From contig NZ_VOIW01000003.1 in NCBI RefSeq assembly GCF_009659625.1, positions 62,001-126,000 of the forward strand: a stretch of DNA of 64,000 bases, in the 5' to 3' direction. The notes under the pieces were generated by a model. The model saw nothing but the letters and a program-made list of their open reading frames with translations. It was not told where the DNA came from and ran no database searches. Made by a program: the position numbers and the translations under genes. Shown piece after piece: positions 1 to 64,000 of the stretch; the first letter of the stretch is position 1, and each line of letters opens with the position of its first letter. The stretch is from Pseudomonas haemolytica (lineage in GTDB: Bacteria > Pseudomonadota > Gammaproteobacteria > Pseudomonadales > Pseudomonadaceae).

Positions 1-307
1 GACGCCCGGCCACAAGTTGCAGGAAGCCCGCCAGCAACAGGATCGGTCCTAGCATCAACATGCCATGCTGGCGCACCAACTCGAACACCAACACCGCCAA
101 ACCCGCCGCCGGACCACTGACTTGCAGCGGCGACCCCGCCAACCAGCCCACCACCAAGCCACCGATGATCCCGGTGATCAGCCCCTTGGCCGGCGGCATG
201 CCGGACGCGATCGCAATCCCCATGCACAGGGGCAGGGCGACCAGAAACACAACCACGGAGGCGAGCAGCTCCCGTGGCAGTACAGCTTTCAATTGAGCAG
301 CACGCAT
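1..307 (-). CDS. SulP family inorganic anion transporter, N-terminal part (truncated by window edge)
   Basis: Reading the minus strand from the ATG at 307 gives about 102 residues (MRAAQLKAVLPREL...) before the window ends. They form the first hydrophobic helices and contain GSPLQVSGPAAGL, the signature of the first SulP half, which typically moves sulfate or bicarbonate across the inner membrane. It lies 85 nt downstream of the carbonic anhydrase on the same strand. That pairing suggests bicarbonate or anion uptake coupled to CO2 hydration, and P. aeruginosa has the same pair (PA0102-PA0103, from memory). Substrate is inferred; the C-terminal STAS region is outside the window. Confidence 0.88.
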   Translation of the reverse strand, partial: MRAAQLKAVLPRELLASVVVFLVALPLCMGIAIASGMPPAKGLITGIIGGLVVGWLAGSPLQVSGPAAGLAVLVFELVRQHGMLMLGPILLLAGFLQLVAGR

Positions 308-392
308 GATGGCTCTCCCGAGGCATTCGCCGGGCACGGCAAAGCCCGGCTGCATCCATGGCAGCCACCGCTTTACCCGGCAGGGAAGTGTT

Positions 393-1121
393 TTAGAAGC
401 GCGCTCTAGGCGTCGCGGATGGGATGGGCTCAGTGCCGTTCAACGGTCTGAATGCCGACTTTTCCGCATCGTAAGCCCGAATTTCACTGGTCTCGATGTT
501 GTAGATCCAGCCATGGATAAACAGATGACCATTGGCCATGCGCGAAGCTACGGAGGGGTGGGTGCGCAGATGCTGCAACTGGGCGATGACGTTTTCTTCG
601 GTCAGTACCTTCATGCTCTCGCCTTCATTGGCGCAGTCGCAGTTGTCATGGACCATGGTCTTGGCGACCTCGGCGTGACGCAGCCATGCCTTGACCGTCG
701 GCATTTTTTCCAGGCTGTCAGGGTTGAGTACTGCACGCATGGCGCCGCAGTCGGAGTGCCCACACACGATAATGTGCTGTACGCCAAGGGCGAGCACTGC
801 GTACTCGATGGCCGTGGAGACACCACCGTTCATCTGGCCATAGGGAGGCACCACGTTACCGACGTTACGGGTCACAAACAGGTCGCCGGGGGAGCTTTGG
901 GTAATCAGCTCAGGCACGATGCGCGAATCGGCACAGGTAATGAACATCGCCCGCGGGCTCTGGGCCGTGGCGAGTTTCTTGAAGAGTTCTTCCTGCTGGG
1001 GGAAGACGTCGTGATGGAAATGCAAAAAGCCGTCAACAATATGCTTCAACGCTGCATCGGCGGACTCCGCCACAGGGGCTGAAGCCGACGCAGCCAACGG
1101 CTGTTTATCCTTGTCACTCAT
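393..1121 (-). CDS. beta-class carbonic anhydrase
   Basis: A 242-residue protein of the beta-carbonic anhydrase family, which interconverts CO2 and bicarbonate with a zinc ion. The zinc and dyad residues are all visible: Cys63-Ala-Asp65-Ser-Arg67, then His122 and Cys125 in CGHSDCGAM. About 25 residues before the conserved fold are low-complexity Ala/Ser, with no clear signal peptide, so a cytoplasmic location is likely. It is the promoter-proximal gene of a probable operon with the SulP transporter that starts 85 nt downstream. The start is the first ATG of the frame, preceded by an AGGA-type ribosome binding site. Confidence 0.93.
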   Translation of the reverse strand: MSDKDKQPLAASASAPVAESADAALKHIVDGFLHFHHDVFPQQEELFKKLATAQSPRAMFITCADSRIVPELITQSSPGDLFVTRNVGNVVPPYGQMNGGVSTAIEYAVLALGVQHIIVCGHSDCGAMRAVLNPDSLEKMPTVKAWLRHAEVAKTMVHDNCDCANEGESMKVLTEENVIAQLQHLRTHPSVASRMANGHLFIHGWIYNIETSEIRAYDAEKSAFRPLNGTEPIPSATPRARF

Positions 1122-1350
1122 GATTCATCCTCTTGATTAATGCAGGGGAGTGTTCAAGTCTGTTCGACGCCGGGAGAGTGGGATAGTTGGAAAAACCCCG
1201 ACAAACCACGGCGCCGACTTATCAGTCACTCGTGGAACAAGGTAACCGCCGAAACTTAACTCAAACTGAATGAACCGCTCTAGATCGCGGGTTTCGGTGA
1301 TGTCAAAACGCGACTATTCCTACAAGTGCTTCGCGGTGTTCCTCTTCAGT

Positions 1351-2409
1351 TTACAGCAATGCCATCTGCCTGCCCGGAGGACAGAACGCCGTGCAATCCA
1401 GGTTGAACCCTTCACGACGGTTCAGCCCCAATCGCTTGATCGCCTTGCTGAAGCGTTGCGCCAGCAGATCAGCAAAAGGCCCCTCACCCCGCATGCGCAC
1501 ACCGAAACGGCTGTCATAGACCTCACCACCGCGTACCTGGCGCACCAGGCTCATGACATGGGCCGCACGCTGCGGGTAATGGGCCGCCAACCACTCCTCG
1601 AACAACGGCGCCACCTCCAACGGCAGGCGCAGCATCATATACGCTGCGCTTTGTGCACCGGCCGCGTGAGCCTCGGCGAGCAGGCTCTCCAGTTCGCTGT
1701 CGTTGATCATCGGAATCATCGGCGAGCACAGCACGCCCACCGGGATACCCGCGTCATGCATCACCCGAATCGCCCGCAGCCGCGCCTTGGGTGCTGCCGT
1801 GCGCGGCTCCAGGATGCGCTTGAGCTCGTCGTCCAGGCTGGTGAGGCTGATCATCACCGCCACCAGGCGCTGGCGGGCCAACTCGGTCAGCAGGTCAAGA
1901 TCGCGCAGGATCAGCGACCCCTTGGTGATGATAGTCACTGGGTGCCGGTAGCGCAGCAGCACTTCCAGGGTTTGCCGAGTGATCCTGTATTCGCGCTCGA
2001 TAGGCTGGTAAGGGTCGGTATTGGAGCCCAGGTTGATCGGCGCGCACACATAGCCAGGCTTCGACAACTGCTGCTCCAGCACATCGGCCGCGTTGCTCTT
2101 GGCGATCAACCTGGTTTCGAAGTCCAGCCCCGGGGACATGTCCCAATAGGCATGGCTGGGCCGCGCATAACAATAGATACACCCATGCTCGCAGCCGCGA
2201 TAAGGGTTGATCGAGCGATCAAAGGGCAAGTCCGGCGAGTTGTTGCGGGTGATGATGGTCTTGGCCGTTTCGATACGTACTTCGGTGCCTTGAGTCTGGG
2301 GCACCTCCTGATACCAGCCGTCGTCCTCCGCCACGCTGACCGTAGGTGCGAACCGATTGTGCAGGTTGGTGGCGGTGCCCCGACCACGGGGCGGCAGCGG
2401 AGTAGACAT
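1351..2409 (-). CDS. Radical SAM protein, PA0069 family (spore photoproduct lyase-like), SOS-linked
   Basis: This 352-residue protein carries a CxxxCxxC iron-sulfur motif (Cys73, Cys77, Cys80 in GCEHGCIYC), the hallmark of radical SAM enzymes. The surrounding sequence (NPYRGCEHGC, then INLGSNTDPYQP) matches the PA0069 family, which is related to spore photoproduct lyase; the substrate is unknown. The ATG at 2409 sits just behind a LexA-type operator, and the P. aeruginosa orthologue is, as I recall, in the LexA regulon, so a role in DNA damage response is inferred. It is monocistronic: the next gene upstream ends 82 nt away on the same strand but is metabolic. Confidence 0.88.
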   Translation of the reverse strand: MSTPLPPRGRGTATNLHNRFAPTVSVAEDDGWYQEVPQTQGTEVRIETAKTIITRNNSPDLPFDRSINPYRGCEHGCIYCYARPSHAYWDMSPGLDFETRLIAKSNAADVLEQQLSKPGYVCAPINLGSNTDPYQPIEREYRITRQTLEVLLRYRHPVTIITKGSLILRDLDLLTELARQRLVAVMISLTSLDDELKRILEPRTAAPKARLRAIRVMHDAGIPVGVLCSPMIPMINDSELESLLAEAHAAGAQSAAYMMLRLPLEVAPLFEEWLAAHYPQRAAHVMSLVRQVRGGEVYDSRFGVRMRGEGPFADLLAQRFSKAIKRLGLNRREGFNLDCTAFCPPGRQMALL

Positions 2410-2414
2410 GAAAA

Positions 2415-2450
2415 CGCCTCGATACTGTTTTTATATACAGTATCGAGGCG
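2415..2450 (-). promoter_or_regulatory. LexA (SOS) operator inside a 36-bp perfect inverted repeat
   Basis: The core CTGTTTTTATATACAG (2425-2440) matches CTG-N10-CAG, the classical LexA box, with ATA/TAT flanks. The symmetry continues outward to give 14-bp perfect arms (2415-2428 and 2437-2450) around an 8-nt AT core. On the minus strand the 3' arm ends in GAGGCG, which is also the ribosome binding site of the radical SAM gene starting at 2409. LexA control is inferred from the sequence; folding of the transcript is a separate possibility. Confidence 0.85.
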
Positions 2451-2490
2451 CAGGGGTTCTGACCAGTGCCGTTTGGCGGTCAGCGAAGGA

Positions 2491-3789
2491 TCAGTGTTTT
2501 TGCGTCACCTGCCCCAGGTCATCCCCCGAGGTGGTGCGCATATCACTTTTGCGCAAGTTCGCCACATCACTGGCATTAACCGGTGCACCTTTGTTGCCCC
2601 AACTGCCACGGATGAAACTGACCACATCCGCCACTTCCTGGTCCGACAGGCGCCACGCGAACGCCGGCATGGTGAAGGTCGACGGCGCCGCATGCGTCGC
2701 CGGCAAGGTGCCGCCGTTCAACACAATGTTGATCAACGACGTGGCATCCGCCGTCTGCAATACCGGGTTGCCCGCCAGCGCCGGGAACACCCGCGTATAG
2801 CCATGGCCATCGGTGCGGTGGCAGGCCGCACAGTTGTCGATATACACCGATGCGCCCGGCTTGCTGTCATCACCTTTCCAGAGCGCCTCGGCTACCTGCT
2901 TGTCGTACTGGTGCGGCTGGTCCTTGGGGTCGACCGCCGGCAGGCTCTTGAGGTAACGAGCGATAGCGGTCAGGTCGTCTTGCGACATGTACTGCATACT
3001 GTGGACAACCACGTCGCTCATACCGCCGAATACCGCGCTGCGGTCACTGCGACCGGTCTTGAGAAACTGCACCAGTTGCTCTTCGCTCCAACTGCCGAGG
3101 CCGTCCTTGTGGTCACCGCGCAGGCTTTTCGCGATCCAGCCTTCCAGCGGTGCACTGCCGGACAGAAAAGCGTTGCCGTCTGTGGCACTCAGGGCTTTTT
3201 CCTGCATGGTCAGGGCGCGAGGCGTATGGCAGGCGCCGCAGTGGCCCAGACCTTCAACCAGATAAGCGCCACGATCGATCACCGGATCAGCAGCGGCTTG
3301 CGCCTGATGTTCCTCGACAGCGGGTGCGAACATCCAGCGCCAAGCCGCCAAAGGCCAACGCATGCTCAACGGCCAGGGTATTTCGCTGTCCTTGTTCTCC
3401 TGGGCGACCGGCTCAACGCCCTTCATGAAATACGCATACAACGCCTGCATATCGCTGTCGCTGACACGCGCGTAAGACGGGTAGGGCATCGCCGGGTAAA
3501 GCGTACTACCGTTCTTGGCGACGCCATGACGCACGGCCTTGTCGAAATCCTCGAAGCTGTAGTCGCCCAGGCCGGTCTTGTCCGGGGTGATGTTGGTGGA
3601 ATAGATCACACCGATGGGCGTTTCCATCGGCAGGCCGCCGGCGAAGGGTTTGCCACCCTTGGCGGTGTGGCAGGCCACGCAGTCACCAGCACGTGCCAGG
3701 TATTCACCTTGTTTGATCAAGTCGGTTTCGGCGGCGCTTACCGAGCAGCTGCTGAAGAGCGCCAGGGAGGCGATAACGAATGCTTTCAT
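2491..3789 (-). CDS. Triheme cytochrome c subunit of a membrane gluconate/alcohol dehydrogenase
   Basis: A 432-residue exported protein with a signal peptide (MKAFVIASLALFSSCSVSA) and three CxxCH heme-binding motifs at about residues 37-41 (CVACH), 184-188 (CGACH) and 320-324 (CAACH). That layout is typical of the cytochrome subunit that passes electrons from a flavin dehydrogenase to ubiquinone in the periplasmic face of the inner membrane. I chose the ATG at 3789 because AAGGAG lies 8 nt before it; an in-frame ATG at 3795 is too close. That ribosome binding site overlaps the stop codon of the flavoprotein gene, indicating translational coupling. Third gene of the operon. Confidence 0.92.
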   Translation of the reverse strand: MKAFVIASLALFSSCSVSAAETDLIKQGEYLARAGDCVACHTAKGGKPFAGGLPMETPIGVIYSTNITPDKTGLGDYSFEDFDKAVRHGVAKNGSTLYPAMPYPSYARVSDSDMQALYAYFMKGVEPVAQENKDSEIPWPLSMRWPLAAWRWMFAPAVEEHQAQAAADPVIDRGAYLVEGLGHCGACHTPRALTMQEKALSATDGNAFLSGSAPLEGWIAKSLRGDHKDGLGSWSEEQLVQFLKTGRSDRSAVFGGMSDVVVHSMQYMSQDDLTAIARYLKSLPAVDPKDQPHQYDKQVAEALWKGDDSKPGASVYIDNCAACHRTDGHGYTRVFPALAGNPVLQTADATSLINIVLNGGTLPATHAAPSTFTMPAFAWRLSDQEVADVVSFIRGSWGNKGAPVNASDVANLRKSDMRTTSGDDLGQVTQKH

Positions 3790-3801
3790 GGTCATCGCTC
3801 C

Positions 3802-5586
3802 TTATGCCTGAACCAGTGGGCCGGGGTTTTTCAGGTATTGCTCGCGGATAGCCCGAGCCGACCAATAGGTCAACGCTGCCACCAGGCCTGTAGGGTTGTA
3901 GCCCAAACCTTGTGGGAAGGCGGACGCACCCGGGACAAACACGTTGTGTACATCCCAGCACTGCAGGTAGCGGTTCAACGCGCTGGTTTTCGGGTCGGTA
4001 CCCATGATCGCGCCACCGTTGAGGTGAGTGGTCTGGTACGAGGCGGTGTTGAAGTGATCACCGACCTTCTTGCCCAGTACGGCGATGGCCTTGGGGTTCA
4101 TGGCTTGGGCGACCTTGCCCATTTTCTCGATCATGAAGCGGTTCATCTTGATGTCGTTTTCTTGCCAGTCGAAGGTCATGCGCAGCAGCGGCAGGCCGTA
4201 GGCATCGCGGTAAACCGGATCCAGATCCAGGTAGTTACTGCGGTAAGACTGATGGGCACCGTGGGCATCCATCGACACCTGATGGGTGTAGTAATCCGCG
4301 GTGGCACGCTTCCAGGCGCTGCCCCAGGCCGGTGTGCCCGGTGGGTTGGAGGTACCGGCGATCGGCCGGCTGCCCGCCTGGTTGACCCACATCGGCGAAC
4401 CACCCACGAACCCGTGAGGGCCATGGTCGAAGTTGTCGGCATTGAAGTCGTCGATGGCCACGCCATTGCCGCCCGCACCGATAAAATTGTTGGTGTGGGT
4501 GTCCTTGTCGAAGAACGCCTTGATGGTGCCCATGTTCTGGTAGGCAAAGTTCCTGCCCACCACGCCCTCATTGGTAATCGGGTCGTAGGGCTTGCCGATG
4601 CCCGACAGCAGCATCAGGCGCACGTTGTGAAACTGGAATGCGCCAAGGATCACCAGGTCTGCCGGCTGCTCGCATTCGCGGCCCTGGGCGTCGATATAGG
4701 TCACGCCGGTGGCTTTTTTCTGGGTGCTGTCCAGGTTGACCTTGAGCACGTGGGAGTTAGGCCGCAGCTCGAAGTTCGGCACCTGGCGCAAGGCCGGCAG
4801 GATGTTCACGTTCGGTGATGCCTTGGAATACATGTAGCACACGTAACCACTGCAGAAACCGCAGAAGTTGCACGGGCCCATCTGCGCCCCGTACGGGTTG
4901 GTGTACGGCCCGGAAGTGTTGGCCGACGGCAGGTTGTAAGGCTTGTAACCCACTTCAGTCGCTGCTTTCTGAAACAGCTGTGCGGAGACAGTATTTTTCT
5001 GCGCCTCCAACGGGAAAGGGTTGGAGCGATCCGGCGCATACGGGTTGCCACCGCGGCCTTCGCCTACCAACTGGCCTTTGACGGTCCAGGCCTGGCCGGA
5101 GGTGCCGAAGACTTTTTCCGCATAGTCGAAAAACGGCTCGAGCTCTTCATAGCTGACGCCGAAATCCTGGATGGTCATGTCCTTGGGAATGAAGTTCTTG
5201 CCGTAGCGTTCTTCGTAATGGCTGCGCATGCGCAGTTCGATGGGGTCGACGCGAAAGTGTACGCCCGACCAGTGCAGGCCCGCGCCCCCTACGCCATTAC
5301 CCGGCAGAAATGCACCCAACTGACGGTTGGGCAGGGCAACATCATTCACGCTATGGCGAATGGTCACCGTCTCTTTGGAGATGTCTTGGAACAGCTTCTT
5401 ACGAACGCTGTAGGTCAATTCGTCGATGACCTGGGGATAGTTGCCGTCCGGATAAGTGTCCTGCATCGGGCCGCGCTCCAGCGCTACCACGTTGAGGCCC
5501 GCTTCCGTCAGCTCCTTGGCCATGATCGCGCCGGTCCAGCCGAAGCCCACAATCACCGCATCCACTTTCTTCATGATGGTCGCCAC
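3802..5586 (-). CDS. GMC-family flavoprotein, large subunit of gluconate 2-dehydrogenase-type complex
   Basis: A protein of about 594 residues that oxidises a sugar acid or polyol with FAD in the periplasm. The N terminus has the dinucleotide fold (VIVGFGWTGAIMAKEL) and the C terminus has the GMC oxidoreductase block with catalytic His/Asn region (THLNGGAIMGTD ... GYNPTGLVAAL). The start is taken as GTG at 5586, 8 nt after GAGAGG; the ATG at 5574 is the alternative. It begins before or just at the end of the upstream small subunit (stop at 5589), so the two are coupled. Gluconate is the usual substrate of this three-subunit type, but sorbitol or 2-ketogluconate cannot be excluded. Confidence 0.9.
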   Translation of the reverse strand: MATIMKKVDAVIVGFGWTGAIMAKELTEAGLNVVALERGPMQDTYPDGNYPQVIDELTYSVRKKLFQDISKETVTIRHSVNDVALPNRQLGAFLPGNGVGGAGLHWSGVHFRVDPIELRMRSHYEERYGKNFIPKDMTIQDFGVSYEELEPFFDYAEKVFGTSGQAWTVKGQLVGEGRGGNPYAPDRSNPFPLEAQKNTVSAQLFQKAATEVGYKPYNLPSANTSGPYTNPYGAQMGPCNFCGFCSGYVCYMYSKASPNVNILPALRQVPNFELRPNSHVLKVNLDSTQKKATGVTYIDAQGRECEQPADLVILGAFQFHNVRLMLLSGIGKPYDPITNEGVVGRNFAYQNMGTIKAFFDKDTHTNNFIGAGGNGVAIDDFNADNFDHGPHGFVGGSPMWVNQAGSRPIAGTSNPPGTPAWGSAWKRATADYYTHQVSMDAHGAHQSYRSNYLDLDPVYRDAYGLPLLRMTFDWQENDIKMNRFMIEKMGKVAQAMNPKAIAVLGKKVGDHFNTASYQTTHLNGGAIMGTDPKTSALNRYLQCWDVHNVFVPGASAFPQGLGYNPTGLVAALTYWSARAIREQYLKNPGPLVQA

Positions 5587-5588
5587 GT

Positions 5589-6341
5589 TTATGCCCTCTC
5601 GCCGCGAATGGAAACAGCCGGGAAGGGGTATTGCTCGTTGCGTTCCACCCAATCCATAAAGTCGGCGCGGGCGCCGGGGAAGCCGATCATGGTCCAGCCG
5701 ACCATGCCTTTATTGCCGCCGTGGATCGGGTCGCAGAAGAAGCCTTCCTTGGTATTTTGCAGCAGGAGGTTAAAGAACATCTTTGGCGGTACAGCGTCGA
5801 AATGCGCCGTCACTTCGCTGCCGCCAGCCTCAAGGCGCCGCAGCATATCGTCTCGGGTAGCGCTGTCTTGCGCGGCAAAAACCTTACCGTTGAACGCCTT
5901 CGACCACGCATCCGTAGCGGCAATACCCAAGCGATAGATCTCCTTGGGCACTAATTTGCTCTGCCAGCCCATCTCTGGCGGCGCATCGGCATTGAACGGG
6001 CCTTGCATAAACCATAGGGCGCCGCTGGCATACGGTGTGTTCATCTGACGGTCGATGTATTCCGGCGCGCCAGCCTCCAAGGCGCCTGGGCCCTGGGCAT
6101 CAGCGGGAATCAAGCGCTCGACAGCAGCGTTGATAAACGCCCATTCCTCGGCTGTGAAGTAGCTGGGCTCGTACGCTTTTTCACTCCCCGCAGGTTTGGC
6201 CGGCGCCGCCTGGGCTGGCTCCGGCGTGGCCATCAGCATCGAACCGCCAAGGCCGGTACTGGCAACCGTGACCACCGGGATCAAGGTCAAGGATTTGCGT
6301 AGAAAGTCACGCCGGGGGTTGTCTTGATCTTGATCAGACAT
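5589..6341 (-). CDS. Gluconate 2-dehydrogenase subunit 3 (Tat-exported small subunit)
   Basis: A 250-residue protein with a twin-arginine signal at residues 10-16 (RRDFLRK) followed by a hydrophobic stretch ending near AQAAPAKPA. It belongs to the gluconate dehydrogenase gamma-subunit family, the small partner that carries the flavoprotein through the Tat system as a folded pair. It is the first gene of the operon (gamma, flavoprotein, cytochrome c), separated by a 276-bp intergenic region from the divergent phosphatase gene. The flavoprotein itself has no export signal, which fits piggy-back export. Confidence 0.92.
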   Translation of the reverse strand: MSDQDQDNPRRDFLRKSLTLIPVVTVASTGLGGSMLMATPEPAQAAPAKPAGSEKAYEPSYFTAEEWAFINAAVERLIPADAQGPGALEAGAPEYIDRQMNTPYASGALWFMQGPFNADAPPEMGWQSKLVPKEIYRLGIAATDAWSKAFNGKVFAAQDSATRDDMLRRLEAGGSEVTAHFDAVPPKMFFNLLLQNTKEGFFCDPIHGGNKGMVGWTMIGFPGARADFMDWVERNEQYPFPAVSIRGERA

Positions 6342-6617
6342 GGGTACACCTCATCATGTGGTCACGGGTTTATCCGCCGCTTCTGGGAGCAACGTGAAGG
6401 TTTACCAAGCAATGGGATCCAAAAACATAGAACACACTGGCAAACAATAGTTACAAATGATAGCAGGCTAAGAATTGAGAAGACTCGATCCAGTGACAAA
6501 AAACACCGGATCAGATTGGGTGAATCACGATTCTTTGACGAAGACCTCACGCGGCATTGACCCTGCGTAAGTGAATCTGCGCCCCATCAGCCACTTCCTT
6601 ATGCGGTCACAGAGTTC

Positions 6618-7274
6618 ATGTTCAACACACGATTACTGCCCATTCTCGGCCTGGCGGTCATGACCCTGTTCAACACACTTCAAGCCCAAGCCGATGACGC
6701 TGGCTCGATCCGCTCGCCGGAATGGGCCCAACCGGTAGGTGACCAATACAACCTGCATCAAATGACGCCCACGCTTTATCGCAGCGCGTTACCGGACAGG
6801 GGTGCGCTGCCGGTATTGGAAAAGCTCAAGATCGGTACGGTAATCAACTTTCTGCCGGAATCTGATTCGGCGTGGCTCAAGTCATCTGATATCAAACAGG
6901 TGCAGTTGAGTTATCGCACCAACCATGTCGACGACTCCGACGTGCTGGCGGCGCTTAGGGCGATCCAGGCAGCAGAAGCCGACGGGCCAGTGCTGATGCA
7001 CTGCAAGCATGGCGCCGACCGCACCGGGCTGATGGCCGCGATGTATCGGGTGGTGATTCAGGGATGGAGCAAGGAAGACGCACTGAACGAGATGACGCTG
7101 GGCGGTTTCGGCAGCAGTAACGGCTTCAAGGATGGGGTCCGCTACATGATGAAGGCGGATATCGACAAAATACGCGCCGCTTTGGCCAATGGCGATTGCA
7201 GCACCAGTGCATTCGCGTTGTGCTCAATGAAGGACTGGGTGACCACGACGGGCAAGGAAGAGAAAAAACTGTAG
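6618..7274 (+). CDS. Exported dual-specificity/tyrosine phosphatase-like protein
   Basis: A 218-residue protein with a signal peptide (roughly residues 1-25, ending LQAQA) and the cysteine phosphatase loop HCKHGADRTG, in which Cys129 and Arg135 form CX5R. The family includes small bacterial tyrosine or inositide phosphatases that act in the periplasm or are secreted. It is divergent from the dehydrogenase operon and ends in front of a REP-type hairpin, so it is probably transcribed alone. The substrate cannot be deduced. Two Cys near the C terminus (in GDCSTS and ALCSMK) could form a disulfide. Confidence 0.83.
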   Translation: MFNTRLLPILGLAVMTLFNTLQAQADDAGSIRSPEWAQPVGDQYNLHQMTPTLYRSALPDRGALPVLEKLKIGTVINFLPESDSAWLKSSDIKQVQLSYRTNHVDDSDVLAALRAIQAAEADGPVLMHCKHGADRTGLMAAMYRVVIQGWSKEDALNEMTLGGFGSSNGFKDGVRYMMKADIDKIRAALANGDCSTSAFALCSMKDWVTTTGKEEKKL

Positions 7275-7294
7275 GAGCGAGTTCGCCCCTACAG
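7269..7294. repeat. Solitary REP-like hairpin between convergent genes
   Basis: CTGTAGG (7269-7275) pairs with CCTACAG (7288-7294), and GGAGCGAGTTCGCCCC lies between. This is the GTAGGAGC-type REP core seen elsewhere in this window. It overlaps the end of the phosphatase gene and sits between convergent genes, where it may also act in 3' end formation. Confidence 0.6.
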
Positions 7295-7305
7295 TGAGTC
7301 AGGTT

Positions 7306-7581
7306 TTAGTCTTTTTTGAGCTTCGGATTAGGAAAGAACTGCACCGCCTGCACCTTTGGATCCGCCGGCGCTTTCAATGCCGATGTATTAACCCGCGTGC
7401 CCAATTCCTTGGGCACCGAAAGCCCCTGATCATTGAGCGTATCGGTATAGCCGCAGGCCACACATTCGCGGTGCGGCACGTTGTCTTCGGTCCACATCTT
7501 CAACTTGTCCGGCTCGCTGCACGCCGGGCAGACCGCCCCGGCGATAAATTGCTTTTTGGTAATCACAGACCCTTCGCTCAT
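7306..7581 (-). CDS. YheV family putative metal-binding protein
   Basis: A 91-residue protein with two CxxC pairs (CPAC near residue 18 and CVAC near residue 40), which suggests a zinc ribbon. It matches the YheV family of small proteins encoded next to prlC in gammaproteobacteria. Its ATG overlaps the prlC stop codon by 4 nt, so the two are translationally coupled. The molecular role is not known. A lysine-rich tail (PNPKLKKD) follows the zinc domain. Confidence 0.85.
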   Translation of the reverse strand: MSEGSVITKKQFIAGAVCPACSEPDKLKMWTEDNVPHRECVACGYTDTLNDQGLSVPKELGTRVNTSALKAPADPKVQAVQFFPNPKLKKD

Positions 7582-9629
7582 GCTGCCGCGTCCTCACTCA
7601 GGCCGCTGTGGCGCAAGAGTGCGTCAATCGACGGCGCCCGTCCGCGGAAGTCGACGAACAGCACCATCGGCGCCTGGGAGCCCCCACGGGCCAGGATCGC
7701 TTCACGGAACGCTCGGCCCGTCTGGGCATTGAGCACGCCGTCTTCTTCGAACTTGGAGAACGCGTCAGCCGACAGCACTTCAGCCCACTTGTAGCTGTAG
7801 TAACCCGCCGCATAACCACCGGCGAAAATGTGCGCAAAGCTGTTGGGGAAGCGGTTGTAGGCCGGCGGGCGCATGACCGAAACTTCATCGCGCACGCCCT
7901 CGAGCACCTGCGCCACGCTGCGACCATCGCCATGGGTGGCGTGCAGCTCAAAGTCGAACAGCGAGAACTCCAGTTGACGCACCATCATCAGGCCGGACTG
8001 GAAGTTTTTCGCCGCGAGCATTTTTTCCAGCAGGTCCTGAGGCAATGGCTCGCCGGTTTCATAGTGGCCGGAGATCAGCGCCAGGCCTTCGGGCTCCCAG
8101 CACCAGTTCTCCATGAACTGACTAGGCAGTTCCACCGCATCCCATGCCACGCCGTTGATACCGGATACGCCGGCATGTTCAACGCGGGTCAGCAGGTGAT
8201 GCAGGCCGTGGCCGAATTCGTGGAACAGAGTGGTGACTTCATCGTGGGTCAGCAGCGCAGGCTTGCCGCTGTCGGCCGGAGTGAAATTGCACACCAGGTT
8301 GGCGACAGGGCTTTGCAGCACGCCATCGACGGTGCGGCGGCGGTCACGGGCACCGTCCATCCAGGCACCGCCGCGCTTGTTGGCGCGGGCGTACAGGTCG
8401 AAGAAGAAGCGCCCGACGTGCTCGCCGTTTTCCTTGATTTCAAACAGGCGAACATCCGGGTGCCAGGTGTCGAAGCCTTTCTGTTCGGCGATCTCGATGC
8501 CATACAGGCGCTGCACAATGGCAAACAGACCGCCCAGCACCTTGTCGATGGGAAAGTAGGCACGCAGGGCTTCCTGGGACACGCTGTAGCGCTGTTCGCG
8601 CAGTTTTTCGCCGTAGAAACCACTGTCCCAGCTCTGCAGGTCGGCGCAGCCTTGTTCGGCGGCGTAGGCCTTGAGCTGTTGCAGATCCTGGGCGGCAAAC
8701 GGCTTGCTGCGCTTGGCCAGGTCACGCAGGAAGCTGAGCACCTGGTCGCTGGACTCGGCCATTTTGGTCGCCAGGCTCAGCTCGGAGAACGATGCGTAAC
8801 CCAACAACCGGGCCAGTTCCTGACGCAGGTCGAGGATCTGTTCCATCACCGGGCCGTTATCGTTCTGGCCGGCGTTCGGGCCTTGGTCCGACGCACGGGT
8901 GCAATAGGCGGCGTAAACCTCTTCACGCAGGGAACGGTCCTGGGCGTAGGTCATTACCGCGTAGTAGCTAGGAAACTCCAGGGTAATCAGCCAGCCATCA
9001 AGGTCTTTGGCCTGGGCCGCGGCGGCCATTTGCGCTTTGGCCGAGTCGGTCAGGCCGGCGAGGGTGACTTCATCGGTGACATGCTTGGTCCACGCCTGGG
9101 TGGCGTCCAGCAACTGGTTGGAGAACTTGCTGCCCAGCTCGGAAAGCTTGCTCTGCACTTCGGCATAGCGCTTTTGCTGCTCCGGCGGCAGATCGATGCC
9201 CGACAGACGGAAGTCGCGCAGGGCGTGTTCCAGAATGGTTTTTTGCGCCACATCGAAACCGCCAGCTTCGGGGCTGTTGGCCAGGGCTTCAAAGGCCTGG
9301 AACAGTTCACGGTTCTGGCCCATCTCGGTTGAGTAGGCACTCAATGCTGGCAGGCAAGCCTCGTAGGCTTCGCGCAGCTCGGCGCTGTTGCACACGGCAT
9401 TGAGGTGGCTGACAGGGCTCCAGGCAGCCCCGAGGCGATCATTCAGCTCATCCATGGCGAGGACCAGACCGGCCCATGTCGGATTTTTACCCTGGCTTTG
9501 CAGGATGTCTGCGATAGCCACACGGTTGTCGGCGAGGATCTGTTCGATGGCCGGCTGGACGTGCTCGGCACGGATCGCCGAGAACGGCGGCAGGTCGTAG
9601 GACTGCAAAAGAGGGTTGTTCGCGCTCAC
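7578..9629 (-). CDS. prlC: Oligopeptidase A (M3 metallopeptidase)
   Basis: A cytoplasmic zinc peptidase of 683 residues that degrades oligopeptides and free signal peptides. The active site HEFGH, followed by the Glu-containing NGVAWDAVELPSQF segment, is the M3 signature. The GTG at 9629 is chosen as start because AAGGTG lies shortly before it and the length then matches the family (E. coli PrlC is 680 residues, from memory); the open frame extends 22 codons further upstream without a family match. It is followed by the coupled YheV-like gene. The divergent gamma-carbonic anhydrase gene starts about 100 nt away. Confidence 0.95.
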   Translation of the reverse strand: MSANNPLLQSYDLPPFSAIRAEHVQPAIEQILADNRVAIADILQSQGKNPTWAGLVLAMDELNDRLGAAWSPVSHLNAVCNSAELREAYEACLPALSAYSTEMGQNRELFQAFEALANSPEAGGFDVAQKTILEHALRDFRLSGIDLPPEQQKRYAEVQSKLSELGSKFSNQLLDATQAWTKHVTDEVTLAGLTDSAKAQMAAAAQAKDLDGWLITLEFPSYYAVMTYAQDRSLREEVYAAYCTRASDQGPNAGQNDNGPVMEQILDLRQELARLLGYASFSELSLATKMAESSDQVLSFLRDLAKRSKPFAAQDLQQLKAYAAEQGCADLQSWDSGFYGEKLREQRYSVSQEALRAYFPIDKVLGGLFAIVQRLYGIEIAEQKGFDTWHPDVRLFEIKENGEHVGRFFFDLYARANKRGGAWMDGARDRRRTVDGVLQSPVANLVCNFTPADSGKPALLTHDEVTTLFHEFGHGLHHLLTRVEHAGVSGINGVAWDAVELPSQFMENWCWEPEGLALISGHYETGEPLPQDLLEKMLAAKNFQSGLMMVRQLEFSLFDFELHATHGDGRSVAQVLEGVRDEVSVMRPPAYNRFPNSFAHIFAGGYAAGYYSYKWAEVLSADAFSKFEEDGVLNAQTGRAFREAILARGGSQAPMVLFVDFRGRAPSIDALLRHSGLSEDAAA

Positions 9630-9731
9630 GGTTGGCACCTTGGCTGAAGAAACATGTAAGAACAAAGATGGGGCCATCTTAATTACAATCAACACCCACC
9701 GCAGCTATCAGCAGAAGAGAGAGAGGCTATC

Positions 9732-10274
9732 GTGACGCTTCGCACCTATCAGAACCATACGCCAACCCTGGGCGCCGGGGCTTTTGTGGACATTTCGGCG
9801 GTGGTGATCGGCGATGTCGAAATCGGCACCGACAGCTCGGTTTGGCCGCTGACCGTGATCCGCGGCGACATGCACCGCATCCGCATTGGTGCGCGCACCA
9901 GCGTGCAGGACGGCTGCGTGCTGCACATTACCCATGCGGGGCCGTTCAATCCCGAGGGTTTCCCGCTGCTGATCGGCGACGACGTGACCATCGCCCACAA
10001 AGTTATGCTGCATGGCTGCACCGTGGGTAACCGCATCCTGATCGGCATGGGCAGCATTGTGATGGATGGTGCCGTGGTGGAGGACGACGTAATTATCGGC
10101 GCCGGCAGCCTGGTGCCGCCAGGCAAGAAACTCGACAGTGGTTTTTTGTACGTGGGCAGCCCGGTTAAACAGGTCCGCGCACTGACAGACAAAGAGCGTG
10201 CCTTTTTCACCTACAGCGCCGCGAACTACGTGAAGCTCAAAGACCTGCACCTGGCTGAAGGATTCGATCAATGA
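9732..10274 (+). CDS. Gamma-carbonic anhydrase-like hexapeptide-repeat protein (YrdA type)
   Basis: A 180-residue left-handed beta-helix protein made of hexapeptide repeats (for example VVIGDVEIGTDSSVWP, IGAGSLVPPG). The histidines of HITHAG and IAHKVMLHG are at the trimer-interface metal site used by gamma-class carbonic anhydrases. Many YrdA-type members lack measured carbonic anhydrase activity, so the enzymatic call is family-level. It overlaps the HAD phosphatase gene by 4 nt (ATGA), so the two form an operon divergent from prlC, an arrangement I also recall in PAO1. Confidence 0.88.
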   Translation: MTLRTYQNHTPTLGAGAFVDISAVVIGDVEIGTDSSVWPLTVIRGDMHRIRIGARTSVQDGCVLHITHAGPFNPEGFPLLIGDDVTIAHKVMLHGCTVGNRILIGMGSIVMDGAVVEDDVIIGAGSLVPPGKKLDSGFLYVGSPVKQVRALTDKERAFFTYSAANYVKLKDLHLAEGFDQ

Positions 10275-10930
10275 TTCTGAACTACCCAACCGTCCTGTTC
10301 GACCTGGACGGCACGCTCACCGACCCGCGTGAGGGCATTACCCGTTCGATCCAGTATGCCCTTGGCAAACTGGGCATCGACGAGCCCGACCTGACCAAAC
10401 TCGAACACTTCATCGGCCCACCCTTGCTGCAGGCGTTCATGCAGTTCTACGGCTTCGACGAGGCCAAGGCGTGGGAAGCAGTGAATTTCTATCGCAAGCG
10501 TTTCAAGGTCACCGGGCTGTATGAAAACCGTGTATTCGACGGCGTCATGCCATTGTTGGAAGAATTGAACAGCCAAGGGCGCCAGTTGTACGTGGCTACC
10601 TCCAAACCGTGGGAATTTGCCCGTGAGATTGCTCGGCATTTCGACTTTGCCAAGCACTTCAAGGTGATCTACGGCAGCGAGCTGGACGGCACGCGCACCA
10701 ACAAGGTCGAGTTGATCGCCCACTTGATGCGTGAGGAAGGGCTGGACCCGGCCACCACTTTGATGATCGGTGATCGCAAGCATGACCTGATCGGCGCACG
10801 CAGTAACGGGTTGGATTCGGCAGCGGTAGGGTATGGGTTTGGCAGTTTTGAAGAGTTGAATGCCGAGGCGCCGACCTGGCATTTCGAGACGTTGGCACAG
10901 ATGCACCAGGCATTTTTGCAGCGTTCTTGA
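10271..10930 (+). CDS. HAD hydrolase, phosphoglycolate phosphatase-like
   Basis: A 219-residue HAD-superfamily enzyme. Motif I is LFDLDGTLTDP at residues 9-19 with the nucleophile Asp and general acid Asp; motif II is YVATSKP; motif IV is MIGDRKHDLIGA. An alpha-helical cap lies between motifs I and II (roughly residues 20-90), as in Gph-type phosphatases. Its start overlaps the preceding gamma-carbonic anhydrase gene. The substrate is not evident; nucleotide or sugar monophosphates are typical. A REPIN follows 8 nt after the stop codon. Confidence 0.88.
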   Translation: MILNYPTVLFDLDGTLTDPREGITRSIQYALGKLGIDEPDLTKLEHFIGPPLLQAFMQFYGFDEAKAWEAVNFYRKRFKVTGLYENRVFDGVMPLLEELNSQGRQLYVATSKPWEFAREIARHFDFAKHFKVIYGSELDGTRTNKVELIAHLMREEGLDPATTLMIGDRKHDLIGARSNGLDSAAVGYGFGSFEELNAEAPTWHFETLAQMHQAFLQRS

Positions 10931-10937
10931 AACCGCT

Positions 10938-11007
10938 ATCGGGGGCAAGCCCCTCCCACAGTTGGCCTGTGTACACCGCTCAAAATGTGGGGGGGCTTGC
11001 CCCCGAT
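10938..11007. repeat. REPIN (inverted pair of REP sequences)
   Basis: Two REP copies face each other: ATCGGGGGCAAGCCCCTCC (10938-10956, continuing CACA) and GTGGGGGGGCTTGCCCCCGA (10987-11006). They match the GTGGGAGGGGGCTTGCCCCCGAT class described in P. fluorescens. It lies between the converging HAD and aminopeptidase genes. Confidence 0.85.
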
Positions 11008-11013
11008 GAGGCC

Positions 11014-12057
11014 CTAACGGCCAACCCCTTCCAACTGCCTCAACGCCGCCTTGCGCTGCACCACCGGCAACCCGCCCAACCTCTCCACAGCCGCATAAAA
11101 CCTCACCCAATTCCCACCTTCCTGTGCAAACAACGCCGCAAACGCCGGCACCCATTGGTCATACAGCCCGAATGGCAATAACCGCGCATTGTTCATCGGT
11201 TGGTTGATCCAGGCGTCATAACGCTTGTCGCCGCCCCATTGGCTATCACGCATCTGCCGGTATTCATTACGCAAGTGCTCGAACCGCGCCGCCTTGGCAC
11301 GCCGCATCACGTCCACTGCCAACGGCTGCGCGTACAACGCATCCAGGCGTTTGCGGGTATCGAGAATCAGCCGGATAAATTGATCACGTTGCTTCAACGC
11401 CGCATCACTGACAGGTGGCAAGCCGCGTGCCGCACGCCATTGGCGGGTGCCTTCCTGCTCGACGAAATTGGCATAAGACTCGTTGAACTCGGTGTCGTCC
11501 TTCACATAAAAGCGCTGATGCGCCAGCTCATGAAAGATCAGCGTAGCGAGGCGCTCATCGCCCCAGCTCATCATCGAACTCATGATCGGGTCGTTGAACC
11601 AGCCCAAGGTTGAATAGGCCTCGACGCCACCAATCGACACGTCCAGGCCTTGTTGTCGCAGCAGCGCCGCCTCGCCGCGCGCCGCGCCTTGGTTGTAGTA
11701 GCCGCGGTAGGCGACGCAACCGGCGATGGGAAAGCAGTGGTTTTCCGGAGACAGAGAAAATTCCTGCGTGGCAAAGACATTCCAGACCACGTAGGGCCGG
11801 CCGATATCGGCGTATAGCCGGTAACTTTGATTGTCAGGCAAATGCAGGTGCTCGCTGGCAAAGGTACGAGCTTTTTGCGATTGAGCGAGGTGCTCGCGCA
11901 GTAATTGAGGCCGAGAGGGGTCGGCGATGACCTCGGCAACCGGCTCCCGCGCCCGCAACAGCTGCCACTGACCGCTGGCCAACTGGCTGTAATAACTGAC
12001 GCTGGAGCAGCCGCTGAGTAGCACAACCATCAACCCTGGAAGAAAACGCCTGATCAT
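11014..12057 (-). CDS. Putative aminopeptidase lipoprotein (HExxH, PF10023-like)
   Basis: A 347-residue protein when started at the ATG at 12057, giving a lipoprotein signal peptide (MIRRFLPGLMVVLLSGC) with lipobox LSGC. A zinc-peptidase motif HELAH follows in TLIFHELAHQRFYV, with a downstream Glu in FNESYANFVE. It fits the family of membrane-anchored putative aminopeptidases in Pseudomonas. The open frame runs 44 codons upstream of 12057, but that extension is not signal-like. It is divergent from the small lipoprotein gene starting at 12168. Substrate unknown. Confidence 0.83.
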   Translation of the reverse strand: MIRRFLPGLMVVLLSGCSSVSYYSQLASGQWQLLRAREPVAEVIADPSRPQLLREHLAQSQKARTFASEHLHLPDNQSYRLYADIGRPYVVWNVFATQEFSLSPENHCFPIAGCVAYRGYYNQGAARGEAALLRQQGLDVSIGGVEAYSTLGWFNDPIMSSMMSWGDERLATLIFHELAHQRFYVKDDTEFNESYANFVEQEGTRQWRAARGLPPVSDAALKQRDQFIRLILDTRKRLDALYAQPLAVDVMRRAKAARFEHLRNEYRQMRDSQWGGDKRYDAWINQPMNNARLLPFGLYDQWVPAFAALFAQEGGNWVRFYAAVERLGGLPVVQRKAALRQLEGVGR

Positions 12058-12167
12058 GCCCCAACTGCTCCCGGGTGATTTGTTCGCCAGACTATCGCGC
12101 TTGAAGGGGATTTTTCCACGGCGCGGCATGTTTATACTCAAAGCTCTCCTCGCGTTGAGTACCTGCC

Positions 12168-12590
12168 ATGCGTCAGTTTCTGTTGCCAATCGCCGCCCTG
12201 TTGCTCAGCGCTTGCGCCTCGACCCCGATCCCACCCGTTGACCCGCAGCAGGCCTGGGTCGACTTCACCACGCCGACACCGGGTTCCAAGTTGGTCATGG
12301 CTCAGCGCCTGGATGGGAAAAACCTCGACGACGGGCGCTATTTCCAAATGCCCCCCGGCCCTCACGAACTGATGGTGCGCTTTGACTTTGAAGTGCCCGC
12401 CGGGGGCGGCCTGGGCGGCCTCAGCCAGATGATGTATCGAACCTGCTTCATGACCCTGCAGTACGACCATTTCCAGGCAGGCCAGCGCTATGTGCTCGAA
12501 GGCCGCTCGCTGGCGTTCACGCCCAACATCCGCCTGTACGACTCAACACGGCAGTTGCTGGCCGAGGAGCGCAGCGTGAACTGCATCTGA
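12168..12590 (+). CDS. Small lipoprotein of unknown function
   Basis: A 140-residue protein with a lipobox (MRQFLLPIAALLLSAC, Cys16), so it is probably anchored in the outer membrane. The mature part has no enzymatic motif that I recognise; it resembles conserved Pseudomonas lipoproteins with a beta-rich region and two further Cys (Cys in RTCFMTL and the penultimate residue). It converges with the DUF1161 gene, with only one nucleotide between the stop codons. Confidence 0.75.
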   Translation: MRQFLLPIAALLLSACASTPIPPVDPQQAWVDFTTPTPGSKLVMAQRLDGKNLDDGRYFQMPPGPHELMVRFDFEVPAGGGLGGLSQMMYRTCFMTLQYDHFQAGQRYVLEGRSLAFTPNIRLYDSTRQLLAEERSVNCI

Positions 12591-12591
12591 G

Positions 12592-12831
12592 TCAGTCGTT
12601 GTTTTTCTGGTAGATGATGCGCTTGGTACCGTTTTCGCAAGAACCGACAATCATGGCTTCATCATGGTTCTTGGCTTCTTCGGCAGTGATAATTTCCAGG
12701 GTGTAGGACGGAATCGCCTTGGCCTGGATCTTCACTTCAATTTCCTTCCTGAGCTCTTCACAATCTTTTGGAGCGGCCACGGCCGAAGTGGCCAATACAC
12801 CGCAGATGATCGCCAAGGCAAAACGTTTCAT
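12592..12831 (-). CDS. DUF1161 family periplasmic protein (paralogue 1)
   Basis: A 79-residue exported protein with a signal peptide (MKRFALAIICGVLATSAVA) and the DUF1161 core: KDCEELRKEIEVKIQAK, then VGSCENGTKRIIY. Two cysteines are likely disulfide bonded. The ATG at 12831 is chosen because it begins a proper signal peptide and GGGAG lies before it. A second copy of the family is at 14687-14911. Function is unknown. Confidence 0.8.
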   Translation of the reverse strand: MKRFALAIICGVLATSAVAAPKDCEELRKEIEVKIQAKAIPSYTLEIITAEEAKNHDEAMIVGSCENGTKRIIYQKNND

Positions 12832-12941
12832 GTGTGTAGCTCCCTGAATGCATGCGCACGAGTGTGCACCTAAGGCTGCATAGGCTATAGGACCACATAG
12901 GGGAAACACGAGTTCTGATTTAACGCAGAACTAAATGAGAA

Positions 12942-12963
12942 GAGGGCAAGCCCCCCTCCCACA
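12942..12963. repeat. Single REP half-element
   Basis: GGGCAAGCCCCCCTCCCACA is the conserved side of the GTGGGAGGGGGCTTGCC REP class, here without a partner copy nearby. It sits just downstream of the osmC-like gene, upstream of the DUF1161 promoter region. Confidence 0.55.
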
Positions 12964-12977
12964 CAGGAAGTGCAGTA

Positions 12978-13409
12978 TTAATTAACCAGCGTGCCATCCA
13001 AAGTGATGGTCGCATTCAATACCTTGGAAACCGGGCACCCCTCCTTGGCCTTTTTGCTCAGTTCATCGAACTGCGCCTGGCTCGCGCCTGGGATCTTGGC
13101 TTTCAGGATCAGGTGCACCGCAGTAATCGCAAAGCCGCCATCGACTTGATCCAGGGTCACTTCGGCCTGGGTGTCGATGCTGTCTGCCTTGAGCCCGGCA
13201 TCGCCGAGAATCATGGAAAACGCCATGGAGAAACACCCGGCGTGAGCCGCGCCGATCAGTTCTTCAGGATTGGTGCCTTTACCGCCCTCGAAACGGGCCT
13301 TGAAGCCGTAGGGCGCTTCGCGCAGTACGCCGGTTTCCGTCGAAATGGAACCCAGACCAGTCTTCAGATCACCTTCCCAATGCGCGGATGCCTTTTTAAC
13401 GATACTCAT
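12978..13409 (-). CDS. osmC: OsmC family peroxiredoxin-like protein
   Basis: A 143-residue cytoplasmic protein that reduces organic hydroperoxides with a pair of cysteines. Cys59 (AHAGCFSMAFS) and Cys125 (KEGCPVSKVL) sit at the same positions as in E. coli OsmC, and Glu49 in NPEELIGAAH is also kept. It is a single gene with its own promoter region (13410-13627 shared with the divergent monooxygenase gene). Distinction from Ohr is based on the N terminus (SIVKKASAHWEGDLKTG), which is OsmC-like. Confidence 0.9.
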   Translation of the reverse strand: MSIVKKASAHWEGDLKTGLGSISTETGVLREAPYGFKARFEGGKGTNPEELIGAAHAGCFSMAFSMILGDAGLKADSIDTQAEVTLDQVDGGFAITAVHLILKAKIPGASQAQFDELSKKAKEGCPVSKVLNATITLDGTLVN

Positions 13410-13627
13410 AGCTTTCTCCTCGAACGGTGGTTTTGTTTCAGTAAGGTTCTGAGGATAGACGCACCGGCAAAGTTCACTCGTAAGAGAAACCTAGTGATTA
13501 AGTAGGAAATTTCGCACTTACTATTGAATCTCGGGTATATGCCCTCATTGCATAGAGCATGCACATGCAGCGGCAGGTTTTGGTTCGTCTATAAAAGCCT
13601 GTGCGCCCCCAATGGAGAAGCAGGCTT

Positions 13628-14629
13628 ATGAAATCGCTGTCCGACGTAAAGTTTTCGACCCTCGACCTGGTGCCCGTGCGCGCCAATGGCAGTCCGGCAC
13701 AATCGCTGCGCAATTCCCTGGACCTGGCCCAACACGTGGAAAAGTTCGGCTACCACCGCTTCTGGGTGGCTGAGCACCACAATATGGACGGCATCGCCAG
13801 TTCGGCCACCTCGGTACTGCTCGGCTACCTGGCCGGTGGTACCTCGACCATCCGCGTGGGTTCCGGCGGGGTGATGCTGCCTAACCACGCACCGCTGGTG
13901 ATCGCTGAGCAATTCGGTACGCTGGAAAGCCTCTACCCCGGGCGCATCGACCTGGGCTTGGGCCGCGCCCCCGGTTCCGACCAGATGACCGCCCGCGCCC
14001 TGCGCCGTGAACGCTCCGGCAGTGCCGATGACTTTCCCGAAGACGTGGCCGAGCTGATGGCGTACCTGGGCCCACGTACGCCCGACCAACGGGTTATCGC
14101 TGTACCGGGCACCGGCACCAATGTGCCAGTGTGGCTGCTGGGCTCAAGCCTGTTCAGTGCACAATTGGCCGGCGAGCGTGGTTTGCCCTATGCCTTCGCC
14201 TCCCATTTCGCACCGCGCTTGATGCATGAGGCGATTCGCGTGTACCGCAATCACTTCAAGCCTTCGGCCGTGTTGGACAAACCCTACGTGATGCTCGGCA
14301 TTCCACTGGTGGCAGCGGACACCGATGAACAGGCCGATTACCTGGCCACCTCGGTGTACCAACGCATCCTCGCACTGATGCGCGGCCAGAGCCTGGTGCA
14401 ACGCCCACCGGTAAAAACCATGGACGGCCTGTGGCTACCCCATGAAAAAGACGCGGTCGGTAGCTTCCTTGGTTTAGCCATGGTGGGCAGCCCGGCGAAG
14501 ATCCGCGCCAAGCTGGAGGTGTTGATCGAGCAGACCGGCGCCGATGAACTGATCTTCACCTGCGACCTATACGAGCACGCCGATCGGATTCATTCCTACG
14601 ATCTGCTGGCGCAGGTGATGAAAGGCTGA
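13628..14629 (+). CDS. LLM class flavin-dependent oxidoreductase (luciferase-like, YhbW type)
   Basis: A 333-residue protein of the bacterial luciferase-like monooxygenase fold, using FMN supplied by a reductase. Typical segments are [40 protein letters not shown] and [15 protein letters not shown]. The ATG at 13628 is used; nine extra codons upstream in frame are not conserved-looking. It is alone on its strand and ends in a strong terminator. The substrate is unknown for this YhbW-like subgroup. Confidence 0.88.
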
Positions 14630-14640
14630 ATGCCAGGCGA

Positions 14641-14670
14641 AAAAAACGACGCACCTGTGCGTCGTTTTTA
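14641..14670. terminator. Bidirectional rho-independent terminator
   Basis: A run of A, the stem ACGACGCAC / GTGCGTCGT (14646-14665) and a run of T lie between the converging monooxygenase and DUF1161 genes. The symmetry allows termination in both directions. Confidence 0.88.
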
Positions 14671-14686
14671 TGTCTGCAGCACGGGA

Positions 14687-14911
14687 TTAACCGCGCTTGT
14701 AGGCAATTTCCTTGGTGCCACCATCGCACGTGCCGACCACTTTGTGATCGCTCGGCGTAGATCCTTTTTCCACCACTTGCAGGGAATAACCCGAGGCGCC
14801 ATTGGCCTCGATCTTCGCTGCGATCTCGCCTTTCAGCTCCTCACAGTCCTTGGCTGCCATAGCCGTACCTGCAATGCTCAACAAACCCACCGCCAACAGA
14901 AACTTCTTCAT
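14687..14911 (-). CDS. DUF1161 family periplasmic protein (paralogue 2)
   Basis: A 74-residue exported protein: signal peptide MKKFLLAVGLLSIAGTAMA, then KDCEELKGEIAAKIEANG and VGTCDGGTKEIAYKRG. It is clearly related to the protein at 12592-12831, sharing the DCEEL start and the single later Cys. It converges on the terminator at 14641-14670. A DUF1161 gene near trpI also occurs in P. aeruginosa as I recall. Function unknown. Confidence 0.82.
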   Translation of the reverse strand: MKKFLLAVGLLSIAGTAMAAKDCEELKGEIAAKIEANGASGYSLQVVEKGSTPSDHKVVGTCDGGTKEIAYKRG

Positions 14912-15027
14912 CCGTTACTTTCCTTGCGCTGATCAAATAGAGCGTGCCGACGCTCATCGCATCGGCACCCGTTGTTTGTAGCGCAGGTTATGGCAATCGG
15001 CCAGCGGGCAAAGTTCAATCCACCCGA

Positions 15028-15243
15028 TCAACTACTGGCAATTCGGAATCCCACTTTAAGCGTGACCTGGAAGTGCGCGGCCTTGCCGTCCTTGATGTGC
15101 CCGCGGGTTTCGGTTACCTCGAACCACTCCAGATGCTTGATGCTTTTGTTGGCTTCAGCCAGGGCATTGTTGATCGCGTCTTCGATGCTGGTGGTGGAAG
15201 AGCCCACCAGTTCGACTTTCTTGTAGGTGTGATGATCACTCAT
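15028..15243 (-). CDS. Dodecin family flavin-binding protein
   Basis: A 71-residue protein with the dodecin pattern: YKKVELVGSSTTSIEDAINNAL, then HLEWFEVTETRGHI with the Trp that stacks on flavin, and a final beta strand QVTLKVGFRI. Dodecins form hollow dodecamers that store riboflavin or FMN and damp their reactivity. It is a single gene, with AGGAGA before the ATG at 15243, and is divergent from the DUF883 gene. Confidence 0.9.
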   Translation of the reverse strand: MSDHHTYKKVELVGSSTTSIEDAINNALAEANKSIKHLEWFEVTETRGHIKDGKAAHFQVTLKVGFRIASS

Positions 15244-15401
15244 GGCGTTTCTCCTAGGGGGTCGTTAATCAAGACTAGCAGTGAATGTTCTTACTGCTTC
15301 TGGCGACCGTTGGGAGGCGAAAGTTCAGAATTACTGCACTTTCTGAAACCGCCGCAGTCGGTATCTACACACGCCACTCAATCACTTCAGGAGATGTCCA
15401 A

Positions 15402-15728
15402 ATGGCCAACACTTCTTTACGCAAAGCGTCGCTGGAAAGCATGGAAGCCGAGATTTCGAGCCTGCTCAAATCCCTTGAGAGCCTCAAGGATGACGCGTCC
15501 GATGAGTCGCGCAAAACGCTGAAGGCCCTGAAAAGCAATGCCGAGAACGCCCTCAAGCACTCTCGTCACCTGATCAGCGACGCTTACGAAGAAAGCAAAG
15601 TCAAAATCCGCGAAACCGGTGCTGCCACCCGGGACTACGCACAAGAGCACCCTTGGACTACCGCAGGCGTCGCCGTTGGCGCGCTGGGCCTGCTGGCGGC
15701 TTACCTGCTGTGCAAACGCGGTGACTGA
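15402..15728 (+). CDS. DUF883 (ElaB/YqjD type) membrane-tethered protein
   Basis: A 108-residue protein made of a long amphipathic helix (residues about 5-80, rich in Ser, Leu, Lys and Glu, probably coiled coil) followed by one C-terminal transmembrane helix (TTAGVAVGALGLLAAYLL) and a basic end. This is the ElaB/YqjD pattern of inner-membrane, stationary-phase proteins that bind ribosomes in E. coli. AGGAG lies 8 nt before the ATG at 15402; an ATG at 15394 is in another frame. Confidence 0.85.
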   Translation: MANTSLRKASLESMEAEISSLLKSLESLKDDASDESRKTLKALKSNAENALKHSRHLISDAYEESKVKIRETGAATRDYAQEHPWTTAGVAVGALGLLAAYLLCKRGD

Positions 15729-15736
15729 TTGACCGG

Positions 15737-16633
15737 TTATAGCGGTTGGCGCAACAGCTCAGCCTTGAGCCATTGCGCCAACTGCCCAGCGCGCCCATCT
15801 GCGGCGCGCTTGGGTAGCCACAACGCCAGATGCGCCGGGGTTTCACTGAAACCCCACGGCGCCACCAGGCGACCCGCACGCAGGTCCTCTGCCACCAGCG
15901 GTTCTGGCGCGATCGCCACCCCCAACCCTGCAACGGCCGCCTCCAGCAAATAATACAAGTGCTCAAACCCCTGGCCGAGTTTCAACGCGCCCGGCTCGAT
16001 GCCATGTTGCCGCGCCCAACTGGGCCAGGCTTGCGGCCGAGACGTGGTGTGCAGCAACGCTTCACCCATCAACGCCGACGCCGGTGCCTCACGCAGTTGT
16101 TCATAACCAGAAAAGCGTGGGCTCAGCACCGGGCCGATACGCTCGCTGGTCAGTTCATACACCTGCATATCCGCCGGCCACGGCGGCTCGGTAAATACCA
16201 ACAAGGCATCCAACCCAGGGCGACGAGGATCCAGATCGCCTTCGCCTGCCGACAGGTGCAGGCGCAAGTCGGGCAAATCTGCATTCAAGCGCCCCAGGCG
16301 CGGAATAAACCAACGCGCCAGCAAACTGCCCGAACACCCCAGCACGAAAGGTGCATCGGCGCTGCTCTGGGTGAGCTCAGCGCACACGTCCCGCAAACGC
16401 TCGAACGCCTCCGCGCTGGTATCCCGCAGCCGCACGCCCGCATCTGTGAGTTTAAGGCCACGCCCCTCCTTGACGAACAGGCTCACACCCAAGTGTTCTT
16501 CAAGCACTTTCAACTGGCGACTCACCGCGCCGTGGGTCACGTGCAGTTGCTCCGCAGCCTGGCTGACGCTGTTGAGGCGGGCAGTGGCTTCGAATGCGCG
16601 CAAGGCATTGAGGGGCGGGAGGTCGCGGCTCAT
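15737..16633 (-). CDS. trpI: LysR-type activator of the tryptophan synthase genes
   Basis: A 298-residue LysR-family regulator. The N-terminal winged helix-turn-helix is at residues 8-65 ([20 protein letters not shown] ... [16 protein letters not shown]), followed by a co-inducer domain. It is transcribed divergently from trpBA with 110 nt between start codons, the known Pseudomonas arrangement in which TrpI activates trpBA in response to indoleglycerol phosphate. Identity rests mostly on this context plus the family match. Confidence 0.93.
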
Positions 16634-17969
<1,336 letters not shown>

Positions 17970-17970
<1 letters not shown>

Positions 17971-18779
17971 TGAGCCGCCTGCAAACCCGCTTTGACCAAC
18001 TCAAAGAACAAAACCGCGCCGCCCTGGTGACCTTCGTCACCGCCGGCGACCCGGGTTATGACACCTCGCTGGCCATCCTCAAAGGCTTGCCAGCGGCTGG
18101 CGCCGACGTGATCGAACTGGGCATGCCCTTCACCGACCCGATGGCTGACGGCCCGGCCATTCAATTGGCCAATATCCGCGCGCTGGAAGCCAAGCAGAAC
18201 CTGCTCAAAACCCTGCAAATGGTTCGCGAGTTCCGCAAAGACAATAACGACACCCCGCTGGTGTTGATGGGCTACTTCAATCCGATCCACAAATATGGCG
18301 TACCGAAGTTCATCGCCGATGCCAAGGAAGCCGGCGTCGACGGCCTGATCGTGGTCGACATGCCGCCTGAGCACAACGGTGAGCTGTGCGACCCGGCCCA
18401 GGCTGCAGGCATCGACTTTATCCGTCTGACCACGCCAACCACCGATGACGTACGCCTACCCACCGTGCTCAATGGCAGCTCCGGCTTTGTGTATTACGTG
18501 TCGGTCGCCGGTGTGACCGGTGCGGGTGCCGCCACCCTCGAACATGTCGAAGAAGCCGTCACCCGCCTGCGTCGTCATACCGACCTGCCGATCAGTATCG
18601 GCTTTGGCATCCGCACCCCGGACCAGGCCGCGGCGATTGCACGCCTGGCCGATGGTGTGGTGGTGGGGTCGGCGCTGATCGATCACATCGCCAACGCCAA
18701 GAATGACCAGCAAGCCATTGATGGGGTGTTGAGCCTGTGCGCGGCGCTGTCCGAAGGTGTGCGTAACGCTCGTAAGTAA
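17970..18779 (+). CDS. trpA: Tryptophan synthase alpha chain
   Basis: A 269-residue TIM-barrel protein that cleaves indoleglycerol phosphate to indole, which is channelled to TrpB. The catalytic residues Glu49 and Asp60 ([15 protein letters not shown]) sit at the classical positions, and the phosphate-binding region [12 protein letters not shown] is present. It is the second gene of the trpBA operon, and a hairpin without a clear T tract follows at 18834. Confidence 0.97.
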
Positions 18780-18833
18780 TCCCCTGGTCAGATCGCACCC
18801 TCTGAACACTTTCGATTTATACGCTAGGCTCAA

Positions 18834-18860
18834 AGGGGCGGGCATTTCGCCCCTCCCTTT
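18834..18860 (+). terminator. Possible terminator after trpA
   Basis: AGGGGCG (18834-18840) and CGCCCCT (18848-18854) form a hairpin with a 7-nt loop followed by CCCTTT. The T run is weak, so this may be only a partial terminator. Confidence 0.5.
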
Positions 18861-18975
18861 AACGAACTTCGTGCCCTTTGCCGTCTAACCTCCCTCGCAA
18901 GCCCGGCAGTCCTTGCCCCTCGGTCGTTAAGTTAGCCGCATCAGAAGTCATCCTTGGCTCTTTAAGGAGTACATC

Positions 18976-20634
18976 ATGGCATTTGATCTCGTCCCCCCTT
19001 CAGATCGCCGTCATTCAACGTTGCAAAAAGGCTTCAACCTGCGCTGGCCGCTAGGCAACGTGCAGGGCCAGTCCTCACCCAATGGCGCCAACCTGATCTA
19101 CCTCTGCCGTAGCCCCCAAGACATCATTGACGCCGCCGCACAGGCGTTGGCGCAACCCAATGGGCGCATCACCGTACGTAGCGGTGGCCATTGCTACGAG
19201 GGTTTTGTCGCCAACAAGATGCCCGACAACCCCCATGAGATGCTGTCGATTCTGGATATCAGTGCGCTGAACCGAGTGGTCTACAGCGCCAACGGGCAAC
19301 TCGGTTCCGAGCTGGAGCCCAGCGCAACTGAACGCTATAGCTTTCGCCTGGAAGCCGGGGCCCAAAACTGGGATGCCTATGTCACGTTGTACAAATTGGC
19401 CAACAAAACCCTGCCCGGTGGCTCGTGTTATTCGGTGGGCCTGGGCGGGCACATTTGTGGGGGTGGCTATGGGCTGCTGTCGCGCAAATATGGATTGGTG
19501 TGTGACTGGCTGAGTGGTGTGGATATCCTGGTGCCCGACAGCCACGGCAAAGGCCTCGAACCGCGCCACGTGTCCAGGGACAGCGCCAGCCAGGACGAAC
19601 TGGACCTGTTCGCTGCGTGCTGCGGTGCGGGCGGCGGACAGTTCGGCATCATCACCAGCTATTACTTCAAAGACCTGCCACCGGCACCGAAAGAGGTGCT
19701 GTGGCTGGTGTTGGAATGGGACTGGTCCGTACTGACCAAGCCTGCACTCGACAACCTGCTGGTGGCCTATCAGTCATGGTTCGCCAGCAATCAAGGCAAC
19801 CCGGACACCTGGGGCCTGGCGACCAAGCTGGAGATGCGCCATCAGCACACGGGCAATGTGACCCTGGGAATTCACTATGTAGACAAGGACGGGGAGCTCA
19901 AAGACCGGGCGCCCTTCAATGACTTTGTCGACAAGATGCTCACGGCCATCGGCCTACCCGCCACTGAGTCGCTGGTGCCGTTTCACGTCATCCATCTGCC
20001 CCGTAGTACCACCGGCGGGCGCGCCATCAACTCAGTGTCATCTGCCCAAGCAGCGGCCCAACGCCTGGATTGGCTGGTGTGCCAGCAAACATTGAATGGA
20101 TCGGGGGACAACCAGCGTGGGCGCTATAAATCGGCCTACCAGAAGGGCGAGTTTATCCCTCAAGTGCTGGACGCCATCTGGAAAGCACTGACCTGGCCAG
20201 ACCCCGATAACCGCCTGACACAAAGCCTTATCCAGATTCAGTCCTTCGGCGGCCAGATCAATGCCGCCAGCGGGCTGGTACGCAAGGAGTCGTCGGCCGT
20301 ACAGCGCTCGTCATACCTCAAGTGGCAACCACAATGTTACTGGCGTGACGACAGCGCTGCCTCGGACCAAGCTCATGCCGACTGGATCCGAGGGCTGTAC
20401 TTCAACGCGTTTGCCAATGATCAAGGAGTACCGGTCAACGACGAGTTCGAAGGTTGCTACATCAACTACCCCGACCTCGACATGACCTACGTGGGAGGCA
20501 ACCCAGCCAATGGCGAAAACCCCCAGTGGTACAAGATCTTCTTTCCCGACCAGAACATCGAAAGGCGCCTGCGGCGTACCAAACAGCGCTGGGACCCGCA
20601 CAACATTTTCCATAACGAAATGTCGGTGCGGTAA
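18976..20634 (+). CDS. Berberine-bridge-enzyme-like FAD oxidoreductase, probably bicovalently flavinylated
   Basis: A 552-residue protein with the FAD_binding_4 domain (about 38-215) and a C-terminal BBE domain (WYKIFFPDQNIERRL ... RWDPHNIFHN). Both residues that link FAD covalently in this family can be aligned: His72 in RSGGHCYEG and Cys151 in GGSCYSVGLGGHICGGG. There is no signal peptide, so it should be cytoplasmic. AAGGAG lies 7 nt before the ATG. It stands alone, 196 nt after trpA and before a convergent terminator. Members oxidise sugars, alkaloids or other alcohols; the substrate here is not known. Confidence 0.85.
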   Translation: MAFDLVPPSDRRHSTLQKGFNLRWPLGNVQGQSSPNGANLIYLCRSPQDIIDAAAQALAQPNGRITVRSGGHCYEGFVANKMPDNPHEMLSILDISALNRVVYSANGQLGSELEPSATERYSFRLEAGAQNWDAYVTLYKLANKTLPGGSCYSVGLGGHICGGGYGLLSRKYGLVCDWLSGVDILVPDSHGKGLEPRHVSRDSASQDELDLFAACCGAGGGQFGIITSYYFKDLPPAPKEVLWLVLEWDWSVLTKPALDNLLVAYQSWFASNQGNPDTWGLATKLEMRHQHTGNVTLGIHYVDKDGELKDRAPFNDFVDKMLTAIGLPATESLVPFHVIHLPRSTTGGRAINSVSSAQAAAQRLDWLVCQQTLNGSGDNQRGRYKSAYQKGEFIPQVLDAIWKALTWPDPDNRLTQSLIQIQSFGGQINAASGLVRKESSAVQRSSYLKWQPQCYWRDDSAASDQAHADWIRGLYFNAFANDQGVPVNDEFEGCYINYPDLDMTYVGGNPANGENPQWYKIFFPDQNIERRLRRTKQRWDPHNIFHNEMSVR

Positions 20635-20640
20635 TCGCGA

Positions 20641-20671
20641 AAAAAGGGCGGCCCCAAGGCCGCCCTTTTTT
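20641..20671. terminator. Bidirectional terminator between converging genes
   Basis: AAAAAGGGCGGCC (20641-20653), loop CCAA, then GGCCGCCCTTTTTT. It separates the flavoprotein gene from the converging transporter gene, whose stop codon (20670-20672) overlaps the T run. Confidence 0.88.
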
Positions 20672-21974
20672 ACAGCTCGATCCGCTCGACTTTACCTACA
20701 AGCAATATGTAGGAAAGTGCTCCCAGCAACGCCAGTACCGCGATGTAGGTAATCGCTGGCGCAAACGACGAACCACTGGCCAGAAAGCCAATCACGATCG
20801 GCGTCGCGATCGCGGACAGGTTACCGATGAAGTTGAACACGCCCCCGGTCAGCCCCAGCAACCGGGCAGGCGCCAAGGTCGACACCAGCGACCAGGTAAT
20901 CGATGCCAGGCCATTGCCGAAAAACGCCACCGCCAGAAACGCGATGACCCACGCCGTCGAGTCCACATAGTTGGCACCGATGATTGCCGTGGAAATCAGC
21001 AGCCCGCTGATGATCGGCAACTTGCGCGCAAAGCCCACCGAGGCACCACGGCGAATCAGCCAATCGGAAAACACCCCCGAACATAGAACGCCCACAAACG
21101 CTGCCAGGAACGGCAACGATGCCAGCAAGCCTGACTGGATGAAGTCCATGCCGCGATATTTCACCAGGTAGGTCGGAAACCAAGTCAGGAAGAACCACAG
21201 CGTGGAGTTCAGGCAGAACTGGCCCAGGTAAATGCCCCAGAGTTTGCGCTTGCTCAGCACGATGCCGAGGTCGACCCAACTGAAGGGTGCCTTGGACGTT
21301 TGCGCCTGCATGTCCACCAGGCCGCCGCCGTCACGGATCAACTGGATTTCAGCGGCATTGACCCCTTTGAAATCCTTCGGCTCGCGATACACCGCGTACC
21401 AGATCGCCGCCCACAGGATGCCGACGCCACCGGTAACGACAAATACCATGTGCCAGCCGTAATGGTGCTGAAGCCAGGCCAGTACCGGCGTGAGGAACGC
21501 CAGGCCAACGAATTGCCCGGAGGTGTAGACGCCAATCGCGGTCGCGCGCTCGCGCTCGGGAAACCAGGTGGTGACCACACGGCTGTTGATCGGGTAGGCC
21601 GGCGCTTCCAGCGCGCCCACCGCCATGCGCAGCACAAACAGCGCGATGAAGCTCGCGGCGAACCCCAGCATGACGGTGGCAATCGACCACAACAGCAGGG
21701 CGACCGTATAAAGAATGCGCGGCGGCACGCGGTCTACCAGCCAGCCGCCGGGGATTTGCATGGCGGCGTAGGTCCAGCCGAACGCCGAGAAAATCAGCCC
21801 GACCTGCATCGGGTCAATACCCAAGTCGCTGGTCAGCGCCGGGGCAGCAATCGACAGGTTGCTGCGGTCGAGGTAGTTGATCACCACCGTAATGAACAGC
21901 AGCACCATGATGAAGTAGCGCTTTCTACTGGGCGTCACTAAAGAAGCCTGCCCAGGGAGGGGTTCAGCGTGCAT
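20670..21974 (-). CDS. dgoT: MFS transporter, D-galactonate/glucarate permease type
   Basis: A 434-residue major facilitator protein with about 12 transmembrane helices. The motif between helices 2 and 3 (GGWLVDRVPPR) and the start RYFIMVLLFITVVINYLDRSNLSIAAPAL are typical of the anion:cation symporter family that contains DgoT, GudP and ExuT. It is the last gene of the dgo operon, after dgoD, which supports galactonate:proton symport; the substrate rests on this context. A strong hairpin (22030-22063) separates it from dgoD. Confidence 0.85.
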   Translation of the reverse strand: MHAEPLPGQASLVTPSRKRYFIMVLLFITVVINYLDRSNLSIAAPALTSDLGIDPMQVGLIFSAFGWTYAAMQIPGGWLVDRVPPRILYTVALLLWSIATVMLGFAASFIALFVLRMAVGALEAPAYPINSRVVTTWFPERERATAIGVYTSGQFVGLAFLTPVLAWLQHHYGWHMVFVVTGGVGILWAAIWYAVYREPKDFKGVNAAEIQLIRDGGGLVDMQAQTSKAPFSWVDLGIVLSKRKLWGIYLGQFCLNSTLWFFLTWFPTYLVKYRGMDFIQSGLLASLPFLAAFVGVLCSGVFSDWLIRRGASVGFARKLPIISGLLISTAIIGANYVDSTAWVIAFLAVAFFGNGLASITWSLVSTLAPARLLGLTGGVFNFIGNLSAIATPIVIGFLASGSSFAPAITYIAVLALLGALSYILLVGKVERIEL

Positions 21975-22029
21975 GGGGTTGCCTCTTCTTGTGTTTATTG
22001 AGGATTGGGCTTACTGAGGGAACCGGATC

Positions 22030-22063
22030 AAATGTGGGAGGGGACAAGCCCCCTCCCACATTT
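22030..22063. repeat. REP-type perfect hairpin inside the dgo operon
   Basis: AAATGTGGGAGGGG (22030-22043) and CCCCTCCCACATTT (22050-22063) are exact complements with a 6-nt loop. It is a REP-derived element between dgoD and the transporter gene and may attenuate expression of the latter or stabilise upstream mRNA. Confidence 0.8.
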
Positions 22064-22088
22064 TCAACCGCGTTTCTTCAAGCAGGAA

Positions 22089-23237
22089 TCACCACTCGGC
22101 AAAGCTGCCATCGGCATGGCGCCAGATCGGATTGCGCCAGCGATGACCGATGGCCGCACGCTCAACCACATATTCCTCGTTGATCTCAATGCCCAGGCCC
22201 GGGCCATTGGGGATCCTCACAAAGCCCTGGTCATAGTCGAATACGCCCGGGTCACGCACGTAGTCGAGCAGGTCATTACTCTCGTTGTAGTGAATACCCA
22301 GGCTCTGTTCCTGGATAAACGCGTTGTAGCAAACCGCATCCAGTTGCAGGCACGCCGCCAGGGCGATCGGGCCGAGCGGGCAGTGCAGGGCCAGAGCCAC
22401 GTCGTAGGCTTCGGCCATGTTGGCGATCTTGCGGGTTTCGGTAATACCGCCCGCGTGGGAGGCGTCCGGCTGGATGATGTCCACATAGCCTTCGCTGAGC
22501 ACCCGCTTGAAATCCCAACGCGAGAACAGGCGCTCGCCCAGGGCAATCGGCGTACTGGTCAACGGGGCCAGTTCTTTCAGCGCCTCGTAGTTTTCACTGA
22601 GCACCGGCTCTTCAATGAACATCAGTTTGTACGGGTCGAGCTCTTTCATCAGCACCTTGGCCATGGGCTTGTGCACGCGGCCGTGGAAGTCGACGCCGAT
22701 ACCCACGTTAGGGCCAACCGCATCGCGCACGGCGGCGACGTTGGCCAAGGCCAGGTCGACTTTTTCGAAGCTGTCGATGAACTGCAATTCTTCGGTGCCG
22801 TTCATCTTCACCGCAGTGAAGCCACGGGCCACGGCATCTTTGGCGGCACGGGCAGTGTCGGCGGGGCGGTCGCCGCCGATCCACGAGTACACACGGATCT
22901 TGTCACGCACCTGACCACCCAGCAGATCGCTGACCGAGACGCCCAAGGCCTTGCCCTTGATGTCCCACAGCGCCTGGTCGATGCCGGCGAGGGCGCTCAT
23001 GTGCACGGCACCGCCACGGTAGAAACCACCGCGGTAAAGCACGGTCCAGATATCTTCGATATTGCGTGGGTCTTTGCCGATCAGGTAGTCGGACAGTTCT
23101 TCGACAGCGGCGGCAACGGTATGAGCGCGGCCCTCAACCACGGGCTCACCCCAGCCAGTCACACCCTGGTCGGTTTCGACCTTGAGGAAGCACCAGCGCG
23201 GCGGGACGATAAAAGTCGTCAGTTTGGTGATTTTCAT
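22089..23237 (-). CDS. dgoD: D-galactonate dehydratase
   Basis: A 382-residue enolase-superfamily dehydratase that converts D-galactonate to 2-keto-3-deoxygalactonate. The magnesium-site and catalytic segments are visible: [12 protein letters not shown] (Asp and His), MFIEEPVL (Glu) and [17 protein letters not shown] (Glu). Length and N-terminal [25 protein letters not shown] match DgoD of E. coli. It is the third gene of the operon, 48 nt after dgoA. Confidence 0.95.
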
Positions 23238-23285
23238 CTCTTGTCTCTCTTATAGATGCAGCGCCTGTGGGCGCGGAACTTGTTC

Positions 23286-23906
23286 TCAGCTCAGGGCTTT
23301 CCAGGCGGCTACATAAGCCTGGGCTCGGCTCGCGACCTGATCCACTGTCATTCCCGGTTTGAACAAACCGGAACCCAACCCGAACCCCTTGGCGCCGGCG
23401 TCAATGAACACCTGCATGTTGTCCGCAGTAATTCCGCCCACCGGCAGCAACAAGGTGCCCGCCGGCAATACCGCCAGCCATGCCTTGATCACCGAAGGGC
23501 CCATTTGCTCGGCCGGGAACAGCTTCAATACGTCGGCGCCTTCGGCCAGTGCGGCGAAGGCTTCGGTGGGCGTCGCCACACCAGGCGACAAGTACAGGCC
23601 CGCAGCCTTGGCAGCACGCAGTACCTTGGCATCGCTATGGGGCATGACGATCACCTGGCCACCTGCGGTCTTTACCTGATCGACCTGTTCCGCCGTTAAC
23701 ACCGTGCCGGCGCCAATCAGGCAATCGGCGGGCAGGCTGTCGCGCAGGGTGCGGATGCTGGTGTACGGGTCTGGCGAATTGAGCGGGACTTCGATCACGC
23801 GAAAACCCGCGTCGTACAGCACCTGGCCGACGGCCTGGGCTTCGTCCGGGCGTATGCCGCGCAGGATTGCGATCAAACCGTTTTGCGCGAGTGCTTGCTT
23901 GAGCAT
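23286..23906 (-). CDS. dgoA: 2-dehydro-3-deoxy-6-phosphogalactonate aldolase
   Basis: A 206-residue class I aldolase of the KDPG/KDPGal family that splits the phosphorylated keto-sugar acid into pyruvate and glyceraldehyde-3-phosphate. The Schiff-base lysine lies in GADVLKLFPAEQ, with Glu in RVIEVPLNSPDPY. The ATG is one base after the dgoK stop codon, so the genes are coupled. Specificity for the galacto epimer is inferred from its neighbours dgoK and dgoD. Confidence 0.94.
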   Translation of the reverse strand: MLKQALAQNGLIAILRGIRPDEAQAVGQVLYDAGFRVIEVPLNSPDPYTSIRTLRDSLPADCLIGAGTVLTAEQVDQVKTAGGQVIVMPHSDAKVLRAAKAAGLYLSPGVATPTEAFAALAEGADVLKLFPAEQMGPSVIKAWLAVLPAGTLLLPVGGITADNMQVFIDAGAKGFGLGSGLFKPGMTVDQVASRAQAYVAAWKALS

Positions 23907-23907
23907 G

Positions 23908-24867
23908 TCAGGCCTCCGTTACAGGTTGAGTGAGCCCAGCCGCCACGGCCAGTTGCCACAGGCCGCGCTCGGTGGCTTCCTGCGCCAGACTCACGTGGGC
24001 GAAGCCGCACAAGGCGAGGGCACGTTGATAGCGGGCGCAGAGTGGAGCAGCACCCACCAGGATGATCGGCTTGTGCCTGGCGTGGTCTGGCAAGCCAGCA
24101 AGTTCGTGGCCGATCAGCAGGCCAGACAGATAGTCAGGTTGCTGGTCGGGCGAGAGTTCGGCGGTCAGGCCCAGGGTACGGGCACTGAACAGGGTCGACA
24201 GCACGCCACGCTGGCCGTCTTTCGAAAGTGCCACCTGCACGCCGCGGTCGAAAGCCTCGGCCTGGAACTGGTCGCACGGCTGCTGGGTACGGCCTAGGAT
24301 GCTGTGCTTGCTCAATACCGCGAACAGTTCACCGGTCATGAAGGTGTCGAAATGAGTAATGCGACCTTCGATCACCTCAACCCACTTGGAATGGCTGCCG
24401 GGCAACCCAATCAACACTTGGGTCCCAAGGCCTTGCAGCACGCCGACCACCTGGGTCTCTTCGCCGCGCATCACATTGGGCAGGCCGACCTGCTCGATCA
24501 CTCCGGGCACGATATGCACATCCACCCCACGCAGGCTGCGTACACAGTGCAACGCCTGGCCGAGGCTGGCGACATCCACAGGTGTGTTGCGGTAAGCCGC
24601 CTCACTCCAGCCCTGGGCGCTGCCGACCATACCGCAAGCGATAACCGGCAACCCGGGCTGTGCGTCGAGCCAATCGCCGCAAGCGGTATCGAACGCCAAC
24701 TCGAAGCCGTTCGTACAGTAAATGCCGGCGATGTCCCGGGGTTCGATGGGTAAATGCATGATGCCGCAGGCCAACGAGCGCTGTTCCAATACAGCGCCGG
24801 CGGGGCCGAGTTTGTAAGCACGAAGGGAGCTGGTCCCCCAATCGAGCGCGATCAATTGCGCTTGCAT
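23908..24867 (-). CDS. dgoK: 2-dehydro-3-deoxygalactonokinase
   Basis: A 319-residue sugar-acid kinase of the DgoK family, with the N-terminal phosphate-binding loop ALDWGTSSLRAY and GLPGSHSKWV in the middle. It phosphorylates 2-keto-3-deoxygalactonate, the product of DgoD. It is the first gene of the dgoK-dgoA-dgoD-transporter operon. A 13-bp-arm inverted repeat lies 67-105 nt upstream of its ATG and is the most likely control site. No GntR-type dgoR is adjacent, unlike the E. coli cluster. Confidence 0.94.
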   Translation of the reverse strand: MQAQLIALDWGTSSLRAYKLGPAGAVLEQRSLACGIMHLPIEPRDIAGIYCTNGFELAFDTACGDWLDAQPGLPVIACGMVGSAQGWSEAAYRNTPVDVASLGQALHCVRSLRGVDVHIVPGVIEQVGLPNVMRGEETQVVGVLQGLGTQVLIGLPGSHSKWVEVIEGRITHFDTFMTGELFAVLSKHSILGRTQQPCDQFQAEAFDRGVQVALSKDGQRGVLSTLFSARTLGLTAELSPDQQPDYLSGLLIGHELAGLPDHARHKPIILVGAAPLCARYQRALALCGFAHVSLAQEATERGLWQLAVAAGLTQPVTEA

Positions 24868-24933
24868 CGCTTCACCTGAAATAAGTGGGTGCTGAAAAAA
24901 GCAGATGGGCGAATATAAACCTACGCTCGGCGA

Positions 24934-24972
24934 TATCTCAATATATAAATAGCAATCCCATATATTGAGATA
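24934..24972 (-). promoter_or_regulatory. Large AT-rich inverted repeat, candidate dgo operator
   Basis: TATCTCAATATAT (24934-24946) and ATATATTGAGATA (24960-24972) are exact reverse complements separated by 13 bp. They lie in the only intergenic space upstream of dgoK. The arms are far more AT-rich than the surroundings and are not followed by a T run, so a regulator binding site is more likely than a terminator. I do not recognise the cognate regulator. Confidence 0.65.
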
Positions 24973-25043
24973 AAACGAGATGAATCCTACAGCCCTCCCT
25001 ATTGTTGCAACGGGAACGGCAGGGCTTTAACTGATAAGCAAGG

Positions 25044-25370
25044 TTAAAAAATCGACAGGTCAAGCTCGCGCATCGCGCCCATCCAGATCGCGTAATCGGT
25101 GTGATCCTTCAGGTCATCGCCGGTTTCGGGGTGCAGGAACACCACCAGGCCATTACGATGCAGCGCCAGCCACGGCAGTACCACGCCGATGTATTCCGGG
25201 TCGAATGCCAGCTGGCAACTCCAATCCGGGTGCGGACCTACGGGCCGCTCATGCACACGGCCCATGTGTAACGGGAACAGCTTGACCGCATCTTCACAGA
25301 GCGTGCGCGCCTGGTCGATGGTGTTGGCGTCAAAGTAGACATGGGCGTGATAGCCCTTGATACGTTGCAT
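25044..25370 (-). CDS. DOPA 4,5-dioxygenase family protein
   Basis: A protein of 108 residues from the ATG at 25370, which has GGAG before it; a further start 18 nt upstream is less well placed. It matches the small DOPA 4,5-dioxygenase family: GYHAHVYFD at the N terminus, then HMGRVHERPVGPHPDWS and HRNGLVVFLHPETGDD, with several conserved His that could bind iron. Bacterial members are poorly characterised and have shown extradiol cleavage of catechols. It lies between the dgo operon and the betC regulator gene and may be transcribed with the latter. Confidence 0.8.
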   Translation of the reverse strand: MQRIKGYHAHVYFDANTIDQARTLCEDAVKLFPLHMGRVHERPVGPHPDWSCQLAFDPEYIGVVLPWLALHRNGLVVFLHPETGDDLKDHTDYAIWMGAMRELDLSIF

Positions 25371-25400
25371 GGGGGACTCCGGAACCAATATTCCCCGATC

Positions 25401-26351
25401 CTAGACCGCAATCGATGGCAGGGCCAGCCCGGTCAACGACTGCGCACTGCTGGCCTGTTCCGCCACCAGCCACTCGACAAAACGCTCGACCAACGGCCCC
25501 CGACGTTTGCGCTGGGGCTGCACCACGTAATAGCCGAAGCGTGAGATCACCGTGTCGCTGATCGGTCGGCACAGCCAGTGTTGTTCCAGCAGGTTATCCA
25601 CCAGATGACGCCAGCCGATGGCAACACCCTGGCCGGCAATCGCGGCCTGGATCAGCAGGGTGTAATTATCGAAACGCAATTGGCCCGGGGTGGGTGCCGC
25701 CGTGATACCCAGTTCGCGAAACACCCCGCTCCAGTCGAACCACTGGCTGTTGTTTTCCTGGCGCAGGTGCAGCAGCGGGCAGTCTTGCAAGGTCTGCACG
25801 GTCAAGGGCGCGGCCTGGCTCTTGAGCCATAGCGGGCTGCACACCGGGAACACTTCCTCATTGAACAACCACAGGCTGTCGCCCTGCCTGAAACGACCAT
25901 CGCCGAACAGCACCGCCACATCAATATCGCTGCGCAGGGTGGCGTGGTTGCGCTCGCTGGTGACCAAGCTCACATCCACCTGCGGGTTGGCCTGGTGGAA
26001 GCGATGCAGGCGCGGCATCAGCCAATACGCGGCAAAGGCGAAGTCGGTGGCCACTTGCAGCACTTCATGCTGGTCTTGCTGGGAGATAGCACTGAGGCCT
26101 TGGTTGATGCTCTGCAAGCCGTTTTGCACGTGCTCGAACAGCAGGGCACCGGCGTCAGTCAGCTCGGTACCGCGATAGATTCTGTCAAACAGGCGGATTG
26201 CCAGTTGTTCTTCAAGACGCTTGATCTGCTGGCTGACAGCCGGTTGGGTGGTGCCCAGCTCCGTCGCGGCAGCGGTAAAACTGCGGTGGCGCGCCGCCGC
26301 CTCAAAGGCACGCAGCAGGTCGAGAGAGAGGTCGCCAAGCGCTTCATACAT
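25401..26351 (-). CDS. LysR-type regulator of choline-sulfate utilisation
   Basis: A 316-residue LysR regulator: helix-turn-helix at about residues 10-68 (LDLLRAFEAAARHRSFTAAA ... TQPAVSQQIKRLEEQL) and a ligand-binding domain. It is divergent from the choline-sulfatase gene with about 100 nt between starts, as for the equivalent pair in P. aeruginosa (PA0032/PA0031, from memory). It should therefore respond to choline-O-sulfate or choline and control betC-choX. A T-N11-A motif abuts its own start codon. Confidence 0.88.
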   Translation of the reverse strand: MYEALGDLSLDLLRAFEAAARHRSFTAAATELGTTQPAVSQQIKRLEEQLAIRLFDRIYRGTELTDAGALLFEHVQNGLQSINQGLSAISQQDQHEVLQVATDFAFAAYWLMPRLHRFHQANPQVDVSLVTSERNHATLRSDIDVAVLFGDGRFRQGDSLWLFNEEVFPVCSPLWLKSQAAPLTVQTLQDCPLLHLRQENNSQWFDWSGVFRELGITAAPTPGQLRFDNYTLLIQAAIAGQGVAIGWRHLVDNLLEQHWLCRPISDTVISRFGYYVVQPQRKRRGPLVERFVEWLVAEQASSAQSLTGLALPSIAV

Positions 26352-26363
26352 AAGCTGTACTTA
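26351..26363. promoter_or_regulatory. Candidate LysR-type T-N11-A operator
   Basis: TAAGCTGTACTTA has the T-N11-A form with a TAAG/CTTA dyad. It sits at the beginning of the LysR gene in the shared betR-betC control region, suited to autoregulation and activation of betC. One short match only. Confidence 0.35.
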
Positions 26364-26454
26364 TCCTAGACATTGCTTGCCGTGGGCTTTACCCCATTTT
26401 CCATGGGCCGCATGCTCATTCGCATAAACACTGCCTATGGAATGCCGAGAGCCC

Positions 26455-27969
26455 ATGAAGCGCAAGAACATTCTTTTCATCATGGCCGATCAAATGGCCG
26501 CGCCGATGCTGCCGTTCTACGGTCCGTCCCCGATCAAGTTGCCTAACCTCAGCCGCCTCGCCGCGCAAGGCGTGGTGTTTGACGCCGCCTATTGCAACAG
26601 CCCGTTGTGCGCGCCGTCGCGCTTCACCCTGGTCAGCGGCCAGTTGCCGAGCAAGATCGGCGCCTACGACAACGCCGCCGATTTCCCCGCCGATGTACCG
26701 ACCTATGCCCACTACCTGCGTCGCCTTGGTTACCGCACCGCGCTGTCGGGCAAGATGCACTTCTGCGGCCCCGACCAACTGCACGGCTACGAAGAACGCC
26801 TGACCAGCGACATCTACCCCGCCGACTATGGTTGGGCGGTGAACTGGGATGAACCGGACGTACGCCCCACCTGGTACCACAACATGTCCTCGGTGCTGCA
26901 AGCCGGCCCGTGCGTGCGCACCAACCAGCTGGATTTCGACGAAGAGGTGGTGTTCAAGGCCCAGCAATACCTGTTCGACCATATCCGCGAAGACGGCAAC
27001 CAGCCATTCTGCCTCACCGTGTCGATGACCCATCCCCACGACCCCTACACCATTCCCAAGCCGTTCTGGGACCTGTACGACGACAACGACATCCCAGTGC
27101 CAGCGACGCCGGCCCAGTCCGACCTCGACCCGCACTCCCAGCGGCTGCTCAAGGTTTATGACCTGTGGGACAAACCGCTGCCTGTGGATAAGATCCGCGA
27201 CGCACGGCGCGCCTACTTTGGTGCGTGCAGCTACATCGACAGCAATGTCGGCAAGCTGCTGCAGACCCTGGAAGACACCGGCCTGGCCGACGACACCCTC
27301 ATCATCTTCTCCGGCGACCACGGTGACATGCTCGGCGAGCGAGGCCTCTGGTACAAAATGCACTGGTTTGAAATGGCCGCACGCGTACCGCTGTTGATCA
27401 GTGCGCCGGGGCAGTTCGCGCCGGGGCGCGTGTCCAAAGCCGTGTCCACCGCCGACCTGTTGCCGACCCTGGTGGAACTGGCCGGCGGTGAGCTGGACCC
27501 GCGCCTGCCGCTGGACGGCCGCTCTCTGGTCCCGCACTTGCAAGGGCAGGGTGGGCACGACGAAGTGTTCGGCGAGTACATGGCCGAAGGCACCGTCAGC
27601 CCGCTGATGATGATTCGTCGGGGCGCCTACAAATTCATCTACAGCGAAGACGACCCTTGTCTACTGTTCGATGTGCACAACGATCCGCACGAGCGGGAGA
27701 ACCTCAGCCAGTCAGCGGAACACCGATCGCTGTTCGAGGCGTTTTTGCGTGAAGCGCGGGCCAAATGGGACATCCCGGCGATCCACCAGCAGGTACTCGC
27801 CAGCCAACGCCGTCGCCGCCTGGTGTTTGAGGCACTGACCCAAGGCAAGCTGAAGAGCTGGGATCACCAGCCACGGGTGGACGCCAGTCAGCAGTACATG
27901 CGCAACCATATCGACCTCGACGACCTGGAGCGCAAGGCACGTTATCCACAACCCTGCCAAAACCAATAA
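26455..27969 (+). CDS. betC: Choline-sulfatase
   Basis: A 504-residue type I sulfatase that hydrolyses choline-O-sulfate to choline and sulfate in the cytoplasm. Cys52 in LCAPSRFTLVSG is the residue converted to formylglycine (CxPSR), Asp12 in MADQM binds the metal, and the C-terminal tail after about residue 440 is of the choline-sulfatase type. It is 17 nt upstream of choX and probably cotranscribed. The start at 26455 gives MKRKNILFIMAD, the normal sulfatase N terminus. Confidence 0.95.
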   Translation: MKRKNILFIMADQMAAPMLPFYGPSPIKLPNLSRLAAQGVVFDAAYCNSPLCAPSRFTLVSGQLPSKIGAYDNAADFPADVPTYAHYLRRLGYRTALSGKMHFCGPDQLHGYEERLTSDIYPADYGWAVNWDEPDVRPTWYHNMSSVLQAGPCVRTNQLDFDEEVVFKAQQYLFDHIREDGNQPFCLTVSMTHPHDPYTIPKPFWDLYDDNDIPVPATPAQSDLDPHSQRLLKVYDLWDKPLPVDKIRDARRAYFGACSYIDSNVGKLLQTLEDTGLADDTLIIFSGDHGDMLGERGLWYKMHWFEMAARVPLLISAPGQFAPGRVSKAVSTADLLPTLVELAGGELDPRLPLDGRSLVPHLQGQGGHDEVFGEYMAEGTVSPLMMIRRGAYKFIYSEDDPCLLFDVHNDPHERENLSQSAEHRSLFEAFLREARAKWDIPAIHQQVLASQRRRRLVFEALTQGKLKSWDHQPRVDASQQYMRNHIDLDDLERKARYPQPCQNQ

Positions 27970-27986
27970 AACAAAGAGGGAAGGCC

Positions 27987-28901
27987 ATGCAAAAGTTGAC
28001 GGTTGTGCTGGGCATGCTGGCGTTGACCAGCGCCAATGTTTACGCGGACGCCACCTGTGAAACGGTAAAAATGGCCGACCCAGGCTGGAGCGACATTGCC
28101 GCCACCAACGCCATTACCGGCTTTTTGCTGACAGGCATGGGCTACAAGCCCAAGGTCGATACCCTGGCAGTGCCGATCACCTTTGGCGGCCTCAAGGATG
28201 GCCAGGTGGATGTGTTCCTCGGCAACTGGATGCCGGCGCAACAGGGTTTCTATGACAAGTTCGTGGCCAACGGCGATGTGGTGCAGTTGGCGAAGAACCT
28301 CGAGGGCACCGAGTTCACCCTCGCGGTACCAGATTATGTGTGGGATGCCGGGGTGCATGACTTTGCCGACCTGAACAAGTTTGCCGACAAGTTCGACAAG
28401 AAGATCTACGGCATCGGCTCCGGCGCGCCGGCGAATATATCGTTGCAGGAGATCATCAAGAAGAATGACTTCGACCTGGGCCAATGGAAGCTCATCGAGT
28501 CCAGCGAACAGGCGATGCTTGCCGAAGTTTCGCGAGCGGTGAAGAAACAACGTTTCGTTACCTTCCTCGGCTGGACACCACACCCGATGAACGTGCAGTT
28601 GAAAATGCATTACCTCAAGGGCGGGGAGAAGTATTTTGGTGACACCGGGAGCGTGTATACCCTGACCCGCAAGGGTTACGCACAAGCCTGTCCAAATGTC
28701 GGAAAACTGCTGACCAACCTGAGTTTCACCCAGGAGATGGAGAACAGCATCATGGCGCAAGTGGCCAACAACAAGGTCAGCAATGCCGAGGCGGCGAAAG
28801 CGTGGATCAAGGCTAATCCGGGGGTATTGGATAAGTGGCTTGATGGCGTGAAAACCGTGGATGGCCAGGATGCGTTGCCGGCGGTAAAAGCCAAACTGTA
28901 A
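27987..28901 (+). CDS. choX: Choline-binding periplasmic protein (ABC-type, ChoX)
   Basis: A 304-residue periplasmic binding protein with a signal peptide ending near VYADA. It aligns with ChoX: aromatic ligand residues can be seen in DPGWSDIAATNA, GNWMPAQQ, VPDYVWD and LGWTPHPMN, which would form the box for the trimethylammonium group. It immediately follows betC, but no ABC permease or ATPase gene is next to it, so it must use a transporter encoded elsewhere or cooperate with another uptake system. Confidence 0.92.
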   Translation: MQKLTVVLGMLALTSANVYADATCETVKMADPGWSDIAATNAITGFLLTGMGYKPKVDTLAVPITFGGLKDGQVDVFLGNWMPAQQGFYDKFVANGDVVQLAKNLEGTEFTLAVPDYVWDAGVHDFADLNKFADKFDKKIYGIGSGAPANISLQEIIKKNDFDLGQWKLIESSEQAMLAEVSRAVKKQRFVTFLGWTPHPMNVQLKMHYLKGGEKYFGDTGSVYTLTRKGYAQACPNVGKLLTNLSFTQEMENSIMAQVANNKVSNAEAAKAWIKANPGVLDKWLDGVKTVDGQDALPAVKAKL

Positions 28902-28917
28902 AGATCACACTCCCCCT

Positions 28918-29018
28918 TGTAGGAGCTGGCTTGCCAGCGAGGAACTCGAAAACGCCGCGTTTTTTCAGACAGCCCGCGTTATCGTTAACCCTCTTCGCGA
29001 GCAAGCTCGCTCCTACAG
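28918..29018. repeat. REPIN (TGTAGGAGC class) between choX and the SulP gene
   Basis: TGTAGGAGCTGGCTTGCCAG (from 28918) and its inverted partner TCGCGAGCAAGCTCGCTCCT (ending near 29015) flank about 50 bp. Both copies are of the P. fluorescens GTAGGAGC REP class. Confidence 0.8.
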
Positions 29019-29033
29019 TATTTCGAGCGACTC

Positions 29034-30602
29034 ATGCGCCGGCCCAACCGCCATACACTTTTCCCCTTCCTCAGCTGGCTCCCGCGCCAAACCCGCGCCA
29101 GCGTAGGCCGGGATGCAATCGTCGGCCTCAGCGGCGCCGTGCTCGCCCTGCCGCAGTCGATTGCCTACGCACTGATCGCCGGCCTCCCACCAGAGTACGG
29201 GCTCTACGCCGCAATCATCCCGGTATTGATCGCTTGCCTGTGGGGCTCTTCCTGGCACCTGATCTGCGGTCCTACGGCAGCGATTTCCATCGTGCTTTAC
29301 GCCAGCATCAGCCCTTTGGCCGTGCCAGGCTCCCAGGACTACATCACCCTCATCCTGTTGCTGACCTTCCTCGCCGGGGTGTTCCAGTGGTTGCTCGGCC
29401 TGCTGCGCTTCGGCGCGTTGGTGAATTTTGTATCGCATTCGGTGGTGTTGGGTTTCACCCTGGGCGCCGCCGTGGTGATCGCCTTGGGGCAGCTGCCTAA
29501 CCTGCTGGGGCTGGATTTACCGAGCCAGGCGACGGCTATCAATAGCCTGCTGACGCTGATCGACCAGGGTGGCGAGTGGGACCATGCGTCCTTGGCGCTT
29601 GGGCTCGGTACGTTGCTGGCAGGCATGCTGCTCAAGTACCTGGTACCTCGCTGGCCGACCCTGTTGATCACTCTGGTCCTGGCCAGCCTGGCGACCTGGC
29701 TATGGCCGGCAATGTTCGGGCATGTGGCGCTGGTCAGTTCGTTTATTGGCACAGTGCCGCCGTTCAGCCCGTTGCCGATGGACCTGGACATGGTCCTGCG
29801 CCTGCTGCCCAGCGCCGTGGCGGTGGGCATGTTGGGCTTGGTGACCAGCCTGTCGATTGCACGCTCGCTGTCAGCCCGCTCGCAACAGTTGCTCGACGCC
29901 AACCAGGAAGTACGCGCCCAGGGTTTATCCAACATCGTCGGTGGATTTTTCTCCGGCTACCTGTCAGCCGGATCCTTCACACGCTCGGGCCTCAGTTACG
30001 AGGCGGGTGCCTGTTCACCGTTGGCGGGGGTGTTTTCCGCCTTGTGGGTGGCTTTATTCGCGTTGTTTGGAGCGACATTGATCGCGCATATTCCGATCCC
30101 GAGCATGGCAGCGAGCATCCTGCTGATTTGCTGGGGCCTGGTGGACCACCGTGGCATTCGAGCGTTGTTCCGGGTCAGCCGCGCCGAATTCGTGGTGATG
30201 AGCCTGACGTGTGTCGCCACCTTACTGCTGGAACTGCAAACGGCGATTTATGCCGGGGTTCTGGCATCGCTGTTTTTCTACCTCAAGCGCACCTCGCAGC
30301 CGCGGATTCAGCAATGGCGCGACGGTGAAGAAGACGTGTTGCGGGTAGGCGGCTCGATCTTTTTTGGCGCCAGCCATTACCTGCAGGTGCGCTTGCAAAG
30401 CTTGCAGGGCGAGCGGGTGGTGATCGAGGCGCAGCAGATCAATTTTATCGACTACTCCGGAGTGGAGATGCTGCACCAGGAGGCGCGGCGGTTGGCGGGG
30501 CTGGGGCGCAGCCTGACGTTGCGTCGAGCCAGGCCGCAGGTAGTCGAGGAGTTAAGAAAACTGGAAGGGGCCGACAACTGCCCCATCCATTTCGAAGACT
30601 GA
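29034..30602 (+). CDS. SulP family sulfate/anion transporter with STAS domain
   Basis: A 522-residue protein with 10-12 transmembrane helices (SGAVLALPQSIAYALIAGLPPEYGLYAA is split over the first ones; STAS domain at about 435-515). The STAS part includes IFFGASHYL and INFIDYSGVEMLH. SulP proteins transport sulfate or similar anions. Its place after betC-choX is conserved with P. aeruginosa PA0029-PA0032 as I recall, so it may export or take up sulfate linked to choline-O-sulfate metabolism. The REPIN upstream could separate it from the betC transcript. Confidence 0.9.
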   Translation: MRRPNRHTLFPFLSWLPRQTRASVGRDAIVGLSGAVLALPQSIAYALIAGLPPEYGLYAAIIPVLIACLWGSSWHLICGPTAAISIVLYASISPLAVPGSQDYITLILLLTFLAGVFQWLLGLLRFGALVNFVSHSVVLGFTLGAAVVIALGQLPNLLGLDLPSQATAINSLLTLIDQGGEWDHASLALGLGTLLAGMLLKYLVPRWPTLLITLVLASLATWLWPAMFGHVALVSSFIGTVPPFSPLPMDLDMVLRLLPSAVAVGMLGLVTSLSIARSLSARSQQLLDANQEVRAQGLSNIVGGFFSGYLSAGSFTRSGLSYEAGACSPLAGVFSALWVALFALFGATLIAHIPIPSMAASILLICWGLVDHRGIRALFRVSRAEFVVMSLTCVATLLLELQTAIYAGVLASLFFYLKRTSQPRIQQWRDGEEDVLRVGGSIFFGASHYLQVRLQSLQGERVVIEAQQINFIDYSGVEMLHQEARRLAGLGRSLTLRRARPQVVEELRKLEGADNCPIHFED

Positions 30603-30615
30603 ATATGATCAAAAC

Positions 30616-30634
30616 TGTGGGAGCAGCTCCCACA
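30616..30634. repeat. Single REP hairpin
   Basis: TGTGGGAGCAGCTCCCACA is a perfect 9-bp-arm palindrome between the converging SulP and aroE genes. It may double as a weak 3'-end hairpin; no long T run follows. Confidence 0.65.
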
Positions 30635-30649
30635 CATTGAAGTGGGAGG

Positions 30650-31467
30650 CTAGGCCAACTGGCGGCGCAGTTCAGCCAACACCGGCGCCGAATCCGGGCG
30701 CACACCGCGCCACAGGAAGAAGGCTTCCGCCGCCTGCTCCACCAGCATGCCCAGGCCATCCATTGCCACCGCAGCACCGTGTTGCGCAGCCCAGCGGCAG
30801 AACGCAGTGGGTTCCTTGGCATACATCATGTCGTAGCAGAACGTCTTGCCCGGTTCGATCAGGCTGCCGGCAATCGGCGGTACATCGCCCGACAGGCTGG
30901 CTGAAGTGGCGTTGATGATCACGTCCACCGGCTCACGCAGCCAGTCGAAACCACTGGCAGACACCGGGCCCAGGTCGTTGAACAGCTCAGCAAGCAACTC
31001 GGCCTTTTCCACCGTGCGGTTGGCGATGATCAACGAAGAGGGTTGCTGCGCCAGCAACGGCTCCAGTGCACCGCGCACCGCGCCACCGGCACCCAGCAAC
31101 AGGATGCGCTTGCCGTGCAGGGTCAACCCGGCATTCACCGTCAGGTCGCGCACCAGGCCGGCGCCGTCGGTGTTGTCACCCAACAACGTGCCGTCAGCCT
31201 GTTTGCTCAGGGTGTTCACCGCCCCGGCGCGTTTGGCCCGTTCGGTCAAGGCATTAGCCAGGCGGTAGGCTTCTTCCTTGAACGGTACGGTGACGTTGGC
31301 GCCACGGCCCTGTTGAAAAAACTCACGGGCGCAGTTGGTGAAACCCTCCAACGGCGCGAGCAACGTGTTGTAGTCCAGTTGTTCGCCGGTCTGCTCGGCA
31401 AACATACGGTGGATCAACGGCGATTTGCTGTGGCCTATGGGGTTGCCGAAGACGACATAATGGTCCA

Positions 31468-31468
<1 letters not shown>
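30650..31468 (-). CDS. aroE: Shikimate dehydrogenase
   Basis: A 272-residue NADP-dependent enzyme of aromatic amino acid synthesis, reducing 3-dehydroshikimate. Substrate segments NPIGHSKSP and [10 protein letters not shown] (catalytic Lys about 64) and the nucleotide loop [12 protein letters not shown] are visible, as is the catalytic Asp in [11 protein letters not shown]. The ATG at 31468 shares its A with the hemF stop codon (TGATG), so it is translated in coupling with hemF. A GTG one codon earlier is also possible. Confidence 0.96.
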
Positions 31469-32424
<956 letters not shown>

Positions 32425-32494
32425 CTACGCGAGGCCATTGGGCGTCGGCGGCAAATGGGCGCACAGGATACCACTGCAATCCGTTGCGCCGCAG

Positions 32495-32508
32495 TTGACG
32501 AGGATCAA
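32495..32508. promoter_or_regulatory. Anr/FNR-type box upstream of hemF
   Basis: TTGACGAGGATCAA matches TTGAT-N4-ATCAA with one mismatch. It lies between the divergent hemF and qor genes, centred about 101 nt before the hemF start and 60 nt before qor. Anr control of hemF is established in P. aeruginosa, which supports this reading. Confidence 0.65.
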
Positions 32509-32560
32509 GCTTAGGAGTGGGATAGGGGGCTACGCGAATGCAACCTCAGGAGAAGTGCAG

Positions 32561-33538
32561 ATGGCCAAACGTATCCAGTTCAGTGCCCATGGTGGCCCCG
32601 AAGTGCTTGAGTATTTGGACTACACGCCAGCGGAGCCTGGCCCACAGCAGGTTCGCGTGCGTAACGAGGCCATAGGCCTGAACTTCATCGACACCTATTT
32701 CCGCAGTGGCCTCTACGCGCCGCCAGCCTTGCCATCGGGCCTGGGCGCGGAAGGCGCCGGGGTGGTTGACGCCGTGGGCAGTGAAGTCACCCAGTTCAAG
32801 GTCGGCGACCGCGTGGCTTACGGCAGCGGCCCGCTGGGTGCCTACAGCGAGTTGCATGTACTGCCCGCCGCCAACCTGGTGCACCTGCCGGATGACATCA
32901 GCTTTGAACAGGCTGCCGGTGCCATGCTCAAGGGCCTGACTGTGCAGTACTTACTTCGCCAGACCTACGAATTGAAAGGTGGCGAGACCATCTTGTTCCA
33001 CGCCGCTGCCGGTGGCGTGGGTTCCCTGGCCTGCCAATGGGCCAAGGCCCTGGGCGTGAAGTTGATCGGCACAGTCAGCTCCCCGGAAAAGGCCGCCCTG
33101 GCCAAATCCCTCGGTGCCTGGGAAACCATCGATTACAGCAAGGAAAACGTCGCCCAACGCGTACTGGAATTGACCGACGGCAAAAAAGTGCCGGTAGTGT
33201 ACGACGGCGTCGGCAAGGATACCTGGCTGACGTCTTTGGACAGCGTGGCACCGCGCGGGCTGGTGGTGAGTTTCGGTAATGCGTCGGGCGCGGTGGATGG
33301 GGTGAATTTGGGGATTCTGTCAGCCAAGGGTTCGCTGTATGTGACCCGGCCGACACTCGCGACCTACGCCAGCAACCCGCAGGCCTTGCAGGCGATGGCG
33401 GATGATCTGTTTTCGATGATCAAGAGCGGCAAGGTGCGCATTGATATCAACCAACGGTTTTCGCTGGCGGATGCGGCGCAGGCGCAGACGGAGTTGTCGG
33501 AGCGCAGGACGACGGGGTCGACCATTCTGTTGCCATAA
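32561..33538 (+). CDS. qor: NADPH:quinone oxidoreductase (zeta-crystallin type)
   Basis: A 325-residue zinc-free medium-chain reductase. The N-terminal GroES-like half carries LNFIDTYFRSGLY and GLGAEGAGVVDAVG; the Rossmann half has HAAAGGVGSLACQWAKALG for NADPH. It reduces quinones by one electron in the cytoplasm. AGGAGA lies 8-9 nt before the ATG at 32561; the open frame extends into the control region upstream but is not coding there. Divergent from hemF. Confidence 0.93.
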   Translation: MAKRIQFSAHGGPEVLEYLDYTPAEPGPQQVRVRNEAIGLNFIDTYFRSGLYAPPALPSGLGAEGAGVVDAVGSEVTQFKVGDRVAYGSGPLGAYSELHVLPAANLVHLPDDISFEQAAGAMLKGLTVQYLLRQTYELKGGETILFHAAAGGVGSLACQWAKALGVKLIGTVSSPEKAALAKSLGAWETIDYSKENVAQRVLELTDGKKVPVVYDGVGKDTWLTSLDSVAPRGLVVSFGNASGAVDGVNLGILSAKGSLYVTRPTLATYASNPQALQAMADDLFSMIKSGKVRIDINQRFSLADAAQAQTELSERRTTGSTILLP

Positions 33539-33571
33539 GCCTTGAGACAGGTGGAGGCTTGAAGGGCCTCT

Positions 33572-33641
33572 TCGCGAGCAAGCCCGCTCCCACATTTGGA
33601 TGTATTCACAGATCAAAATGTGGGGGCGGGCTTGCTCGCGA
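33572..33641. repeat. REPIN between qor and tsaC
   Basis: TCGCGAGCAAGCCCGCTCCC (from 33572) and its inverted partner GGGGGCGGGCTTGCTCGCGA (to 33641) flank about 24 bp. It lies between converging genes. Confidence 0.85.
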
Positions 33642-33657
33642 AGGACACGCAGCGGTG

Positions 33658-34215
33658 TCAGGAAGGCCGCACCACATTTCCCGTCGCCAGGTCACGAATC
33701 AGGCTCGGGTTCTTGCGCCCACCCAGCGCGCCACCCAGCACCAAGTCCAGCTGACCGCGAAAATACTGCTCAACGCGAATCCGCGTGCGTGCCGCCGGGC
33801 GCCCCTGAGGGTTAGCCGAAGTGGAAATCAACGGCCCGACCTGCGCGCACAAATCCCTCACCAGCGGGTGATCGGTGACCCGCAACGCCACCGTGTCATG
33901 CACACCCGTGACCCATTCCGGCAGCAAGTCCTGGTGGGGTACCAACCAGGTGTTAGGCCCAGGCCAGGTACTGGCCATGCGTTCGATCCAGGTGTCCGGG
34001 AAGTCTTCAAACAGAAAGTCGAACTGACGAATATTGTCCGCCACCAGGATCAGGCCCTTGTCCACCGACCGGTTCTTGATCGCCAGCAGCCGATCCACCG
34101 CTTCTTCATTCCACGGGTCGCAGCCAAGGCCCCAGACCGCTTCGGTCGGATAAGCAATCACCGCGCCTGCGCGAATTTCCCGTGCGGCTTCAAGCACACG
34201 CCACCTGTTGACCAT
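33658..34215 (-). CDS. tsaC: Threonylcarbamoyl-AMP synthase
   Basis: A 185-residue YrdC-fold protein that makes threonylcarbamoyl-AMP from threonine, bicarbonate and ATP for the t6A37 modification of tRNA. Conserved parts are [34 protein letters not shown] and [14 protein letters not shown]. It sits downstream of dprA on the same strand, separated by 75 nt, in the conserved dprA-tsaC order. Confidence 0.94.
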
Positions 34216-34290
34216 TGTTTACTCTCCGGACTAAAGCTCTGGGCAGTTTACCGATCTTCGTTACAAAACCTAGCTCCAATAAACTGGCCG

Positions 34291-35394
34291 CTACAAAAGC
34301 TGGCTGCGTGCAACCCAGCGGCCGCTTTCGCAGATCACCTGACCTTCCAGCTCCAGTTCTGTAAGGGTTGCGAGCACGTGGGACAACGGTCGACCGCTGG
34401 CAATTGCCAGGGCTTCGCTGCTATGTGGTGCCGCATGCAGCAGCGCGACCAGTGGATGGGTGACCGGCATCGGTACCGGACGCGACAACGCTTGCCAACC
34501 GCGCAGGCCTTCAAGGATGTGCTCAATAGTTTCCACCAGCACCGCGCCATCACGGATCAATTGATGACAGCCCTTCGCCCCGGGATGGTGGATGGACCCC
34601 GGGATCGCATACACCTCACGCCCTTGCTCCGCGGCCAGCCGTGCAGTGATCAGCGAACCGCTGGCCATACTGGCTTCCACCACCAGAACGCCTAATGAAA
34701 GCCCGCTGATAATCCGATTACGCCGTGGAAAATTGGCAGCCTGGGGCGCGGCATCCAGCGGAAACTCGGAAACCACGGCGCTACCTTGGGCAATCATCGC
34801 CGCCGCGAGCTTGCGATTACGCTGTGGATAAAAATTTTCCAGGCCAGTGCCGAGCACACCGATTGTATGACCGCCCACATCCAATGCCGCCTGATGTGCC
34901 GCCCCGTCAATGCCCAATGCGAGACCGCTGGTGATGACAAAACCGGCGCTTGCCAGGCTGCGGGAAAAGGCAGCGGCAGTGTCCATGCCGGGGCGCGACG
35001 CACGCCGACTACCGACCATGGCCAGCTGAGGTTTTTCCAGGATGCCTGGGTCACCCGCGACGAATAGCAGCGGCGGAGCATCATCGATCTGTGCAAGCAG
35101 TGCGGGATACTCAGGCTGGTCCCACATCAGCAAATGCTGGGCCGGCTGGGCCAACCAGGCCAATGCCTCACTGGCACCGTCACGGATTTGCGGGCTACGC
35201 CGTACATCGGCACTGATGGCGGGCAAGCCGAGGGAACGCCAGGCGCTGGCGGGGGCACTGATGGCCTTGGAGGCGCAGCCGAAGGCTTCGATCAACACAT
35301 GAAAACGCTTGGGGCCTAGTTCCGGCAGCCTGTGCAAGCGTAGCCGTGCTTCCAGCTCTGCTGGGGAAATTTCACTACTGTTTATCGGATTCAT
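34291..35394 (-). CDS. dprA: DNA processing protein DprA
   Basis: A 367-residue protein that loads RecA on incoming single-stranded DNA during transformation. The Rossmann-like core shows VGSRRASRPGMD, GFVITSGLALGIDGAAH and the long segment FPRRNRIISGLSLGVLVVEA; a C-terminal winged helix (about 300-367) follows. It is located between the truncated LysM-family gene and tsaC, as in other Pseudomonas. A perfect DnaA box (35420-35428) lies 26 nt upstream of its start codon and another (34823-34831) inside the gene. Confidence 0.94.
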   Translation of the reverse strand: MNPINSSEISPAELEARLRLHRLPELGPKRFHVLIEAFGCASKAISAPASAWRSLGLPAISADVRRSPQIRDGASEALAWLAQPAQHLLMWDQPEYPALLAQIDDAPPLLFVAGDPGILEKPQLAMVGSRRASRPGMDTAAAFSRSLASAGFVITSGLALGIDGAAHQAALDVGGHTIGVLGTGLENFYPQRNRKLAAAMIAQGSAVVSEFPLDAAPQAANFPRRNRIISGLSLGVLVVEASMASGSLITARLAAEQGREVYAIPGSIHHPGAKGCHQLIRDGAVLVETIEHILEGLRGWQALSRPVPMPVTHPLVALLHAAPHSSEALAIASGRPLSHVLATLTELELEGQVICESGRWVARSQLL

Positions 35395-35457
35395 TTGATC
35401 ATCCTTGACCGTAACAAGCTGTGGATAACTCTGTTGGTAACTTATTTAGCAGGCTAT

Positions 35458-36234
35458 TTATTGCGCTTGTTGAGCAGTCTCAAAACGATCCTGCACCGCC
35501 AATGAGCGTGAAGCACTCAGCACCAAGGCATAACTGAGCTTTTCATAAGTACGAAACACCAGCAGGGTGCCGGCCCGCTCATCGGGAAGTTGTGTTGGCA
35601 TACCGGTGACGGTGTCTCGCACGGTGGCGCCGGCCTTGATGACCGTCAGCAACTGGCCTTCTACCAGGCCATTGCGACGGCCCTTGTTCAGGGTCACGGC
35701 ATCCAGCACGCCTATCTGAGTGATGCCCTTGGGGATGTCGATGATGTGCCCTTCGATGAAGGATGCTGATTTGGCTGCATCCAGGTTGCCCAGCGCGACA
35801 GGCGGTTCGGCGCGAAGCAACCGGTCACCAGGGCGGATTTCCTGGGTAACCCTCTGCACCGCCAACGTGGTGAGATTGTCTGCGAGTAAAAAGCGTGCGG
35901 TGCCGATGTCATCGGCATTGATGCCCAGTAGTTCCTGGGTGTCGGGGTCGATGTAGACCTTGCCCCGACGAAAGATGCCGTAGCTGCGCTGGATCGCGTC
36001 CAGGTTACCGCGGGCATGTATGCGGTCGCCGTTGGTGCCCAGTACGCGACCGCCCTGTGCTGCGACAATGTAAGGCGCGTTGTCCAAATCCTGGGGCGAG
36101 TCAACAACACGGTTGTGCAGTAAAAAGTGCTGGATGGCCTGTTTCGCCGCCTGATCCAGGCGTTCACTGGGCTTAGGAATCAGCGCCGTGGCGAACGGGG
36201 CCCACAGCAGCAAGACGAGTAGCGATTTCCTCAT
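35458..36234 (-). CDS. Exported protein related to the PA0020 LysM family, lacking the LysM domain
   Basis: A 258-residue protein with a signal peptide ([17 protein letters not shown]). The rest matches the C-terminal two thirds of the Pseudomonas LysM peptidoglycan-binding protein next to dprA: AAPYIV-like region ([15 protein letters not shown]), [37 protein letters not shown] and [22 protein letters not shown]. Homologues that I recall carry the YTVVKGDTLWDIS LysM block right after the signal and total about 340 residues. Here the signal runs straight into [18 protein letters not shown], so about 80 residues are missing in frame. Transcribed ahead of dprA. Confidence 0.8.
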
Positions 36235-36369
36235 GGGGTGAATCTCCTTTATTATGTGCGTTCGCGTGAAATGTCATGGCCTTCGCGGCTTTTGAGCGTT
36301 TCACACCGGCCGTGTGGGTCCATCCCACCGCCGATTTGTCTCTACCTCACATGTGCAGCAATTACGCTT

Positions 36370-36876
36370 ATGGCTATTTTGAACATCCTCGAATTTCCCG
36401 ACTCGCGCCTGCGCACGATCGCCAAGCCGGTGGCCGTAGTGGACGACAAGGTTCGTCAGTTGGTCGATGACATGTTTGAAACAATGTATGAAGCCCCGGG
36501 CATCGGCCTCGCCGCCACCCAGGTCAACGTGCATCTGCGCGTCGTGGTCATGGACCTGTCGGAAGATCGCAGCGAACCACGGGTGTATATCAACCCCGAG
36601 TTCGAACCGCTGACCGACGAGATGGGCGAATACCAGGAAGGCTGCCTGTCGGTGCCGGAGTTCTACGAGAACGTCGAACGCCCGCTGCGCGTGAAGATCA
36701 AGGCCCTGGACCGTGATGGCAAACCGTTCGAACTGGTTGCCGAAGGCCTGCTGGCGGTGTGCATCCAACACGAATGCGACCACCTCAACGGCAAACTGTT
36801 TGTCGACTACCTGTCCACGCTCAAGCGTGACCGGATCAAGAAGAAGCTGGAAAAAAAGCATCGCCAGCAAGCTTGA
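36370..36876 (+). CDS. def: Peptide deformylase
   Basis: A 168-residue iron/zinc hydrolase that removes the formyl group from nascent proteins. All three motifs are present: GIGLAATQ (residues 44-51), EGCLSVP with metal ligand Cys92, and HECDH with His134, Glu135 and His138. The ATG at 36370 gives the standard [11 protein letters not shown] start; open frame upstream to 36238 is leader. It heads a cluster with fmt and rsmB, separated from fmt by a terminator-like hairpin. Confidence 0.96.
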
Positions 36877-36889
36877 TGCCCCTCTTCCA

Positions 36890-36918
36890 AAGGCTTGCTG
36901 CGGCAAGCCTTTTTCTTT
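36890..36918 (+). terminator. Rho-independent terminator between def and fmt
   Basis: AAGGCTTGC (36890-36898), loop TGCG, GCAAGCCTT (36903-36911), then TTTCTTTT. It lies 14 nt after def and 28 nt before fmt, so it may limit read-through into fmt. Confidence 0.8.
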
Positions 36919-36945
36919 TGTGACTGCTTTTAACCGAGAACGCCC

Positions 36946-37899
36946 ATGACCGAGCCACTGCGCATTGTTTTTGCCGGCACCCCTGAATTCGCCGCTGAAC
37001 ACCTCAAGGCGCTGCTTGCCAGCCCTTATGACATCGTCGCGGTGTATACCCAGCCGGATCGCCCGGCCGGTCGCGGGCAAAAACTGATGCCGAGCCCGGT
37101 CAAGCAACTGGCGCTAGAGCACAATATTCCCGTGATGCAACCGCCGACCCTGCGTAATGCCGAGGCCCAGGCCGAAATGGCCGCGCTGAAACCAGACCTG
37201 CTGGTAGTGGTGGCCTACGGCTTGATCCTGCCCCAGGCGGTGCTGGATATCCCGCGCCTGGGTTGCATCAACAGCCATGCTTCGCTGTTGCCACGCTGGC
37301 GCGGCGCGGCGCCGATCCAGCGTGCTGTGGAAGCGGGCGACAAGGAGAGCGGCGTGACCGTGATGCGTATGGAAGCGGGCCTGGACACCGGCCCGATGCT
37401 GCTCAAGGCCACTACGCCTATCACTGCCGAAGATACCGGTGGCAGCCTGCACGACCGCCTGGCTGAACTGGGCCCGCCCGCAGTGATCCAGGCGATCGCC
37501 GGCCTCGCGACCGGCACCCTGGAAGACGAAGTCCAGGACGACAGCCTGGCCACCTACGCTCATAAGCTGAACAAAGACGAAGCGCGCATCGACTGGAGCC
37601 GCCCCGCCGTCGAGCTGGAACGCCTGGTGCGTGCATTCAACCCGTGGCCGATCTGCCACAGCAGCCTCAACGGCGAAGCTTTGAAGGTACTTGCCGCGAC
37701 CCTGGCCGACGGCAAAGGCGCCCCCGGCGAAATCATCGGCGCCAGTAAAGACGGCCTGCTGGTGGCTTGTGGTGAACAGGCGCTGTGCCTGACTCGTCTG
37801 CAATTGCCCGGCGGCAAAGCATTGAGCTTCAGCGATTTGTTCAACAGCCGTCGTGAGAAATTTGCCCTGGGCACGATCCTTGGGGTGGCCGCTCAATGA
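36946..37899 (+). CDS. fmt: Methionyl-tRNA formyltransferase
   Basis: A 317-residue enzyme that formylates initiator Met-tRNA using 10-formyltetrahydrofolate. Conserved parts are [16 protein letters not shown] at the N terminus, the catalytic region [22 protein letters not shown] and [19 protein letters not shown]. The C-terminal OB-fold domain follows from about residue 205. It overlaps rsmB by 4 nt (ATGA). Confidence 0.96.
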
Positions 37900-39206
37900 A
37901 CCCACGTCTGGCCGCCGCCAAGGCTCTCGCCGCCGTCCTCAACGGCAAGGCTTCGCTGAACAGCTCATTGCCGACACAGCTGGATAAAGTCGAAGACCGC
38001 GACCGCGGCTTCACCCAGGACCTGGCCTTTGGCACCGCCCGTTGGCAGCCGCGTTTGTCTGCGCTGGCGGCCAAGCTGCTGCAAAAGCCGTTCAAGGCGG
38101 CGGACGCTGACGTCGAGGCCCTGTTGCTGGTGGGCCTCTATCAGTTGCTCTACACCCGCGTGCCGGCCCACGCTGCCATCGGTGAAACCGTCGGTTGCGC
38201 CGACAAACTGAAAAAGCCCTGGGCCAAGGCCTTGCTCAATGCCGTGCTACGCCGTGCCCAGCGCGAGAGTGAAGCGCTGCTGGCCGAGCTGGAACATGAT
38301 CCGGTAGTGCGTACCGCCCACCCACGCTGGCTGCAAAAGTCCCTGAAAGCCTTCTGGCCCGAGCAATGGGAAGCGATCTGCACGGCCAATAACGCACACC
38401 CGCCGATGATCCTGCGGGTCAACCGTCGTCACCACAGCCGTGATGCGTATCTGCAGTTACTGGCCGACGCGGGCATCAACGCGACGCCGTGCGTGTACAG
38501 CACAGACGGCATCGTGCTCGAAGCTGCCACCGATGTGCGTGGCCTGCCAGGTTTCGCCGAGGGCTGGATCAGCGTGCAGGACGAGGCCGCGCAATTGGCT
38601 GCCGACTTGCTCGACCTGGCGCCCGGCCAGCGTGTACTCGACGCCTGTTGTGCGCCCGGCGGTAAGACGTGTCACATCCTGGAGGTCGAAAAAGACCTGG
38701 CCGGCGTGGTGGCGGTGGATCTTGAAGCTAAACGGCTGGTGCGCGTACGGGAAAACCTCGCACGACTGGGCTTGAGCGCCGAACTGATCGCCGCCGATGG
38801 TCGCGACACCGCCACTTGGTGGGACGGCAAGCCATTCCAGCGCATCCTGCTGGACGCCCCCTGCTCGGCCACCGGCGTAATCCGTCGGCACCCGGACATC
38901 AAGCTGACCCGCCAGCCCGACGACATCGCCGCCCTGGCCGTGCTGCAAGGCGAACTGCTCGATGCGCTGTGGCCGACCCTGGAAGTCGGCGGCATCCTGC
39001 TTTACGCCACCTGCTCCACCTTGCCCACCGAGAACACCGAGGTTGTCGCAGCCTTCCTCGCCCGCACCAGCGGCGCGCGTGAGCTGGACCTCGCTACCAC
39101 GGCCGGCCTCAAGCAGCCCCATGGTCGCCAACTGCTTGCGCAGGAAGGCGGGCACGATGGCTTCTACTACGCCAAACTGATCAAGATCGCCGCCGCACGC
39201 GGCTGA
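37896..39206 (+). CDS. rsmB: 16S rRNA (cytosine 967-C5)-methyltransferase
   Basis: A 436-residue protein with an N-terminal NusB-like RNA-binding domain (about 1-140) and a SAM-dependent methyltransferase domain. [16 protein letters not shown] binds SAM; the two cysteines of the m5C mechanism are in [16 protein letters not shown] and [15 protein letters not shown]. It is coupled to fmt by an ATGA overlap and followed 22 nt later by trkA. Confidence 0.95.
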
Positions 39207-39228
39207 ATGGTTTTAAGGGAGTGACCGG

Positions 39229-40602
39229 ATGAAAATCATCATCCTTGGGGCAGGGCAGGTCGGTGGCACGCTGGCCGAACATCTGGCCGGCGAAGCCAAC
39301 GACATCACCGTGGTCGACACCGATGCCGAGCGCCTGCGCAACCTGGGCGACCGCCTGGATATCCGTACGGTGCAAGGCCGCGCGTCGTTTCCGACGGTGC
39401 TGCGCCAGGCGGGTGCCGACGATGCCGACATGCTGGTCGCAGTAACCAACAGCGACGAGACCAACATGGTCGCCTGCCAGGTGGCCCACACCTTGTTCCA
39501 CACCCCGACCAAGATCGCCCGGGTGCGCGAAGCGGCCTACCTGACCCGTGCCGGCCTGTTCGATAACGACGCCATCCCCGTGGACGTGCTGATCAGCCCG
39601 GAACAGGTGGTGACCCACTACATCAAGCGCCTGATCGAGATTCCAGGCGCCTTGCAGGTGATCGACTTCGCTGAAGGCAAGGCGCAGTTGGTGGCGGTAA
39701 AGGCTTACTACGGCGGGCCGCTGGTGGGCCAGCAACTGCGCCAGCTGCGCGAACACATGCCGAATGTGGAAACCCGCGTAGCCGCCATTTTCCGTCGTGA
39801 CCGGCCGATCCTGCCCCAGGGCGATACGGTGATCGAGGCCGACGACGAGGTGTTTTTCATCGCCGCCAAAGCGAATATTCGTGCAGTCATGAGCGAAATG
39901 CGCAGGCTCGACGAGAGCTACAAACGCATTGTGATCGCGGGCGGCGGGCAGATTGGCGAGCGTTTGGCCGAGGCCATCGAAAGTCGCTACCAAGTGAAGA
40001 TCATCGAGATGAGCCCTGCGCGTTGCCGGCACTTGTCCGACACCCTCGACAGCACCGTCGTACTGCAAGGCAGCGCCTCGGACCGTGACCTGCTGATGGA
40101 AGAGAACATCGCCGACGCCGATATCTTCCTGGCCCTGACCAACGATGACGAAGCCAACATCATGTCGTCGCTGCTGGCCAAACGGCTAGGGGCTAAGAAG
40201 GTGATGACGATCATCAACAACCCGGCCTATGTCGACCTGATCCAGGGCGGCGACATCGACATCGCCATCAGCCCGCAGCTGGCGACTATCGGCACCTTGC
40301 TCGCTCACGTGCGCCGTGGCGATATCGTCAGCGTGCACTCCCTGCGCCGGGGCGCGGCGGAAGCCATCGAGGCGATTGCCCACGGTGACTCGAAGTCGAG
40401 CAAGGTGATTGGCAGGGCCATCCGCGATATCGGCCTGCCGCCGGGCACCACCATTGGCGCAATCATTCGCGATGAAGAAGTGATCATTGCCCATGACGAC
40501 ACAGTGATCGCCACGGGTGACCATGTGATTTTGTTCCTTGTGGATAAAAAACATATCCGCGATGTGGAGAAACTGTTCCACGTGGGATTGAGCTTTTTCT
40601 GA
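39229..40602 (+). CDS. trkA: Trk potassium uptake regulator TrkA
   Basis: A 457-residue peripheral membrane protein that gates the Trk potassium channel. It has two copies of an NAD-binding RCK_N fold ([13 protein letters not shown] near the N terminus, [14 protein letters not shown] near residue 235), each followed by an RCK_C domain. A DnaA box (40539-40547) and a degenerate parS-like sequence (40574-40589) lie within its last codons. It follows rsmB and precedes a TPR gene on the same strand. Confidence 0.95.
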
Positions 40603-40621
40603 TACGACGGAGTACATCGGC

Positions 40622-40933
40622 ATGCTCGAATCCCTGGAAAAAATGCTCGCCAAGGGTGTGGATAATTCGCTGCTGCGCTTTGGCTTGGGCAAGGGTTATC
40701 TGGACCTGAAGGACCACGCCAAGGCGGCGGAGCATCTGCAAAAGTGCGTCGAGTTTGATCCGAAGTATTCGGCGGCGTGGAAGTTGTTGGGCAAGGCGCA
40801 CGCTGCGCTGGACGATAAAAACGCAGCACGGCAGGCATGGGAGCAGGGGATTGCAGCGGCCCAGGCCCACGGAGATAAGCAGGCCGAAAAAGAGATGACG
40901 GTATTCCTGAAAAAGCTCGACCGCCAGGCTTAA
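40622..40933 (+). CDS. Small tetratricopeptide-repeat protein
   Basis: A 103-residue cytoplasmic protein with about two TPR units: LRFGLGKGYLDLKDHAKAAEHLQKCVEFDPKY then SAAWKLLGKAHAALDDKNAARQAWEQGI. TPRs mediate protein contacts; the partner is not known. The gene follows trkA by 19 nt, as in P. aeruginosa (PA0015/PA0016 from memory), and is probably in the same transcript. A REPIN follows. Confidence 0.85.
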   Translation: MLESLEKMLAKGVDNSLLRFGLGKGYLDLKDHAKAAEHLQKCVEFDPKYSAAWKLLGKAHAALDDKNAARQAWEQGIAAAQAHGDKQAEKEMTVFLKKLDRQA

Positions 40934-40946
40934 TGCCGGATTCAAA

Positions 40947-41035
40947 TGTGGGAGGGGGCTTGCTCCCGATAGCGGTAGTCCAGTCAAATATATATTGGCT
41001 GACACACTGCTATCGGGAGCAAGCCCTCTCCCACA
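40947..41035. repeat. REPIN with long arms
   Basis: GTGGGAGGGGGCTTGCTCCC (from 40948) and its inverted partner GGGAGCAAGCCCTCTCCCAC (to 41034) are separated by about 41 bp that include an AT-rich centre (TATATATTGG). It lies between the converging TPR and acyltransferase genes. Confidence 0.88.
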
Positions 41036-41068
41036 TTTGTTTTGTGCCAACCTTGAGTCAGCGATACA

Positions 41069-41956
41069 TCAGTACCACCGCGCCTCACCCGGTGGGCGCT
41101 TCTTGAAGCGCTTCATGCTCCACATGTACTGGCTCGGGTAGGCGCCTACATAACGCTCCACCACCTTGCTCATCGCCGCGCAGGACGTGGCAGTGTCGGT
41201 GCTGTACATGTCTTCCGGCGCCGCTTCCAGGATCACCTTGTAGCCCGAGCCATCCGGCAGACGCAGGGCGTGCAGGAATACGCCGACCGCCTTGTGGCCC
41301 GCGAGCATGTTCGGCACGAATTTGCTGGTGAGTGCCTGGGTGGCGAAAAACGGTACGAAGATACCGGCGGATTCGGCCGGCTCCGGGTCGGCAGGAATGC
41401 CCACCTGGCCGCCTTTGCGCACTTCCTTGATCACGCTGAGGATGCCTTCCTTGGTCGACGCCGCCACGCGGTTGCCCAGTTGCACGCGCTGTTTACGCAG
41501 CAATTCGTCCACCGCCTTGAGCTTGGGCGGGCGATAGAAAATGATCGGTTTGCACTGGCTGCAATAGAAGTGGTTCAACACTTCCCAGTTGCCCAGGTGG
41601 CTGGTGATACCCACCACGCCTTTGCCGGAGGCCAGGGCTTCGTGCAGCACTTCCAGGCCCTCGACTTCGCGTACCAGGTCGATGGAACGCTGGGCCGGCC
41701 AGATCCACGCGCAGGCGCTTTCGGTCAGGGACTTGCCGATGTCCATCAGGCTGCGGCCCACCAGGCGTTCGCGCTCGGCTGGGTCCATGTCCGGGAAGCA
41801 TTTGGACAGATTGATCCGCACCGTGTCGCGGGAGCGGTTGGGGGTTTTCCACATGATCCAGCCGATGCCCGTGCCGACGGCTTGTACGGCGCGCCAGGGC
41901 AGCAGGGCAAATAACCGGAGAGCGCCTACCAGCAAGGCGCCTTTAAACTTTTCCAC
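41069..41956 (-). CDS. Lipid A biosynthesis acyltransferase (HtrB/LpxL family)
   Basis: A 295-residue inner-membrane acyltransferase that adds a secondary acyl chain to lipid A. An N-terminal hydrophobic segment (ALLVGALRLFALLPWRAVQAVG) is followed by the HX4E active site in GITSHLGNWEVL and the conserved RPPKLKAVDELLRKQR and GIPADPEPAESAGIFVPFF regions. It starts with GTG at 41956, six nt after AGGAG. Either LpxL1- or LpxL2-type; the order next to tag matches P. aeruginosa PA0011-PA0010. Confidence 0.9.
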   Translation of the reverse strand: MEKFKGALLVGALRLFALLPWRAVQAVGTGIGWIMWKTPNRSRDTVRINLSKCFPDMDPAERERLVGRSLMDIGKSLTESACAWIWPAQRSIDLVREVEGLEVLHEALASGKGVVGITSHLGNWEVLNHFYCSQCKPIIFYRPPKLKAVDELLRKQRVQLGNRVAASTKEGILSVIKEVRKGGQVGIPADPEPAESAGIFVPFFATQALTSKFVPNMLAGHKAVGVFLHALRLPDGSGYKVILEAAPEDMYSTDTATSCAAMSKVVERYVGAYPSQYMWSMKRFKKRPPGEARWY

Positions 41957-41996
41957 AGGTCACTCCTGATCGTGTGTGGTGCGCGAAGCCGGCATT

Positions 41997-42554
41997 CTAA
42001 CCGGCGTTGGCCAAGTCCGCGTAACGGTCGCAGTCCTGGGTGTGGTCCATGACCATGCCCGAGGCCTGCATGAAGGCGTAGCAGATGGTCGGCCCGACAA
42101 AAGTGAAGCCGGCTTTTTTCAAGGCTTTGCTCATGGCTTCGGCCTCGGGGGTAATCGCCGGGACTTCACTGCGATCCTTGAAGTGATTGACCTTGGGCAT
42201 GCCGCCGACGAACGACCAGAGCAGCCCCACCGGATCTTCCAACGCCAGCCAGGCGGCGGCGTTGCGCCGGGTAGCGTTGAGCTTCAAGCGATTGCGCACG
42301 ATGCCCGGGTCCAGCATCAGCACCTCGATTTCGTCATCGCTCAACTGCGCCAGACGCTGCGCATCAAAGCCGAACAATACCTTCCGATAATGCTCGCGTT
42401 TGCGTAAAACGGTGATCCAGGACAGGCCAGCCTGGAACCCTTCGAGCAAAAGCAACTCGAACAAACCCTGCGCATCGCGCAGCGGCGTTCCCCACTCCTG
42501 ATCGTGATAAGCCATGTACAGCGGATCTTCAGAACACCAAAAGCAGCGTGGCAT
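41997..42554 (-). CDS. tag: DNA-3-methyladenine glycosylase I
   Basis: A 185-residue base-excision repair enzyme that removes 3-methyladenine. The zinc ligands can be placed at Cys4 and His17 (MPRCFWCSEDP ... AYHDQEWG) and at the C terminus (MVMDHTQDCDRY). GFQAGLSWITVLRKREHYR is the family core. The ATG at 42554 is chosen because it produces the zinc-binding N terminus; the frame is open much further upstream against glyQ but that is antisense. It starts about 80 nt from the divergent glyQ. Confidence 0.94.
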   Translation of the reverse strand: MPRCFWCSEDPLYMAYHDQEWGTPLRDAQGLFELLLLEGFQAGLSWITVLRKREHYRKVLFGFDAQRLAQLSDDEIEVLMLDPGIVRNRLKLNATRRNAAAWLALEDPVGLLWSFVGGMPKVNHFKDRSEVPAITPEAEAMSKALKKAGFTFVGPTICYAFMQASGMVMDHTQDCDRYADLANAG

Positions 42555-42635
42555 AAGGCTCCAGGGGGTGGTGGCAGGGCCGAATCGGGTATACTCCCGC
42601 TCTTTAAATCGCAGCCCAAGTAACAGGTGAATTTC

Positions 42636-43589
42636 GTGAGCCAGCCTACGCCAGCCGTGCGTACCTTCCAAGACTTGATCCTCGCCCTCCAGCAATACTG
42701 GGCCGAGCAAGGTTGTGTGGTACTTCAGCCCTACGATATGGAAGTAGGCGCCGGCACTTTCCACACCGCTACATTCCTGCGGGCCATCGGCCCGGAAACC
42801 TGGAACGCCGCTTATGTGCAGCCCAGTCGTCGCCCGACTGACGGCCGCTACGGCGAAAACCCGAACCGTCTGCAGCACTACTACCAGTTCCAGGTGGTAC
42901 TGAAGCCCAACCCGGACAACTTCCAGGAACTGTACCTGGGCTCGCTGAAACATGTTGGCCTGGACCCACTGGTGCACGACATCCGTTTCGTCGAAGACAA
43001 CTGGGAGTCACCAACCCTGGGCGCCTGGGGCCTGGGCTGGGAAGTCTGGCTCAATGGCATGGAAGTGACGCAGTTCACCTACTTCCAGCAAGCCGGTGGC
43101 ATCGAGTGCTACCCGGTGACCGGCGAGATCACCTACGGCCTCGAACGCCTGGCCATGTACCTGCAGGGCGTGGACTCGGTCTACGATCTGGTGTGGGCTG
43201 ACGGCCCGTTCGGCAAAGTCACCTACGGCGACGTGTTCCACCAGAACGAAGTGGAGCAGTCCACCTACAACTTCGAACACGCCAACGTCGAGAAGCTGTT
43301 CGAACTGTTCGACTTCTACGAAAGCGAAGCCAAGCGCCTGATCGAACTCGACCAGCCGCTGCCGTTGCCAAGCTATGAAATGGTGTTGAAGGCGTCCCAT
43401 ACCTTCAACCTGCTGGACGCCCGCCGTGCTATCTCGGTGACGGCGCGCCAGCAATACATCCTGCGTGTACGCACCCTGGCGCGTTCCGTCGCCCAAGCCT
43501 ACCTGCTGGCTCGCGCCAAGCTGGGCTTCCCGATGGCAACCCCGGATTTGCGTGATGAAGTGTTGGCTAAGCTGGAGGCTGCACAATGA
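42636..43589 (+). CDS. glyQ: Glycyl-tRNA synthetase alpha subunit
   Basis: A 317-residue class II synthetase subunit that activates glycine. Motifs include [25 protein letters not shown] and [25 protein letters not shown]. The GTG at 42636 is preferred because AGGTGA lies 5 nt before it; a GTG at 42627 overlaps that ribosome binding site. A TATACT -10-like hexamer is at 42590-42595. It overlaps glyS by 4 nt, giving the alpha2-beta2 enzyme from one transcript. Confidence 0.96.
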
Positions 43590-45640
43590 GTGCTCAAGAT
43601 TTCCTGGTTGAACTGGGCACCGAAGAGCTGCCACCCAAGGCACTCAATACCCTGGCCGATGCGTTCCTGGCCGGTATCGAAAAAGGCCTGCAGGGCGCCG
43701 GCCTGAAGTTTGAAGCGAAGAAAGTCTACGCCGCGCCGCGTCGCCTGGCTGTACTGCTGACCGCCCTGGAAACCCAGCAGCCGGACCGCAGCATCAACCT
43801 GGACGGCCCACCGCGCCAGGCGGCTTTCGATGCCGAAGGCAACCCGACCCAAGCCGCCCTTGGCTTTGCCAAGAAATGCGGCGTCGAGCTGAGCGAGATC
43901 GACCAGAGCGGCCCGAAACTGCGTTTCAGCCAGGTCATCACTGGCAAGCCGACCGCCAGCCTGCTGCCGACCATCGTTGAAGACTCCCTGAACGACTTGC
44001 CTATCCCTAAGCGCATGCGCTGGGGTGCGCGCAAGGAAGAGTTCGTGCGCCCGACCCAATGGCTGGTGATGCTGCTCGGTGACCAGGTCATCGATTGCAC
44101 TATTCTCGCCCAGAAGGCCGGTCGTGACTCCCGTGGTCACCGCTTCCATCATCCGGAAAGCGTACGCATCACCTCGCCGGCCAACTACCTCAACGACCTG
44201 CGCGCCGCTTACGTGCTGGCCGATGCCAATGAGCGTCGTGAGCTGATCAGCAAACGTACCGAAGAGCTGGCGCGTCTGCAGGAAGGCACTGCCATCGTGC
44301 CGCCAAGCCTGTTGGACGAAGTGACCGCCCTGGTGGAATGGCCAGTGCCGCTGGTGTGCTCGTTCGAAGAGCGTTTCCTCGATGTGCCGCAAGAAGCGCT
44401 GATCACTACCATGCAGGACAACCAGAAGTATTTCTGCCTGCTGGACGCGGACGGTAAGTTGCTGCCGCGTTTTATCACCGTGGCCAACATCGAAAGCAAG
44501 GACCCACAGCAGATCATCGCCGGTAACGAAAAAGTCGTTCGCCCGCGCCTGACTGACGCCGAGTTCTTCTTCAAGCAAGACAAGAAGCAGAAGCTCGAAG
44601 ACTTCAACCTGCGCCTGCAAAACGTGGTGTTCCAGGAAAAACTCGGCAGTGTCTACGACAAGGCCGCGCGGGTTTCCAAACTGGCGGCCTACATTGCCCC
44701 GCGTATTGGCGGCGACCCAGCCTGGGCCGCACGTGCCGGCTTGCTGTCCAAGTGCGACCTGGCTACCGAGATGGTCGGCGAGTTCCCTGAGATGCAAGGC
44801 GTTGCCGGTTACTACTACGCCCTCAACGATGGCGAGCCGGAAGAAGTCGCCCTGGCCCTGAACGAGCAGTACATGCCGCGCGGTGCCGGTGCAGAACTGC
44901 CGACCACCCTGACCGGTGCGGCCGTGGCCATCGCCGACAAGCTGGATACCCTCGTGGGCATCTTCGGTATCGGCATGCTGCCAACCGGTAGCAAAGACCC
45001 GTATGCCCTGCGCCGTGCGGCCTTGGGCGTGCTGCGGATCCTGATCGACAAGAAGCTGGACCTCGACCTGACCCAGGCCGTGGTGTTCGCCGTCGGCCAG
45101 TTCGGTGCCAAGGTCAAGCAAGCCGGCCTGGCCGAGCAAGTGCTGGAGTTCGTGTTCGACCGCCTGCGTGCGCGTTACGAAGACGAAGGCGTGGACGTTT
45201 CCGTCTACCTGTCGGTGCGTGCCCTGCAACCGGGTTCGGCGCTGGACTTCGACCAGCGTGTACAAGCCGTACAAGCGTTCCGCAAGCTGCCGGAAGCCGA
45301 TGCGCTGGCCGCCGTGAACAAGCGCGTGTCGAACCTGCTGAGCAAGGCCGACAACCTCGGCAATGCCGAAGTTGACCCGAGCCTGTTTGCCGATGCCAAG
45401 GAGTTCTCGCTGAACTCCGCCATCGCCAAGGCTGAAAACGCCGTCAAGCCGCTGATCGCCGAGCGTAACTACGCTGAAGCGTTGGCGCGCCTGGCGTCGT
45501 TGCGCGAACCGGTGGACGCGTTCTTTGAGGCGGTGATGATCAATGCCGACGATGCCGGCGTGCGGAAAAACCGCTACGCCATGCTCGCGCGCCTGCGTGG
45601 CCTGTTCATCAATATCGCTGACATTTCCGTACTGGGCTGA
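43586..45640 (+). CDS. glyS: Glycyl-tRNA synthetase beta subunit
   Basis: A 684-residue subunit that binds and recognises tRNA-Gly. It begins [15 protein letters not shown] and holds the HD-like and C-terminal anticodon-binding (about 560-670) regions typical of Gly[20 protein letters not shown] is a family hallmark. It overlaps glyQ by 4 nt and ends 2 nt before gmhB, so all three are probably one operon. Length matches the family (about 690). Confidence 0.96.
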
Positions 45641-45642
45641 TC

Positions 45643-46179
45643 ATGTTGAAGCTGCTGATTCTCGATCGGGACGGGGTGATCAATTACGACTCCGACGCTT
45701 ACATCAAGTCGGTGGATGAATGGATCCCGCTGCCCGGCTCGATCGAGGCCATCGCGCAGTTGAGCAAAGCCGGCTGGACGGTGGCCATCGCTACCAACCA
45801 GTCCGGCATCGCCCGTGGCTATTACGACATCGCTACCCTGGACGCCATGCACGCGCGTATGCGCACGTTAGTGGCCGAGCAGGGAGGCGAGGTGGGGCTA
45901 GTGGTCTACTGCCCCCACGGGCCGGATGAGGGCTGCGATTGCCGTAAGCCCAAGCCTGGCATGTTGAAAATCATTGCAGAACATTACAAGGTGCCGTTGG
46001 CTGGGATATGGTTCGTCGGGGACAGCCTCGGTGACCTGGAGGCGGCCAAGGCCGTCGACTCTCAGCCAGTTTTGGTTAAGACCGGAAAAGGCGAAAAGAC
46101 CCAGGCGAAAAACCTGCCGGTAGGCACCTTGATTTTTGACGATCTGGCGGCCGTTGCCGCAGAACTTATCAACAACTAG
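45643..46179 (+). CDS. gmhB: D-glycero-beta-D-manno-heptose 1,7-bisphosphate 7-phosphatase
   Basis: A 178-residue HAD phosphatase used to build ADP-heptose for the lipopolysaccharide core. Motif I is LILDRDGVINYDSD with Asp7 and Asp9, and the zinc-binding loop CPHGPDEGCDCRKPKPGM is characteristic of GmhB. It follows glyS by 2 nt and precedes hdtS, a conserved Pseudomonas order. Confidence 0.94.
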   Translation: MLKLLILDRDGVINYDSDAYIKSVDEWIPLPGSIEAIAQLSKAGWTVAIATNQSGIARGYYDIATLDAMHARMRTLVAEQGGEVGLVVYCPHGPDEGCDCRKPKPGMLKIIAEHYKVPLAGIWFVGDSLGDLEAAKAVDSQPVLVKTGKGEKTQAKNLPVGTLIFDDLAAVAAELINN

Positions 46180-46261
46180 CCGCCCTCGACTTCCTGACCA
46201 AGGATTGTTCGGGAGTGCGCTTTTAACAGGCGGGCCGTGTCCCGCAACGGTAAATGCCGCC

Positions 46262-47032
46262 ATGTCGATCTTGCAGGCCATCAGAACCTTTTTCTTTTAC
46301 CTGCTGCTGGGCACCAGTTCGTTTCTCTGGTGCACCCTGAGCTTTTTTATTGCACCGTTCCTACCCTTCAAGGCGCGCTATCGCTTCATCAACGTTTATT
46401 GGTGCCGCTGCGCGTTGTGGCTGAGCAAGGTATTCCTGAACATCCGCTTCGAGATCAAGGGCGCTGAAAACGTCCCGGAACAGCCCTGTGTGATTCTCTC
46501 GAACCACCAGAGCACCTGGGAGACGTTCTTCCTTTCGGCCTACTTCTCGCCGCTGAGCCAGGTGCTCAAGCGGGAGCTGTTGTATGTGCCATTTTTCGGC
46601 TGGGCCATGGCCATGCTCCGGCCGATCGCCATCGACCGCGACAACCCCAAGGCGGCGCTCAAGCATGTCGCCAAGAAGGGTGACGAGCTGCTCAAGGATG
46701 GCGTGTGGGTACTGATCTTCCCGGAAGGCACGCGGGTGCCCTACGGCACGGTGGGCAAGTTCTCACGGGGCGGTACCGCGCTGGCGGTCAACGCCAACTT
46801 GCCGGTGCTGCCAATTGCGCATAATGCGGGCAAGTTCTGGCCCAAGACCGGCTGGGCCAAACGCCCAGGCACCATCACCGTAGTTATCGGCGAACCTATG
46901 TACGCAGAAGGCGAAGGGCCGCGTGCCATTGCCGCGCTGAATGACCGCGCCGCAGCGTGGAATGAAGCGCAGCAGCGGGCCATGGGCTCCTTGCCTCCAG
47001 AACCTGTTGTGGTGGAGACGCCAGCGGTTTGA
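46262..47032 (+). CDS. hdtS: Lysophosphatidic acid acyltransferase (PlsC-like, HdtS)
   Basis: A 256-residue inner-membrane acyltransferase acting on 1-acyl-glycerol-3-phosphate. It has an N-terminal membrane segment (FFFYLLLGTSSFLWCTLSFFIAPF is split by the helix ends), the active-site box NHQSTWETFFL and the substrate motif IFPEGTR. The box reads HX4E, where most PlsC proteins have HX4D. The orthologue in P. fluorescens F113, located beside glyS/gmhB, was first described as an acyl-homoserine-lactone synthase (HdtS) and later shown to be a lysophosphatidic acid acyltransferase. The ATG at 46262 is used. Confidence 0.9.
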   Translation: MSILQAIRTFFFYLLLGTSSFLWCTLSFFIAPFLPFKARYRFINVYWCRCALWLSKVFLNIRFEIKGAENVPEQPCVILSNHQSTWETFFLSAYFSPLSQVLKRELLYVPFFGWAMAMLRPIAIDRDNPKAALKHVAKKGDELLKDGVWVLIFPEGTRVPYGTVGKFSRGGTALAVNANLPVLPIAHNAGKFWPKTGWAKRPGTITVVIGEPMYAEGEGPRAIAALNDRAAAWNEAQQRAMGSLPPEPVVVETPAV

Positions 47033-47160
47033 GTATCTGTGGATAACCTGTGTACGCTTTGTTGGCGAATCGGCTTTTTTGCTTCATAAGAAGCTGATTT
47101 ACTTACATATTTCTAGAGCTCATAAAATCTCGAAAAACGTGCATAAGTTTTTTCTTCATT

Positions 47161-47190
47161 AAAAAACCGGTCCTTGTGACCGGTTTTTTA
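47161..47190. terminator. Bidirectional rho-independent terminator
   Basis: AAAAAACCGGTC (47161-47172), loop CTTGT, then GACCGGTTTTTT. It lies between hdtS and the converging sensor kinase gene and can serve both. Confidence 0.92.
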
Positions 47191-47213
47191 TGCACAGCAG
47201 AAAAGTGCGTTTT

Positions 47214-49493
47214 TCATTCGTCCAACTGCGGCACTAGCAAGATGAATGTCGAGCCCTTGCCCAGCTCACTTTCACAAACGATGCGCCCGCCATGCCGTTC
47301 AACCACGGCTTTAACCATAGTCAGCCCAAGCCCAAGACCGTCACTGCCCTGGGCGGAATCGAAGCGCCGGTATTGGCTGAACAACTCCGGCAAATCCTTG
47401 GCTGCAATGCCCGGCCCCTGGTCGCTGATACGGCATTCCAACCAACCTTGCGCGCTGGCATGCCTCAGCCTGACGGTGGTACCGGAAGAAGAGTATTTGA
47501 TCGCGTTTTCCAGCACATTGAACAATGCCCGGGTGAGCAATGACTGATCGGCGTAAACCATGGCCTCGTCGGCCTCATCCAGATCGTGGACCAGGTGGAT
47601 GCCCTTGAGTTGCGCAATCACTGCCACTTGATCAAAGGCGTCCATCACCAACATGGCGAACAGGGTCGGTTGGAACTGGTAGCCGTCTGCCTCGGCCTTG
47701 GCCAACTGCACAAAAGATTCGGTAAGGCTTAAGGCCCGTCGAACCTGCTGTTCGATTTGAGCAAAGACTGGCGACTCACTGTTATGCACATCCAGCAAAG
47801 CAAGGATCGCCGAGTGCGGTGCACGCAGGTCGTGGGAAAGGAAACGCAACATGGTCTCACGGTGCTGCTGGGCTTCGCGCTCCTTGCTCAGGTCAGTCAG
47901 GCTCAACAGCCAGCCGAGGGCAAAATCACCTTCGGCCGGAAGCAAAGGTGCAAGCTCCATGCGCAAACTGCGTTGGTGGATGTCGCGGAACTCGACCAGC
48001 TCCAGTGCCGACAGGGCAGGGCGTACGCCGTTATGCAGCGGGGGATAACCCAAATCGGCGAGTTGTTCGACGAGGTTTTCGCTGACCAGATCATTGCCGA
48101 ATACTTCACGGGCCACGCGGTTGGCCAACAGAATACTGCCCTGGGGGTCGGTAATCAGCGTCGCGACGGGCAGGCACTCCAATCCATCGGCCATAAAGCG
48201 CCGTGTATCCCGCGTGCGGCTCACTGCTTGCTCAAGGGCAAAGATCCGCCCTTGCAGTACGTCACCTTTACTGGCGGGTGCACGACGACGCTCAGGCAGC
48301 ACCTTGGGCTCGTTATCCAGGCGGGCCAGCTCCCAGCCGAAGTAGGCAAGGATCACGCTCAAGCGTCGCCAGTTCCAGATCAGATAGCTGAGCAGCAGAC
48401 CAATCATGCACGCCGCGGGCGACCACCAGTGGCCCAGGCGCAACAGCGCCCATGACCCCACCAACGCCGTGACCATGCCCGCCAATGTCATCCACAGGGC
48501 GTAGCGTGGGCGATATAACAGAAGGCCCAGCAGCAACGTTACCAATGACGTTGCCAACAGCGCTGCCAGCCAACCGGGCAGGTCGACAATGCTGCGATCC
48601 TGCAGTAAGCCGTTGAGCACATCCGCCTGGATCTCCACACCCGCTGTCGTGCCAACGGTGGAGGAGAGTGGTGTAACGAAACGATCAGCCATTCCATAGG
48701 CGGTAGCGCCTATTAGAATCAGCCGGCCACGCAGCAACTCGGGAGGCACCTCACCGTGTAGTAGGCTGACGTAGGACACGCTGGGAAAGTGGTCAGCCGT
48801 GGAGGTGAAAGGTACACGAATCTCATGTTCCTGGTGCCACCGTTCGCTGCTGGGCGCTTGCGTCAGCCCAGGCATGATCCGCGCCTGCCCATTCAATGTG
48901 AATGCCAGCCATGCCAATTGCGGGAGCGTCCTGCCGGGAGGACCTTCACGCAGATACATGCTGCGTACGACACCGTCTTTATCTGCTTCGACGTTGATAT
49001 GCCCGACGCCTTTGGCGCACTTGAGCAGTGGTGACAACGGCTCTTCTGGGGGGCTAGGGCTCACACTGCTGTCACCGATGACAGGCAGCAATACATTGCC
49101 GGCCTTGCATACGGCATCGGCCAATCGCTGGTCATCGGCATCACTGCCGGGCTCACTGAAGATTACATCAAACAAAATGCCCGCCGGCTGGGCGCTGCTC
49201 AGGCGTTCAATCAGGTCGGCATGCACGCTACGCGGCCAGGGCCATGGGCCGAGTAATTCCAGGCTGGGGGCATCAATGGTCACCAGCAAAATTCGTGGAT
49301 CTACCGGCAAAGGTGTCAGCCGGCGCAAGCTATCGTAGAGCGGGTTATTGAGGGCCAGTCCTGAGCTCAAGGATAAGTAAACAGTAAAGGGCAGCAATAC
49401 CAAGCCGATCAGCAGCCATTCGCGCACCAAACCATGAAACAGAAGCTGTGCCTGGGTAGGTTGGCGTTTCTCGGCCTTGCTCCATAGTTTCAC
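47214..49493 (-). CDS. CHASE2-domain sensor histidine kinase
   Basis: A 759-residue membrane kinase. Layout: transmembrane helix about 26-48; periplasmic CHASE2 sensor about 50-300 (for example AGILFDVIFSEPGSDADDQRL, GRLILIGATAYGMADRFVTP); three transmembrane helices about 306-375; a PAS-like region about 430-535 (LITDPQGSILLANRVAREVF); phospho-acceptor His554 in LSHDLRAPHSAIL; ATPase domain with NVLENAIKYSSSG, DQGPGI and GLGLGLTMVKAV. The signal sensed by CHASE2 is unknown. It is divergent from an OmpR-type regulator across 354 nt, the probable partner. I do not recall this pair between hdtS and gyrB in PAO1. Confidence 0.92.
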   Translation of the reverse strand: MKLWSKAEKRQPTQAQLLFHGLVREWLLIGLVLLPFTVYLSLSSGLALNNPLYDSLRRLTPLPVDPRILLVTIDAPSLELLGPWPWPRSVHADLIERLSSAQPAGILFDVIFSEPGSDADDQRLADAVCKAGNVLLPVIGDSSVSPSPPEEPLSPLLKCAKGVGHINVEADKDGVVRSMYLREGPPGRTLPQLAWLAFTLNGQARIMPGLTQAPSSERWHQEHEIRVPFTSTADHFPSVSYVSLLHGEVPPELLRGRLILIGATAYGMADRFVTPLSSTVGTTAGVEIQADVLNGLLQDRSIVDLPGWLAALLATSLVTLLLGLLLYRPRYALWMTLAGMVTALVGSWALLRLGHWWSPAACMIGLLLSYLIWNWRRLSVILAYFGWELARLDNEPKVLPERRRAPASKGDVLQGRIFALEQAVSRTRDTRRFMADGLECLPVATLITDPQGSILLANRVAREVFGNDLVSENLVEQLADLGYPPLHNGVRPALSALELVEFRDIHQRSLRMELAPLLPAEGDFALGWLLSLTDLSKEREAQQHRETMLRFLSHDLRAPHSAILALLDVHNSESPVFAQIEQQVRRALSLTESFVQLAKAEADGYQFQPTLFAMLVMDAFDQVAVIAQLKGIHLVHDLDEADEAMVYADQSLLTRALFNVLENAIKYSSSGTTVRLRHASAQGWLECRISDQGPGIAAKDLPELFSQYRRFDSAQGSDGLGLGLTMVKAVVERHGGRIVCESELGKGSTFILLVPQLDE

Positions 49494-49847
49494 AGGACTA
49501 GTTCCCTCTCCAGATGGTTACGATGAAGCGCATGCGATGTTCTGAAACCAGTGAAGCTTATTTCGGTCTCATTGGAGGACTTTGTGCAGGACAGCGTAAT
49601 AATCCATACCGCACATAAGAGTATGGGCATCACGTACCGGCGAGGCTATTGGCAGCGAACCTTTTCCTTATAGACGGGAGTCGGTATCTTTCCCTGAGGA
49701 AGAAAGGCTCTTGAAGTTGATATCAGCGTATCGAGAGAACCAGGGATCTTAGAATCCGTCCATAATTATTCAGATTCAGAGACCGGCCTTTGCGCAGCAT
49801 GTGCCTCCCATTGAAGCTGTCGTATTTTTTGTAGGAAGGACCCACCC
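49494..49847. other. 354-bp intergenic region between kinase and regulator genes
   Basis: No gene or RNA is recognised here. It must contain both divergent promoters. The regulator has a good ribosome binding site (AGGAAGGA before 49848). A 31-codon open frame from 49523 has no supporting features. I saw no clear direct or inverted repeat for the regulator, only small hairpins such as TTCCCTGAGGAA near 49688-49705. Confidence 0.5.
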
Positions 49848-50570
49848 ATGCGAGTCGCAATACTGGATGACGAACCCGCCGAATTGCGACGGGTGGAACA
49901 GACACTGCGACAAATTCCCAGCCCTGCGGAGCAGCCATGGTCCCTGCATTTCTTCGAACGCGGTGAAGACCTGCTGCGCCAGTTGCGTCGGGAAACCTTT
50001 GACCTACTGATACTTGACTGGCAACTGCCGGATATCTCGGGCATTGCATTATTGCGCTGGACCCGCGAGCACATGGAATCGCCCCCTGCCGTGATCATGC
50101 TCACCAGTCGCGATGCCGAGAGCGATATCGTCACAGCGTTGAACAGCGGGGCGGATGATTACGTCAGCAAGCCCTTTCGACCCAACGAACTCAAAGCCCG
50201 AGTCAGCGCTGTTTTGCGTCGCCACGGCCTGCAGAAGTCGGCTACCCAGGAAGTGCAGAGCTTCAATGATCTGACCTTCGACGACGCTGAACTGACCGTC
50301 ACCCGCGCAGGCAAACCCATCAACCTGACGGAACGGGAATACCGTCTGGCCAGTTGCCTGTTCGCCAACTTGGCCCGACCGCTGTCTCGCGAGTATCTGT
50401 ATGAGCGGTTCTGGAGCCACGAGGAAATGGTTTCGTCACGACCTTTGGATACGCACATCTACCGTCTGCGCAACAAACTTGGGCTGACGGCGGACCGCGG
50501 TTGGCAACTGTTGACGATCTATGGGTACGGGTATCGGTTAGAGAGCGTGGCGACTGCCACAGAGAGTTAA
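49848..50570 (+). CDS. OmpR-family response regulator
   Basis: A 240-residue two-component regulator. The receiver domain (1-120) has the acidic pair Asp7-Asp8, phospho-acceptor Asp57 in LLILDWQLPD, and Lys108 in YVSKPF. The C-terminal winged helix (about 140-235) includes INLTEREYRLASCLF and RPLDTHIYRLRNKLGL. It is divergent from the CHASE2 kinase, its likely partner. A parS-like site and a terminator lie right after its stop codon. Confidence 0.93.
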   Translation: MRVAILDDEPAELRRVEQTLRQIPSPAEQPWSLHFFERGEDLLRQLRRETFDLLILDWQLPDISGIALLRWTREHMESPPAVIMLTSRDAESDIVTALNSGADDYVSKPFRPNELKARVSAVLRRHGLQKSATQEVQSFNDLTFDDAELTVTRAGKPINLTEREYRLASCLFANLARPLSREYLYERFWSHEEMVSSRPLDTHIYRLRNKLGLTADRGWQLLTIYGYGYRLESVATATES

Positions 50571-50579
50571 AACCGTTGA

Positions 50580-50595
50580 TGTTCCACGTGGAGCA
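50580..50595. promoter_or_regulatory. parS-like ParB binding site (one mismatch)
   Basis: TGTTCCACGTGGAGCA differs at one base from the Pseudomonas parS palindrome TGTTCCACGTGGAACA. It lies between the response regulator gene and the terminator facing gyrB. Confidence 0.75.
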
Positions 50596-50623
50596 TTTTA
50601 AAAGGCTCAACCAGCAGCCAATA

Positions 50624-50655
50624 AAAAAGGCCAACGCTAGCGTTGGCCTTTTTGT
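50624..50655. terminator. Bidirectional rho-independent terminator after gyrB
   Basis: AAAAAGGCCAACGC (50624-50637, approximately) and GCGTTGGCCTTTTT form a perfect palindrome centred on CTAG. It lies between the converging response regulator and gyrB genes. Confidence 0.92.
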
Positions 50656-50672
50656 TTTAGCAGTGAGCCTGT

Positions 50673-54198
<3,526 letters not shown>

Positions 54199-54218
54199 CT
54201 AGCTTCTGCTGAGCATGA

Positions 54219-55322
54219 TTACAGGCGCATCGGCATGACAACATACGCCGAGTCGTCGTTGTCAGATTCTTGCACCAGGGCGCTGCTGTTGGAATCCGAC
54301 AGGATCAGGCGAACCTGTTCGGTCGTCATGACACCCAGCACGTCCAACAAGTAGCTCACGTTGAAGCCGATCTCTAGCGAACCGCCGTTGTAGTCGACGC
54401 CCACTTCTTCTTCCGCCTCTTCCTGTTCCGGGTTGTTGGCCTGGATTTTCAGTTGGCCGTTGGCCAGTTGCAGGCGAATGCCACGGTACTTTTCGTTCGA
54501 CAGAATCGCAGTACGGCTGAACGCTTCACGCAGCGCCTGACGATCACCAATCACCAGCTTATCGCCACCTTTAGGCAACACGCGCTCGTAATCCGGGAAC
54601 TTGCCGTCAACCAGTTTGGAAGTGAAGGTGAACTCACCCGTGGTTGCGCGGATGTGGTGCTGACCTAGAACAATACTGACGTTGCCATCCGGTTCGGTGA
54701 GCAGACGTGCCAGCTCGAGGATACCTTTGCGCGGCACAATCACCTGATGACGATCCGGCTGACCAATATCGGCACGCATCGAGCACATCGCCAGGCGGTG
54801 GCCGTCAGTGGCCACGGCACGGATGATGCCTTCCGACACTTCCAGTAGCATGCCGTTGAGGTAGTAGCGTACGTCCTGCTGGGCCATGGCGAAGCTGGTA
54901 CGCTCGATCAAGCGACGCAGTTTGCTTTGCTCCAGGCTGCAGGTCAGCGAACCCGGCCCTTCTTCCACGGTAGGGAAATCATTGGCCGGTAAAGTGGACA
55001 ACGTGAACCGGCTGCGACCGGCCTTAACCACCAACTTCGCCTCATCAACCTTGATGTCGATCAGCGCGTCGTTCGGAAGGCTCTTGCAGATGTCCATCAG
55101 CTTGCGCGCTGGCACAGTGATCTCGCCTGGTTCGGCGGGCTCTTCGAGTTGGACGCGACCAACCAGTTCGACTTCCAGGTCGGTACCCGTCAGAGACAAT
55201 TGCTGGCCTTCGACTACCAGCAATACGTTAGAGAGCACCGGCAAGGTCTGTCGGCGCTCGACGACGCCTGCGACCAGTTGCAGGGGTTTCAACAGGGCTT
55301 CGCGTTGAATGGTGAAATGCAT
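54219..55322 (-). CDS. dnaN: DNA polymerase III beta clamp
   Basis: A 367-residue sliding clamp made of three similar domains. It begins MHFTIQREALLKPLQLVAGVVERRQ and ends SDNDDSAYVVMPMRL, the usual C-terminal MPMRL that binds clamp partners. It is the second gene of the origin operon, 38 nt after dnaA and 20 nt before recF. Confidence 0.98.
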   Translation of the reverse strand: MHFTIQREALLKPLQLVAGVVERRQTLPVLSNVLLVVEGQQLSLTGTDLEVELVGRVQLEEPAEPGEITVPARKLMDICKSLPNDALIDIKVDEAKLVVKAGRSRFTLSTLPANDFPTVEEGPGSLTCSLEQSKLRRLIERTSFAMAQQDVRYYLNGMLLEVSEGIIRAVATDGHRLAMCSMRADIGQPDRHQVIVPRKGILELARLLTEPDGNVSIVLGQHHIRATTGEFTFTSKLVDGKFPDYERVLPKGGDKLVIGDRQALREAFSRTAILSNEKYRGIRLQLANGQLKIQANNPEQEEAEEEVGVDYNGGSLEIGFNVSYLLDVLGVMTTEQVRLILSDSNSSALVQESDNDDSAYVVMPMRL

Positions 55323-55360
55323 GGTCTAGTCCCTTGCCTTAATAAGCTGCGCTGGTGTCA

Positions 55361-56878
55361 TCAAGTTGTCAGTGTACGCAGCAGGTTCTTGTAGTCCTCG
55401 CGAATATCCGCGTCGGATTCCTTAAGTTCGTTGATCTTGCGGCATGCGTGCAAGACCGTGGTGTGGTCGCGCCCGCCAAACACATCACCGATTTCCGGCA
55501 AGCTGTGGTTGGTCAACTCCTTGGAGAGGGCCATGGCCACCTGACGGGGACGCGCGACCGAGCGCGAACGGCGCTTGGACAGCAGGTCGGAAATCTTGAT
55601 CTTGTAGTACTCGGCCACGGTGCGCTGGATGTTATCCACACTTACCAGTTTGTCCTGCAGAGCCAACAAGTCTTTGAGGGATTCGCGAATCAGCTCGATG
55701 GTGATATCGCGGCCCATGAAGTGCGAGTGAGCGATGACCCGCTTGAGTGCGCCTTCCAGCTCGCGCACGTTGGAGCGAATGCGTTGGGCGATGAAGAACG
55801 CCGCGTCATGGGGCAGGTCGACTTTCGCCTGGTCGGCCTTTTTCATCAGGATCGCGACGCGGGTTTCCAGTTCCGGCGGTTCTACCGCCACGGTCAAGCC
55901 CCAGCCAAAGCGCGATTTCAAGCGTTCTTCCAGGCCCTCGATTTCCTTCGGGTAACGGTCACTGGTCAAGATGACCTGCTGGCCGCCTTCGAGCAGGGCG
56001 TTAAAGGTGTGGAAGAACTCCTCCTGGGAACGTTCCTTGCGAGCGAAGAATTGAATGTCATCGATCAGCAAAGCGTCAACGGAGCGGTAGAAACGCTTGA
56101 ATTCGTTGATTGCATTGAGCTGCAGGGCCTTGACCATGTCAGCCACGAAGCGCTCCGAGTGCAGGTACACAACCTTGGCATTCGGATTCTTCTTTAATAG
56201 ATGGTTACCCACAGCGTGCATCAAGTGCGTCTTACCCAAGCCAACGCCACCATAAAGGAAGAGTGGGTTGTAACCATGCTTGGGATTATCGGCAACTTGC
56301 CAGGCAGCCGCTCGAGCCAGCTGGTTTGACTTACCTTCGACGAAGTTTTCAAAGGTAAAGGTGCGGTTCAGGTAGCTGGTGTGCTTGAGCGCACCCTCAA
56401 CCTGCACGGTGCGCTGTTCAGCGCGGATCGGTGCTTGCTGGGAGCTGGCGCCCGCCATCGGGTCGAAGCTGTCACGGGACGGCTCTTCATTCGCTGGCGC
56501 ATTTTTTTGCGCAGAGGATTTGGACTGCATCGCGGTAGGAGCGGCGGAAGCGGCAACCGGTGCCGATGCGGCCTGGGCTTGCGATGCTGCAGCTGCCAAA
56601 GGCGCATTCGGCGCAGCACGCGGTGCCGAGCTACGTTTGCTGCCTATTAATAAGGAGAGCACGGGCGCGAGGCCATTACCGTGTTCGTCGAGCAATTCGA
56701 GAACGCGGCTCAGGTACTTCTCGTTGACCCAGTCGAGAACAAAACGATTGGGTGCGTAGACACGCAACTCGTCGCCTTCGGCTTCGACCTGTAGCGGACG
56801 GATCCAGGTGTTGAATTGCTGGGCAGGCAGCTCATCGCGCAAAAGCTCCACGCACTGCTGCCAAAGTTCCACTGACAC
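55361..56878 (-). CDS. dnaA: Chromosomal replication initiator DnaA
   Basis: A 505-residue initiator. Domain I is at the N terminus ([20 protein letters not shown]), domain II is an Ala/Ser/Pro-rich linker (about 80-165), domain III is AAA+ with Walker [16 protein letters not shown] and Walker B LLIDDIQF, and domain IV holds the DNA-binding [12 protein letters not shown]. It starts with GTG at 56878. A perfect DnaA box lies within the gene at 55632-55640. oriC is immediately upstream. Confidence 0.98.
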
Positions 56879-56939
56879 GGATATCCCCTAAGTTGAAAGC
56901 CGGTGAGGCAAAAACAGCCGCCATTGTAGCGGCCAGCCG

Positions 56940-57300
56940 CCCACTTATCCACATGTAGGTTGCTCACAGGGCAGCCAAAATCAATGCCTTAACCGCGAAA
57001 AAGGCGACCAGTGGTCTGTGCATAAGGTCTGTGGATAAGCGCCCTTAAGCTCGTTGTACAAGTGGGGTCGAAAGTCTGTGGGTAACTGGCCTGTGGATAA
57101 CAACCCATTCCACACACAGCTTATCCGATAGCGCAGCACAGGCAGAGCACCGCTTCTCCCCCGTGTTGTCATTCTTTGTACATCACGTAGAACAAGGGAT
57201 AGAGGTAGTTATCCACAGATGATCGCGCCCCTAGCTTTTATAAGCTTTACAGAAAAGCTTTAAATAACTTCCTTCTTTATTTTTATATCTATGGGGTCGC
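56940..57300. other. oriC: Replication origin oriC (DnaA-box cluster and AT-rich unwinding region)
   Basis: Between dnaA and rpmH lie four perfect DnaA boxes TTATCCACA (56945-56953 plus, 57030-57038 minus, 57092-57100 minus, 57209-57217 plus) and two variants on the minus strand, TTATGCACA (57017-57025) and TTACCCACA (57077-57085). They are followed by an AT-rich block, about 57225-57295 (CTTTTATAAGCTTTACAG and TTCTTTATTTTTATATC), suitable for strand opening. Position and composition match the characterised origins of P. aeruginosa and P. putida. The whole 56879-57463 stretch is noncoding and otherwise holds the dnaA and rpmH promoters. Confidence 0.93.
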
Positions 57301-57373
57301 TGATGAAAGCTGGATGCCTCGTAGGACCAGATAACCGCCTGGAGATCTAATTAAAGGAAAAGCTGGTTGGAAA

Positions 57374-57402
57374 TTGACCTAGAGGCTTGCTTTCTCTAGA
57401 AT
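57374..57402 (+). promoter_or_regulatory. Sigma-70 promoter of rpmH-rnpA-yidD-yidC
   Basis: TTGACC (57374-57379) and TAGAAT (57397-57402) are separated by 17 bp, close to the consensus. It lies 62 nt upstream of the rpmH start codon. Confidence 0.8.
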
Positions 57403-57463
57403 CGCCGGTCTCTTAAAACGGGGGCCATTCCGGCCCGTTGTGGACGAACCAGGTAACAACGCC

Positions 57464-57598
57464 ATGAAACGTACTTTCCAACCAAGCACCATCAAACGCG
57501 CCCGTACTCACGGCTTCCGTGCTCGCATGGCTACCAAGAACGGCCGTGCTGTCCTGTCGCGTCGCCGCGCCAAAGGTCGTGCGCGTCTGGCAGTTTGA
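57464..57598 (+). CDS. rpmH: 50S ribosomal protein L34
   Basis: A 44-residue, strongly basic ribosomal protein; it starts [17 protein letters not shown] and ends GRARLAV. Length and sequence are those of bacterial L34. It is the first gene after oriC and is followed within 14 nt by rnpA, the conserved order. Preceded by an AGGTAAC-type ribosome binding site. Confidence 0.97.
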
Positions 57599-57611
57599 TA
57601 ATCCGGTACTG

Positions 57612-58019
57612 GTGGTGAGTCAGGACTTCAGTCGGGAAAAGCGTCTGCTAACTCCCCGGCATTTCAAGGCAGTCTTTGACTCCCCCACCGGCAAGGTTCC
57701 GGGGAAAAATCTCCTGCTCCTTGCGCGTAACAACGATCTTGATCACCCCCGTCTCGGGTTGGTGATCGGCAAGAAGAGCGTAAAGCTCTCCGTTGAGCGC
57801 AATCGCCTCAAGCGTCTGATGCGCGAATCGTTTCGCCTCCACCAGGACACTCTGGTTGGTTGGGATATTGTTATCGTCGCGCGCAAAGGCTTGGGTGATG
57901 TAGAAAACCCCGAATTGATTCAGCATTTCGGCAAGCTCTGGAAACGTTTGGCGCGTACCCACAAGCCAGCACCAGCAGTCAGCACCGAAACTGTAGGGGT
58001 AGACAGCCTTGATGCGTAA
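57612..58019 (+). CDS. rnpA: Ribonuclease P protein component
   Basis: A 135-residue basic protein that, with RnpB RNA, trims tRNA 5' ends. The RNA-binding signature [11 protein letters not shown] is present, as is [17 protein letters not shown] at the N terminus. I take the first of two adjacent GTG codons (57612) as start, giving [11 protein letters not shown]; no strong ribosome binding site precedes it, which fits coupling to rpmH. The frame is open upstream through rpmH but that is a shadow. It overlaps yidD by 8 nt. Confidence 0.95.
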
Positions 58020-58257
58020 ACTGGCAATCGTTCCGATCCAGTTTTATCGCTATGCCATTAGTCCCCTGATGGCAAACCACTGTCGTTTCTACCCCAGTTG
58101 TTCCTGCTACGCGTTAGAGGCCATAGAAAATCATGGTCTTCTGCGCGGTGGCTGGCTGACCTTTCGTCGTTTAGGTCGCTGTCATCCGTGGAATCCCGGT
58201 GGTTATGACCCGGTTCCACCTATCCCTACCTCCCGTTCTTCTTCGATGGCCGAGTAA
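58012..58257 (+). CDS. yidD: Membrane protein insertion efficiency factor YidD
   Basis: An 81-residue protein that starts inside rnpA (ATG at 58012, rnpA ends at 58019). It shows the conserved YidD core: [24 protein letters not shown] is split across the membrane-associated helix, then [14 protein letters not shown] and [13 protein letters not shown]. It acts with YidC in membrane protein insertion and ends 2 nt before yidC. Confidence 0.95.
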
Positions 58258-58259
58258 TC

Positions 58260-59942
58260 ATGGATATTAAACGCACGATCCTGATCGTCGCCCTGGCAAT
58301 CGTGTCCTACGTCATGGTTCTTAAGTGGAACCAGGACTACGGCCAGGCTGCCCTGCCGACTCAGAATGTTGCTACCAATCAGGCCGCGCCGGCTATCCCG
58401 GACGCCCCGCTGGGTAATAATGCGTCCGCGAATGCCGATGTTCCCAGCGCGAATGGCGAAACCAGCGCCCCTGTAGAAACGCCAGTGGTCACCAATAAAG
58501 ACCTCATCCACGTGAAAACGGATGTGCTCGACTTGGCTATCGACCCGCAAGGTGGTGATATCGCGCAGTTGAAACTGCCGCTGTATCCACGTCGCCAAGA
58601 CCATCCGGATGTTCCGTTCCAACTGTTCGATAACGGTGGCGAGCGTGTTTATCTGGCGCAAAGTGGCCTGACCGGCACCAATGGTCCGGATGCTCGTGCT
58701 ACCGGTCGTCCGGTTTATTCGACCGAACAGAAGACTTATCAACTGGCTGACGGCCAGAACCAGTTGAACGTCGACCTGAAATTCAGCCTCGACGGCATCA
58801 ACTACATCAAGCGTTTCAGCTTTACCCGTGGTTTGTACGACTTGAAGGTCACTTATCTGATCGACAACGAAAGCGACAAACCCTGGAGTGGCAACCTGTT
58901 TGCCCAGCTCAAGCGTGATGGCAGCTCCGATCCTTCTTCCAGCACCGCCACCGGCACCGCGACTTACCTGGGCGCCGCCCTGTGGACAAGTGGTGAGCCG
59001 TACAAAAAAGTGTCGATGAAAGATATCGACAAGGGTTCGCTGAAAGAAACCGTTCAAGGTGGCTGGGTTGCCTGGTTGCAACACTACTTCGTGACCGCTT
59101 GGATCCCGAACAAGGGTGAAGCCAACCTGGTTCAGACCCGTAAAGACAGCCAAGGCAACTACATCATTGGTTTTACCGGCCCGGCGTTGAGCGTCGCTCC
59201 AGGTGCCAAGGCTGAAACCAGCGCCACTCTGTACGCCGGCCCGAAAAGCCAGGCCGTACTGAAAGAGTTGTCCCCAGGTCTGGAGCTGACTGTGGACTAC
59301 GGCATTCTGTGGTTCATTGCCCAGCCAATCTTCTGGTTGCTGCAACATATCCACAGCATCGTCGGTAACTGGGGCTGGTCGATTATCTTCCTGACCATGC
59401 TGATCAAAGGGATTTTCTTCCCACTGTCGGCAGCCAGCTACAAGTCGATGGCCCGTATGCGTGCCGTGGCACCTAAACTGGCCGCGCTGAAAGAACAACA
59501 TGGTGACGATCGGCAGAAAATGTCGCAGGCCATGATGGAGCTGTACAAGAAAGAGAAGATCAACCCGCTGGGTGGATGCTTGCCGATTCTGGTGCAGATG
59601 CCGGTGTTCCTGTCGCTGTACTGGGTACTCCTGGAAAGCGTGGAAATGCGCCAGGCGCCGTTCATGCTGTGGATAACTGACCTGTCGATCAAAGACCCGT
59701 TCTTTATCCTGCCGATCATCATGGGCGCGACCATGTTTATCCAGCAGCGTCTGAACCCAACACCGCCGGATCCGATGCAGGCCAAGGTAATGAAAATGAT
59801 GCCAATCATCTTCACCTTCTTCTTCCTGTGGTTCCCTGCTGGCTTGGTACTGTACTGGGTGGTCAACAACGTGTTGTCGATCTCTCAACAGTGGTACATC
59901 ACACGTAAAATAGAAGCGGCTACCAAAAAAGCCGAGGCGTAA
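58260..59942 (+). CDS. yidC: Membrane protein insertase YidC
   Basis: A 560-residue inner-membrane insertase. It has an N-terminal transmembrane helix (ILIVALAIVSYVMVL), a large periplasmic beta domain (about 50-340) and five C-terminal helices, with the conserved KGIFFPLSAASYKSMARMR carrying the functional Arg. It is directly downstream of yidD and ends in a terminator. A DnaA box lies in the gene at 59668-59676 and another just after it at 59950. Confidence 0.97.
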   Translation: MDIKRTILIVALAIVSYVMVLKWNQDYGQAALPTQNVATNQAAPAIPDAPLGNNASANADVPSANGETSAPVETPVVTNKDLIHVKTDVLDLAIDPQGGDIAQLKLPLYPRRQDHPDVPFQLFDNGGERVYLAQSGLTGTNGPDARATGRPVYSTEQKTYQLADGQNQLNVDLKFSLDGINYIKRFSFTRGLYDLKVTYLIDNESDKPWSGNLFAQLKRDGSSDPSSSTATGTATYLGAALWTSGEPYKKVSMKDIDKGSLKETVQGGWVAWLQHYFVTAWIPNKGEANLVQTRKDSQGNYIIGFTGPALSVAPGAKAETSATLYAGPKSQAVLKELSPGLELTVDYGILWFIAQPIFWLLQHIHSIVGNWGWSIIFLTMLIKGIFFPLSAASYKSMARMRAVAPKLAALKEQHGDDRQKMSQAMMELYKKEKINPLGGCLPILVQMPVFLSLYWVLLESVEMRQAPFMLWITDLSIKDPFFILPIIMGATMFIQQRLNPTPPDPMQAKVMKMMPIIFTFFFLWFPAGLVLYWVVNNVLSISQQWYITRKIEAATKKAEA

Positions 59943-59967
59943 TTTACTCTGTGGATAACCACTCAAG

Positions 59968-59990
59968 ACGCCCCCTAGTGGGGCGTTTTG
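59968..59990 (+). terminator. Rho-independent terminator after yidC
   Basis: ACGCCCC (59968-59974), loop CTAGT, GGGGCGT (59980-59986) and TTTT follow the yidC stop codon by 26 nt. Confidence 0.85.
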
Positions 59991-60021
59991 CTTTCCGTCA
60001 CTTTTGTTCTGGAACCTGCTG

Positions 60022-61392
60022 ATGAGTGCTCCTCGTGAAACCATCGCTGCTGTGGCCACCGCTCAGGGTCGAGGTGGTGTGGGTATCGTTCGTATTTCCG
60101 GACCGCTTGCCGGCATTGCAGCCAAGGCCATCAGCGGTCGCGAATTGAAGCCGCGCTATGCGCATTACGGTCCGTTCCTGGATGCTGACGAAAGCGTTTT
60201 GGACGAGGGTCTGGCGATTTATTTCCCGGGGCCTAATTCCTTCACCGGCGAAGATGTCCTTGAATTACAAGGTCACGGCGGCCCGGTCGTATTGGATATG
60301 TTGTTGCACCGCTGCCTGCAACTGGGCTGCCGCCTGGCCCGCCCTGGCGAATTCAGCGAACGCGCATTTTTGAACGACAAGCTTGACCTGGCCCAGGCTG
60401 AAGCCATTGCTGACTTGATCGAAGCCAGTTCCGCACAAGCCGCACGGAATGCATTGCGCTCGCTGCAGGGCGCTTTTTCCCTACGTGTGCATAACTTGAC
60501 CGAGCAACTGATCAGCTTGCGCATCTACGTTGAAGCGGCGATTGATTTTCCGGAGGAAGAAATCGACTTTCTCGCCGACGGTCACGTATTGGCGATGCTG
60601 GATAAGGTTCGCGACGAGTTATCCACAGTCCTGCGCGAAGCCGGGCAGGGTGCCTTGCTGCGGGACGGCATGACAGTGGTGATCGCGGGCCGGCCAAACG
60701 CGGGCAAATCCAGCCTGCTCAATGCACTGGCGGGGCGTGAAGCAGCCATTGTCACCGAGATTGCCGGCACGACCCGGGATATCCTGCGCGAACATATCCA
60801 CATCGACGGCATGCCGCTGCACGTGGTCGACACTGCGGGTTTGCGTGATACCGATGACCAGGTCGAAAAAATTGGCGTAGAGCGCGCACTCAAAGCCATC
60901 GGCGAAGCCGATCGGGTGCTGCTGGTCGTAGATGCCACGGCGCCTGAGGCTGTGGATCCTTTTGCCCTATGGCCTGAGTTTCTTGAGCAACGGCCAGACC
61001 CGGGCAAGGTCACGCTGATTCGCAACAAAGCCGATTTGACGGGTGAAGCGATTGCGATGGAAACCAGCACGGATGGCCACGTCACCATCAGTCTGAGCGC
61101 CAGATCGGCGGGAGAGGGCCTGGAATTGCTGCGTGAGCACCTCAAAGCTTGCATGGGCTATGAGCAGACGTCGGAAAGCAGCTTCAGTGCGCGCCGCAGG
61201 CACCTGGAGGCGTTGCGCCACGCGAGCGCAGCCTTGGAACACGGTAGGGCTCAATTGACACTGGCAGGGGCAGGGGAGCTGCTGGCTGAGGATTTACGTC
61301 AGGCGCAGCAGCTGTTGGGGGAAATTACCGGCGCATTTAGCTCCGATGATTTGCTGGGGCGGATCTTCTCCAGCTTTTGCATTGGTAAATAA
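60022..61392 (+). CDS. mnmE: tRNA modification GTPase MnmE
   Basis: A 456-residue GTPase that, with MnmG, installs the carboxymethylaminomethyl group on wobble uridine 34. It has the N-terminal folate-binding domain ([22 protein letters not shown]), a helical domain, the G domain with G1 [12 protein letters not shown] and G3 [10 protein letters not shown], and the C-terminal FCIGK with the catalytic Cys. The ATG at 60022 gives the standard length. A DnaA box is inside at 60619. mnmG, which often follows, is not next to it; a TonB receptor gene converges instead. Confidence 0.97.
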
Positions 61393-61411
61393 GCGAGTTA
61401 TCCACAGTGCC

Positions 61412-63850
61412 TCACCAGTTGTAGGACACCGTACCGAGCAAGGTACGGCTGTCACCCCAGTAGCAACGCCCCGCATCGTTGCAACCAGATACATATTCCT
61501 TGTCGAACAGGTTCTTGGCGTTTAGATCGACCGACCAGTGTTTGTCGATCTGATAGCCAACCGCTGCGTCCACCAGCGTGACGCTGCCCGCATCCAATTT
61601 CCCGTATAGGCTGGGGGCCGTGTAGGAAGAGGTACTGTCGAAGTAACGCACACCGCCGCCCAGGGACAGACCTTTGAGTTGACCATCGAGGAAACGGTAC
61701 TTGCCCCACACCGACGCCTGATTACGTGGAACACCCGTCATCTGATGCCCTTCAACCAGCGAGGTAGCCGAATCCTTGGTAATCCGCGCGTCCGTGTAGG
61801 TGTAGGCCGCTGTCACGTTCAGGTTGGGCGTGAGGTTGCTGTTCACCTCAACTTCCACCCCCTTGGCCCGGCTTTCGCCGACTTGGCGATAGCTGTTGGT
61901 GGTGGCATCGAGGTAAGTGTCGTCCTGCTTGCGCAAGTCATACACCGATAGCGTCATCGCGGTGTCCCAGCCGATCGGCTCGTATTTCACGCCCACTTCA
62001 TATTGGCTGCTGGTGATCGGCTTCAACGGTGAGCCGGCGTTGGAGATCTGCTGCACCGGGACGAACGCGGTGGAGTAGCTGACATACGGCGTTAGGCCGT
62101 TGTCGAACTGGTACATCACCCCGCCCTGGTAGGTGAACTTGCGGTCTTCGGAGCCGGTGTTGCTGGCCTTGTTCACCTTGTCGCGAAAATCACTGTCGAC
62201 CCAGTCCTGACGGCCGCCGAGCAGGAATAACCAGTGGTCATACTTGCTCTGGACCTGTGCATAAACCCCTTTCATCTGCTGTTCGAGCAAGGTGTTTTGC
62301 ACAGCCACAGGGGTCAACGGATCTCGCAGGTACACGGGGTTATATGCATTGATGGTGCCGGCAGAGCCTGCGTCCCAATCCTGGTTAAATGAAGTGCGGT
62401 CATAACTGGCGCCGAACAGCAGCGTAGTTTCCAGGTCGCCCAGCTGGAACTTACCCTCCAGCTGGTTATCCAGGGAGTAAACCATCGACTTGTTGTAGCG
62501 GTCGTAGGCGGTCATGTTCAGTTGAGTACCAAAGCCGCGGTTATTCAGCGTGCCAGGCCATGTTTCATGGCGGTTGATGCGCGACTGCATATAGCGCGAA
62601 TTCCGACGGAACTGCCAATCGTCGTTGAAGCTGTGGCTGAACTCGTAGCCGGTGCTCCAGGATTCACGTTCAAAGGTGTTCCAATCCGGGTTACCGAGCA
62701 TGGTGTGTTTGGAAAGCTTGCCATTTGGATTTGTGAGCAACGTGCCAGCCGCCGGTAGGCCGAGTTCGAGGTTGGTGTGGTCCTTCTGGTAGTTGGCCAA
62801 CAGCGTCAGCGTGTTGTAGTCGTCGAAATTCAGCGTCAGCGAAGGTGCGATGTAGAGGCGGTCGTCCGGGACGTGATCGGTCTGTGTATCGGACTTGCGG
62901 CCGAGCATCACTACCCGCCCAAGGATGTTGCCGCTGTCATTGAGCGGGCCAGAGATATCCACACCCACCTGGCGTCGGTTATTTGAGCCGTAACCCAGCT
63001 GCACCTCACCTTGCGGCGTGGCAGTAGGGTGTTTGCTGACTAGGTTCACCAGGCCGCCTGGGGCGTTTTCACCGTAGAGCAGAGAAGACGGGCCACGGAA
63101 AACCTCGACCCGCTCCAGGCCGTAAGGCTCACTGGAGGTGTCATACCGATTACCTTGTAGGCGTAGGCCGTCTCTCAGTAGGCCGTAGCCGTAGTCCGTT
63201 GCGTTGAAACCGCGGATAAAAAACAGATCCCCCGCCAAACCATCGCCAGCTGCAAAAGGTGGCGCAAAAATACCTGGCACATAGCCCAGCACCTCAGTCA
63301 GGGTCTGGGATTTCTGGTCTTTGATACGCTGACCCGTAACGACCGATACCGAGCGCGGCGTTTCCGACAAAGGTGTACTGGTCTTGGTGCCGATGCGGCT
63401 GTTTTGCGCCTTGTAGCCCACGTCACCGGCGATCTCCTGGTTGAAACCCTCCTGTTGATAAGTGCTTACCGTGGTGGTCGCAAGCGTAAGTTGGCCAGCG
63501 GGCGCGGCCTGCAGGACATAGCTACCGGGCATCTGGGCTACCGCCTGCAGCCCCGAATCTTGCAGCAGCAGCGCAAAACCTTGGTCCACCGAATAATCAC
63601 CTTGCAGCCCTGGCGTGTTCAGGCGCGTGGTTTGCTGGGGTGAAAAAGACAGAATCACATTCGCCCTAGCGGCGAATTGGCTCAAGGCATTGTCCAGCGG
63701 GCCGGCTGCGATGGCGTAGTGTTGCACCGTGCTGGCGGCCATGGCGCCGGTTGACAGCAAAACACCGGCCAAGGCCGCGCTACTGAGCAGCAGGCTGCCG
63801 GTCAAACCGTGGGAGGAAAGTCGCTGGCGGAACTTGGTAGGGAGGCGCAT
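61412..63850 (-). CDS. TonB-dependent siderophore receptor with STN signalling domain
   Basis: An outer-membrane receptor of 812 residues from the ATG at 63850, with a signal peptide ending near GAMAAS. After it comes an STN domain (about 45-115: YAIAAGPLDNALSQFAARAN), then the plug (TPLSETPRSVSVVTGQRI, GFNATDYGYGLLRDGLR) and a 22-strand barrel ending SYNW. STN-bearing receptors pass a signal to an anti-sigma/sigma pair, so it is a FpvA/FoxA-like ferri-siderophore transducer. The open frame extends upstream of 63850 without signal-like features. Which siderophore it takes cannot be told. Confidence 0.9.
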   Translation of the reverse strand: MRLPTKFRQRLSSHGLTGSLLLSSAALAGVLLSTGAMAASTVQHYAIAAGPLDNALSQFAARANVILSFSPQQTTRLNTPGLQGDYSVDQGFALLLQDSGLQAVAQMPGSYVLQAAPAGQLTLATTTVSTYQQEGFNQEIAGDVGYKAQNSRIGTKTSTPLSETPRSVSVVTGQRIKDQKSQTLTEVLGYVPGIFAPPFAAGDGLAGDLFFIRGFNATDYGYGLLRDGLRLQGNRYDTSSEPYGLERVEVFRGPSSLLYGENAPGGLVNLVSKHPTATPQGEVQLGYGSNNRRQVGVDISGPLNDSGNILGRVVMLGRKSDTQTDHVPDDRLYIAPSLTLNFDDYNTLTLLANYQKDHTNLELGLPAAGTLLTNPNGKLSKHTMLGNPDWNTFERESWSTGYEFSHSFNDDWQFRRNSRYMQSRINRHETWPGTLNNRGFGTQLNMTAYDRYNKSMVYSLDNQLEGKFQLGDLETTLLFGASYDRTSFNQDWDAGSAGTINAYNPVYLRDPLTPVAVQNTLLEQQMKGVYAQVQSKYDHWLFLLGGRQDWVDSDFRDKVNKASNTGSEDRKFTYQGGVMYQFDNGLTPYVSYSTAFVPVQQISNAGSPLKPITSSQYEVGVKYEPIGWDTAMTLSVYDLRKQDDTYLDATTNSYRQVGESRAKGVEVEVNSNLTPNLNVTAAYTYTDARITKDSATSLVEGHQMTGVPRNQASVWGKYRFLDGQLKGLSLGGGVRYFDSTSSYTAPSLYGKLDAGSVTLVDAAVGYQIDKHWSVDLNAKNLFDKEYVSGCNDAGRCYWGDSRTLLGTVSYNW

Positions 63851-63942
63851 AGGTGGGTAAGCCCTGAAGGTTGCGTCGTGATTACCTGTAGGGCCGCGCC
63901 AGGTAAGAAAAAGATAACCCCTGTGTGGGATATTTTTCCCGA

Positions 63943-64000
63943 TCAGCCGATGTGCTTCACCGACACCCAATAGCGGGTGAAATACTTCACCCCAATCGGC
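63943..64000 (-). CDS. C-terminal end of an unidentified protein (partial)
   Basis: Reading the minus strand from the window edge, one frame ends IGVKYFTRYWVSVKHIG and TGA at 63943-63945. Codon use looks coding and the gap to the receptor start is 92 nt, so it may be the upstream gene of the receptor. Too little is visible to name a family. The alternative frame belongs to the upstream extension of the receptor. Confidence 0.35.
   Translation of the reverse strand, partial: PIGVKYFTRYWVSVKHIG

Follow-up and report, generated by a model that had tools for sequence, protein, structure and literature searches.

The window analyzed here is a 64,000-nt stretch of the Pseudomonas haemolytica genome (contig NZ_VOIW01000003.1, positions 62,001 to 126,000). 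The locus of interest within it carries a gene for a PA0069-family radical SAM protein, preceded on the same strand by a cytochrome c gene (Table 1). Behind the latter lie genes for a GMC oxidoreductase and gluconate 2-dehydrogenase subunit 3, an upstream gene group whose order and spacing suggest one operon. PA0069 is a gene that we take to be a member of the P. aeruginosa LexA regulon. At 97% protein identity, P. paralactis and P. palleroniana are the nearest named relatives, by which the genome falls in the P. fluorescens group. The short gap between the radical SAM and cytochrome c genes holds a LexA box at the center of a long palindrome.

Table 1. Genes and sequence features at the radical SAM locus, in window coordinates
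Feature	Position	Strand	Basis	Remark
PA0069-family radical SAM protein gene	1351..2409	-	NCBIfam NF033668, 495 bits (cut-off 360); Pfam Radical_SAM	SOS gene under control
TTTTC tract	2410..2414	-	Sequence and terminator scan	Terminator-like tail directly 3' of stem
3' arm (in gene sense)	2415..2428	-	Inverted-repeat search and sequence	Carries Shine-Dalgarno GAGG at 2417-2420
LexA box CTGTATATAAAAACAG, CTGT-N8-ACAG	2425..2440 (contig 64425-64440)	-	Pattern match	Palindrome center
8-nt loop	2429..2436	-	Inverted-repeat search	Predicted transcription start at ~2428-2432
5' arm	2437..2450	-	Inverted-repeat search	
Predicted -10, TACTGT	2437..2442	-	Conservation; weak sigma-70 consensus match	Overlaps 5' half of LexA box
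Predicted -35 core, CTGG	2463..2466	-	Conserved columns -26..-23 from box	
Cytochrome c gene	2491..3795	-	Pfam Cytochrom_C	Upstream, co-directional; stop codon 40 nt from palindrome
GMC oxidoreductase gene	3802..5652	-		Behind cytochrome c; upstream gene group 3802..6341
Gluconate 2-dehydrogenase subunit 3 gene	5589..6341	-		Upstream gene group 3802..6341

Positions 2415 to 2450 form a perfect inverted repeat of 36 bp, in which two 14-nt arms (100% complementary) flank an 8-nt loop. Read along the - strand, the order is arm, loop, arm, TTTTC, and the ATG at 2409, with the sequence GAGGCG (2415 to 2420) inside the 3' arm. Folded as RNA, the repeat gives a hairpin of 14 pairs at -25 kcal/mol (z = -9.3), a value equaled by none of 200 shuffled sequences, and it thus has the stable, G+C-containing stem-loop of intrinsic terminators. 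The exact arm sequence occurs only once in the genome, with four further places at one mismatch, and no Rfam model matched positions 1 to 8000 of the window at E ≤ 1.

The LexA (SOS) operator of gammaproteobacteria has the consensus CTGT-N8-ACAG, and the usual SOS box comprises 20 bases with a T-A flank. Judged from its sequence, the motif at the palindrome center, which has an AT-rich spacer and lies upstream of a gene, is a LexA box, a predicted operator. Symmetry beyond the box was scored at the outer positions, defined as positions 3 to 10 outside CTGT-N8-ACAG, such that the T-A flank of the 20-base box was not counted. All eight outer positions are paired at this site. The bare motif occurs at 74 sites in the genome, and the comparison of outer pairs covered the seven other sites of a stricter LexA-like pattern, two of which belong to recA and lexA in the same genome; at these seven, 0 to 3 of the 8 positions were complementary. 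Control boxes from 30 recA loci (30 boxes) and 30 lexA loci (60 boxes) reached at most 4/8. Together, these comparisons show only that an SOS box needs no arms. The preliminary description of this DNA had reported a perfect 36-bp palindrome with 14-bp arms around a LexA box, symmetry extending farther than in an ordinary box, and a Shine-Dalgarno (SD) sequence in the outer arm, and all three observations hold.

We compared the region upstream of the radical SAM gene across relatives. The gene is present in 190 of the 199 genus genomes. A total of 230 loci were read (30 automatic, 120 at listed places, and 80 named), the genus part being drawn from among the matches listed; locus numbers below carry the prefix L. 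Thirty loci had no box in the scanned stretch, namely, 29 relatives at 51 to 63% identity and L053, where the match begins at residue 74. Apart from L053, all genus loci read have a box with no more than one mismatch ahead of the gene. Merging of identical upstream sequences left 192 regions with a box, of which the 173 at ≥65% identity, in 91 clusters, were counted. One cluster holds 35 of these regions. Nearly all of the regions are from Pseudomonas, with a few others (e.g., Aidingimonas and Stutzerimonas). The remaining 19, one of them from the genus (L229), were left out of the counts. Upstream genes were called with a codon-usage score trained on the radical SAM gene family, and some calls may be wrong; context was called for 172 of the 173 regions, with L214 excluded because its upstream DNA was too short.

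Across the orthologues, the box is nearly constant, while the outer arms are variable yet covarying. At least 7 of the 8 outer positions paired in 48 of the 173 distinct regions, compared with 1.5 expected when the 3' flank was swapped in from another cluster. All 48 such stems lay behind a co-directional upstream gene (48/102), versus none of 70 with a divergent one, and they were found in 43 of 83 co-directional regions within 120 nt of that gene and in 5 of 19 farther away. When each cluster was represented once per group, a scheme in which a cluster may count in two groups, the contrast was 13/55 versus 0/44 (Fisher P = 2.3e-4). Cluster means differed between near co-directional regions and all others (rank test P = 5.7e-5), as they did in a coarser test that asked for a cluster mean of at least 6.5 in near co-directional regions versus the rest (Fisher P = 0.0085). 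Among the 19 regions left out of the counts, at least 7/8 pairs were seen in 1 of 9 co-directional cases (L061), 0 of 8 divergent cases, and 0 of 2 without a called neighbor. The dependence of the stem on a co-directional neighbor points to read-through RNA, rather than the gene's own mRNA, as the carrier of the hairpin.

The compensating changes that the preliminary description had proposed looking for in orthologues are present. In 84 distinct co-directional 36-mers, covariation between the arms was 0.613, versus 0.239 ± 0.019 in shuffled alignments (0/500 as high) and at most 0.207 in slid versions, where the shuffles leave relatedness among the sequences in place; 72.8% of cells paired, compared with 49.5% after shuffling. 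Two of five covariation measures in these rows were not above shuffles (both-side changes, 495/500; further pair types, 103/500). The corresponding values for 69 divergent 36-mers (69 of 70, with L018 left out as its box was mis-centered) were 0.221 versus 0.194 ± 0.017 (28/500), up to 0.211 in slid versions, and 46.4% versus 43.7% of cells paired. A total of 54 of the 102 co-directional regions fell below 7/8, including 31 with a gap of ≤60 nt, 9 of which reached 6/8. When bulges were allowed, the co-directional regions below 7/8 still gave better folds than the same regions with their 5' flanks swapped (P = 2e-6), while divergent regions barely did so (P = 0.05). The cases without a strong stem imply that any shielding from read-through is not obligatory or is achieved otherwise. 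Among stem representatives, 85%/92% retained the T+16/A+17 flank of the box; the values were 83%/79% for weak co-directional and 48%/36% for divergent ones. The promoter-side TA of the box was kept in all groups.

Unrelated arm sequences are found behind different genes, encoding cytochrome c, an M3 peptidase, a DUF2387 protein, and a 3-dmu-9_3-mt protein; MdoG adds a further case from outside the set that was counted. Where one arm family occurs in both contexts, pairing is weaker in the divergent one. In family A, the two divergent members (L019 and L126) have 5 and 5 of 8 pairs, versus a mean of 7.3 in 37 co-directional members, and in family B the mean is 5.5 in four divergent versus 7.5 in four co-directional members. 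On a rough gene tree, which mixes short and full-length genes, all stem-bearing leaves are co-directional, with 24 changes of the stem (compared with a mean of 42.5 after shuffling) and 22 of the context. Parsimony on this tree draws 12 gains and 12 losses of the stem, some of them improbable, and the numbers are only indicative. Single losses are drawn for L015, L018, L019, and L138 (all divergent) and for L010, L021, L028, L030, and L185 (all co-directional); none is drawn for L126, L118, L153, or L161. The hairpin seems to have evolved repeatedly, against accidental switching on by a neighbor's transcript.

Further palindromes were seen in this survey. In the P. sichuanensis group (L043, ~2947 to 2990; L045 and L188), a palindrome with 13 to 14 outer pairs is bordered by A and T tracts; the start reads ATC-ATG, and an SD-like motif was not detected. 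Further inverted repeats are visible by eye in this group between the upstream stop and the box. Beyond Pseudomonas, in Modicisalibacter xianhensis (L061, ~2934 to 2969), the LexA box of the orthologous gene lies in a palindrome with 10 outer pairs (8/8 of those counted) behind a co-directional MdoG gene.

Conservation also offers a view of where the SOS mRNA may begin. Within the 50 nt upstream of the box, the conserved elements are TACTGT, CTGG at -26 to -23, and GG at -30/-29, with the TGG block located 17 to 18 nt before TACTGT. Of the stem representatives, 12 of 13 carry TACTGT, as do 39 of 42 among the weak co-directional and 43 of 44 among the divergent ones, and the partly conserved TGG lies within one base of the -35 place in 8/13, 21/42, and 35/44, respectively. 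We read these elements as a -10 and a -35 with a spacer of 17 to 18 nt, which predicts a transcription start in the loop. A plain consensus scan of positions 1200 to 4200 returned no sigma-70-like site. If the predicted start is right, the hairpin would be absent from the SOS mRNA and present in RNA coming from the cytochrome c gene. The fold of an RNA that begins in the loop is unremarkable (z = -0.32).

In many orthologues, the predicted -35 is immediately preceded by a conserved GCCNAACGGC-like block (2468 to 2477, - strand), with a G at -37 and the GG at -30/-29. The dyad symmetry of this block is weak (1.73 of 4 pairs, compared with 1.45 after shuffling), and an activator may bind there. 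Elsewhere in the genome, the block occurs at 42 places with at most one mismatch, compared with 32 for the reversed control, and no clear regulon emerged from these.

The explanation that we favor, to which we assign a probability of about two in three, is that the palindrome acts as an insulator superimposed on the LexA operator, which terminates read-through RNA, hides the SD sequence of that RNA, or does both, so that the gene would obey LexA and not its neighbor. One 36-bp palindrome would then comprise the promoter, the LexA operator, and a hairpin specific to read-through. Polymerase initiating at the SOS promoter would start in the loop and produce an mRNA without the 5' arm, in which the ribosome site is free of the hairpin. 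Polymerase arriving from the co-directional upstream gene would transcribe both arms, and the resulting hairpin would keep the SOS gene unexpressed through intrinsic termination at TTTTC, burial of the SD sequence, or both. A silent stress gene could sit behind a busy gene, since the repressor's palindrome, once extended, would police leakage with no extra DNA. The presence, absence, or weakening of the stem according to neighbor direction would amount to a natural experiment in how regulation is shielded from gene order.

Termination and occlusion both fit the stems and are mutually compatible. Past the 10-nt arm, 34 of 48 stems have a run of at least three T's, as do 8 of 54 weak co-directional regions and 6 of 70 divergent regions. 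Most of these tracts belong to three arm families, and the count falls to 23 of 48 stems when the full stem is taken instead of the 10-nt arm. The T-tract is absent from L049, L180, L183, L202, and L209. An SD-like motif was detected in 41 of the 48 stem cases, inside the 3' arm in 38, and was not found in 7. It lies outside the stem in L049, L173, and L063, while L180, L183, L202, and L209 have it in the arm but lack the T-tract; L049 has neither feature. In the 40 stem cases in which the SD was found for this calculation, its bases were paired at a mean of 0.97 in folds of the read-through RNA. For the gene's predicted own RNA the value is already 0.75, and the difference between the two is modest. 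What the stems have in common, if the predicted start is right, is a hairpin that read-through RNA alone could form.

The hairpin might instead serve the upstream gene, as its terminator or a stabilizer of its 3' end, with selection acting on the upstream mRNA and the SOS box overlapped for compactness. The gap between the upstream stop codon and the box is 35 to 51 nt in 38 of the 48 stem cases, which together with the T-tract enrichment would suit this reading. The palindrome is itself listed as terminator-like, among sites that were no commoner near the locus than expected by chance (4 found; 2.7 expected). We nevertheless regard service to the upstream gene as an unlikely sole explanation, because several stems without a T-tract still hold the SD sequence and the P. 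sichuanensis stem is perfect despite the other inverted repeats (by eye) already upstream of it. One structure could fill both roles, and in that case the two readings are hard to tell apart.

The preliminary description had proposed that, with a transcription start upstream of the repeat, the SOS mRNA would conceal the site at which ribosomes bind it, adding translational control to LexA repression. The position of the SD sequence in the 3' arm, the strength of the hairpin, and the near-complete pairing of the SD bases in the longer RNA are all compatible with such a scheme, and the plain scan, in finding no consensus promoter, leaves room for an unseen upstream start. The conserved columns, in contrast, put the predicted start in the loop, and a start there is an outcome that the preliminary description had itself named as speaking against its proposal; an mRNA beginning there would lack the 5' arm and would be unlikely to hide its ribosome site. 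A gene that hid its own ribosome site should also be indifferent to the orientation of the gene upstream, yet the stem never accompanies a divergent neighbor. With the predicted start and the stem's dependence on neighbor direction both against it, this scheme was dropped as the main reading, and we now consider it quite improbable.

Outer symmetry centered exactly on the LexA dyad would also be expected if LexA, or some other regulator that binds as a dimer, recognized a longer stretch of DNA. This is a very improbable account, which we set aside because the arms differ between lineages with pairing kept, are absent from the recA and lexA boxes, and depend on the direction of the upstream gene. 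Least credible is the view that the symmetry arose by chance or was merely inherited from a common ancestor, with no selection for it. Although related sequences inflate the counts (a single cluster supplies a fifth of them, 35/173), distinct arms stand behind different genes, no shuffle of 500 reached the observed covariation, the cluster-level contrast persists, and about a dozen gains fall on the rough tree with every stem-bearing leaf co-directional.

The favored insulator reading draws together elements that are already known, from LexA boxes and intrinsic terminators to the shielding of genes against read-through. In its core box and its place over a predicted promoter, the site resembles other gammaproteobacterial LexA operators and differs from them in that its symmetry reaches 36 bp. 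It resembles an intrinsic (Rho-independent) terminator in having a strong stem-loop 40 nt past the upstream stop codon and, in the P. haemolytica lineage, a short run of T's that may act as a terminator tail. It differs in that a putative repressor operator and the start predicted for the next gene both fall at the hairpin tip and that the T-tract is missing in several lineages. In IS10/Tn10, a fold-back structure shields the transposase mRNA from outside promoters, with an inverted repeat that spans the promoter and hides the ribosome site. The palindrome described here would likewise place both arms in read-through RNA only, and its GAGG lies in the 3' arm, where a ribosome site would be hidden. 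Unlike the transposase gene of IS10/Tn10, the gene concerned is an ordinary, predicted SOS gene of the chromosome; a putative LexA operator forms the tip of its hairpin, and the presence of a stem varies with gene neighborhood.

A terminator that shields genes from upstream read-through is also described for Tn916, where T1 acts as an insulator against transcription entering from an upstream host promoter (PMC11658703). In contrast to the present case, T1 belongs to a mobile element, is relieved by an antiterminator, and is not described as part of an operator in the available portion of that paper. Among papers on overlaps of LexA sites and terminators, the nearest in theme, as far as its accessible part indicates, concerns read-through at a terminator beside lexA in Staphylococcus aureus (PMC8745188). 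No description of an operator that doubles as the tip of such a hairpin was found in the open-licence literature, most of which was judged at listing level.

More tentatively, symmetric operators may in general be seeds that are pre-adapted to become insulators: behind a co-directional gene, selection could lengthen the dyad outward into a hairpin of the read-through RNA, as may have happened several times here, and it would be lost when the neighbor turns. A single dyad would then serve at two levels, with the repressor on or off at the DNA and read-through blocked in the RNA. We think this conjecture, which might extend to many regulons, somewhat doubtful at present.

Some minor observations concern the radical SAM gene itself. 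In the available portion of one paper, PA0069 occurs in a strain name, tetO-PA0069 (PMC7485682). The accessible part of another states that SOS control of the photolyase gene splB was not observed in gammaproteobacteria (PMC3323433), and we do not imply that splB is identical with the PA0069 family. A 1,182-aa open frame on the + strand (1270 to 4818), antisense to the radical SAM and cytochrome c genes and to part of the GMC oxidoreductase gene, is probably an artifact of high G+C content. LexA-like boxes also precede the same gene in Halomonadaceae, Marinobacterium, and others.
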